Shown: piece after piece, positions 1-40,017 of the stretch | Position numbering within the stretch: the stretch's first letter is position 1 | How the letters are laid out: each line of letters opens with the position of its first letter | NCBI GenBank assembly: GCA_001768195.1 | Contig: MENI01000010.1 | Coordinates: 1 to 40,017 of the forward strand | Direction of reading: 5' to 3' | DNA from: Bacteroidetes bacterium GWA2_40_15 | GTDB lineage: Bacteria; Bacteroidota; Bacteroidia; Bacteroidales; VadinHA17 | DNA length: 40,017 nt | Position numbers and translations under genes: made by a program | Notes under the pieces: model-generated | What the model was told of the DNA's origin: nothing | The model's database searches: none | Seen by the model: the letters and a program-made list of their open reading frames with translations, nothing else

Positions 1-443
1 TGCCAGAAATCGACTATATTATTCAAGTGTTCTTCGAATCGCCGCTCTTTCCCTCCACCCTGTTATTTAAAAAGACCCTGTCATTCCGAATGCAGCCATA
101 CCTGAGCTTGCGAAGGTTTGGCGTAATGAGGAATCTCCTTGAATTTCCTGCATTATTGTCATAATGCCAGGAGTGCAAAAAATAGTTTGAATAAACCCTC
201 GGGATGACAATCACTGTCGGGGAAATAGAAGGAAGAAGCGGTGATTCGTAATACTGTACTTAAAAAATGAATTAGTGCCGAATCGCCGCTTCTTCCTTCC
301 TCTCCACAGTTACAAAAATGTCATTCCGAGCGAAGCGAGGAATCCCATCCGTGTTACTCGTCTTTCCATCATGAAACCCTTTCAGCCGGGGTTAAGGAAT
401 CCCAAAATTGGTTTACAAATTCCAATAAAGGAAAACTGACTGA
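1..443. repeat. Repeat-rich intergenic region, no gene supported
   Basis: No convincing coding frame is visible here. The stretch is built from extragenic repeats. A TGTCATTCCG-type element occurs at 79-90 and again, in its full form, at 319-346, with an opposite-facing arm at 198-211 (CTCGGGATGACAAT). A GAATCGCCGCT motif occurs at 37-46 and 281-290. The full element at 319-346 is an imperfect palindrome around GAGCGAAGCGAG. Elements of this wording are familiar as dispersed extragenic repeats in Bacteroidetes genomes. The region lies downstream of the minus-strand collagen-like gene and may contribute hairpins to its 3' end. Confidence 0.6.
228..299. repeat. Long inverted repeat (21-bp arms)
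   Basis: Arms at 228-248 and 279-299 are reverse complements over 21 bases with one mismatch; the core reads GAAGAAGCGGTGATTCG against CGAATCGCCGCTTCTTC. The loop is about 30 bases of AT-rich sequence. A partial third copy of the arm sits at 35-46. It could be a palindromic extragenic repeat or a MITE-like remnant. There is no clear U-tract, so I do not call it a terminator. Confidence 0.65.
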
Positions 444-2006
444 TCAATAAACCCGAAAACCGGAAAATGAACCGGTACCTGTCTGTGTTGCAACACCAGT
501 ATATATTACAATGCTCACTGTGTTTGTAGCACTTAATCTCATAGTAACTGAATGAACCGGAATTGTAGAGCCTGCTCCGATATCAATTGCCAGTCTATCA
601 TAAAGCACTGAATTTACATATATAGCTAACTCTCTGCTACCACCACTACCATCTGCAAAATATGTCGCATTGAAGGTATAGATACCATCCTGAGGTACAG
701 TAAATATTCCAGATGCAGTGTTTAAATAACCTCCTAAATTATAATCAACAGCATCATATGTCATTGTAGGATAAGACATTGATGAGGATGGATCTGAAGT
801 ATTATTCTTTGCCCTGAATGCAACAGTATTTCCTAATGTTACTGTATTCCCTCCCAAAATCTGTAACGTTTTGGAATTTGAGGCCTCTGAATATGTCAAA
901 GTCTGACTATCAGTATTGTCCTTATATGCTGAGAGGTTTACATTATTAGCTCCCGAAATCGATAAGACATCTGAAGCCAGAGCCAGGGTTTGTATCTCAT
1001 TTGTCGGACTGGCGTCAGCATCATTCTTGAGAGATGTAAGGTCAGCCGAGGCACTGTTTGTTAAGGACAGGACATTTGTTGAGCTGTTAAACGAAAGCGC
1101 CTGTATCTCATTTGTCGGGCTTGCATCAGCATCATCTTCAAGCTCTGACAGATTTATTGTATTTGCATTACCATCTATACTCAGAACTCTGGTTGCCCCA
1201 TTCCACAATAATCCCTGTTTATCAGTATTATCAAGATACTTCGTAAGGTCCCATTCCACGGCAGCAGGATTGTTGGTTATCTTAAGTTTATCTGCATTGA
1301 TCAGCAGATCCTGTATCTCATTCGCCGGATCACCGTCACGTTCAATATTAGATATCTTCACCTGGTTGCCGCCTGATATGGCAAGATAATCTGATCCTTC
1401 AACATTTATAACAGAGAGAATCTGATCATCTGTTGCAGGATCGCCCGGAAGTCCCTGAGCTCCGGTATCTCCTTTTGGTCCGGCAGCACCGGCAGTACCC
1501 GTATCACCTTTCGGACCCTGTGTACCCGGTAATCCCTGCGGTCCGGGATCGCCACGGGGACCTTCAGGACCGGGTTCAAGCGATTTCTGTGCGTATAAAG
1601 CATATGGTACAGAGAGGAACTGCATAGTTCCCATATCGACGAAGCTGTTTTCAAATTTAACCTCAACTTTCAGATAATGGAATGCTGAAGACCAGTTTAT
1701 CTGCGACAGTTCACCATTTAAACCACCGGTAGGTGTGCCATGTCCTATTATCAGTGAGAATACACCATATTTTGATGTAATGACTCCTGAATGCAGTTCC
1801 TGATAAACAACAGGTCCGAGAGGATTTTCAGATACGATCGAAAATTTCACATCAATCTTTTTGCTGGCAAGCTCCTTCCCGAAATTATCCCTTGCGACAG
1901 CCTGGTAATGTATTCCCAGTGGTACACCCGGCTGGCCGTTGCTACTTATAATGACCATAGCAAAAGCCAGAACAGCAAGCAGAATTTTCAGATTCTCAGT
2001 CTTCAT
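444..2006 (-). CDS. Collagen-like protein with tail-fibre-like repeats and C-terminal C1q-like domain
   Basis: This is a 520-residue exported protein, probably a surface or extracellular structural protein. Residues 1-25 form a signal peptide ending near SSNGQ. Residues 28-140 match the N-terminal beta-sandwich common in Bacteroidetes collagen-like proteins (IHYQAVARD start, SVPYALYAQ end). Residues 146-190 are 15 uninterrupted Gly-X-Y triplets. Residues 190-395 hold beta-rich repeats with a recurring (D)[11 protein letters not shown] unit, resembling phage tail-fibre stalks. From about residue 395 to the end is a C1q/TNF-like jelly roll ([25 protein letters not shown], ending FSGFRVY). No T9SS sorting tail is present. 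It starts 11 bp after the T9SS protein upstream and is probably co-transcribed. Substrate or partner is unknown; trimerisation is inferred from the collagen and C1q parts. Confidence 0.85.
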
Positions 2007-2017
2007 GGCTTCACGTG

Positions 2018-2518
2018 TTATAACTTTTCAACTTTGAATGTCCTGTTTATAACTCCATCTTCACTTGTGACCTTTATAAAGAATAGTCCCTTGATATATC
2101 TCTCAACCGAATACTGCTGATTATACCAGTACTGATCCTTAAATACAATATTTTCCACTCTCAGCATCGTGCCGGAGATATTAAAAAACTCAATCCTGAA
2201 TTCCCTGGTCTCAGTCCCGAAAAGTTCAATGGTGACATAATCTGTAACAGGATTAGGATAGACTTTTACTCCATTGCCCGGGGGCGGGTTCTCCTTTGAG
2301 AATTTAATCCCTGGTTGCTGAAAGCCCTGTGTGAAAACAAAATTGGAACAGTTAAGAATCTCTACTGCAGTCTCTCCGATAGTCTGTGAATAATTAATGG
2401 AACCGTTTGATGATACCCCGGCCACAGGGACAAGTACCTGATGAGTCAGCTCCTGGGAAAAAACATTCCCCACGGACCCAAGCAAGAAAATAATCAAAAC
2501 ATTTATCCCCTTATTCAT
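2018..2518 (-). CDS. T9SS type A sorting domain-containing protein
   Basis: The protein has 166 residues from the chosen start MNKGINVLIIFLLGS, which gives a proper signal peptide ending near FSQ; an in-frame start 12 codons upstream would put charged residues before it. The C-terminal about 80 residues are a type A sorting domain of the type IX secretion system, with the typical VKVYPNPVTDYVTIEL opening and a closing GLFFIKVTSEDG...FKVEKL strand pair. Such tails are cleaved on export and the passenger is released or anchored to the surface. The passenger is only about 70 residues and I recognise no domain; QTIGETAVEI is a phrase common in small Bacteroidetes surface proteins. It precedes the collagen-like gene in an apparent operon. 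Confidence 0.85.
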   Translation of the reverse strand: MNKGINVLIIFLLGSVGNVFSQELTHQVLVPVAGVSSNGSINYSQTIGETAVEILNCSNFVFTQGFQQPGIKFSKENPPPGNGVKVYPNPVTDYVTIELFGTETREFRIEFFNISGTMLRVENIVFKDQYWYNQQYSVERYIKGLFFIKVTSEDGVINRTFKVEKL

Positions 2519-2541
2519 CGCACAGATCAGGTCTTGAAGAT

Positions 2542-2549
2542 CAAAAATA
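2542..2549 (-). promoter_or_regulatory. Candidate -7 element for the T9SS/collagen-like operon
   Basis: On the minus strand this reads TATTTTTG, matching the Bacteroidetes TAnnTTTG element. It lies about 24 bases before the chosen start codon at 2518. An ATTG at 2568-2571 sits 18 bases further upstream as a weak -33 match. The region is AT-rich, so chance matches are possible. Confidence 0.35.
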
Positions 2550-2708
2550 TACAAATATTTGACAAAACAATAAAATTTGTTGATAAACGTGTTAATAACT
2601 TACACGAAAATATTTATCCCACAGATCCTAAATTCAGGTAAATTACAAAATAATTAATGCTCATGTAATTGTATATCTTTATATATAAGCATATTATAAA
2701 GCCATAAC

Positions 2709-3308
2709 ATGCTGAAGTCACATTATTACAGTAATCTTACAGAAGCAGGCTGCGATGAAGCCGGAAGAGGTTGTCTTGCAGGGCCTGTGACGGCTGCAGC
2801 TGTAATACTCCCAAGGAATTTCAGGCATACTATTCTAAATGATTCAAAACAATTAAGTCCAAAAACAAGAGCGATACTCAGGGAAGAGATTATAAATTCT
2901 GCAATAGCCTGGAACGTAGCATTTGTTGATAACAATGAGATAGATGAAATGAATATTCTCAGGGCTTCAATAAAGGCAATGCACCTGGCGCTCGATGGAC
3001 TTAAAAATATCCCTCAGTTCATACTGGTTGATGGCAACAGTTTCTATACTTACAAAAACATTGGCCATAAAACAATTATAAAGGGTGATTCGCTTTACTT
3101 TTCAATTGCCGCAGCTTCAGTTCTTGCAAAGACCTTTCGTGATGAATACATGGAAAAGATCAACTCTGAGTATCCGCATTACGGATGGGACAGGAACAAG
3201 GGATACGCAACAGCCTTTCACCGAGCAGCGATCCTCAAACATGGCATTACTCACTATCACCGTAAATCATTTACACTTACCGACACCCAGATGAATTTCG
3301 ACTTTTGA
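2709..3308 (+). CDS. rnhB: Ribonuclease HII
   Basis: RNase HII cuts the RNA strand of RNA-DNA hybrids and starts removal of single ribonucleotides misincorporated in DNA. The 199-residue length is normal for the family. The opening EAGCDEAGRGCLAGPV carries the first two metal ligands (D16, E17); D108 lies in LVDGN and D127 in IIKGDS, completing the DEDD site. The ASVLAKTFRDEYM stretch and the GYATAFHRAAILKHG segment are also typical. It is transcribed divergently from the T9SS operon across about 190 bp of AT-rich DNA, so promoters for both should lie there. The S46 peptidase gene follows after 63 bp with its own candidate promoter, so this is probably a single-gene unit. Confidence 0.96.
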   Translation: MLKSHYYSNLTEAGCDEAGRGCLAGPVTAAAVILPRNFRHTILNDSKQLSPKTRAILREEIINSAIAWNVAFVDNNEIDEMNILRASIKAMHLALDGLKNIPQFILVDGNSFYTYKNIGHKTIIKGDSLYFSIAAASVLAKTFRDEYMEKINSEYPHYGWDRNKGYATAFHRAAILKHGITHYHRKSFTLTDTQMNFDF

Positions 3309-3330
3309 TTTTATTTTTTAAATTAAAAAC

Positions 3331-3338
3331 TAACTTTG
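3331..3338 (+). promoter_or_regulatory. Candidate -7 element for the S46 peptidase gene
   Basis: TAACTTTG matches TAnnTTTG and lies 33 bases before the ATG at 3372. A TTTG at 3304-3307 is 23 bases upstream, slightly further than the usual about 19-20. Confidence 0.4.
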
Positions 3339-3371
3339 CTGCCTGTTTAAATCCATTAATCAAATTCTGTT

Positions 3372-5522
3372 ATGAAAAAGTTTATTGTCGTTTCAGTTAT
3401 CTTAATACTGAGTTTAGGAACCATTGTTAAAGCTGATGAAGGTATGTGGCTCCTGCCGCTTATCGAGAAGATGAATGTTGGCAAAATGACGGAACTTGGA
3501 CTTAAGCTCTCTGCAGAGGATATCTATAGTCTGAATAAAGCAAGTGTCAAGGATGCAATCGTAATATTCGGAGGCGGATGCACCGGAGAAATAGTATCCT
3601 CACAGGGACTGATACTTACGAACCACCATTGCGGGTATGGATCAATCCAGTCGCACAGTACTGTTGAGCACGATTATCTACGTGATGGATTCTGGGCCAT
3701 GTCAAAAAGCGAGGAATTACCAAATCCAAACCTTGCAGTTACATTCCTTGTAAAAATAGAAGATGTGACAGACCAGGTACTTGCCGATGTTAAGCCTGGA
3801 ATGAGTGAAACAGAAAGAACAGCAGCAATAAATTCTGTCAGAACCAGAATCGAACAGAAAGCTGCGGAAGGGAACAACTACAGAGCACTGGTAAGCAGCT
3901 TTTATGGCGGCAACTATTTCTATCTCCTTGTTTATGAAAGATATAATGATGTAAGGCTTGTCGGGGCTCCTCCATCATCGATAGGAAAATTCGGATCGGA
4001 TACCGACAACTGGGAATGGCCCCGCCATACAGGTGACTTCAGCGTATTCCGTGTTTATTCCGGACCCGACGGCAAACCTGCATCCTATTCAACAAATAAT
4101 GTACCGCTCAAACCAAAATACCATCTCCCTGTATCCATAAAAGAGATCAATGAGGGTGATTTTGCAATGATCCTGGGATATCCCGGAAGAACAAGCAGGT
4201 ATTTCACCTCATACGAAGTGAATGAACAGCTTCAGATCGTTCATCCTGTAAGGATTAAGGTTCGCGGAATTAAACAGGACATCTGGATGACTGATATGAA
4301 GGCGGATCAGAAAGTGAACATTCAATATTCAGCCAAATATTTCGGATCATCCAACTACTGGAAATATTCTATCGGACAGAAAGGAGGTCTCGAGAGACTT
4401 AATGTAAAAGCAAAAAAGGAGCTGATAGAGGATCAGTTCAATAAATGGGTTGCAGGTGGAAATGACCGGAAGGAGAAATACGGTGAGGCTCTTAACCTTA
4501 TCCGATCGGCTGTTGAAGGGCGTGCAGAGTATTTCAAAGCCCTCTCATATGCGAATGAATGTCTGCAGGGTTGCGAACTATTCTCAATGAACCAGGGAGT
4601 TGCCGGGTTGATAACTGCACTTCAGACAGGCGATAAGCAAAAAACTGATGAAGCGATAGCCCTGATTAAAAATAACGCAGCCCGGTTTTACAAAGACTAT
4701 AATGCTGCAACCGATGCCAGATCAATGAAAGCCATGCTTAAGCTTTACAGGGAGGATGTTCCAGTCAGGTTCCATCCTGATTTCTACAGCAATGTGATTG
4801 ACAAAAAGTTCAAAGGCAACATTGATAAATTTGTTGATGACCTCTTTGCAAAGTCAGTATTTGTAAACGAGGAAAAGCTGAATCTTTTCCTGAGCAAGCC
4901 TGCTCTTAAAACAATTGAAAAAGATCCCGTATATCTGACTGCCACTTCATATTACAGGACTGCAGCTGAAGTGTCAAAGAGCACTTATGAATATGAAAGC
5001 GATATCATGAAGGGCAGACGAATATGGATCACAGCTCTTGTGGAGATGGCTCCCGAGAAGATAAAGTACCCCGATGCCAATTCAACAATGAGGATGACCT
5101 ATGGAAGCATAAAGGAATACAACCCAAGGGATGGAGTCACCTATAAATATTATACATCTCTTGAGGGAGTCAGGGAAAAATACAAACCAGGTGATTATGA
5201 ATTTGATCTTCCCGGACGACTTCTTGATCTCTATGAGAAAAAAGAATACGGAAGGTACGGATCATCAAAAGGATATATGCCGGTATGTTTTCTGACCACT
5301 AATGACATCACAGGCGGTAACTCCGGAAGCCCCGTAATGAATGGAAACGGAGAACTTATCGGACTGGCTTTTGACGGCAACTGGGAATCGATGAGCGGCG
5401 ACATAGCATATGAACCCGAATTACAGAGAACAATTGTTGTTGATATCCGATACGTACTATGGGTTATGGACATCTATGCAGGCGCCGGGCATCTGGTTGA
5501 TGAGATGACGGTGAGACAGTAA
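3372..5522 (+). CDS. S46 family serine peptidase, DPP7-type dipeptidyl-peptidase
   Basis: S46 enzymes are periplasmic chymotrypsin-fold exopeptidases that remove dipeptides from the N terminus of oligopeptides, feeding amino-acid fermentation. The 716 residues start with a signal peptide (1-21) and are close to the usual 710-720. The triad is visible: H86 in LTNHHCGYG, D222 in WPRHTGDFS and S651 in TGGNSGSPV. Family phrases GGGCTGEIVSSQGLILTNHHC and DNWEWPRHTGDF are intact. Eighteen residues after the serine is G669 in LAFDGNWE; from memory, glycine here marks DPP7 (broad, hydrophobic P1) and arginine marks DPP11 (acidic P1). So I predict DPP7-type specificity. The neighbouring marC-like gene follows after 8 bp. 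Confidence 0.95.
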   Translation: MKKFIVVSVILILSLGTIVKADEGMWLLPLIEKMNVGKMTELGLKLSAEDIYSLNKASVKDAIVIFGGGCTGEIVSSQGLILTNHHCGYGSIQSHSTVEHDYLRDGFWAMSKSEELPNPNLAVTFLVKIEDVTDQVLADVKPGMSETERTAAINSVRTRIEQKAAEGNNYRALVSSFYGGNYFYLLVYERYNDVRLVGAPPSSIGKFGSDTDNWEWPRHTGDFSVFRVYSGPDGKPASYSTNNVPLKPKYHLPVSIKEINEGDFAMILGYPGRTSRYFTSYEVNEQLQIVHPVRIKVRGIKQDIWMTDMKADQKVNIQYSAKYFGSSNYWKYSIGQKGGLERLNVKAKKELIEDQFNKWVAGGNDRKEKYGEALNLIRSAVEGRAEYFKALSYANECLQGCELFSMNQGVAGLITALQTGDKQKTDEAIALIKNNAARFYKDYNAATDARSMKAMLKLYREDVPVRFHPDFYSNVIDKKFKGNIDKFVDDLFAKSVFVNEEKLNLFLSKPALKTIEKDPVYLTATSYYRTAAEVSKSTYEYESDIMKGRRIWITALVEMAPEKIKYPDANSTMRMTYGSIKEYNPRDGVTYKYYTSLEGVREKYKPGDYEFDLPGRLLDLYEKKEYGRYGSSKGYMPVCFLTTNDITGGNSGSPVMNGNGELIGLAFDGNWESMSGDIAYEPELQRTIVVDIRYVLWVMDIYAGAGHLVDEMTVRQ

Positions 5523-5530
5523 AATTTAAC

Positions 5531-6118
5531 ATGATGCATTTGAATCTGATAGAAATACTCGCGGCTTTTATGGTTCTTTTCGCCATAATTGATATTCCCG
5601 GTTCGATCCCCATAATAATTGATCTGAAATCAAGATCAGGGGGAATCAAATCAGCTAAAGTAACTATTGCTTCTTTTCTTATTTTGCTGGCATTCCTGCT
5701 TATCGGAAGTCCGTTGCTTGGAATCTTCGGTATTGATGTCTCATCATTTGCCATTGCAGGTTCATTCATAATCTTTCTGATTGCAATGGAGATGATTCTT
5801 GGAATTGAACTTTTTCAGCATGATCCTCAGGGTTCAGGATCAATCTTTCCTATAGCTTTCCCCCTTATAGCCGGAGCAGGATCCATTACAACAATTCTCT
5901 CGCTGAAGGCTGAATATCAGACAATAAATATATTTCTTGCTCTGGTTCTGAACATGCTGGTGATTTATCTTGTACTCAGGTTAACTGCTTTTTTTGAAAG
6001 GATTCTCGGGGCCAGCGGACTTCAGATACTCAAGAAGGTTTTTGGGGTTATTCTGCTTTCAATTGCGATAAAGCTTTTCCTGACAAATACAGGGATTGTT
6101 CTCCCCCATGCCAGGTGA
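5531..6118 (+). CDS. MarC family integral membrane protein
   Basis: The 195 residues form six hydrophobic segments, as in the MarC (UPF0056/NAAT) family. Family features are the early AIIDIPGSIPII segment, the AGSFIIFLIAMEMILG segment and the FPIAFPLIAGAGSITTI motif that resembles the re-entrant region of the family. Some relatives transport neutral amino acids; the role of most members, including E. coli MarC, is not established, so no substrate is proposed. The gene starts 8 bp after the S46 peptidase and its last 11 bases overlap the chosen start of rnhA, so the three are probably on one transcript. Confidence 0.88.
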   Translation: MMHLNLIEILAAFMVLFAIIDIPGSIPIIIDLKSRSGGIKSAKVTIASFLILLAFLLIGSPLLGIFGIDVSSFAIAGSFIIFLIAMEMILGIELFQHDPQGSGSIFPIAFPLIAGAGSITTILSLKAEYQTINIFLALVLNMLVIYLVLRLTAFFERILGASGLQILKKVFGVILLSIAIKLFLTNTGIVLPHAR

Positions 6119-6587
6119 GATTACAATATACACCGATGGTGCCGCCAGCGGTAATCCGGGCCCCGGAGGTTACGGGGTTGTATTGATATCCGGTAAACAC
6201 CGTCTTGAAAAATCAGAAGGATTCAGACTTACCACGAACAACAGGATGGAGCTTCTTGCAGTTATCACCGCACTCGAAGCATTGAAAATTCAGGGAAGTA
6301 GAGCTGTTGTCTACACCGATTCAAAATATGTAGCTGATGCAGTTGAAAAAGGGTGGGTCTTTCAATGGGAGTCGAAAGCTTTCAGAAAGAAGAAGAATCC
6401 CGACCTGTGGATAAGGTTCCTCAAAGTATACCGAAGGCACAATGTAAGGTTTGTATGGATTAAGGGCCATTCGAACAACACTGAAAATGAAGTATGCGAC
6501 AGGCTGGCTGTAAAAGCCTATTCAAATGCCAGTCTTCTGGAAGATACCGGATATAAATCTGAATCCGAAGAAAATAAACTATTGTAA
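6108..6587 (+). CDS. rnhA: Ribonuclease HI
   Basis: RNase HI cleaves RNA in RNA-DNA hybrids such as R-loops and replication primers. From the chosen start MPGEITIYTDG the protein has 159 residues, like E. coli RNase HI (155). The catalytic set is intact: D10 (YTDGAASGNPGPGGYG), E48 (NNRMELLAV), D71 (VYTDSKYV), H121 (KGHSNN) and D131 (EVCDRLA). The basic handle region (WESKAFRKKKNPDLW) is also present. The in-frame ATG at 6096 would add four residues not seen in relatives. The start lies inside the last codons of the marC-like gene, which suggests translational coupling. Confidence 0.95.
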   Translation: MPGEITIYTDGAASGNPGPGGYGVVLISGKHRLEKSEGFRLTTNNRMELLAVITALEALKIQGSRAVVYTDSKYVADAVEKGWVFQWESKAFRKKKNPDLWIRFLKVYRRHNVRFVWIKGHSNNTENEVCDRLAVKAYSNASLLEDTGYKSESEENKLL

Positions 6588-6636
6588 ATCCGGAATAATT
6601 ACATTTCTTTTGTATATTGAGGTATTATATGTAAAT

Positions 6637-7065
6637 ATGTCTAAGATGGATAACCTATTTATCAGTCCTACGCAGATTACTCCGGAGATCCGTTTATCTG
6701 TTGAAGAGAACATTTTCCGTGTCAGCGGAACATCCAGGCCTGAGGATGTCAGAGCTCTTTACTATCCGGTTATTGAATGGATAAAAAAGCTTTCAGAAAA
6801 TATTCTTAACAATACAATTACTGTTTATAACTCTGAAAATCCCCTGAGATTTCAGGTTGATCTGCTATATTTCAATTCATCATCAGCAAAATTCCTCTTC
6901 GATATTTTTACGGAACTTAATCAGATATCACCATCCGGCGTCCCGGTAAAAGTTGAATGGTATTATGAAAAAGATGATCCTGACATGCTGGAAGCAGGTA
7001 ATGATATGTCAACACTGGCAGAAATGGAATTTACATATATTCCAAAAGAAACGGACCAGATATGA
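6637..7065 (+). CDS. SiaC family (DUF1987) regulatory phosphoprotein
   Basis: The 142-residue product matches the DUF1987/SiaC family, small phosphoproteins that act as partner-switch regulators. In Pseudomonas, SiaC is dephosphorylated by SiaA, phosphorylated by SiaB and activates the diguanylate cyclase SiaD. Visible family features are SPTQITPEIRL near the N terminus, an ...YYPVIEWIKKL helix, the FNSSSAKFLFDI strand-helix and VKVEWYYEKDDPDM near the C terminus. The phosphorylated threonine of SiaC appears to align with S81 in YFNSSSAK, still phosphorylatable. No siaA, siaB or siaD is nearby. I chose ATG 6637; an ATG three codons later is equally possible. The longer frame back to 6526 runs into rnhA and has no family similarity. 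It overlaps the next gene by 4 bp. Confidence 0.85.
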   Translation: MSKMDNLFISPTQITPEIRLSVEENIFRVSGTSRPEDVRALYYPVIEWIKKLSENILNNTITVYNSENPLRFQVDLLYFNSSSAKFLFDIFTELNQISPSGVPVKVEWYYEKDDPDMLEAGNDMSTLAEMEFTYIPKETDQI

Positions 7066-7556
7066 GGGGTCAGCAGGAGCTTTATGACATTTTAAACTCA
7101 TTGTCTGTTAAGTTTGAATATCATGAACATCCACCTGTTGCTACTATTGAAGACGCCATTACTCACTGGAAAGATTACAATGCAGGCAGGTGCAAGAACA
7201 TCTTCCTCCGTAACCATAAAGGTGACAGACACTACCTTGTGATCCTCGAACACCTTGCGCAGCTGAAAATCAAAGATCTTGAACAAAGGTTGAAACAGGG
7301 AAAACTCACTTTTGCTTCCGATCAGCGGCTATTTAAATACCTTGGTGTTGAACCCGGGTCAGTTTCGCCTTTCGGACTCATAAACGACAGGGAAAATCAT
7401 GTACATCTCTTCATAGATATTAAACTCCGGGGGTTCGACCGGCTGGCCTTTCACCCTAATATAAATACGGCCACCCTGGTAATATCAAAAACTGATTTCA
7501 TCTCCTTCCTTGAAAATACCGGGAACACTTACGAATTTATTTCTCTTTATGATTAG
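7062..7556 (+). CDS. ProXp-ala-type prolyl-tRNA editing deacylase (YbaK/PrdX fold)
   Basis: This stand-alone editing domain probably hydrolyses alanine mischarged on tRNA-Pro, complementing a prolyl-tRNA synthetase without the inserted editing domain. The 164 residues match the PrdX/ProXp-ala branch: FEYHEHPPVATIEDA at the start, GRCKNIFLRNHKG with the conserved KN, LTFASDQRLFKYLGVEPGSVSPFGLIND in the middle and HPNINTATLVIS near the end. The ATGA overlap with the SiaC-type gene implies translational coupling. Substrate assignment rests on family knowledge only; YbaK-type Cys-tRNA editing is less likely because of the PGSVSPFGLIND signature. Confidence 0.88.
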   Translation: MRGQQELYDILNSLSVKFEYHEHPPVATIEDAITHWKDYNAGRCKNIFLRNHKGDRHYLVILEHLAQLKIKDLEQRLKQGKLTFASDQRLFKYLGVEPGSVSPFGLINDRENHVHLFIDIKLRGFDRLAFHPNINTATLVISKTDFISFLENTGNTYEFISLYD

Positions 7557-7690
7557 GGATTTGACAATATTCTGCTTATCTGATTATTAAGTGTTCCTTT
7601 TTGTTAAAATTCAATAAAATAGTATGAGGATTGCATCAAATCCAAATTCAATACGTCTTTGCTATTAAAAGAGACAATCCAAAAACATCG

Positions 7691-10327
7691 ATGAGAAGAA
7701 CTTTCTTTATTATAGTAACAGCTTTGTGTGCAATATCTGCGACAGTTGCACAAACATCTGATAAAAAACAATACAAAGCTGAAGAGATTACCATAACACC
7801 TGAAATAAACGGGATCCTTGATGAGGAAATCTGGCAGGGGGGTGCCTGGATAGATGATTTTACACAGCACGAACCTTTTAACGGAGCAAAGGCTTCCCAG
7901 AGAACAGAGTTTAAAATCGTTTTTGACAAGGACAATATCTATGTCGGAATTAAAGCTTTTGATACCAGCCCCGACAGTATTGTTAACCGGTTAACACGAC
8001 GTGACCATGTAGATGGGGACCTTGTTGCGATAGTTGTAGACAGTTTTCATGACCTGCGGACAGGTTTTGTATTCGGAATCAGCTCTGCCGGAGTTAAATA
8101 TGATATGATGATCACAAATGACGGACAGAATGGAGATGAATCGTGGGACCCTAACTGGTGGTCAAAGACATCAATTAACAGCGAAGGATGGATTGCAGAG
8201 ATGAAGATCCCTTTCAGCCAGGTGAGGTTTGAAAATAATTCAGGAGATGTATGGGGGCTCAATATGGCCAGAATTTTATACCGCAAGGATGAAACATCAT
8301 TCTGGCAGCATATACCCAAAGATGCACCGGGCTTTATACACCAGTTTGGTGAGCTAACAGGACTTGAGCAGATAAAGCCAAGAAAAATATTTGATGTGAC
8401 ACCTTATGGTGTGGCACGGGCAGAGACTTTTGAAGCAGTTCCCGAAAACCCCTTCCTGTCAAAAGGCAGAAAATCGGGTTTTAACGGAGGCATTGATGCC
8501 AAAATAGGAGTCACAAACAATTTGACCATGGACCTCACAGTCAATCCTGACTTCGGGCAGGTAGAAGCAGACCCTTCAGAGGTTAACCTCTCAGCCTATG
8601 AAACATTCTTCGAAGAAAAGCGACCATTCTTCATTGAAGGCAATAACATTACTAACTTTGCACTGGGTATTGGTGACGGAGGAATAGGCAATGATAATCT
8701 TTTCTATTCCAGGAGAATAGGCCGGCGGCCCCTGGGATATCCTGATCTGCAGGATGGATGGAACGCTGATGTTCCAACCAATACCAATATAATAGGCGCT
8801 GTAAAACTGACAGGCAAAACGAAGGATGGACTTTCAGTCGGATTTGTTGAAGCGCTTACAGCAGAAGAGACAGCTGAAATTGACACTGCAGGAGGAAGGA
8901 CATACGAAACTGTTGAACCTCTTACAAATTACCTGGTTGGAAGGATCCAGAAAGACTATAAAGAAGGAAATACAATTGTCGGAGGGATCTTCACCGGCAC
9001 AAACAGGAATCTGGACGATAACCTTGCACAATACATGCACAGGGCTGCATACACCGGCGGAGCTGATTTTACACAGTATTTTAAAAAGAAAAGCTGGATG
9101 TTCAATGTCAATTCGGCTTTCAGCCTGGTACAGGGATCTGAGGAGGTGCTGCTGAGAACCCAGACATCGTCTGCAAGGTATTACCAGCGTTCTGATAATA
9201 ACCATACAGACCTTGATTCAACCAGAACCTCTCTGGGCGGATCAGGAGGACGAATGCAGGTAATGAAGCTTGACGGCCACTGGAACTTTATGCTGGCCTC
9301 AATATGGAAAACTCCCGGATTTGAGACAAATGACATGGGCTATATCCGTGAAGCAGACCAATTGCTTACTGTTCTCTGGGGCGGATACAACCAGTGGGAA
9401 CCAAAGGGATTTTACAGGAGGTATAACATAAATGCAGATATCTATACAGTACATAATTTTGGTGGTGATAATATGGGAAAAGGCATTGAATACAACGGTA
9501 ATATCGGATTTAAGAACTACTGGAGAGCATGGGCCGGAGGGAATATCCAGTCATCGGGTTTAAAGACCGGACTTCTCAGGGGAGGACCTTCAATGAAAAT
9601 GCCCGGAAACATCAGGTTTCACGGCGGATTTGAAACTGATGAACGCAAGAAAATTGTATTCAATGTATTTGGCAACATAAATTCAGGCTTTGAAAAGAGT
9701 TCAAACAACATAAATACTGAAGTCGAACTGACCTATAAACCAACAAATTACCTGGCAGTTTCAATAAGTCCCGGGTTAAGCAGGGGATATGATGAACTAC
9801 AGTATATTGATTACAAAAAATTTAATAACTCAGACAGGTACATCTTTGCAAGCATTGACAGAAAAACCATAAATACCTCTTTCCGGATAAATCTGAACCT
9901 GAGCCCCGATCTTACATTTCAGTACTGGGGTCAGCCCTTTATTGCAACAGGAGCATATTATGACTACAAATATATTCTCAATCCTATGGCCGGCGATTAT
10001 CATGACCGGTTTATGCAATACTCAGATAATCAAATAAGTCTGTCGGATAATCAGTATTACATTGATGAAGATGCCAATGGTACAACAGATTATACATTCG
10101 GGAAAAACGATTTCAGTGTACAGGAGTTTCTTTCAAACCTTGTTGTAAGATGGGAATATAATCCGGGATCTTCAGTATATCTTGTATGGAGTCAGAACAG
10201 GAACAGCTATAATAGCACAGGCACACTCGATGTTGCTGATAATCTGGGCGATCTGTTTGACAGTAATGCAGAAAAGCCTCATAATGTTTTCCTGATAAAA
10301 TTCAGCTACCGGTTCGGAATAAAATAG
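7691..10327 (+). CDS. DUF5916 outer-membrane protein with N-terminal CBM9-like domain
   Basis: From the chosen start MRRTFFIIVTALCA (signal peptide ending near VAQ) the protein has 878 residues; the longer frame to 7631 begins at TTG and lacks a signal peptide at its start. Residues about 25-220 form a CBM9-like beta-sandwich (GILDEEIWQGGAW, NIYVGIKAFDTSPD, GWIAEMKIPFSQVRF). The DUF5916 section begins around residue 235 and includes the family phrase FEEKRPFFIEGNN. It runs to the end as alternating strands, with a final KFSYRFGIK that looks like an outer-membrane barrel terminus. Function is not established; a role in binding or passing glycans at the outer membrane is inferred. A second family member is at 11382-13628 on the opposite strand. 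Confidence 0.85.
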   Translation: MRRTFFIIVTALCAISATVAQTSDKKQYKAEEITITPEINGILDEEIWQGGAWIDDFTQHEPFNGAKASQRTEFKIVFDKDNIYVGIKAFDTSPDSIVNRLTRRDHVDGDLVAIVVDSFHDLRTGFVFGISSAGVKYDMMITNDGQNGDESWDPNWWSKTSINSEGWIAEMKIPFSQVRFENNSGDVWGLNMARILYRKDETSFWQHIPKDAPGFIHQFGELTGLEQIKPRKIFDVTPYGVARAETFEAVPENPFLSKGRKSGFNGGIDAKIGVTNNLTMDLTVNPDFGQVEADPSEVNLSAYETFFEEKRPFFIEGNNITNFALGIGDGGIGNDNLFYSRRIGRRPLGYPDLQDGWNADVPTNTNIIGAVKLTGKTKDGLSVGFVEALTAEETAEIDTAGGRTYETVEPLTNYLVGRIQKDYKEGNTIVGGIFTGTNRNLDDNLAQYMHRAAYTGGADFTQYFKKKSWMFNVNSAFSLVQGSEEVLLRTQTSSARYYQRSDNNHTDLDSTRTSLGGSGGRMQVMKLDGHWNFMLASIWKTPGFETNDMGYIREADQLLTVLWGGYNQWEPKGFYRRYNINADIYTVHNFGGDNMGKGIEYNGNIGFKNYWRAWAGGNIQSSGLKTGLLRGGPSMKMPGNIRFHGGFETDERKKIVFNVFGNINSGFEKSSNNINTEVELTYKPTNYLAVSISPGLSRGYDELQYIDYKKFNNSDRYIFASIDRKTINTSFRINLNLSPDLTFQYWGQPFIATGAYYDYKYILNPMAGDYHDRFMQYSDNQISLSDNQYYIDEDANGTTDYTFGKNDFSVQEFLSNLVVRWEYNPGSSVYLVWSQNRNSYNSTGTLDVADNLGDLFDSNAEKPHNVFLIKFSYRFGIK

Positions 10328-10350
10328 AAATCAATAATAAAGTGAATATT

Positions 10351-10370
10351 GTGTATGGTGGTACCATACA
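10351..10370. other. Perfect short hairpin between DUF5916 and ChaN-like genes
   Basis: TGTATGGT at 10352-10359 pairs with ACCATACA at 10363-10370 across a three-base loop, giving an 8-bp perfect stem. No T-run follows, so it may be an operator or a weak transcript end rather than an intrinsic terminator. It lies 24 bases after the DUF5916 stop and about 80 bases before the ChaN-like start. Confidence 0.4.
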
Positions 10371-10453
10371 AATAATTGCATTGAACATTGTTGATAAAAA
10401 TAATGTTCTTTCCTTTATATATTATTTCTTTGGTACCTGATAATCCTCAATAT

Positions 10454-11323
10454 ATGAAATTTCTCTCCATTTTGCTTATTACTTTTGTAACATTTGTTAC
10501 AAATGCCCAGGATAACCCTGCATATAAAATATTCACAGGGGAAGGCAAAAAGGCTGATTACCATGATATGCTGAAACAGTCACTTAAGGCAGACGTAGTA
10601 TTTTTTGGCGAGCTTCATGACAATCCAATTGCCCACTGGCTGGAACTTGAGCTGACAAAAGATCTTCATGCCGAAAAAGGCATTAACCTGATCCTTGCTG
10701 CTGAGATGTTTGAGACTGACAATCAACTGGTAATTGATGAATATTTTGCGGATATAATCAAGGAATCCTCCTTTGAGAGTGAGGCCCGCCTGTGGAAGAA
10801 CTATTCAACCGATTATAAGCCCCTGGTTTCTTTTGCCAAAAAGAATAATCTCAGTTTTGTGGCTTCAAATATCCCTCGCAGGTATGCCTCACTGGTATCA
10901 ACAGGAGGTTTCGATGCACTGCAGAAAGTCTCTGAAGAGGGGAAAAAATACATCGCCCCGCTTCCTGTGGAATATGACCCTGAACTACCCTGCTATAAGG
11001 ATATGCTGACCATGAATATGGGGCCTAAAGGGCCTGCTCCTGAAAATTTTCCAAAGGCGCAGGCTATAAAGGATGCTACCATGGCAAATTCAATCGTAAA
11101 ATATCGTCAGTCCGGTCAGATGGTCATTCATTATAATGGCAGCTACCATTCCGACCGCTACCAGGGAATACTGTGGTATCTTAATAAATACAGCCCTTCC
11201 ACAAAGAGTCTGACCATTACCACAGTCATCCAGGACAGCATTGGCAAAATGAGTGATGAAAGCAGGAATAAGGCTGATTTCGTTATTGTGATACCAACGT
11301 CGATGACGAGAACATATAAGTAA
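10454..11323 (+). CDS. ChaN-like exported haem-binding protein
   Basis: The 289 residues from MKFLSILLITF start with a signal peptide ending near TNAQ; a longer in-frame start at 10388 adds a second hydrophobic run and is less likely. The body matches the ChaN/DUF399 family: VVFFGELHDNPIAHWLELEL near the start, LAAEMFETDNQ, FVASNIPRRYASLV in the middle, and QMVIHYNGSYHSDRYQGI near the end. The Campylobacter relative ChaN binds haem as a dimer and has been tied to iron uptake; function here is inferred. There is no lipobox, unlike many relatives. It follows the first DUF5916 gene by 126 bp and converges on the second. Confidence 0.82.
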   Translation: MKFLSILLITFVTFVTNAQDNPAYKIFTGEGKKADYHDMLKQSLKADVVFFGELHDNPIAHWLELELTKDLHAEKGINLILAAEMFETDNQLVIDEYFADIIKESSFESEARLWKNYSTDYKPLVSFAKKNNLSFVASNIPRRYASLVSTGGFDALQKVSEEGKKYIAPLPVEYDPELPCYKDMLTMNMGPKGPAPENFPKAQAIKDATMANSIVKYRQSGQMVIHYNGSYHSDRYQGILWYLNKYSPSTKSLTITTVIQDSIGKMSDESRNKADFVIVIPTSMTRTYK

Positions 11324-11381
11324 CTTCACAAGGGAGTGACGGCGCAAGGGCGCAATGGCTCACAGGTACAAAGAAAAAGTT

Positions 11382-13628
11382 TCACCTGATTCTGAAGGCA
11401 TGAGTATACTTTAAAAGGAAAGTTCTCTGGCTTCTGACTGGTAAAACCGGATAATAACTCTCTCTTGACGAATTCAGGTTATCATTATACACCAGATAAA
11501 GATCATTGCCTTCCCTGGGATTGAACCTGAACCTCACATTCCATATAGCTTTGTCAATCAGACTATTGTATTGAATAAAACTGGAAGCAGAGAGAGTTGT
11601 GGAATACATGTATAGCACTTTAAGCATTAATAAATGTGACAAAAATCTCTGATCTCTTTCCCTGAAATTAATATCATTCAACCCATACCCTGTTTCAATT
11701 ATCCAGCTGCTGCCCAGTGTGAGAGCAGGAGTAATGTTGAAAGAATTTATCCAGCCATCATAATATCTGCCGGTTAAATAATAAGTATTCAAGTATCCGA
11801 TATTATATGATGGCGTCTGATAAAATACCTGGAATTCAGTGAACTTATAGCTGCCACTCGGAATATATACATCATCTGATAAGTAAAAGGTATCAATATC
11901 ATTTTCGATTGAGATCTCTGAGCTGAAGATAATCTGGTGATTTTTTTTAGTAAAAAGCTCATATGAGGGTTTAATGATTACAGTCTCAGCAACATTATCA
12001 CTGTTCCTTACATAGGTATAGGCATCTAAACTTAATTTGTGCTGCCTTAGGAATTTTGATCTGTCGCCCGGTATGAATCCATACGAAAAAATACTCCCAT
12101 ACCGGCTGAAATCTTTTCTGAACTCGAATCCCAAAGCGGGATTAAAGCTGTCGCCTGCCCTGCTATAATTAAGGCCATAACCAAATCCTTCATAAGTTCG
12201 CCGCTGCCACTGCAGAAAAATCTTTGACAGATCAGAAAAACCCGTTCCGGAATCAAGTCCGGATTTAGTTGTACCGGCAAGAGCCACATTCAGATAATCA
12301 TTCCCAAAGACATTTATGATGCCATCCATCCCATAGCTGAGATTATACTCTCCATTAACATCAACCTTTGATGTAACTAATCCCCCTACATACGAATTAG
12401 AGTTCAGAGGAATCTTACGACGCAACCTGGCAACTGAATTATTATATGAAGGAAGGAGCTCCTCTCCCGTACTGTTATCTTTCAAATATCCAGTCTGAAG
12501 GCTCATTATTCCAATATCCCAGGGACCAGCTCTTCCGGTAAGACGGCCTCCTCCCCAGATCGGCACCATCTGGTCTTCATATAAGCCAATCGTTCGGCTG
12601 TAGAACAATTGACCCGATGTTCCGAATTTAAAATCAAAAATACTTGAACGTTCCAGGAAGAATTGTCTTTTTTCAGGAAAAAACAGGGAAAAGCGGGTAA
12701 GGTTTATCTCCTGGTCATCAGCTTCAACCTGTGCAAAATCGGTATTGATAGTCAGGTCCAGAGTCATACTTTTGGACAAACCAACCTTAACATCCATTCC
12801 AAGCTGCCTTTCCCAATCAGTTGTAGTATTATAAGAAGTCTCAGTTTCATTGAGTGAAGATTGCTGTTCTACACCTCCGAGAAGATAAGGTGAAAAATAC
12901 AACGGATTTATGCTTTCGATTCCTGATATCTCAATATCTTCAAACACGGAGGGTTTCGCAAAACTCCAGAAACCCCATTCATTGGATGTCTTGGGATAAA
13001 TATCCATTTCTGCAAGTCTTGAAATATAACGGATAAAATTCATGCCCATTATAACTTTGCCTTCCCTGGAATAGTATCTTATGCTGGAAAGAGGAATGCG
13101 CATTTCCACAAACCAGCCCAGGCTGTTTCCTGAAATTTCAACATCCCACACTGTATTCCATTCCGGCTGCTGTGGAAAACCAGACTGCCCATCATTGAAT
13201 ATCTGCCCATCAAATCTCAGACCTGCAGGTGTAGTGAAAAAAAATACTCCATTCTCATTATCATTATAAGTATCGAGGGAAATGCCAAAAAAATCGTTAG
13301 CCCCGTTCATTTCATCGCGTTTTTTGCTTTTAGCCCGGATTTTATCAGGCTCAGTATCATACATATATCCGGCAACATACAAGTATTTATCAGTATACCC
13401 TATTTTTGCTTCGCTTTTCTGTGATGGAACTCCGCCAGAAACCGGATTTAACATATATAAACCCAGGGGAGTCATCGCTTCCCATGCTGATTCAAACGGC
13501 AGACCATCCAGCTGAGGGTCTTCTGCCATTTTCTGAATCACCATTAATGACTGTGAAAACGATGATACAGAGATAAATGCAAGAAAACAGAACAGGCAGG
13601 GAGACAATATGGAATAATACCTCCTCAT
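11382..13628 (-). CDS. DUF5916 outer-membrane protein with N-terminal CBM9-like domain (second copy)
   Basis: The 748 residues from MRRYYSILSPCLFC carry a signal peptide ending near SSFSQ. A CBM9-like domain follows (EDPQLDGLPFESAWEAM, YLYVAGYMYDTEPDKIRAK, GWFVEMRIPLSSIRYY), then the DUF5916 barrel region with TINTDFAQVEADDQEINLT and FFPEKRQFFLERSSIFDF, ending FLLKYTHAFRIR. It is about 130 residues shorter than the copy at 7691-10327 and clearly diverged, so this is not a recent duplication. The frame extends eight codons upstream, but the chosen ATG puts the basic residues directly before the hydrophobic core. The GH20-like gene lies upstream on the same strand, 123 bp away, so they may share a transcript. 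Confidence 0.84.
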   Translation of the reverse strand: MRRYYSILSPCLFCFLAFISVSSFSQSLMVIQKMAEDPQLDGLPFESAWEAMTPLGLYMLNPVSGGVPSQKSEAKIGYTDKYLYVAGYMYDTEPDKIRAKSKKRDEMNGANDFFGISLDTYNDNENGVFFFTTPAGLRFDGQIFNDGQSGFPQQPEWNTVWDVEISGNSLGWFVEMRIPLSSIRYYSREGKVIMGMNFIRYISRLAEMDIYPKTSNEWGFWSFAKPSVFEDIEISGIESINPLYFSPYLLGGVEQQSSLNETETSYNTTTDWERQLGMDVKVGLSKSMTLDLTINTDFAQVEADDQEINLTRFSLFFPEKRQFFLERSSIFDFKFGTSGQLFYSRTIGLYEDQMVPIWGGGRLTGRAGPWDIGIMSLQTGYLKDNSTGEELLPSYNNSVARLRRKIPLNSNSYVGGLVTSKVDVNGEYNLSYGMDGIINVFGNDYLNVALAGTTKSGLDSGTGFSDLSKIFLQWQRRTYEGFGYGLNYSRAGDSFNPALGFEFRKDFSRYGSIFSYGFIPGDRSKFLRQHKLSLDAYTYVRNSDNVAETVIIKPSYELFTKKNHQIIFSSEISIENDIDTFYLSDDVYIPSGSYKFTEFQVFYQTPSYNIGYLNTYYLTGRYYDGWINSFNITPALTLGSSWIIETGYGLNDINFRERDQRFLSHLLMLKVLYMYSTTLSASSFIQYNSLIDKAIWNVRFRFNPREGNDLYLVYNDNLNSSRESYYPVLPVRSQRTFLLKYTHAFRIR

Positions 13629-13751
13629 GAAGCAGTGTTTTAATATCAGCAAAAAACTATCCGGTAAGAATTTATTCTGACATATCCTTCAGATCAACTC
13701 TTTCTTTAAAAGGTTTATAATGGGATTTTTGATAAATATCTGATTATTCTG

Positions 13752-14873
13752 TTATTTTACTTCTGCGATTTTCTGAATCTCGGCAAACATTGCTTTAAAA
13801 CATTTTACAGGACTGTTTGCCGAAGTATCGGGTCTTCTGCCATAGTAGCTGTCGAGGAAAGGCCGGGCTCCTGACCAGACAGTCTGCACCATTCCTTTAT
13901 AATGCTCTTTCATTACAGGATTAGCATTTTTTCTCCATCTTACCATATCCTGAACCTGTAAAACAGCAATGTCAGGCATCCTGTAAGGGCAGGTCACCAC
14001 ATCGATCTCCTTCATTGCAAAATATACAGGCGTCTGTTCCGGCCGGCTATAATGCCAGTCACATATCATAACATCTTTTGGTATCATATCGACAGCCCTG
14101 TAGGTATTATTCATGCTTGCGGACCATTCACCCATTCCGGTTGCCTTTCCGTCTATCAGCCTGTCTCCCCATATCCACAGACGTCTTCCTTTGGTTGCCA
14201 GATGATCGCGCAGAGTTCTTACCTCATATGCAAACAATTCAGCCTTATCCCTGCCGGAACATCTCGGGCACTGTTTTTCACCGATATAGAAAACCTCGTC
14301 CATACCTGCATGGAAAGCGTCAGTTTCAAACACATCGCAGATTTCATCCATTAACGCAAAGATAACTTTGTGAACATCAGGATGCAGGGGACAATAGCTT
14401 TTACAATATAATCCGTCGGCATTTGGCCATTTGTAATTCTCCGGCATCTTAACGAGCGGGGTTTCGTCGAACTCAGGATACACTTCAAGTAATTTTCCTA
14501 TATTCCCGGCCCACGACTGATGTCCAAGTAAATTTATCTGGGGAATTACCTTAATGCTTTGCCTTTTGCATACAGACACTAATTTCTTAACATCTTTTTT
14601 ACTCAGGGCTCCTGAATCCCTCAGCTCAGGATGGCTCTCAAACTGATAACCAAAATCAACTCTCAGGATAAGTACATTTACTGACCGTGGCGCCAATTCT
14701 TCATCAATGAATTTGACAAATTCGTCAACATCCTTAGGTGAAGGCGCTGCAATACAAAAACCTCTGACAGGTAAAATGCTGTCAATTCCCCCGGTGTAAA
14801 AACTGGCTACGGCATTCAGGTCTGTATAACCTGCAAGAACAACTGTGCCCAACATTAAAATAATTTTTTTCAT
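13752..14873 (-). CDS. GH20-like (beta-hexosaminidase superfamily) exported glycosidase
   Basis: The 373 residues begin with a signal peptide (about 1-22) and then consist of a single TIM-barrel-like domain without the usual N-terminal GH20b domain. Barrel strands are readable: VNVLILRVDFGYQF, KVIPQINLLGHQSWAG, CDVFETDAFHAGMDEVFYI, RLWIWGDRL. HAGMDEVF corresponds to the GH20 HxGGDE motif with the Asp-Glu pair retained (Asp positions the substrate acetamido group, Glu is the acid in the family) but with the second Gly replaced by Met. Several Cys and His residues (CKSYCPLHPD, CPRCSG) are unusual. Expected substrate is a GlcNAc or GalNAc glycan, unproven. It is transcribed divergently from the haem-PD40 lipoprotein. 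Confidence 0.75.
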   Translation of the reverse strand: MKKIILMLGTVVLAGYTDLNAVASFYTGGIDSILPVRGFCIAAPSPKDVDEFVKFIDEELAPRSVNVLILRVDFGYQFESHPELRDSGALSKKDVKKLVSVCKRQSIKVIPQINLLGHQSWAGNIGKLLEVYPEFDETPLVKMPENYKWPNADGLYCKSYCPLHPDVHKVIFALMDEICDVFETDAFHAGMDEVFYIGEKQCPRCSGRDKAELFAYEVRTLRDHLATKGRRLWIWGDRLIDGKATGMGEWSASMNNTYRAVDMIPKDVMICDWHYSRPEQTPVYFAMKEIDVVTCPYRMPDIAVLQVQDMVRWRKNANPVMKEHYKGMVQTVWSGARPFLDSYYGRRPDTSANSPVKCFKAMFAEIQKIAEVK

Positions 14874-14917
14874 TTTCGGGGAGATAAATTGTTATACATA
14901 AAATCATTTTGCTATAC

Positions 14918-14947
14918 CAAATTTAATATTTTTCCAGACTCTGCAAC
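14918..14947 (-). promoter_or_regulatory. Candidate promoter for the GH20-like gene
   Basis: On the minus strand GTTG (14944-14947), an 18-base spacer and TAAATTTG (14918-14925) resemble the Bacteroidetes TTTG/TAnnTTTG pair. The -7 element lies about 45 bases before the start codon at 14873. Confidence 0.4.
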
Positions 14948-15059
14948 ATAAAAACACCTGAGCATTTCAGAACATGCAAAATAATCAGGTAATAAATTTT
15001 CATATTAAAAAATATTTACCTTTAAAAGTCAAAAAGTACACCTACTAAACCTTACGTGA

Positions 15060-16781
15060 ATGAGTAAATTGAACATTATCAAACAGATACTGATACTGGC
15101 AGTAATTTATTCAATAGCCCTGGCATGTGGCAGAAAAACTGATCCTGACCGGGAATTGAAAATCAGCAATCCATTTCCCGATGCCCTTTTTCCTCCTGAG
15201 TTCCCTGCTCCTGCCTTCGAATGGTGGAGCCTGAAACAGGATCTGTCGGACAGATATGATGTAACATTATTCACAGAAAACAACAAACTATCATATAGTG
15301 CCACTGTGAATCAGCCATACTGGACTCCCGGGGAATCGGCATGGGATAGCATAAAAGCATTCTCTGAGAATGAAAATATCTGGTTTTCGGTCAAAAGATC
15401 GGAAAGTGATGAGAAGCCGTCGAAGATTTCTTTCAGTGTAAGCACCGATTCAGTGGGTGCACCCGTCTTATTCCGGCAAATGCCGATACCATTCCTGGTT
15501 GCAGAAAAAACTCTTGATTCGATGAACTTCATTCTTATAGATTTTGGCAGCAAACAGAAACCCCATGTTGCAATGAAAGGATTCCCGGTTTGCGGCAATT
15601 GCCATTCATTGTCACAGGATGGTAAGACACTGGGCCTCGACCTCGATGCCGGATTAAGGGACAAGGGCGGCTATTTCATTGCAAAGGTGGAGGATACGGT
15701 TTTGTTCAATATTGATAACTATAATTCATGGTCAAAGCTTGAAAAGAGAAGGACGTTCGGTCTCTTCTCGAAATTATCACCCGATGGAAGGTATCTTGTA
15801 ACAACCATTAAAGATCGCGTAGTAATTAAAAACTTCCCTATCGGAGGAACTCTGGAAGAACTGAAATACTCCCAGCTCTTTTTCCCGGTCAACGGTCACC
15901 TTGCAATTTATGATCTTCAGGCAAAGACTTTAAAAGAATTACCGGGGGCCAACCTGGAGGAGTATGTACAGTCGAATGCTATCTGGACCCCGGATGGAAA
16001 GAATATAATATTCTGCAGGGCTGAAGCTCTGCCGCAGGAAGGGAAAATGCATGAAATAGATATTAAGGATACAGCTCTTATCAATATGTATGTCCGAAGA
16101 GAAAAGAAGGTCAAATTTGATCTTTACACTATTCCTTTCAATGATGGTAACGGTGGTAAGGCAGAGCCTGTTAAGGGAGCTTCGGACAACGGCATGAGTA
16201 ACTATTTCCCGGCAGTATCACCCGATGGCAAATGGCTGGTTTATTGCCAGGCCGAGAGTTTTATGCTTCTTCAGCCCGACAGCCGTTTGCACATAATCCC
16301 TCTTGAAGGAGGCAAATCGCGATTGCTTAAAGCCAACTTCAAATCGATGAATTCGTGGCATGCATGGTCGCCAAACAGCAAATGGCTCGTATTTGTTTCA
16401 AAGGTTTACGGCCCCTATACTGACTTATTTCTAACACATATCGATGATAAGGGTAATTCATCAGTACCTGTTCTTGTGGAAAAGGCAAGGGTACCATACA
16501 CGGTAGTCAATTATCCTGAATTTGTCAACAGCAAACCGGATAAGAAATTCGTAATGAATTACGACTTCGTCGAAATCGCTCATATCAACAGGGCTGCAAA
16601 AGCAGGTTATTATGATAAAGCTAAGGAGTTGTATTACAAATATGAGAAACAAAATCCCTTCCTGTTCAGGCAGGATTGTGAAGATCTTGCATTTCTGCTA
16701 AGGTATATAGGTTTGCCGGATGAGGCAAAGAAGTATGATGAGCTGGCCAAAGTAACCATCGATACGGAAGTATTCAGGTAA
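15060..16781 (+). CDS. Lipoprotein with CxxCH haem motif and PD40 (TolB-like) repeats
   Basis: The 573 residues open with a lipoprotein signal (cleavage before C23 in ALACGRK). Residues about 30-150 look like a beta domain. A single c-type haem motif C178-G-N-C181-H182 sits in FPVCGNCHSLSQDGKTLGLD. From about residue 235 come PD40-type beta-propeller blades with SPDGRYLVTT, TPDGKNIIFC, SPDGKWLVYC and SPNSKWLVFV. The C terminus is helical and TPR-like (AAKAGYYDKAKELYYKYE). Haem attachment is inferred from the motif and export; a redox role or a structural haem is possible. Function is unknown. The gene is monocistronic by appearance, with its own terminator. Confidence 0.78.
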   Translation: MSKLNIIKQILILAVIYSIALACGRKTDPDRELKISNPFPDALFPPEFPAPAFEWWSLKQDLSDRYDVTLFTENNKLSYSATVNQPYWTPGESAWDSIKAFSENENIWFSVKRSESDEKPSKISFSVSTDSVGAPVLFRQMPIPFLVAEKTLDSMNFILIDFGSKQKPHVAMKGFPVCGNCHSLSQDGKTLGLDLDAGLRDKGGYFIAKVEDTVLFNIDNYNSWSKLEKRRTFGLFSKLSPDGRYLVTTIKDRVVIKNFPIGGTLEELKYSQLFFPVNGHLAIYDLQAKTLKELPGANLEEYVQSNAIWTPDGKNIIFCRAEALPQEGKMHEIDIKDTALINMYVRREKKVKFDLYTIPFNDGNGGKAEPVKGASDNGMSNYFPAVSPDGKWLVYCQAESFMLLQPDSRLHIIPLEGGKSRLLKANFKSMNSWHAWSPNSKWLVFVSKVYGPYTDLFLTHIDDKGNSSVPVLVEKARVPYTVVNYPEFVNSKPDKKFVMNYDFVEIAHINRAAKAGYYDKAKELYYKYEKQNPFLFRQDCEDLAFLLRYIGLPDEAKKYDELAKVTIDTEVFR

Positions 16782-16804
16782 TTATCAAAAATATCGAAAA
16801 GATA

Positions 16805-16841
16805 AATCCTGGTTTTTTATAACCGGGATTTTTAGTTTTTT
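16805..16841 (+). terminator. Intrinsic terminator after the haem-PD40 lipoprotein gene
   Basis: AATCCTGGTT (16805-16814) pairs with AACCGGGATT (16821-16830), including one G-T pair, across a six-base T-rich loop. A T-rich tail follows (TTTAGTTTTTT). It lies 24 bases after the stop at 16781. Confidence 0.75.
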
Positions 16842-16842
16842 G

Positions 16843-16850
16843 TAACTTTG
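16843..16850 (+). promoter_or_regulatory. Candidate -7 element for the small exported protein
   Basis: TAACTTTG matches TAnnTTTG and directly follows the terminator of the previous gene. The ATG is 79 bases downstream at 16929. No good TTTG lies at the expected -33 distance. Confidence 0.4.
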
Positions 16851-16928
16851 GTTAATAATAGTATCCTGGCCTGAATCAGGTTTAAGAATTTCGTCACTGT
16901 CAACAGCAATTCATAACCATGTTTTGAT

Positions 16929-17441
16929 ATGAAAACAAAGTACATTCTATCGATTATAACAGCTCTGATAATTTCATGCAGCGTTATATATGGCCAGGAT
17001 GATTTCATAACCCTTACCAGCCTGCAGTTAATCAGAGGGCTTGATGACAGGGATTACCTTGCCGGGCGATTAACTGAGAACGGCTATAACAAAACGGGCG
17101 GTAAAAAGAAGATGAACTCCAGGTCGGGATACCACGAATACTGGCAGTATAAGTCGCTTCTGTTTACAGATGTCATAAATAGACGTGGTAAACAAAATTT
17201 TATAATTCTACGTATAGATCAATCTTTCAAGGGACTTTCTGACAGGCTGTTGGAATCGTTCCCGTACAAGACTGGCAATAAAGGCAATCTGGATCTTAAA
17301 GGAATAGATCTCACCCGCATTAACAAGAAAAACAATTTTGCTTTGAGTTATCCCAGGGACAGTGATGTGGTGAGTGTATATATCTGGTTCGATTCTCCCT
17401 ATTACTTTTTTGAATACTTCAATGAAAAAGGAAACCGCTGA
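16929..17441 (+). CDS. Exported protein of unknown function
   Basis: The 170 residues start with a signal peptide (about 1-23, ending SVIYGQ), so the product is periplasmic or surface-exposed. I do not recognise a family. It contains SLQLIRGLDDRDYLAGRLTENGY, an aromatic YHEYWQYKSLLF segment and a closing YIWFDSPYYFFEYFNEKG, suggesting a small mixed alpha/beta domain. It stands alone between a terminator upstream and a perfect hairpin at its stop codon, so it is probably transcribed by itself. Confidence 0.75.
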   Translation: MKTKYILSIITALIISCSVIYGQDDFITLTSLQLIRGLDDRDYLAGRLTENGYNKTGGKKKMNSRSGYHEYWQYKSLLFTDVINRRGKQNFIILRIDQSFKGLSDRLLESFPYKTGNKGNLDLKGIDLTRINKKNNFALSYPRDSDVVSVYIWFDSPYYFFEYFNEKGNR

Positions 17442-17453
17442 AATACAGCGGTT
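17433..17453 (+). terminator. Perfect hairpin overlapping the stop codon
   Basis: AACCGCTG (17433-17440) and CAGCGGTT (17446-17453) form an 8-bp perfect stem around AAATA, overlapping the TGA at 17439-17441. There is no strong T-run after it, so termination is likely but not certain. Confidence 0.5.
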
Positions 17454-17548
17454 ATGCTTAACTGAACTGCTCTGATCTTATCTTCTTTAATAAGGGGACT
17501 TATAGTCCCAATGGTCTTCAAACATCTTGTCTTTGTCGTAACAAAATG

Positions 17549-17556
17549 TAAATTTG
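17549..17556 (+). promoter_or_regulatory. Candidate -7 element for the Fn3 lipoprotein
   Basis: TAAATTTG matches TAnnTTTG, 38 bases before the ATG at 17594. A TTTG at 17532-17535 lies only 13 bases upstream, closer than expected for a -33 element. Confidence 0.35.
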
Positions 17557-17593
17557 AACGAAAATTTCCACTTTTAATAACAGATCAGGTATA

Positions 17594-17968
17594 ATGAATA
17601 AACCAGGTATCATATCAGCATTAATTTTATTAGTCTTCTTATGCATATGTCTTAACTCATGTAATAAAAAAGAAGTCCCTCTACTGACAACCTCTGAAGT
17701 AACTGATATCACAATATATACAGCTACCTGTGGCGGTACTATTCTTGATGAAGGTTCAAGTCCTGTCATTTCTTTTGGAGTGTGCTGGAATACAGAAGCT
17801 GAGCCGACAATCTCAGATTATAAAACTTCGGAGATGGCAGGAGTAAGTGAATTTTCGAGTAGTTTAAGGGGACTTCTGAGAGGAACAAAATATTATGTCA
17901 GGGCTTATGGTGTAAATGATGAAGGCACCGGTTATGGGAATGAAGTCACTTTTACTACCTTGCCTTAG
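17594..17968 (+). CDS. Small lipoprotein with one fibronectin type III-like domain
   Basis: The 124 residues have a lipoprotein signal with lipobox LNSC (C23), followed by a single domain from about residue 33 to the end. The domain wording (TDITIYTATCGGTILDEG, ISFGVCWNTEAEPT, LLRGTKYYVRAYGVNDEGTGYGNEVTFTT) matches the Fn3-like repeats often strung together in Bacteroidetes surface lipoproteins. A single copy at this length is short; relatives usually have several repeats or a C-terminal effector domain, so this may be a minimal or trimmed form. A TAAATTTG at 17549-17556 is a possible -7 element. Confidence 0.75.
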   Translation: MNKPGIISALILLVFLCICLNSCNKKEVPLLTTSEVTDITIYTATCGGTILDEGSSPVISFGVCWNTEAEPTISDYKTSEMAGVSEFSSSLRGLLRGTKYYVRAYGVNDEGTGYGNEVTFTTLP

Positions 17969-18199
17969 GCTGGTGGCGGAGTCTATTTTTAAATCAGGTA
18001 AATTATAAAATATGATGCCAGAGGCATCCAAGTCTAATATCCATGGTTTCATCCATGGTCTTTGTGCGGGGCTAATTAACAACACCGGAGAGCCTGCCCC
18101 GAGATAGAGGGATATTGAATAGAATCAGATATGTTCAGGTCCTTAATATGGGTTATGATATAAAAGCGAAACTGATTACGGGATGAAAAAAAATATTAT

Positions 18200-18207
18200 T
18201 ATCTTTG
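18200..18207 (+). promoter_or_regulatory. Candidate -7 element for tRNA-Cys
   Basis: TATCTTTG matches TAnnTTTG and sits 16 bases before the first base of the tRNA, consistent with a very short leader. No TTTG was seen at the expected -33 position. Confidence 0.5.
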
Positions 18208-18223
18208 CACTCCAAATCGATAT

Positions 18224-18294
18224 GGTCGGTTAACCGAGTGGCTAGGTAGCGGTCTGCAAAACCGTTTACGGCGGTTCGAATCCGCCACCGACCT
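18224..18294 (+). tRNA. tRNA-Cys (anticodon GCA)
   Basis: The cloverleaf can be folded by hand. The acceptor stem GGTCGGT (18224-18230) pairs with ACCGACC (18287-18293). The anticodon stem GCGGT/ACCGT carries loop CTGCAAA with GCA at 18256-18258. The T arm is GGCGG (18270-18274), TTCGAAT, CCGCC (18282-18286). The discriminator base is T at 18294, the identity base expected for tRNA-Cys. CCA is not encoded. A recombinase remnant and an AT-rich efflux operon follow, so the gene may have been used as an integration site. Confidence 0.95.
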
Positions 18295-18295
18295 C

Positions 18296-18333
18296 AACCC
18301 CACTAAAACCCTTTGATTATCAATGGGGTTTTT
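18296..18333 (+). terminator. Probable terminator after tRNA-Cys
   Basis: AACCCCA (18296-18302) pairs with TGGGGTT (18324-18330) across a 21-base loop, followed by TTT. Placement immediately after the tRNA supports a termination role. Confidence 0.6.
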
Positions 18334-18346
18334 CTATTGTGGGGCA

Positions 18347-18550
18347 GTAGAATATAAATCCTACACCGAACAATATATTGATTCAAGTGGAATTTTCAAA
18401 GACGTAATTATCACATTATTAAGTACTCTGGCATTTCAGGAAAAAATTCGTATCGGTGAACGTGTACGGGCAGGTTTAGTAAAGTCCCGAAGAGCCAATA
18501 CAGTTAATTTGTTTCTGTTTCCTCTTAAAAGACATAAATCAAATAAATGA
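18347..18550 (+). pseudogene. Truncated serine recombinase (resolvase) remnant
   Basis: The frame reads VEYKSYTEQYIDSSGIF, then KDVIITLLSTLAFQEKIRI and GERVRAGLVKSRR. This is the later part of the serine-recombinase catalytic domain, including the long E-helix region with its ERVRAGL motif. The N-terminal part with the catalytic serine and the C-terminal DNA-binding part are missing; similarity fades after KSRR into unrelated sequence. The nearest ATG (18323) lies in the tRNA terminator stem, so expression of a functional product is unlikely. It sits about 50 bases after tRNA-Cys and before the metal-efflux operon, and is best read as a relic of the element that delivered that operon. Confidence 0.75.
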
Positions 18551-18590
18551 TTGTTTTTTTTGTTATAATTACAGCGATTTTTAATATAGA

Positions 18591-19025
18591 ATGATTAAAA
18601 GAACAACAACAATTGTTTTTATCCTGCTTGCCAGTATACTCCTGCTGGCTCATGCTGTTGTACCCCACCATCATCACAATAAGCTGGTTTGTCTGGTAGA
18701 ATCGCACTGTTCAGGTGATAATAATTCAACAGGACAAAGCACAGACAAAGAATCCCATAATCATGATGGCGAGGAAAATTCGAACGATTGTATTTTAAAG
18801 GAACTTATAGCAGTACCATCAAATGAATGGAAGCAAGGATTTAAACTCATTGTCATTGATAATTACCACTATGGTCATGATGCTTTTCAATGTGGTTTGT
18901 TAAAAATCGGAGAAGATGCATTTATTCCTATTTTCCTGCATTTTGTTTCAGTACATAACATAAATTCTTCATATACCTTTTATGTATCCACATCCTTAGG
19001 ATTACGTGCTCCACCAGTCGTTTAA
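18591..19025 (+). CDS. His-rich small exported protein at the head of the efflux operon
   Basis: The 144 residues have a signal peptide or N-terminal anchor (about 1-22) directly followed by VPHHHHNKLVC. Further His, Cys, Asp and Glu clusters follow (ESHCSG, ESHNHDGEENSNDC), then a domain containing NYHYGHDAFQCG. Such composition suggests periplasmic binding of a soft or borderline metal ion. Small His-rich proteins of this shape (I believe DUF6769 covers some) are found before CusB/CusA genes in Bacteroidetes. The adaptor gene starts 97 bp downstream on the same strand. Metal identity cannot be read from the sequence. Confidence 0.7.
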   Translation: MIKRTTTIVFILLASILLLAHAVVPHHHHNKLVCLVESHCSGDNNSTGQSTDKESHNHDGEENSNDCILKELIAVPSNEWKQGFKLIVIDNYHYGHDAFQCGLLKIGEDAFIPIFLHFVSVHNINSSYTFYVSTSLGLRAPPVV

Positions 19026-19122
19026 GTTTTAGATTTTCAAAATTGCTATATCTACATCAGGTAATGATGTTTATATGCATCTATTTATCTAATTCATTAC
19101 TAAATATTTAAATGACACCGGA

Positions 19123-20625
19123 ATGTATTTTAAGATTATTTTAGTTGCAACTTTAGCTTTTATTATGGCCGGTTGCAACCACAGTCACGAAACTGATAAT
19201 CAACCTGAACAGGAAGAAGTAAAGTTTCAATATACTGCGTACAGTAATAACTTTGAACTTTTTGCTGAAGCCGACCCTTTTGTTGCAGGGCAAACCTCAA
19301 ATGTTCTGTCACACCTATCCAACCTGCCGGATTTTACTGCTGTAGAGAAAGGTGCAATCACTTTGAGAATAATGGTTGGTAATAAAACTACTGAACAAAC
19401 ACTTGAAAGTCCCACCCGTAAGGGAATATATAGCTTTGATATTAAACCCGAAGTTCACGGCAAGGGCACACTTGAATATGTCATTACAACCGAAAGGGGT
19501 GATTTTAAAGTTATAGTACCTGAGATTATTGTTTTTGCTTCTATGCAGGAAGCTGAGGAAGCAGCCGGGAAGATTGTAATTTTAAAAACCAATACCACCG
19601 TTTTTACAAAAGAGCAATCGTGGAAAATGGATTATTCCACTGATAAGCCTTTAAGGGAGTCATTCGGGCAGGTAATAAAAACAACTGCACAAATTCAATC
19701 GGCTCCGGGTGATGAAATGTTAGTTACAGCAAAAACAAACGGTATTATATCTTTTACCGGAAACAGCATGTTAGAGGGAAGGGGTGTTTCAAACGGTCAA
19801 TTACTATTTACGATAACAGGTAGTGGATTTGCTGATAATAATTCGGCTGTTCGATATGCTGAGGCTCAAAACAATTTTGAGAAAGCAAAAGCGGATTATG
19901 ACAGAGCAAGTGTGTTAGCTGAAGACAAGATTGTGTCCGGGAAAGATTTATTACAAGCCAAAAACCTATACGAAAACACCAAATTAGTATATGATAATCT
20001 CAAGCAAAATTTTAGTGCTTCAGGACAGTCAGTTACAAGTCCGATGACAGGTTATATAAAAAGGCTATTTGTAACAAACGGACAATATGTTGAGGCTGGT
20101 CAGCCTGTAATTATGGTTTCACTGAATAAAACACTTGTACTTCGAGCAGAAGTTCAACAAAAATATGCTCCTTATCTGGAAGCTATTTCAACAGCAACCA
20201 TTAGAATCTTAGGAGAAAATAAAACATACTCGCTTGAAGAATTAAATGGTAAAATTTTGTCCTTTGGAAGAACTACCAGTTCAGATAATTACCTGATACC
20301 GGTAAGTATTCAAATAGACAATACTGGTAGTTTCATTCCGGGTAGTTTTGTGGAATTATTTTTAAAAACAGTAACAAACTCACAGGCACTTACCTTACCA
20401 AGTACCTCACTCCTTGAAGAGCAGGGTAATTATTTCGTTTACGTTCAGGTTACGCCTGAATTATTTGAAAAGAGGGAAATAAAGACCGGGGGAACAGATG
20501 GTATTAAAACAGAAATTATTCGGGGGATTTCTGAAAATGACCGGGTTGTGACAAAGGGTGCAATCTTAATCAAACTTGCTCAGGCTACCGGCACATTAGA
20601 TGCTCACTCAGGTCATGTTCATTAA
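19123..20625 (+). CDS. RND efflux periplasmic adaptor subunit (CusB/CzcB-like lipoprotein)
   Basis: The 500-residue adaptor would link the inner-membrane pump to the outer-membrane channel. It starts with a lipobox IMAGC (C18) and a His-containing segment CNHSHE. Residues about 30-150 form an extra N-terminal beta domain typical of metal-type adaptors. The barrel-sandwich and hairpin follow: a first lipoyl half around residues 195-240, a coiled hairpin about 245-300 (AEAQNNFEKAKADYDRA) and a second half with SPMTGYIKRLFVTNGQYVEAGQPV. The membrane-proximal domain is near the C terminus, and the tail DAHSGHVH is again His-rich. It lies 14 bp upstream of the pump gene. Confidence 0.9.
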   Translation: MYFKIILVATLAFIMAGCNHSHETDNQPEQEEVKFQYTAYSNNFELFAEADPFVAGQTSNVLSHLSNLPDFTAVEKGAITLRIMVGNKTTEQTLESPTRKGIYSFDIKPEVHGKGTLEYVITTERGDFKVIVPEIIVFASMQEAEEAAGKIVILKTNTTVFTKEQSWKMDYSTDKPLRESFGQVIKTTAQIQSAPGDEMLVTAKTNGIISFTGNSMLEGRGVSNGQLLFTITGSGFADNNSAVRYAEAQNNFEKAKADYDRASVLAEDKIVSGKDLLQAKNLYENTKLVYDNLKQNFSASGQSVTSPMTGYIKRLFVTNGQYVEAGQPVIMVSLNKTLVLRAEVQQKYAPYLEAISTATIRILGENKTYSLEELNGKILSFGRTTSSDNYLIPVSIQIDNTGSFIPGSFVELFLKTVTNSQALTLPSTSLLEEQGNYFVYVQVTPELFEKREIKTGGTDGIKTEIIRGISENDRVVTKGAILIKLAQATGTLDAHSGHVH

Positions 20626-20639
20626 TAAACCGGGAAATC

Positions 20640-23600
20640 ATGATTAATAATATTCTAAGATTCTCACTGAATAATAAGTTCCTGATTATACTTTGTTCAG
20701 TGGTGTTAGTGGTTTTCGGGATGAGAACGGCTGTAAATATGGATGTGGATGTATTCCCTGACCTGACTGCTCCTACTGTGGTTGTGATGACAGATGCTCA
20801 CGGGATGGCTTCAGAAGAGGTAGAACGGATGGTTACATTTCCAATTGAAACTTCGGTTAATGGTGCAACAGGTGTGCGCAGGGTACGTTCAGCATCGTCT
20901 CAGGGTTTTTCGTTTGTATGGGTAGAGTTTGATTGGGGTACAGATATTTTCAAAGCTCGTCAGATTGTCAGTGAAAAACTAATAACAGTTTCATCCCGGA
21001 TGCCTTTGGGTGTCGGGCAACCTGTACTTGCCCCTCAGTCAAGCGTTATGGGTGAAATCTTTTTTATCGGTATTCAGGCTGATAGTACAAGCCTGATGGA
21101 ACTACGAACCATTGCTGAATGGAACATAAAACCATTGCTCCTGGCAACAGGTGGAGTTTCGCAGGTAACAATTATAGGTGGCGATTATAAGCAATATCAG
21201 GTACTTGCCAATTCACAAAAAATGAAATTTTATCATGTTTCAATGACTGAACTGGCAGATGTATGCAAAGGTATAAGCCAGAACTCAACAGGTGGTGTAA
21301 TCAGGCAATATGGGAATGAGTATGTTGTCAGAGGCATTGCCAGAACTTCAGAATCAGAGGCATTGGGTAATTCGTACATTAAGTCAGTCAATGGCAAACC
21401 TGTGAGAATAAATGATGTTGCTGAGGTAAAGATTGGTAGTGCTGTTAAAATGGGTTATGCATCAGAAAATGCCAAGCCTGCTGTTATAATTTCCATTTCC
21501 AAACAACCAAATACAAATACTCTTGATGTGACCCAACGGATAGAAATTAACCTTCAAACATTGCAGAAAACATTACCTGTTGATGTTAAACTGGATACAA
21601 AAATATTCCGGCAGGCAGATTTTATTGAGACATCTGTCAGTAATGTTCAAAAAGCATTATTGGAAGGTGGCATATTTGTTGTTATAATCCTGTTCATTTT
21701 TTTAGGCAGTTTTCGAACTACACTTATATCTCTCCTTGCAATACCGATATCCCTGCTTGGTGCAATAATCGTGTTGAAAATGCTTGGACTGAACATTAAT
21801 ACGATGAGCCTTGGTGGTATGGCAATTGCAATTGGGGCATTGGTTGACGATGCCATCATTGATGTAGAAAATGTTTATAAACGCCTTCGGCAAAACAGGC
21901 AGAAACCGATTGACCAACAACAATCGGCATTTACGGTTGTTTTCGAGGCATCAAAAGAAATCAGAGCTTCTATACTCATTGCTACAATGATTATTATCGT
22001 GGCATTTATTCCTCTGTTTTTTCTTTCCGGAATGGAAGGCAGGATGTTGAAACCGCTTGGTATATCTTTTATTGTATCTCTTTTTGTTTCACTTATTGTC
22101 GCCATGACACTTACTCCTTTACTGTCAAAGATGCTGCTATCAAACGAAAAATATCTGGCTAAGAACGAGAAGGAGAAGTGGTTGGTACGCAAGCTTACAT
22201 TTTACTACGAAAAATCACTTGTCTGGTCACTTAAACACAAAAAAGCAATTGTGTTTTCGACATTGGGATTATTTGTTATTTCGTTAATTGCCATGTCATC
22301 GATGGGACGAAGTTTCCTGCCTGAATTTAATGAGGGTTCATTAACTCTTTCAGTTATTACTAAACCGGGAGCATCTTTGGAAGAAAGTAACAGACTTGGA
22401 AATCTTGCGGAATCGGAGTTATTAACTATAACCGAAGTTTCAAGCACAGCACGAAGAACAGGTCGGGGAGAACTGGATGAACATTCACAAACAACTAATA
22501 GTGCTGAGATTGATATCAACTTCAAATTAAAGGAACGCAGCAGAGAAGAATTTATGGCTGATGTGCGTAACACATTATCCGGAATCCCCGGAATTGCATA
22601 TACTGTAGGGCAACCGCTTGGACATCGGATAGACCACATGCTTTCAGGAACAAGAGCCAATATAGCTATCAAACTATTTGGTTCTGACCTAAATAAAATG
22701 TTTGCAATTGGGAATCAAATTAAAAGGTCAATAGTTGATATTGAAGGTTTGGTTGATGTAAATGTTGACCAGCAGATTGAAATTCCACAAATTCAAATAA
22801 GAGCAAATCGTGATATGCTTGCTCAATATGGAATAACGACTCAGAAATTTAACGAATTTGTTGATGTAGCATTTGGCGGAGAAAAACTATCTGACATTTA
22901 CGAAGGGCAACGTAGTTTCGGTCTGGTATTGAGACTCGATAAAGATTATACAGAAACCATAGATGGCATCAGCTCAGCACTCATAGATACTCATGACGGG
23001 AAAAAAGTTCCGCTTGAACAGGTGGCAGATATTGTATCGGTGTCAGGTCCGAGTTCCATTAGTCGTGAGAATGTTCAGCGCAAAATTGTTATTTCAGCTA
23101 ATGTTGCAGGACGTGACCTAAGAGGTTCAGTTGAGGAAATTCAAAAAAACATTAACGAAACGATAACCTTACCGGAAGGTTACAGGATTGAATATGGTGG
23201 TCAGTTCGAGAGCGAAGCTAAAGCATCCCAAACCCTTATGCTTACTTCACTGATAGCATTATTGATAATATTTTTATTGTTGTTTCAGGAGTTTAAAAAC
23301 TTCAAACTGGCAGGGATTATCCTTCTCAATTTACCTTTAGCTTTAATTGGTGGTGTATTTGCAATTTATTTCACTTCAGGTATTCTCAGCATTCCGGCAA
23401 TCATCGGTTTCATAACACTTTTTGGGATAGCTACACGAAATGGTATTTTGCTTGTTTCACATTATCAACATTTGCAGCAAAATGGTGTATCATTGATGGA
23501 AACTATTACGAAAGGTTCAGCAGACAGGCTTAATCCAATATTAATGACCGCTTTGACGGCTGCCCTTGCACTTATTCCTCTGGCTCTAAGAGGTAATCTT

Positions 23601-23741
23601 GCAGGAAACGAAATTCAAAGTCCAATGGCAAAGGTAATTCTCGGTGGATTGATAACATCCACTCTATTGAATATCTACATCGTTCCAATTGTATATAGCT
23701 CACTCAGGAATCGTGGAATTTTAAAAAATGACAATATATGA
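20640..23741 (+). CDS. Heavy-metal RND efflux pump (CusA/CzcA-like)
   Basis: The 1033-residue inner-membrane pump has the RND layout: TM1 (residues about 10-30), a large periplasmic loop (VDVFPDLTAPTVVVMTD, MVTFPIETSVNGATGVRRVRS), TM2-6 (about 335-480), a second loop and TM7-12. In TM4, GALVDDAIIDVEN contains acidic residues D403, D404, D408 and E410, which include the proton-relay positions of the heavy-metal subfamily. The first-loop start and the SLGGMAIAIGALVDD phrase place it with metal (HME) rather than drug pumps. Exported ion is not determined: Cu/Ag and Co/Zn/Cd types cannot be separated here. Its stop overlaps the TolC-like start by 4 bp. Confidence 0.93.
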   Translation: MINNILRFSLNNKFLIILCSVVLVVFGMRTAVNMDVDVFPDLTAPTVVVMTDAHGMASEEVERMVTFPIETSVNGATGVRRVRSASSQGFSFVWVEFDWGTDIFKARQIVSEKLITVSSRMPLGVGQPVLAPQSSVMGEIFFIGIQADSTSLMELRTIAEWNIKPLLLATGGVSQVTIIGGDYKQYQVLANSQKMKFYHVSMTELADVCKGISQNSTGGVIRQYGNEYVVRGIARTSESEALGNSYIKSVNGKPVRINDVAEVKIGSAVKMGYASENAKPAVIISISKQPNTNTLDVTQRIEINLQTLQKTLPVDVKLDTKIFRQADFIETSVSNVQKALLEGGIFVVIILFIFLGSFRTTLISLLAIPISLLGAIIVLKMLGLNINTMSLGGMAIAIGALVDDAIIDVENVYKRLRQNRQKPIDQQQSAFTVVFEASKEIRASILIATMIIIVAFIPLFFLSGMEGRMLKPLGISFIVSLFVSLIVAMTLTPLLSKMLLSNEKYLAKNEKEKWLVRKLTFYYEKSLVWSLKHKKAIVFSTLGLFVISLIAMSSMGRSFLPEFNEGSLTLSVITKPGASLEESNRLGNLAESELLTITEVSSTARRTGRGELDEHSQTTNSAEIDINFKLKERSREEFMADVRNTLSGIPGIAYTVGQPLGHRIDHMLSGTRANIAIKLFGSDLNKMFAIGNQIKRSIVDIEGLVDVNVDQQIEIPQIQIRANRDMLAQYGITTQKFNEFVDVAFGGEKLSDIYEGQRSFGLVLRLDKDYTETIDGISSALIDTHDGKKVPLEQVADIVSVSGPSSISRENVQRKIVISANVAGRDLRGSVEEIQKNINETITLPEGYRIEYGGQFESEAKASQTLMLTSLIALLIIFLLLFQEFKNFKLAGIILLNLPLALIGGVFAIYFTSGILSIPAIIGFITLFGIATRNGILLVSHYQHLQQNGVSLMETITKGSADRLNPILMTALTAALALIPLALRGNLAGNEIQSPMAKVILGGLITSTLLNIYIVPIVYSSLRNRGILKNDNI

Positions 23742-24916
23742 AAATCATAATTATACTTCTTAACAGTATTTTACTGTTTGGAGCAGAACTCTTTTCGCAA
23801 AATAGTATGGATAATATTATTACCGAAGTAGAAAAAAATAACACCACACTTTCAGCGCTCAGAAAGAATGCTGATGCAGAACGAATCGGAAATAAAACCG
23901 GATTATACCTGAAAAATCCGGAATTTGCATTTAATTATCTTTGGGGAAGTCCGGAAAATATTGGAAACCGCACAGACATAAGTGTGTTACAATCATTTGA
24001 TTTTCCATCAGCCTACGTTTACCGGAGTCAAATCGCGGAATTCCAGAATGAACAGGTTGAACTGGAATACCAGAAACAACGCAAATTAATTTTCATGCAA
24101 ACCCGATTAGTCTGCAATGATCTAATTTATCAAAATGCCTTAAAATCAGAGCTATTGAAAAGGATTACAAATGCACAAAATATTACTAATTCCTATAAAT
24201 CAAAATATGAAATTGGTGATGCAGGTATTCTGGAGTATAACAAAGCACAGGTAAATTTACTGAACCTTACGAAAGATGCAGAATCCATTGAAATTGAACG
24301 TGATGTATTATTGTCTGAATTAAAAAGCCTTAATGGTGGTATTTTTATTGAGTTTACAGATAGTGTTTTTCAGTTACAAACTATTTCCACCGACTTCGAA
24401 CAATGGTATATTCAAGCGGAACAAAATAATCCTGTTTTGCAATGGTTGAAGCAGGAAATTACAATCAGCCAGAAGCAGGAAAAATTAAATACAGCTTTAG
24501 GCTTACCTGAATTTCACGCAGGTTATATGAGCGAAGATGTTGTAGGGCAGCAGTTTCAGGGAATTACAATCGGTCTTTCAATCCCATTGCTGGAGAATAA
24601 AAATGCCGTGAAATATGCAAAAGCAAAATCCATCGCTATTCAAAGTGCGGAATACGATACCAAACTGAAATTCTACAACAATTTAAAAGCACTTCACGCA
24701 AAGTCGATAAGTTTACAAAATAGTATAAATGATTATCGCACGAACCTGCAGTTATTAAATAACTTCATACTGTTACAAAAAGCATTGGACAAAGGAGAAC
24801 TTTCGTTAGCTGAATATATTTATGAACTCTCCCTTTCCTATGAAAGTTTTAACAAATTATTGGAGTTAGACAGAAATCTAAACAATACCATTGTGGAATT
24901 AAACAAGTATCAATAA
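23738..24916 (+). CDS. TolC family outer-membrane efflux channel
   Basis: The 392-residue protein has a signal peptide (about 1-20, ending LFSQ) and two TolC-type halves rich in long helices. The first includes NTTLSALRKNADAERIG and KNPEFAFNYLWG; a helix NSYKSKYEIGDAGILEYNKAQVNL, a common TolC-family phrase, precedes the second half with GLPEFHAGYMSED and GITIGLSIPLLENKN. The length is at the short end for the family. It overlaps the pump gene by 4 bp (ATGA) and completes the tripartite CusCBA-like system. The C-terminal helix ends near LNNTIVELNKYQ. Confidence 0.88.
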   Translation: MKIIIILLNSILLFGAELFSQNSMDNIITEVEKNNTTLSALRKNADAERIGNKTGLYLKNPEFAFNYLWGSPENIGNRTDISVLQSFDFPSAYVYRSQIAEFQNEQVELEYQKQRKLIFMQTRLVCNDLIYQNALKSELLKRITNAQNITNSYKSKYEIGDAGILEYNKAQVNLLNLTKDAESIEIERDVLLSELKSLNGGIFIEFTDSVFQLQTISTDFEQWYIQAEQNNPVLQWLKQEITISQKQEKLNTALGLPEFHAGYMSEDVVGQQFQGITIGLSIPLLENKNAVKYAKAKSIAIQSAEYDTKLKFYNNLKALHAKSISLQNSINDYRTNLQLLNNFILLQKALDKGELSLAEYIYELSLSYESFNKLLELDRNLNNTIVELNKYQ

Positions 24917-25015
24917 ATTTCCCCTGCTTAAATAGAAATACACATAATATACAATACCTTGAAATGAACGAAACCATTTTTTCAATGTTGAAGATGTAGC
25001 GAATTACTCTTAATA

Positions 25016-25651
25016 ATGGAATCAAAAGAAAAAAGACTTTACAGACAGGCTTACAGGTTAAGTCTGTTTACTATCGCTTACAACATTATTGAAGGGATTG
25101 TATCAATGTTTTTGGGTTATACAGATGAAACACTTACTTTGTTTGGTTTTGGTGTGGATAGTTTTATTGAAGTAATGTCAGGGATTGGTATTGCAATAAT
25201 GATATTACGGATTAAACACAATCCAGACAGTCCTGAAAGCATGTTCGAGATAACAGCTTTAAAAATTACCGGTACAGCATTCTATCTTTTATCAGCAGGT
25301 TTACTTGCAGGTATTGTATTAAATCTTATTAAGCATCACAAGCCTGAAACCACACTTTGGGGAGTAATAATATCATCGGTTTCAATTGTAGTAATGGTTT
25401 GGCTTATGAATGCAAAAAAAAACATTGGTAAAAAGTTACATTCTGAACCCATAATTGCGGATGCCAATTGTACCAAGGTTTGCGTTTATATGTCATTGGT
25501 TCTGCTTTTTTCAAGTCTTGTTTACGAACTCACAGGCTTTGCCTATGCCGATGTTATTGGTGCTGTGGGTCTAATTTATTTTTCCGTAACTGAAGGGAAG
25601 GAAGCCTTTGAAAAGGTTAAAGGGAAGGAATGTAGTTGCGAAACCAAATAG
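25016..25651 (+). CDS. CDF-like cation transporter with a variant metal site
   Basis: The 211 residues form about six membrane helices with an N-terminal AYRLSLFTIAYNIIEGIVSMF and a second helix LFGFGVDSFIEVMSG, typical of the cation diffusion facilitator fold. The usual cytoplasmic C-terminal dimer domain is absent, and the tail is short and Cys-bearing (KGKECSCETK). Of the canonical paired sites only D48 in TM2 is plain; the TM5-equivalent segment reads ADANCTKVCVYMS, offering D149, C152 and C156 instead of HxxxD. I believe a Cys-containing CDF-like subfamily with this wording is widespread, but metal and direction are unknown. It is 99 bp after the TolC-like gene, at the end of the AT-rich segment. 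Confidence 0.75.
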   Translation: MESKEKRLYRQAYRLSLFTIAYNIIEGIVSMFLGYTDETLTLFGFGVDSFIEVMSGIGIAIMILRIKHNPDSPESMFEITALKITGTAFYLLSAGLLAGIVLNLIKHHKPETTLWGVIISSVSIVVMVWLMNAKKNIGKKLHSEPIIADANCTKVCVYMSLVLLFSSLVYELTGFAYADVIGAVGLIYFSVTEGKEAFEKVKGKECSCETK

Positions 25652-26053
25652 CAATCCTCAGGTATGCAAGTTTTCTTCAATGAAAGACCTGTATGAACTG
25701 GCTCACCGAAACAAAATCATTATGTCATTTTAATTGTGTATTTTATGTTCATAAAAATCCTGTAATTATTGAACCTTACCATTTTTGGTTAGTCCTATCA
25801 AAAGTTTAGAAAGGAGAAATCGTATAGTAATGACTTCATAATTTTTTTTTAACAAATAGGGATAATTTTTAAAAATATATCAAAGGAGAATTCTTAAATA
25901 AATATACTTCTTATATAACCTAAATAAGAACACATTAGTTCAAACCCCTATCAGAAATATTAAACCCTGGTTAAAATATTTGACGAGAGGCCTAAATCCG
26001 TTGACATAAATAATCGCAATTACTTGCCCTAAGATAAAAGATTACCGTACTTT

Positions 26054-26130
26054 GATTCGGCGCTTATGATGAAATCAAAAACATCTAAAGTTGCAAAAAA
26101 GCCCTCAGTCGTAAATCTGGGGGCTTTTTT
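26054..26130 (+). ncRNA. Possible small RNA ending in an intrinsic terminator
   Basis: A near-promoter motif (TACTTTG at 26048-26054) is followed by about 75 bases with small complementary segments (ACTTTGAT against ATCTAAAGT with a bulge) and then a perfect-looking terminator. No recognised family. A reading frame also crosses this stretch, but it runs through the terminator and has no familiar product. This is a guess from layout. Confidence 0.25.
26095..26130. terminator. Strong intrinsic terminator, possibly bidirectional
   Basis: GCCCTCAG (26101-26108) pairs with CTGGGGGC (26117-26124) with one G-T pair across an eight-base loop. It is flanked by AAAAAA on the left and TTTTTT on the right, so it could work in both directions. 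It isolates the pgmB gene from the efflux operon. Confidence 0.8.
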
Positions 26131-26289
26131 ATTAATGTTTCGGCAGCATTATTTTCGCCTCCAGGATAAGTTGCCAGGGTTGGTATTTCTTCGCTGCAGG
26201 AGCAATGCCGGCAAGAAAGTAATCTTCAGTTCCTGATAGTATTTTTGTACTTTTGAGAAGAATTTCAATCAAATATATTTTATAATATC

Positions 26290-26394
26290 ATGAAAAATAG
26301 TCTTTTATCGATCTTTGTTCTGGCAGCAAACCCATCAGCATCAGCCACTTCATCTTCATCCAGTACCGGAAGCATAAGAAGCAGAAGAAGATAA
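26290..26394 (+). CDS. Possible 34-codon leader ORF before pgmB
   Basis: ATG at 26290 opens a 34-residue frame with a short hydrophobic start (MKNSLLSIFVLAA), a Ser-rich middle and an Arg-rich end (SIRSRRR). Its TAA shares its last base with the ATG of pgmB (TAATG), which would allow termination-reinitiation. No family is recognised. It may be chance; the exact abutment is the only real support. Confidence 0.25.
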   Translation: MKNSLLSIFVLAANPSASATSSSSSTGSIRSRRR

Positions 26395-27113
26395 TGGAGA
26401 AAAATAATACAAATAAAACAAAATCCACATCCGGCCGCTTGCAACTACGGACAAAAGCCTGCATATTTGATCTCGACGGGGTGGTTGTTGATACTGCCAG
26501 GTATCATTTTATGGCATGGAAAAGGCTCACTGACGATCTTGGAATAAAATTCACCGAAAAAGATAATGAACACCTGAAAGGGGTAAGCAGAATAGCTTCG
26601 CTGGATATAATCCTTGAGATCGGAGGGAAGAAACTTAGTGCATCCGAAAAGGAGAAGCTGGCAGCTCTGAAGAATAAATGGTACCTTGAATACATAAACA
26701 GGATGACACCTGAGGAAATCCTGCCCGGTACACTGGATTTCATTGATGATCTTAAAAGCCAAAATATAAAAGTTGCCCTGGGTTCCGCAAGCAAGAACAC
26801 TCCATTGATCCTGGAAAAGCTTAAACTGAAGGATGTTTTTGATGCTGTAGCTGACGGGAATTCAGTTCATAAAGCAAAGCCTGATCCGGAAGTCTTTCTT
26901 AAAGCAGCTGAAATGGTTGGCGTTGAAGCAAGCAGGTGCGTAGTGTTTGAGGATGCATATGCAGGTGTTGAAGCAGCTCTGAATGCCGGGATGATCTGTA
27001 TAGGTATTGGTGAAAAAGAAATATTGAAAGATGCTCATATGGTTATAAAAGGACTCTCTGAAATGGATCTGAATAAACTGTCTGATCTTGAAAAACGGCT
27101 TGGGAATGAATAA
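26394..27113 (+). CDS. pgmB: Beta-phosphoglucomutase
   Basis: A HAD-superfamily phosphomutase that converts beta-glucose 1-phosphate to glucose 6-phosphate through a phospho-aspartate. The 239 residues show motif I ACIFDLDGVVVDTARYHFMAW (nucleophile D26, acid/base D28), the HLKGVSR cap-domain segment, motif II GSASKN, the lysine of motif III in KAKPDPEVFLKAA and motif IV VVFEDAYAGVEAA. The first about 20 residues are a polar extension not needed for the fold. Its last 8 bases overlap the GH65 start. Pairing with a GH65 inverting phosphorylase, which releases beta-glucose 1-phosphate, strongly supports this over other HAD functions. Confidence 0.93.
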   Translation: MEKNNTNKTKSTSGRLQLRTKACIFDLDGVVVDTARYHFMAWKRLTDDLGIKFTEKDNEHLKGVSRIASLDIILEIGGKKLSASEKEKLAALKNKWYLEYINRMTPEEILPGTLDFIDDLKSQNIKVALGSASKNTPLILEKLKLKDVFDAVADGNSVHKAKPDPEVFLKAAEMVGVEASRCVVFEDAYAGVEAALNAGMICIGIGEKEILKDAHMVIKGLSEMDLNKLSDLEKRLGNE

Positions 27114-29424
27114 CTTATTTAAATATGATGAATGGCTTATAATTGAAGAAGGCTTCCATCCTGAACTAAACAGGGAGGCGGAAAGCATATTTTCAATAGG
27201 CAATGGCCATATGGGGCAAAGAGCAAACTTCGAGGAAAATTATTCCGGCGATTCACTTCAGGGCAGCTATGTTGCCGGTGTTTACTACCCTGACAAGACA
27301 AGAGTCGGATGGTGGAAAAACGGCTATCCCGAATATTTTGCAAAAGTCCTGAATGCTCCTAAATGGACTGGTATAGATCTTTCGATCGATGGAAAGACAC
27401 TCGATCTTGCAAAATCGAAAATAGGATCGTTCACCCGAGTACTTAACATGAAAGAGGGTTACCTGGAACGAAGCTTTATCTATTATCCATCAAAAGGAAA
27501 ATCCGTTGAAATAAACACGCGCCGGTTTCTGAGCATGGCCGATAATGACCTTGGCATAATAAGATATTCGGTAAAATCCCTGGATTTCGACGGATCAGCT
27601 GAATTTAATATTTATCTCGATGGTGATGTAAGGAATGAGGACACCAATTATGGAGAAAAGTTCTGGAAGGATGTTTTTAACAGTGCAGAATCGGGAGCAG
27701 GAATAATAACATCCGCTACACTTAAGACAGATTTCCATGTCACAACAGGCATGAGGTATGTTATTCATAAGAACGGGAAAATTATAAAAATATCCCCGGA
27801 AGTCATTTCAAGAGATGGTTATACAGCCAACAGGATAAAAATAAATTTCAAAGCAGGTGATGAGCTTGCTATTTACAAATATGTTTCAGTGCAGTCTTCA
27901 CTTAACCATGATAAGAACAAGCTGGTCAGTGTGGTTGGAGACAGGACGGCTTTTGCTCTCAGGACAGGATACACCCGTCTTTTTGAAAGTCACAGGAAAG
28001 AGTGGGAAAAGATCTGGTCAGCTTCCGATGTTGTTATTGAAGGGGATATAGCTGCCCAGCAGGCAATAAGATTTAATATCTTCCATCTTAACCAGACATA
28101 TACGGGAAAGGATGAAAGACTGAATATCGGGCCAAAGGGATTTACAGGCGAAAAATACGGAGGAAGTACCTACTGGGATACAGAGGCATTTGCACTCCCC
28201 TTCTTTCTTAAGACAGCCCCTATGAAAGTGGCAAAGAACCTTCTGATATACAGGTACAAGCACCTGCAGAAGAGTATTGAAAACGGGGCTAAGCTTGGAT
28301 TCAGGGATGGCGCGGCTCTATATCCGATGGTAACAATGAATGGTGAAGAATGCCACAATGAATGGGAAATAACATTCGAAGAGATTCACCGGAACGGTGC
28401 AATTGCTTTTGCAATTTACAATTATATCAGGCATACCGGCGATACCGGGTATATTGCAGAATATGGGCTTGAAGTTTTAATCGGAATATCCCGTTTCTGG
28501 AGCCAGCGTACCACTTATTCTGAAAACCTGGGGAAGTATGTTATACTCGGGGTAACAGGGCCAAATGAGTATGAGAATAATGTAAACAATAACTGGTACA
28601 CTAACACAATCGCTGTATGGACACTGATATATACCCTCAGAAATATAGCAGATCTTAAAAAGAATAATCCTGCAGCTCTGAAAAAAATCATTTCAGGGAC
28701 CAGCCTTAAAGTGAAGGAAGAGACAATGCGATGGGAGGAGATAACTAAAACCATGCATTTCCCGTTTGATGAAAAGCGGAAAGTATTTCTTCAGCAGGAT
28801 TGTTTTCTGGATAAAGAGCTGAAGCCTGCTGAAAGCATCCCAAAAAAAGAGAGACCGATCAATCAGCACTGGTCGTGGGACAGAATTCTCAGATCATGTT
28901 TCATCAAACAGGCTGATGTTTTACAGGGACTATACTTCCTTGAAGAGAATTATGATACGGAAACCATTAAGCGGAACTTCGATTTTTATGAACCGATGAC
29001 GGTGCATGAATCCTCACTTTCAGCCTGTGTTCATTCTATCCTTGCTTCAAGGATCGGAAACATAAGGAAAGCATATGAGCTTTACCTTCGCACAGCCAGG
29101 CTCGATCTGGATGATTATAACAGGGAAGTGTCTGACGGACTGCATATAACAAGCATGGCCGGGGCATGGCTGGCAATAGTCGAAGGATTCGGAGGTATGA
29201 GAATAATATCCGACAGGGTCTCACTTAATCCATTAATCCCGGAACAGTGGAAATCTTATTCTTTTCATGCCAGGTTCAGGGAGATACTGTTCGAAGTAAA
29301 AGTTACAACAAGCAATATCAGAATATCTAACCTTTCAGATAAAACACTCAGCCTGAGGATATCTGAAAAAAACTATGAAATCAAAGGTCATGGTGACATG
29401 TCTGACTGCAAAGAGAATACATAA
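27106..29424 (+). CDS. GH65 family phosphorylase, probably maltose phosphorylase
   Basis: GH65 phosphorylases split alpha-glucosides with inversion, yielding beta-glucose 1-phosphate. From ATG 27106 the protein has 772 residues, normal for the family; the longer frame starts at TTG. The N-terminal beta-sandwich carries SIGNGHMGQRANFEE; the (alpha/alpha)6 barrel carries YWDTEAFALPFFL, NGEECHNEWEITFEEIHRN and GVTGPNEYENNVNNNWYTN, whose Glu (E488) is the expected acid catalyst. The C-terminal section has the HESSLSACVHSILASRIG and GLHITSMAGAWLAIVEGFGG phrases. No signal peptide, so it acts in the cytoplasm. Maltose is the likely substrate, but trehalose, kojibiose and nigerose phosphorylases are close relatives. 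The 3' end overlaps the convergent GH13 gene by 37 bp. Confidence 0.88.
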   Translation: MNNLFKYDEWLIIEEGFHPELNREAESIFSIGNGHMGQRANFEENYSGDSLQGSYVAGVYYPDKTRVGWWKNGYPEYFAKVLNAPKWTGIDLSIDGKTLDLAKSKIGSFTRVLNMKEGYLERSFIYYPSKGKSVEINTRRFLSMADNDLGIIRYSVKSLDFDGSAEFNIYLDGDVRNEDTNYGEKFWKDVFNSAESGAGIITSATLKTDFHVTTGMRYVIHKNGKIIKISPEVISRDGYTANRIKINFKAGDELAIYKYVSVQSSLNHDKNKLVSVVGDRTAFALRTGYTRLFESHRKEWEKIWSASDVVIEGDIAAQQAIRFNIFHLNQTYTGKDERLNIGPKGFTGEKYGGSTYWDTEAFALPFFLKTAPMKVAKNLLIYRYKHLQKSIENGAKLGFRDGAALYPMVTMNGEECHNEWEITFEEIHRNGAIAFAIYNYIRHTGDTGYIAEYGLEVLIGISRFWSQRTTYSENLGKYVILGVTGPNEYENNVNNNWYTNTIAVWTLIYTLRNIADLKKNNPAALKKIISGTSLKVKEETMRWEEITKTMHFPFDEKRKVFLQQDCFLDKELKPAESIPKKERPINQHWSWDRILRSCFIKQADVLQGLYFLEENYDTETIKRNFDFYEPMTVHESSLSACVHSILASRIGNIRKAYELYLRTARLDLDDYNREVSDGLHITSMAGAWLAIVEGFGGMRIISDRVSLNPLIPEQWKSYSFHARFREILFEVKVTTSNIRISNLSDKTLSLRISEKNYEIKGHGDMSDCKENT

Positions 29425-30875
29425 ATTCTCCATGCAGGCTCATCAAGATAAAAACCTTTTGTCTGCAGTTCACTTCCCTCCCTGATATATTTATAGTCTC
29501 CAATTTCATCGTGCAATAACCACGAGTTGTTATGAAGATCATTAAACGGAAGTTTTATTAAGCACTGGGCCCGGTTTGGGGAATAATTCACAACTATCAG
29601 CATTCTTTCATCACCGCTGCCATGCCATGCGAATGAAATAAAACAATCGTTTGTCGGATTTCCTTCCCAAGCAGGCTCGCAATCAAGCAATTGCCATTTC
29701 CCGTTTAGGAATACCGGTCTGTGCAAGATATCAATAAGTATTTTATAGAATGCTTCCAGCTTATCATTTACGGGTTCTTCAGGAGCCCTTAAAAGATGAG
29801 GAGAGATTCGCTTCTTTCTTCCCTCCAGCTGGCCCTGGTGGAAAAAGCGAAGACCGGGAGATAAAAAAGTAATAATGGCCGCAGCTTCATGCATACCGGG
29901 TGAAAAATCAGCAGCCACTCGTGGTTCATCATGATTTTCAAGGAATCTGGCCATTTTACTCTGGTAATCCAATCCTGCAAAGAAATGTTCCCTGACCGGT
30001 TTTGCATGGCCTTCTTTTAAACGGTCATATAAACGTTTATCATAGGTGTAATCAAATCCATTCCGGATGAGTGTCCATTCCAGGTCCCAATAAACTTCTG
30101 CCATAAAACGGAAATCAGCATTTACCTCATGGACACGCCGTATTGCTTCAGGCCAGAAATTCTGACATTTTATACCCCATGTCCTTTCAAACACATCAGG
30201 CAGGACAAGCATTGCCATATCGCACCGTACCCCGTCGCACTGTCCGGCAATCCTCTTAAGTTCATTTATCATAGCCTCCTGCAACAGCGGATTTCCGTAG
30301 TTGAGCTGAAGAGTATCAGGCCAGCCGGGAAAGAATGGATCCCGGCCATGAGCAAAAATGGCTTCTCCCCCATCAAGTTTGATCCTTGTAAAATTTCCGG
30401 GTTCCTTCTCCAGATCAGATTCTTCAGCACGTATAAAGAAATCAGGGTGCCCGGGGACCCACTCATGGTCCGGTCCGGTATGATTAGGAACAAAATCGAG
30501 CATCAGCTTCAATCCTCTCTGAATGAGGCGATTCCGAAGGCGGGCTAACGCAGCATCACCTCCCAGTTCCTGAGATACCTTATACCGGCTTATGGCAAAT
30601 CCCGATCCGATAATATCATCCTCAGTCAGGTCAGGCAGAGTCTCCACAAATTCCTTTCTCCATCCCTTATTCTGCCTTGATATACCTTTCCCTTTCTCGC
30701 CTGTTTGCCATACGCTCAGAAACCATATCCATTCAAAACCGCTGGCGGCAAGCTTATCGAGTTCTGAATCTGCAATATCATCCAGTGTTGCCTTGCGACC
30801 TGTCTTCCGGGACAGATCAGTTAACCACACCCGGGTGTTGACCTGGTATAATAAAGGGAATGAGGAATTTTTCAT
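29388..30875 (-). CDS. Cytoplasmic GH13 alpha-amylase family enzyme
   Basis: The 495 residues from MKNSSFPLLYQVNTRVWL form a GH13 barrel plus a C-terminal beta domain, without signal peptide. Conserved regions are legible: DFVPNHTGPDHEW (region I), GVRCDMAML (nucleophile D219), FMAEVYWDLEW (acid E260) and FLENHDEPRVA (H315, D316). Specificity within GH13 is not clear; the long YQVNTRVWLTDLSRK start and the VWQTGEKGKGIS segment belong to an alpha-amylase-like branch often found with phosphorylase genes. A role in trimming or rearranging alpha-glucans so that the GH65 enzyme can use the products is inferred. An in-frame ATG eight codons upstream is possible. Its stop lies inside the GH65 gene on the other strand. 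Confidence 0.85.
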   Translation of the reverse strand: MKNSSFPLLYQVNTRVWLTDLSRKTGRKATLDDIADSELDKLAASGFEWIWFLSVWQTGEKGKGISRQNKGWRKEFVETLPDLTEDDIIGSGFAISRYKVSQELGGDAALARLRNRLIQRGLKLMLDFVPNHTGPDHEWVPGHPDFFIRAEESDLEKEPGNFTRIKLDGGEAIFAHGRDPFFPGWPDTLQLNYGNPLLQEAMINELKRIAGQCDGVRCDMAMLVLPDVFERTWGIKCQNFWPEAIRRVHEVNADFRFMAEVYWDLEWTLIRNGFDYTYDKRLYDRLKEGHAKPVREHFFAGLDYQSKMARFLENHDEPRVAADFSPGMHEAAAIITFLSPGLRFFHQGQLEGRKKRISPHLLRAPEEPVNDKLEAFYKILIDILHRPVFLNGKWQLLDCEPAWEGNPTNDCFISFAWHGSGDERMLIVVNYSPNRAQCLIKLPFNDLHNNSWLLHDEIGDYKYIREGSELQTKGFYLDEPAWRIYVFSLQSDMSP

Positions 30876-30975
30876 ACATGAATAATCTTTACATGTCAAA
30901 AATCAATTTTTATGTTTAGTTTTAAATTTATGAAATAATCAGGTTAAATGAAAAACCCATAAATGGAATTTACCA

Positions 30976-32616
30976 ATGACTTCAAAAAATAATCAATTAA
31001 CCAGTAAACAGGCATGGAAAGCCCTCGCGGCTAATCAAAAGAATGGGATACCACATCTCAGGGATCTTTTCACAAAAGATCCCAAACGTGGCGAGAAAAT
31101 GACACTTGAGGCTGCAGGTCTTTTTCTGGATTATTCAAAAAACCGGATAACCGATGAGACTTTCCGTCTTCTCCTCAATCTTGCAACAGAATCTGGTCTT
31201 AAAGACCACATAGATGCTATGTTCAATGGTGAAAAAATCAATATTACCGAGAACCGGTCAGTTTTGCATGTCGCATTGCGTGCACCCAAAAACGCATCCA
31301 TAATTGTCGATGGCGTAAATGTGGTGCCCCAGGTACATGAAGTACTTGAGAAAATGACAGATTTTGCTGACAGGCTCAGAAGTGGCTCATGGAAGGGATA
31401 TAGTGGCAAACGTATCAGAAATATAATCAATATTGGTATTGGAGGATCAGACCTTGGTCCTGTTATGGCATACGAAGCACTTAAGTATTATTGTGACCGT
31501 TCGCTGACTTTCAGGTTTGTATCGAATATCGACGGAACGGACTTTGCTGAAGCCGTAATTGATCTGAATTCTGAAGAAACTCTCTTTATTGTATCCTCAA
31601 AGACTTTCACAACCATTGAGACAATGACTAACGCTCTCACAGCCCGTGATTGGTTACTGAAGGCATTCAAAGGAGATGATAAGGCGATAGCTAAACATTT
31701 TGTCGCAGTCTCAACCAATGCTGCATTAGTGGAGAAATTTGGTATAGACACAGCGAATATGTTTGGTTTCTGGGACTGGGTTGGCGGCAGGTATTCAATG
31801 GATTCCGCAATTGGTCTTGCCACAATGCTCGCCATCGGACCCCGGAACTTCAGAGCGATGCTCGATGGCTTCCATCAGATGGATGAGCATTTCCGTACTG
31901 CCCCGTTTGAATCTAATCTGCCCGTAATAATGGGTCTTCTTGGTATTTGGAATACGAACTTCTACGGTGCGGAAACTGTCGCAGTCCTCCCCTATGAGCA
32001 ATACCTTAAACGATTCCCTGCATACCTTCAGCAACTTACAATGGAAAGCAACGGAAAGCATGTCACGCTCGATGGAGTTGAGGTGGATTATCAGACCAGT
32101 CCCATTTATTGGGGTGAGCCCGGCACTAACGGACAGCACTCTTTTTATCAGTTAATACACCAGGGTACGAGGCTTATCCCATGTGATTTTATTGCTTTTG
32201 CCGAGCCGCTAAATAACATCGGCAGGCACCATGATATTCTGATGGCAAATGTATTCGCCCAGGCAGAGGCCCTGGCCTTCGGAAAAACTCCCGAGCAGGT
32301 TAGGTCAGAGGGTGTACCGGAATGGCTTGCTCCACATAAGGTTTTTGAAGGCAACCGGCCATCAAATACCATTATGGCCCAAAAGCTTACACCAGAGGTA
32401 CTTGGCAAGCTTGTTGCACTTTATGAACACATTGTATTCACCCAGGGTGCAATATGGAACATAGGTTCATTCGACCAGTGGGGAGTGGAACTGGGCAAGG
32501 TGCTGGCTCAGCGTATCATTCCTGAACTCGAGAGCAAAACGGAGCCTGAACCAAGGCATGACACTTCAACAAATAATCTGATCCGGCGTTACCGGAAGCA
32601 AAGAAGATCTGAATGA
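30976..32616 (+). CDS. pgi: Glucose-6-phosphate isomerase
   Basis: Interconverts glucose 6-phosphate and fructose 6-phosphate in the cytoplasm. The 546 residues are full length for the long bacterial/eukaryotic-type enzyme. Signature segments include [32 protein letters not shown] (phosphate-binding), [28 protein letters not shown], and [20 protein letters not shown] with the catalytic Glu/His environment. It is transcribed divergently from the GH13 gene over about 100 bp. Product flow from pgmB fits: Glc1P to Glc6P to Fru6P. The stop overlaps the DUF364 gene start by 4 bp (ATGA), which links the metal-related pair behind it to pgi expression. Confidence 0.97.
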
Positions 32617-33413
32617 TTATAGAGGATACATACAACCTGTTAAAAAGCAGGTATAAAAACCGGCTTGAAGAGCTGTCAATATCTGATGTGAGAATTGGAA
32701 CATACCTCACTGCTGTAAGGTTATCTGACGGAAGCATCGGTGCTTCCGCCACATTAACAGATGACCAGCCTTTCTGTGCAAAAAGCAGCAGGGATTTCGG
32801 TGATTTTACACCTCTGAAAATCAGGGGACAAAAAGTAATGGATATCTTTGAATCAGAGAAAAAGTCAAACACATTCTTTTCACTGAAAATGGCAGTCTTA
32901 AATGCCATCTCTTCAAAGTTTATTTCATCAGGGAATTATAAGATCATTGAAGATAAGGATCCCATTCAGTTAGTTAATCTTGACTCAAAGAAAACCATTA
33001 CAGTTGTCGGAGCTTTTCATTCATATATAAGGAAAATTTCAGAAACGCAAAATAAATTGTATGTACTGGAACTGAATGAAGAGGCTCTTCCGGCAGAATA
33101 CCGGAAATTCTTTATCCCGGCCGGGAAATTCAAATCAGTTATTCCGCTATCGGATATAGTTATTATCACAGGTCAGACTCTTGTTAACAGTACGATCGAT
33201 GATCTGCTGTTTTCAATATCTTCCGGCTCTCAGGTTATAGTGACCGGACCTTCGAGCAGCATAATTCCCGATATCTTGTTTGAAAATAAAGTAAGCATCA
33301 TCGGAGCTGTAAAAATCACAAAACCTGAAATTCTGTTCGATATAGTTAGTGAAGGTGGCACAGGTTTTCACCTGTTTGAATATTGCGCACAGAAAATCTG
33401 CATCATAAAGTGA
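32613..33413 (+). CDS. DUF364/DUF4213 putative metal-chelation protein
   Basis: The 266-residue soluble protein matches the DUF4213-DUF364 architecture: an N-terminal enolase-like lobe (residues about 1-100, [28 protein letters not shown]) and a C-terminal Rossmann-like lobe (from about 115: [60 protein letters not shown]). A structure from this family suggested heavy-metal binding, and relatives lie beside metal or cofactor transporters; the exact role is not established. It overlaps pgi by 4 bp and precedes the membrane-NTPase gene by one base, so the three should be one transcript. It could deliver a metal or cofactor to, or receive it from, that transporter. Confidence 0.82.
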
Positions 33414-33414
33414 G

Positions 33415-35127
33415 ATGGAGCACAGAATAAGTGAAAAGTGGATTAAGGCATCAATCGCTGGGACAATCTGGGCCGCATCGGAAATAGTTCTTGGCAGCTT
33501 TCTGCATAATCTTAAGGTGCCTTTCAGTGGCAATATACTGACAGCGATCGGAATTGTTATTCTGATATCGATAAGTTACACCTGGACAGAAAAGGGGCTT
33601 TTCTGGCGTGCCGGGTTGATATGCGCGCTGATGAAAACCATGTCGCCCAGTGCGGTGATTTTCGGTCCCATGATAGCCATTTTCACCGAAGCATTTCTGC
33701 TGGAGTTATCCGTAAGGCTTTTAGGAAGGACGGTTGCCGGATTTGCAATTGGTTCAATGCTGGCCATGTCGTGGAACCTGGTTCAGAAGATCCTCAACTA
33801 CATAATATTTTACGGATCGAATATCATCGGGGTATACACTGATCTTTTGAATCTTGCCCGGAAGCAGCTTAGTATCGAGACGGATATTGTCTGGATACCG
33901 GTCATCATTCTCTTAGTCCTATATGCTTTGTTCGGTCTGCTGGCTGCTGTAACAGGGATCAGAGTCGGGAGGAAAATGTTAAGACAGCCGGTCCGCGATT
34001 TGCACGTAAAAATTAACAAGCCATCCGGGGAAGTCCCCCGCAATACAGGAAAGGAATTTAATTATTCTATCACCTGGCTTTTAATTAATGTTGGTCTGAT
34101 CATCTGTTCTTTCATTTTATTAAGCAGAACAACCTGGGTTGTATGGAGCCTGGCTATAACAGGAATTGTGATTATATGGGCCGTAAGGTATAAGAGGGCT
34201 TTGCGCCAGCTCTCGAAGCCCGGGTTCTGGATCCTGTTTGTATTTATCACGCTGGTTACCGCCTTTGTTTTTACAGAGGCTCAGCCTGGTGAGAATTCGC
34301 TGTTGAAAGGTCTGCTGACAGGGATACAGATGAATTTCAGGGCAGCAATGATCATAGTAGGTTTTGCAGTAACAGGGACCGAATTATACAATCCTGTTAT
34401 CAGGAGCTTTTTTTTAAAAACCTCATTTAAAAATCTTCCCCTGGCTCTTGAGCTTTCGGCTGAAAGCCTCCCGCTATTTATTGCTAATATACCGGATTTC
34501 AAAAGTCTTGTTAAGAATCCGGTGTCAATCTTTTACCAGGTGATATCGCATGCAGACATGCGATTGAATGAAATAAAGGGGAGAGTAGTTCCGGGTCAGA
34601 AAGTGTTTATTGTAACCGGATCGATAAGGGGAGGAAAGACAACTTTTGTAAAAATGTTAATTGAATTTCTCAATATCAACAATATTAAAGCCGGAGGCAT
34701 ACTTTCGGAGCGAATCATGGATGGTTCTGTGACTACCGGTTATGATCTTGTTAACATCGTAACAGGCAAGAAGAAAGAATTCCTCAGACAGGACCGAGAG
34801 TGCAGAGGCGGAAAGATAGGAAAATTCAATATCTGTGAAAAAGGTCTTGTGGAAGGTAAGAAGATAATAAACTCCCTCATTAACAACGAAAACAAGCTTG
34901 TTATCATTGATGAGGTCGGGCTTCTGGAGATTCAGAACAACGGATGGTCAGATTGTATCAATGCCTTGCTGGGAAAACCGTCAAATCATATTTTATTGAC
35001 AGTCAGGGATATATATGTAGCCGAAGTGATAAAAAAATGGAATCTCAGAGAGCCGGTTATTTTTAATATCAGCGAAACTGATTGTCAGAATGCCGGAAAG
35101 TCTATAATAGAACAAATTAATTCTTAA
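33415..35127 (+). CDS. Polytopic membrane protein fused to a C-terminal THEP1-like NTPase
   Basis: The 570 residues fall into three parts. Residues 10-185 hold about five helices (WAASEIVLGSFLHNLKVPF, FGPMIAIFTEAFLLEL) resembling an ECF S-component or related small permease. Residues 217-365 add three or four helices and an amphipathic segment (NFRAAMIIVGFAVTGTELYN, LALELSAESLPLFIANI) reminiscent of an EcfT coupling protein. Residues 395-565 are a THEP1-type NTPase (PF03266-like) with Walker A GSIRGGKTT (402-410, K408), AGGILSERI and Walker B KLVIIDEVG (D499, E500). ABC signature LSGGQ is absent. I infer NTP-driven or NTP-gated transport; the S and T likenesses are by eye and tentative, the NTPase call is firm. 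Confidence 0.7.
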   Translation: MEHRISEKWIKASIAGTIWAASEIVLGSFLHNLKVPFSGNILTAIGIVILISISYTWTEKGLFWRAGLICALMKTMSPSAVIFGPMIAIFTEAFLLELSVRLLGRTVAGFAIGSMLAMSWNLVQKILNYIIFYGSNIIGVYTDLLNLARKQLSIETDIVWIPVIILLVLYALFGLLAAVTGIRVGRKMLRQPVRDLHVKINKPSGEVPRNTGKEFNYSITWLLINVGLIICSFILLSRTTWVVWSLAITGIVIIWAVRYKRALRQLSKPGFWILFVFITLVTAFVFTEAQPGENSLLKGLLTGIQMNFRAAMIIVGFAVTGTELYNPVIRSFFLKTSFKNLPLALELSAESLPLFIANIPDFKSLVKNPVSIFYQVISHADMRLNEIKGRVVPGQKVFIVTGSIRGGKTTFVKMLIEFLNINNIKAGGILSERIMDGSVTTGYDLVNIVTGKKKEFLRQDRECRGGKIGKFNICEKGLVEGKKIINSLINNENKLVIIDEVGLLEIQNNGWSDCINALLGKPSNHILLTVRDIYVAEVIKKWNLREPVIFNISETDCQNAGKSIIEQINS

Positions 35128-35182
35128 TCATGTTCAGATGCCAGAAACCTTTGCCTTAACCAGGTAATCCCTCAATCAGCAG

Positions 35183-35950
35183 ATGAGTTCAGTCCTTCAA
35201 TCCCTCCATCCCGATCTTACCCCGGGCTTATTCATTCTATTCCTTTTATCAGCGCTGACCATAGGAATGTCAAAGGCAGGCCTGAGCGGACTAGGACTGG
35301 CCATGGTGCCTATGATGGCACTTATTTTCGGAGCCCGGGAATCAACTGGGGTGATCCTGCCTATGCTAATTACTGCCGATATTATGGCTGTTGTCTATTA
35401 CAGAAGTCATGCAGTATGGAAACATATTATCAGGGTTATCCCCTGGGCAGTTGCAGGGATAATCATCGCCCTTATTCTCGGTAACCTTATAAATGACAAT
35501 CAGTTCAGAATGATTCTTCTGACCATAGTATGGATTATGCTCATTTTAATGCTGGCAAATGACCTCCGGCAGAAAAAGGGTACAGAAATTCCTGAAAATC
35601 ATTTTTTTGCATCAGTGATGGGACTGGCTGGAGGATTTTCAACAATGATCGGGAATGCAGCAGGTCCGGTTTTTACACTCTACTTCCTGTCAATGCACCT
35701 TCCCAAGAAAGAGTTCATTGGAACAAGTGCATGGCTTTTTCTGATACTAAATGCGGGAAAGCTGCCATTGCAGGCCCTCGTGTGGAAAAATATTACAATG
35801 ACCACTCTCAAACTCGATCTTATTGCTGTTCCCGTAATAGCTACAGGGTTCTTTATCGGAATTTATATTGTAAAACTTCTTCCGGAAAGAGTATACAGGT
35901 TTTTTGTAATTTTTGCGACCCTGGCTACATCATTGTTGCTGTTTCTATGA
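35183..35950 (+). CDS. TauE/SafE (TSUP) family permease
   Basis: The 255 residues form about eight membrane helices with the two-fold repeat of the TSUP family. The first half has TIGMSKAGLSGLGLAMVPMMALIFGARESTGVILPMLI and the second GLAGGFSTMIGNAAGPVFTLYFLSM, in the usual order. Known relatives export sulfite, sulfoacetate or organosulfur anions; no substrate can be read here. It starts 55 bp after the membrane-NTPase gene on the same strand and may extend that operon. It ends exactly one base before the stop of the convergent folB, leaving no intergenic space. Confidence 0.87.
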   Translation: MSSVLQSLHPDLTPGLFILFLLSALTIGMSKAGLSGLGLAMVPMMALIFGARESTGVILPMLITADIMAVVYYRSHAVWKHIIRVIPWAVAGIIIALILGNLINDNQFRMILLTIVWIMLILMLANDLRQKKGTEIPENHFFASVMGLAGGFSTMIGNAAGPVFTLYFLSMHLPKKEFIGTSAWLFLILNAGKLPLQALVWKNITMTTLKLDLIAVPVIATGFFIGIYIVKLLPERVYRFFVIFATLATSLLLFL

Positions 35951-36301
35951 TTATTTGCTTATAACAACACTTACCGAAGCAATCTTCCCTCCCATTGGCG
36001 GATTCATTTTAGAGACCTTAACAGTTGCTTTCTTAATCCCCTCCATTTCGGACCAGAGGGCATCGAGGATCCTTCCGGCAATATGTTCAAGAAGATAGGA
36101 TTTCTTTTCCATCTCCTGCTTCACAATCTGGTAAGCCCGCTGATAGTTAACGGCATCTTTTAAATTATCGCTCTCTGCCGGTATCTTCATATCGGTTTCG
36201 ATTGTAAGATCAACAATGAATTTGTTACCAACAATCCTCTCCTCCTTAAAATGGCCATGAAAGGAGTAAAACTCCATGCCTTCGATCTGAATAAGTCCCA
36301 T
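35951..36301 (-). CDS. folB: Dihydroneopterin aldolase
   Basis: FolB converts 7,8-dihydroneopterin to 6-hydroxymethyl-7,8-dihydropterin and glycolaldehyde in folate synthesis. The 116 residues match the family length. Visible features are the N-terminal IQIEGMEFYSFHGHFKEERIVGNKF segment with the conserved Gly and Glu region, the NYQRAYQIVKQEM helix, LLEHIAGRILDAL and the final VKVSKMNPPMGG containing the catalytic-loop lysine. The stop codon abuts the TSUP stop on the other strand. No other folate gene is in the window. Upstream lies a repeat element, so the promoter is probably within or beyond it. Confidence 0.93.
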   Translation of the reverse strand: MGLIQIEGMEFYSFHGHFKEERIVGNKFIVDLTIETDMKIPAESDNLKDAVNYQRAYQIVKQEMEKKSYLLEHIAGRILDALWSEMEGIKKATVKVSKMNPPMGGKIASVSVVISK

Positions 36302-36314
36302 ATTGTTTCTTTAT

Positions 36315-36411
36315 ACCCCTAAATCCCCCGGGGGGGACTTGCCTTCACACTAAGCCCCCCTCGCCTTCGCGTAGCCGCTTCGGCAGAGCAAAACTTGGGG
36401 AGTTTGGGGGT
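36315..36411. repeat. Extragenic repeat with C-rich/G-rich inverted ends
   Basis: ACCCCTAAATCCCCC at 36315-36329 faces a diverged inverted copy near 36395-36411 (CTTGGGGAGTTTGGGGGT). Between them is GC-rich sequence with smaller hairpins (CGCCTTCGCGTAGCCGCTTCGGC). It lies upstream of folB, between the divergent folB and membrane/regulator transcription units. A similar CCCCTCC...GGAGGGG motif occurs at 39424-39440. I read it as a dispersed extragenic element. Confidence 0.55.
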
Positions 36412-36461
36412 GGTTAATAATAAATAAAATAGAAAATTCAGTGAAAATAATCTCAAATTAA

Positions 36462-36493
36462 TTTGGTTTATACTATAAACTACTTTATATTTG
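36462..36493 (+). promoter_or_regulatory. Bacteroidetes-type promoter for the membrane/regulator pair
   Basis: TTTG at 36462-36465, a 20-base spacer and TATATTTG at 36486-36493 fit the Bacteroidetes -33 TTTG / -7 TAnnTTTG consensus and spacing. The ATG is about 49 bases downstream. This is the best promoter match in the window. Confidence 0.65.
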
Positions 36494-36541
36494 CAATATG
36501 TTTACGTTCAATTTTAACCATTTATAAAAATACACATAATT

Positions 36542-37129
36542 ATGGAAACAATGGAAAAAGATATGACAGGAGAAGAGAGCCTGAGGATTATCACAGACAT
36601 GATAAACAAAACGAAGTTCAATATCCGGCAGGGGAGCTTCCACCTGTTATTCTGGGGATGGCTTATAGTATTCTGCAGCCTTTCAGAATACCTTCTGTTC
36701 AAATTCAGTGACTATGCAACTCCATGGTATATCTGGTTCTTTGTAATACCTGGTGTATTTGTATCCCTTCTCTATGGCTTCATCAAAGGCAAAAAAGCTA
36801 CTGTACACACATATGCCGAGATGATTTATACATGGACATGGATGGCATTCCTGATTGCATCAATAGTATTGTTTATCCTGTTATCTGACAGGATGGGCTC
36901 ATTCGGTCCTTATATCCTTACAGTTGCCGCAATTCCAACTTTTATTTCAGGATTTATTATCAGATTCAGGCCGCTGATTGCAGGTGGTATATCTTTCTGG
37001 TTGTTTGCCCTGGCAGCCCATTTCGGAGGTCAGGAGATTGCAATGCTGTCTGTTCCGGTTGCAATGTTAACCGGTTATCTGATTCCAGGCTATCTTCTTA
37101 AAAGAAAAACTGACAATGATAAAGTTTAA
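36542..37129 (+). CDS. Membrane protein paired with a winged-helix regulator
   Basis: The 195 residues have a polar N-terminal about 30 residues with a helix (EESLRIITDMINKTKFNI) followed by five or six membrane helices in three apparent pairs (HLLFWGWLIVFCSLSEYLLF, WYIWFFVIPGVFVSLLYGF, MIYTWTWMAFLIASIVLFIL, ILTVAAIPTFISGFII, GGISFWLFALAA, VPVAMLTGYLIPGYLL). I recognise no characterised family, though similar membrane proteins often accompany small HTH proteins in Bacteroidetes. Its last 14 bases overlap the regulator gene, indicating coupling. A membrane-linked modulator of the regulator, or its target, is inferred. Confidence 0.75.
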   Translation: METMEKDMTGEESLRIITDMINKTKFNIRQGSFHLLFWGWLIVFCSLSEYLLFKFSDYATPWYIWFFVIPGVFVSLLYGFIKGKKATVHTYAEMIYTWTWMAFLIASIVLFILLSDRMGSFGPYILTVAAIPTFISGFIIRFRPLIAGGISFWLFALAAHFGGQEIAMLSVPVAMLTGYLIPGYLLKRKTDNDKV

Positions 37130-37421
37130 GGATCTTGATCCCCTGTTGCACTCACAATTAAGGCTTGCAGTAATATCGCTTCTGATGAATTCAGAGGCAG
37201 CAGAATTCACCTGGATCAGGGAACAGACAGGGGCTACTGCGGGAAACCTGAGTATCCAGATAACAAAACTTAAGGAGGCAGGCTATATTGAGGTTGAAAA
37301 GAAGTTCAGGAATAACTACCCTCAGACTCTCTGCAGAATTACATCAATGGGAAGAGAGAAGTTTACAGAATATGTAAACGCACTGAAAGAGTATCTCAAT
37401 CCTGACAAATCACGGATTTAA
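37116..37421 (+). CDS. Small winged-helix transcriptional regulator (HTH_34-like)
   Basis: The 101 residues are a single winged-helix domain: DPLLHSQLRLAVISLLMNSE (helix 1), TWIREQTGATAGNLSIQITKLKEAGYIEVEKK (HTH and wing start), PQTLCRITSMGREKFTEYVNAL (wing and last helix). This wording matches the PF13601-type MarR/ArsR-like regulators, dimeric DNA-binding proteins. No ligand or metal site is evident. It overlaps the membrane protein gene by 14 bp. Autoregulation at the promoter at 36462-36493 is possible but unproven. Confidence 0.88.
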   Translation: MIKFKDLDPLLHSQLRLAVISLLMNSEAAEFTWIREQTGATAGNLSIQITKLKEAGYIEVEKKFRNNYPQTLCRITSMGREKFTEYVNALKEYLNPDKSRI

Positions 37422-37429
37422 TTCTTGCT

Positions 37430-37522
37430 GGCGCCAATTTGCCTTCGGCGAGCTCCCTTCGGTCGGTTGTAATTGGTGCCTTAAAACTTATGGCACGGAT
37501 TGCGCTTCGCTAAATCCGCGCC
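37430..37522. repeat. Two adjacent hairpins between the regulator and glnS
   Basis: Hairpin A pairs GGCGCCAATT (37430-37439) with AATTGGTGCC (37471-37480). Hairpin B pairs GGCACGGATT (37492-37501) with AATCCGCGCC (37513-37522) with one mismatch around a GCG-CTTC-GC core. Further down, 37563-37603 has CAGAT/CGCAG repeats. These resemble common Bacteroidetes extragenic repeats and may also end the upstream transcript. Confidence 0.6.
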
Positions 37523-37651
37523 AGCGGTGTACTACAATTTATCAGCGGGATCTGCTGGTAAAAAGCAAAAATTTCCTGCTGATTCCGCAGATATACGCAG
37601 ATGGAAAATAAAATATAGTTCCCTGCAGGGCAAATCATCTCAAAATCATCC

Positions 37652-37659
37652 TATTTTTG
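37652..37659 (+). promoter_or_regulatory. Candidate -7 element for glnS
   Basis: TATTTTTG matches TAnnTTTG, 21 bases before the ATG at 37680, implying a short leader. No TTTG at the expected -33 position. Confidence 0.45.
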
Positions 37660-37679
37660 TACTCTAAATTTTGTTTAGG

Positions 37680-39374
37680 ATGGCTGAGGAAAAAAAAGAG
37701 GAACAGAAACCTTCAATAAGTTTTATTGAACAATTCATTTCGGATGATCTGAAAGAGGGAAAAAATGACGGCAGAATTCACACGCGTTTTCCCCCTGAAC
37801 CTAACGGATATCTTCATATCGGGCATGCAAAGGCTATATGCCTCGATTTTGGAATGGCTCAGAAATATGGTGGCAAATGCAATCTCCGATTTGACGATAC
37901 TAATCCCATAAAGGAAGATGTAGAGTATGTTGATTCAATTAAGGAAGACATACACTGGCTGGGATTTGACTGGGAAGAGAGGGAATACTATGCCTCGGAT
38001 TATTTTGGGAAGCTTTTCGATTTTGCTGTTGACCTCATAAAAAGAGGACTTGCCTATGTCGATGATCAGCCGGCTGACATAATATCATCACAGAAGGGCA
38101 CTCCCTCTCAGCCTGGTATGGAAAGTCCGTTCCGCTCCAGGCCTGTAAAAGAGAACCTCAACCTGTTCTTCAGGATGAATGAAGGTGAATTTGAGGAAGG
38201 AAGCCGCGTACTCAGGGCTAAAGTCGATATGATCTCCCCGAATATGCATATGCGCGATCCGATCATTTACAGGATAATTAAAACGCCTCATCACCGTACA
38301 GAGAACAAATGGATGGTTTATCCGATGTACGATTTTGCTCATGGACAGAGCGATTACTTTGAAGGAATCACCCACTCATTGTGTACACTCGAATTTGAAG
38401 TGCACCGCCCGCTTTACGACTGGTTTATTGATCAGCTGAAGACAGGTGATTACAGGCCGCGACAGATCGAATTCAACAGGCTCAATCTTACTTATACGAT
38501 GATGAGCAAGAGAAAGTTACTTGAATTGGTTCAGGAAGGAAAAGTAAACGGCTGGGACGATCCCCGGATGCCAACGCTCTGCGGACTTCGGAGGAGAGGT
38601 TACACTCCTGAATCAATCAGAAGATTTGTCGACCTTATAGGTTACACCAAAGTAGAGGCAATAAATGACGTATCACTGCTCGAACACGCTATACGCGAAG
38701 ATCTTAACATGAGGGCTCCCAGGGTTTTCGGAGTTCTTAATCCGCTGAAAGTAATAATCAGAAACTATCCCGAAGGACAAATTGAAGAGGTTGAGCTTAT
38801 CAATAATCCGGAAGATGAAAGCCAGGGAAAAAGGATGGTTCCGTTCAGCCGTGAAGTCTATATCGAGCAGGATGATTTCATGGAAAATCCCCCTAATAAA
38901 TTTTTTCGTCTGGCTCCGGGAATGGAAGTACGGCTTAAAGGAGCATATATCATAAAGTGCGAAGGGTTTAAAAAGAATGAAAAAACAGGGGCAATCGAAG
39001 AGGTTTACTGTACTTATGACCCCGATACCAGGAGTGGAGGGAAAACCTCAGAAAAGAAGGTAAAAGGAACGCTTCACTGGGTCTCGGCTGAGCATGCTGT
39101 TGATGCAGAGGTACGGCTTTACGACAGGCTTTTTAACCATGAAGATCCTGCAGGGCAGAAAGAGGATGATTACAGGAAACTCCTTAATCCCGGTTCACTG
39201 AAAGTACTCACAGGCTGCAAGGTTGAACCATCACTTGCTGAAGCAAAACCACTTGATAAGTTTCAGTTCCAGAGGCTGGGTTATTTCTGTGTCGATTATG
39301 ATTCTAAGCATGATAAACTCATTTTTAACCGGACCGTTGGGTTAAAGGATACATGGGCGAAGGTTAATAAATGA
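37680..39374 (+). CDS. glnS: Glutaminyl-tRNA synthetase
   Basis: Charges tRNA-Gln with glutamine in the cytoplasm. From ATG 37680 the protein has 564 residues; the longer frame starts at TTG three codons earlier. Class I motifs are present: HIGH-type [14 protein letters not shown] (residues 39-51) and KMSKS-type MMSKRK (274-279). GlnRS-specific wording includes [49 protein letters not shown] and the two C-terminal beta-barrels with [17 protein letters not shown] and [17 protein letters not shown]. Having GlnRS means this organism may not need the Glu-tRNA(Gln) amidotransferase route. The stop codon lies inside the first GAGGAGT repeat that precedes the next gene. Confidence 0.97.
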
Positions 39375-39405
39375 GGAGTGAGGAGTGAGGAGTGAGGAGT
39401 GAGGA
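39373..39405 (+). repeat. GAGGAGT tandem repeat
   Basis: Four full copies and a partial fifth of the 7-base unit GAGGAGT, perfectly repeated. The glnS stop codon (TGA 39372-39374) is formed by the edge of the array. A related array follows the next gene at 39848-39875. Confidence 0.9.
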
Positions 39406-39423
39406 AGGTTTGGGCTTAGAGTT

Positions 39424-39460
39424 CCCCTCCTTAGGAGGGGCAAGGGGTGGGTTATTTTTA
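39424..39460. repeat. CCCCTCC/GGAGGGG extragenic element
   Basis: CCCCTCC TTA GGAGGGG at 39424-39440 is a perfect 7-bp hairpin, followed by GCAAGGGGTGGGTTATTTTTA. It lies just ahead of the four-helix-bundle start. Similar wording (GGGGGTGGTTAATAA) ends the repeat at 36315-36411. Confidence 0.6.
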
Positions 39461-39475
39461 GTTAATGCAAGAATT

Positions 39476-39853
39476 ATGGTAAGTACATTCAAAGAACTTA
39501 TTGTTTACCAGAAAGCTCATAAACTTGCCATGGATGTCTATGAACTTTCAAAGAACTTTCCTAAAGAAGAAAAGTATTCTCTTACTGATCAGATTAGGAG
39601 ATCTTCAAGATCAGTTAGCTCAAATATTGCAGAATCATGGGCGAAAAGATTATACATAAAATCATTCGTCAACAAATTGACTGATTCTCTGGGTGAAGAG
39701 TTTGAAACAGAGGATTGGCTTGATTACTCAAGGGATTGCAAATATATTTCGGATGCGGAATATGAACATATAATGTCAGGTTATGATGAAGTTCGTAAGA
39801 TGCTCATCTCTATGATTAACAACCCTGAAAAGTGGAGTCTGAAACAGGAGTGA
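39476..39853 (+). CDS. Four-helix-bundle protein (23S rRNA IVS / Avd-like)
   Basis: From ATG 39476 the product has 125 residues; the longer frame back to 39392 would translate the tandem repeat and is rejected. The start VSTFKELIVYQKAHKLAMDVYELSKNFP and the middle EKYSLTDQIRRSSRSVSSNIAES are the family hallmark, followed by KLTDSLGEEFETEDWLDYS and a final helix. Members occur inside 23S rRNA intervening sequences, as the Avd accessory protein of diversity-generating retroelements, and free-standing as here. They form pentameric bundles in known structures and bind nucleic acid in the Avd case; function of solitary copies is unknown. The ERxxG stretch common in relatives reads WAKRLYIKS here, slightly altered. 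Confidence 0.88.
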   Translation: MVSTFKELIVYQKAHKLAMDVYELSKNFPKEEKYSLTDQIRRSSRSVSSNIAESWAKRLYIKSFVNKLTDSLGEEFETEDWLDYSRDCKYISDAEYEHIMSGYDEVRKMLISMINNPEKWSLKQE

Positions 39854-39923
39854 GGAGTGAGGTGTGAGGTGTGAGACCATATAACACTCTTCTTCCTCAC
39901 TCCTCTCCCCTCTCTCCTCTTCC
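39848..39923. repeat. Degenerate GAGGAGT array and opposite-strand copy
   Basis: GGAGTGAGGAGTGAGGTGTG and onward (39848-39875) repeats the unit found before the gene, and a reverse-complement version CTCACTCCTCTCCCCTCTC follows at 39896-39923. The two arms can pair into a long imperfect hairpin. The stop codon of the four-helix-bundle gene (39851-39853) lies within the array. Confidence 0.7.
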
Positions 39924-40017
39924 CTTTAAAAAGGAGAATTCCAGCAGGGGCAACGCACGAAGAAATATAAAACTGACAGCCTATTAACAAATTAGTAAGG
40001 ATTATTAACGGCCTTTC

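Follow-up and report, generated by a model that had tools for sequence, protein, structure and literature searches.

Locus and neighbouring genes

The window, a 40,017-nucleotide stretch of DNA from Bacteroidetes bacterium GWA2_40_15, encodes on its + strand a 570-aa chain that joins a membrane protein to a THEP1-type NTPase (33415..35127) and is a proposed S-T-NTPase importer. The gene is preceded on the same strand by one for a 266-aa DUF4213-DUF364 protein (32613..33413; PF04016, E 9.7e-35; PF13938, E 7.1e-9), with scores of 119.8 bits against a cut-off of 23 for PF04016 and 36.3 against 23.5 for the DUF4213 domain, and before that by pgi (30976..32616, +; PF00342 in Pfam). As the preliminary description stated, the DUF364 gene overlaps pgi by 4 bp (start 32613, end 32616), and the fusion gene starts one base past the DUF364 gene (33413 to 33415). 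PDB relatives of the DUF364 protein are 3npg (E 7e-10) and 3l5o (E 0.016), and NCBIfam gave no match over cut-off for this protein or the fusion protein. Downstream on the same strand lies a TauE/SafE-type permease gene (35183..35950, +; PF01925, E 6.5e-25). Searches of 142 homologue stretches found no relative of pgi or of this permease at E <= 1e-8; pgi was therefore rejected as a member of the system and judged an accidental operon partner, and the permease is probably an accidental neighbour.

Architecture and conservation

A genome-contig scan reported 454 encoding relatives, of which 80 were kept; these share 46-76% identity in the best segment and are nearly full length unless the contig ends (e.g. 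L161). Matches occur in 52 of 99 related genomes, most of them full-length fusions and a few split or NTPase-only. The joining of membrane and NTPase parts is thus a real architecture, conserved in many relatives beyond chance. Of the 74 named loci that could be assessed for it, 34 have DUF364 directly upstream of the fusion. Four pattern matches to close relatives in viral contigs were followed up and none was confirmed.

The C-terminal domain (residues 396-570; 34600..35124, +) belongs to the NTPase_1/THEP1 family (PF03266, E 2e-18 over residues 398-554, above the curated Pfam cut-off), as had been anticipated, and its Walker A (GSIRGGKT, residues 402-409; 34618..34641, +) and Walker B (LVIIDE, residues 495-500; 34897..34914, +) motifs lie within a few residues of the positions first given (402-410 and 494-502). 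Of the 80 proteins in alignment A4, 75 show the Walker A pattern, and at least one of the other five is a truncated sequence; L143 was left out of A4 and of the membrane alignment A5 for an ambiguous letter. With both Walker motifs in place, the domain is predicted to hydrolyse NTP. In agreement with the earlier claim that an ABC signature is lacking, no LSGGQ-like motif was found in the fusion protein or in any of the 80 A4 members, and Pfam gave no ABC-permease family match for the fusion at E <= 1. The domain shares sequence family and fold with the THEP1/NTPCR NTPases (PF03266; 1ye8, 2i3b). Described members of that group are soluble, whereas this one forms a single chain with a membrane protein, and its counterpart in split relatives is fused to a MobA-like domain.

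Predicted fold of the membrane half

When the full-length model was compared using Foldseek, only THEP1 matched at E <= 0.001. Because a second comparison of the full model scarcely tested the membrane half, residues 1-395 were folded alone and compared with solved structures. The best match to the predicted fold of residues 4-192 (33424..33990, +) was an ECF S-component, and the best matches to residues 212-395 (34048..34599, +) were ECF T-components. These S and T matches formed the five top rows among 1000 chains, at modest Z (7.2-8.2) and without sequence support; an hmmsearch of the A5 membrane profile against PDB sequences returned 0 matches at E <= 10. The models therefore lend support, at that modest Z, to the earlier suggestion that an S-component, a T-component and an NTPase are combined in one chain.

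In alignment A6, which comprises 20 fused and split members, one of them cut over the conserved S-like residues, W19, E23, G27, H31, P36, G39 and K74 of the S-like half are identical in all 19 members with letters there, and R309 of the T-like half in 20 of 20. As modelled, the fusion resembles ECF importers in the fold and order of its two membrane halves and in having a cytoplasmic NTPase, but its S, T and NTPase parts sit in a single chain, and a THEP1-type domain stands where ECF importers have two ABC ATPases; no sequence match to them was found. As the sequence of the chain holds no pair of LSGGQ-bearing ABC ATPases, we do not file it as an ECF transporter.

Molybdenum-cofactor gene neighbourhoods

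Homologues adjoin genes for MobA, FdhD, MoeA, ModE-type regulators (12 of 80 named loci), TonB receptors (10 of 80) and molybdoenzymes, and locus L050 reads TonB receptor - DUF364 - fusion - MoeA - MogA-like. The molybdoenzyme partners are of several types, including FdhF-type proteins, and PhsA-, DmsA- and NarG-type genes adjoin the fusion in several loci. Among 16 class-level carriers beyond the source genome, a THEP1-like gene or domain is adjacent in 13, MobA in 11 and FdhD in 8. At other loci the NTPase is fused to MobA rather than to the membrane protein. Taken together, the two kinds of fusion complete a chain membrane - THEP1 - MobA. Nine such THEP1-MobA fusions all pass the MobA-like cut-off; PF03266 passes its cut-off in five (L084, L087, L214, L219, L220) and scores under it in L085 and L217. 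For L216 and L218 the search gave no PF03266 match, and the NTPase assignment rests on phmmer matches. In six distant carriers of the split form neither MoaC nor MoeA gave a match, and MobA is fused to or beside the NTPase in five of these and FdhD lies in the same stretch in four. One subfamily adjoins Nitro_FeMo-Co (NifX-like), OsmC and DUF134 genes. An Rfam search for Moco riboswitches in eight sources returned only two tRNAs at gathering scores.

The source genome (99.98% complete) gave no match for the MoaA C-domain, MoaC, MoaE or ModB. It keeps moeA, with a moaB/mogA-type gene (L169) as the very next gene, together with FdhD and an NADH-linked formate dehydrogenase (803.6 bits; curated cut-off 666.25). 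In its sisters on the fusion-protein tree, G336 and G326, the same site reads modB-modC-moeA-moaA-moaC-moaB, and modA was recognised there in G336.

Distribution across genomes

Across the 99 relatives, many of the sampled genomes being metagenome bins, the fusion protein occurs in 13 of 13 genomes with MoeA and without MoaA/MoaC, against 26 of 46 with MoeA and MoaA/C (Fisher p 0.0025, in a test that ignores kinship). MoeA, MoaA/C or PF00384 is present in every one of the 52 carriers, and none of the 20 genomes without these markers carries the fusion. It is also absent from six genomes with PF00384 and without MoaA/C or MoeA; some PF00384 matches may be NuoG-type. With PF00384 as the sole marker the association is weak (23 of 29 with synthesis missing versus 25 of 44 with synthesis present; p 0.077). 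Eleven genomes with MoaA or MoaC also lack a MoaE match, so a profile miss is no proof of gene absence, and of 47 matches to the MoaA C-domain only 34 exceed the curated cut-off.

The idea that the fusion simply replaces Moco synthesis was rejected, since 27 of the 52 carriers have MoaA/C, and of 36 genomes examined from the named loci 26 have MoaC, the four named isolates among them. The latter sample (36 of 80 named loci, tested for MoaC and MoeA) overlaps the 99-genome set and is thus not independent: identical coordinates show several of its genomes to be ones in that set (G395 is G336, G396 is G351, G397 is G316, G400 is G331, G401 is G333 and G409 is G350). On the protein tree, built from 49 carriers (of the 52, G310, G371 and G390 are missing), the MoaC label changes 13 times, at least 10 of these forced, and is weakly clustered (34 of 500 shuffles were as low).

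Proposed function and alternatives

Based on gene context and genome distribution, we lean towards the view that the fusion is an ECF-like importer of the Mo/W cofactor (Moco) or of molybdopterin (MPT), its late precursor. More tentatively, and a little short of what we would call probable, it could represent the first importer of the Mo/W cofactor itself, a single-chain S-T-NTPase that is distributed across Bacteroidota and has THEP1 in place of the ABC ATPases. The link of this family to the Mo/W cofactor is new beyond the earlier S-T-NTPase observation. We infer transport, inward direction, substrate and energy coupling as follows. The TonB receptor beside some homologues would bring the rare ligand into the periplasm, where the S-like half could bind it, perhaps via the invariant E23, H31 and K74, and the T-like half would couple the S-like half to THEP1 on the cytoplasmic side. 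By hydrolysing NTP, THEP1 would do the work for which ECF importers have a pair of ABC ATPases; alternatively, it may modify and hence trap the ligand. The imported cofactor would pass to MobA for MGD formation and to FdhD-dependent enzymes, and if it entered as free MPT, MogA and MoeA would then insert the metal. What MobA, MogA, MoeA and FdhD do in the pathway is established knowledge. As a counterpoint, the MoeA and MoaB kept in MoaA/C-less genomes would be needless if finished Moco were imported. The DUF364 protein would have an accessory role, perhaps in binding or processing a metal-pterin; it resembles DUF364 proteins such as Dhaf4260 in being a DUF4213-DUF364 protein, but its partner here is an NTPase-bearing membrane protein and not one of the ABC importers that PMC2954201 names.

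A molybdate or tungstate importer, or a metal-homeostasis pump, that replaces ModABC while the loss of moaA and moaC is a separate story appears unlikely. It would fit the scarcity of ModB in genomes with MoeA and without MoaA/C (2 of 13, against 43 of 46 with both), where ModB was counted only at E under about 1e-35 (47 genomes), as TIGR02141 at E <= 0.001 matches 79 of the 99 genomes and exceeds its cut-off in 5, probably because it also picks up general ABC permeases. The molybdenum context and the ModE-type regulators near some copies are likewise shared with ModABC, TupABC and WtpABC, and DUF364 has been linked to the transport of Mo, W, V and Fe (PMC2954201). However, the fusion does not combine an ABC ATPase with a ModB-type permease, since it lacks the ABC ATPase signature and matches no permease family, and ModB is retained in 24 of the 27 carriers with MoaA/C. 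MobA uses finished Mo-MPT, and since it accompanies five of the six split-form carriers without a MoaC or MoeA match, molybdate alone would be useless to them. TonB receptors further suggest a ligand bigger than an oxyanion, and the ligands of known S-components are vitamins and similar compounds.

The PhsA-, DmsA- and NarG-type neighbours could instead point to a maturation machine, bound to the membrane and not a transporter, from which enzymes at the membrane receive Moco, yet we regard this as quite improbable given the carriage pattern (13 of 13 MoeA-positive genomes without MoaA/C against 0 of 20 marker-less genomes), the variety of partner enzymes and the NADH-linked formate dehydrogenase of the source genome. 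Least probable is another pterin, flavin or metal chelate as substrate, with the molybdenum neighbourhood reflecting a shared anaerobic lifestyle; the NifX-like subfamily context and a suggested action of DUF364 on flavin or pterin derivatives (PMC2954201) favour it, but the Moco-related markers in 52 of 52 carriers and fusion or adjacency to MobA, FdhD and MoeA, which are specific to the Moco pathway, speak for Moco or MPT.

Implications

A survey of almost 5,900 organisms counts several hundred in which the Mo trait is partial, most often because molybdoproteins occur with an incomplete Moco pathway; most of these have no known Mo transporter, and how they cope is left open there (PMC6147048). 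Movement of mature Moco between organisms has a parallel in Caenorhabditis elegans, an animal, in which dietary Moco is carried by mechanisms called unknown (PMC9793310), and it has been suggested that some T11SS outer-membrane proteins may take part in the uptake of cobalamin or molybdopterin (PMC12282271). Literature searches on THEP1 in relation to Moco or transport, on ECF importers and molybdopterin, on auxotrophy for Moco or MPT and their salvage, uptake or transport, and on Mo use in the absence of the pathway found no bacterial Moco importer in a collection lacking most subscription-journal papers and all bioRxiv preprints. If the fusion does import the cofactor, the partial-Mo-trait puzzle would become directly testable, and orphan molybdoenzymes in genomes without a Moco pathway would in many cases be explained. 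The ECF principle would then be at work with another motor, and Moco would be a shared, vitamin-like good, a nutrient traded in microbial communities.

Gene organisation

The gene layout in the preliminary description is correct: pgi (30976-32616) overlaps the start of the DUF4213/DUF364 gene (32613-33413; Pfam DUF364 E 9.7e-35, DUF4213 E 7.1e-9) by four bases, and the 570-aa ORF (33415-35127) follows after a one-base gap. Its C-terminal part was confirmed as a THEP1-like NTPase (Pfam NTPase_1/THEP1 over residues 398-554, E 2e-18) with Walker A and Walker B at residues 402-409 and 495-500, and the reported lack of an ABC signature extends to the family, since an LSGGQ-like motif occurs neither in this protein nor in any of 80 aligned homologues. 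One copy of the fusion gene was found in the genome.

Elsewhere in the window are genes for an HlyD-type adaptor (19123-20625, plus strand) and an AcrB-type RND pump (20640-23741, plus strand). The pterin gene folB (dihydroneopterin aldolase, PF02152; 35951-36301, minus strand) lies just past a TauE gene on the opposite strand. The 195-aa product of 36542-37129 (plus strand) matches no Pfam family and looks hydrophobic by eye; its gene overlaps an HTH_34 winged-helix gene (37116-37421, plus strand). A protein of the 23S rRNA intervening-sequence type (PF05635), with a weak resemblance to bAvd, is encoded at 39392-39853 (plus strand).

Distribution and fusion partners

Matches to the protein were found in 52 of 99 related genomes, the majority as full-length fusions; the membrane and NTPase genes are separate in G359, G366 and G388, and G371 and G390 have weak or NTPase-only matches. 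A contig scan reported 454 encoding relatives, of which 80 were kept; Bacteroidota is named in 79 of these 80 titles, and the other is Candidatus Methylomirabilis (L133). The DUF364 adjacency recurs: of the 74 loci with at least 900 upstream bases, 34 have the DUF364 gene immediately upstream.

The membrane-part profile matched 17 of 395 class-level genomes, including our own. The other 16 encode a shorter membrane protein to which no NTPase is fused (complete open frames of 317-375 aa; both frames in G118 are cut by contig ends). THEP1-like and MobA-like domains share one protein in nine of these 16, all nine passing the MobA-like cut-off and five that of PF03266, which is weak or missing in four; the two genes are neighbours in two further carriers. 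No THEP1 was seen near the membrane gene in the fetched stretches of three carriers, and FdhD lies within the stretch in eight. The NTPase is thus fused to the membrane part in some genomes and to MobA in others, closing the chain from membrane part through THEP1 to MobA.

Molybdenum genes around homologues

Across 51 stretches around homologues, with representatives annotated by Pfam and NCBIfam, recurring partners were TonB receptors and a PhsA-type molybdopterin oxidoreductase with 4Fe-4S and NrfD subunits. A MobA-like gene directly adjoins the membrane gene in L069, L072, L073 and L074 and the NTPase gene in L080; L072 also carries a DmsABC-type set. NarGH-type genes adjoin the fusion in Prolixibacter denitrificans (L167; NarG 2038 bits to TIGR01580) and are accompanied by a TonB receptor and a THEP1-like gene in L081. 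MOSC proteins occur in L082 and L215, and four loci encode proteins with ModE-type N-terminal HTH domains (TIGR00637 E 6e-17 to 6e-22; 61.5-77.5 bits, below the cut-off of 98.5). L050 presents the run TonB receptor-DUF364-fusion-MoeA-MoaB/MogA-like.

A second subfamily, fused or split, shares about 33-37% identity with the window protein and has a Nitro_FeMo-Co (NifX-like) gene directly upstream (L055, L056, L058-L062, L064-L067, L070, L077); OsmC, DUF134 and methyltransferase genes frequently join it in a conserved cluster.

Moco synthesis in the host genome and its relatives

In the host genome (99.98% complete), MoaC, the MoaA C-domain, MoaE and the molybdate permease ModB had no match; it nevertheless encodes FdhD, at 166 bits against a cut-off of 140.9, and a formate dehydrogenase alpha subunit scoring 803.6 bits (cut-off 666.25). 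A moaB/mogA-type gene lies 48 bases past moeA, itself cut by the contig end (L169), whereas the corresponding site in G336, G326 and G316 (L180, L182, L179) reads modB-modC-moeA-moaA-moaC-moaB, with modA recognised in G336. The order moeA-moaB also occurs in G307, G315 and others, and in L169-L172 and L174-L178, unlike L179, L180 and L182, moaA, moaC and, where visible, modABC are missing between or next to moeA and moaB; an aldehyde:ferredoxin-oxidoreductase-type gene immediately precedes moeA in G307, whereas modABC lies between them in G336.

Among the 99 relatives, many of the genomes being metagenome bins, matches were found for MoaC in 48, the MoaA C-domain in 47 (of which 34 exceed the cut-off), MoaE in 44, MoeA in 59 and PF00384, which also covers NuoG-type proteins, in 73. 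All 13 genomes with MoeA but without MoaA/MoaC encode the protein, compared with 26 of 46 with MoeA and MoaA/MoaC (Fisher p 0.0025, kinship ignored). At least one of MoeA, MoaA/C and PF00384 is present in all 52 carriers, and none of the 20 genomes lacking all three encodes the protein. PF00384 without MoeA, MoaA or MoaC occurs in 12 carriers versus six genomes without the protein; as sole marker it gave a weaker association (23/29 vs 25/44, p 0.077).

Single-gene absences are weak evidence, since these searches were permissive first screens and MoaE had no match in 11 genomes that do match MoaA or MoaC (G300, G301, G354, G357, G375, G377, G378, G382, G383, G388, G389); their MPT synthase may have diverged, the gene may have been missed, or a further step may be lacking. 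The converse, MoaE without MoaA or MoaC, was seen in G313, G323, G328, G337, G343, G349 and G369. The markers taken together and the host genome's synteny gap carry more weight than single absences. On a tree of the proteins of 49 of the 52 carriers, the MoaC label switches 13 times, with at least 10 switches forced by well-supported branches, so that loss is recurrent, although the protein and species trees need not agree and assembly gaps may account for some of the losses.

Neither MoaC nor MoeA was matched in six class-level split-form carriers (99, 99, 100, 94, 97 and 71% complete). MoaC was found in 26 and MoeA in 27 of 36 genomes reached through 36 of the 80 named loci, at least six of them identical with genomes among the 99; the genomes positive for both include those of the four named isolates that were examined, Prolixibacter denitrificans, Maribellus luteus, Maribellus sp. 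CM-23 and Lutibacter sp. B1. Since carriers occur with and without MoaC and MoeA, the protein coexists with Moco synthesis or with its lack, as would be expected if the putative importer served a salvage route for Moco or molybdopterin.
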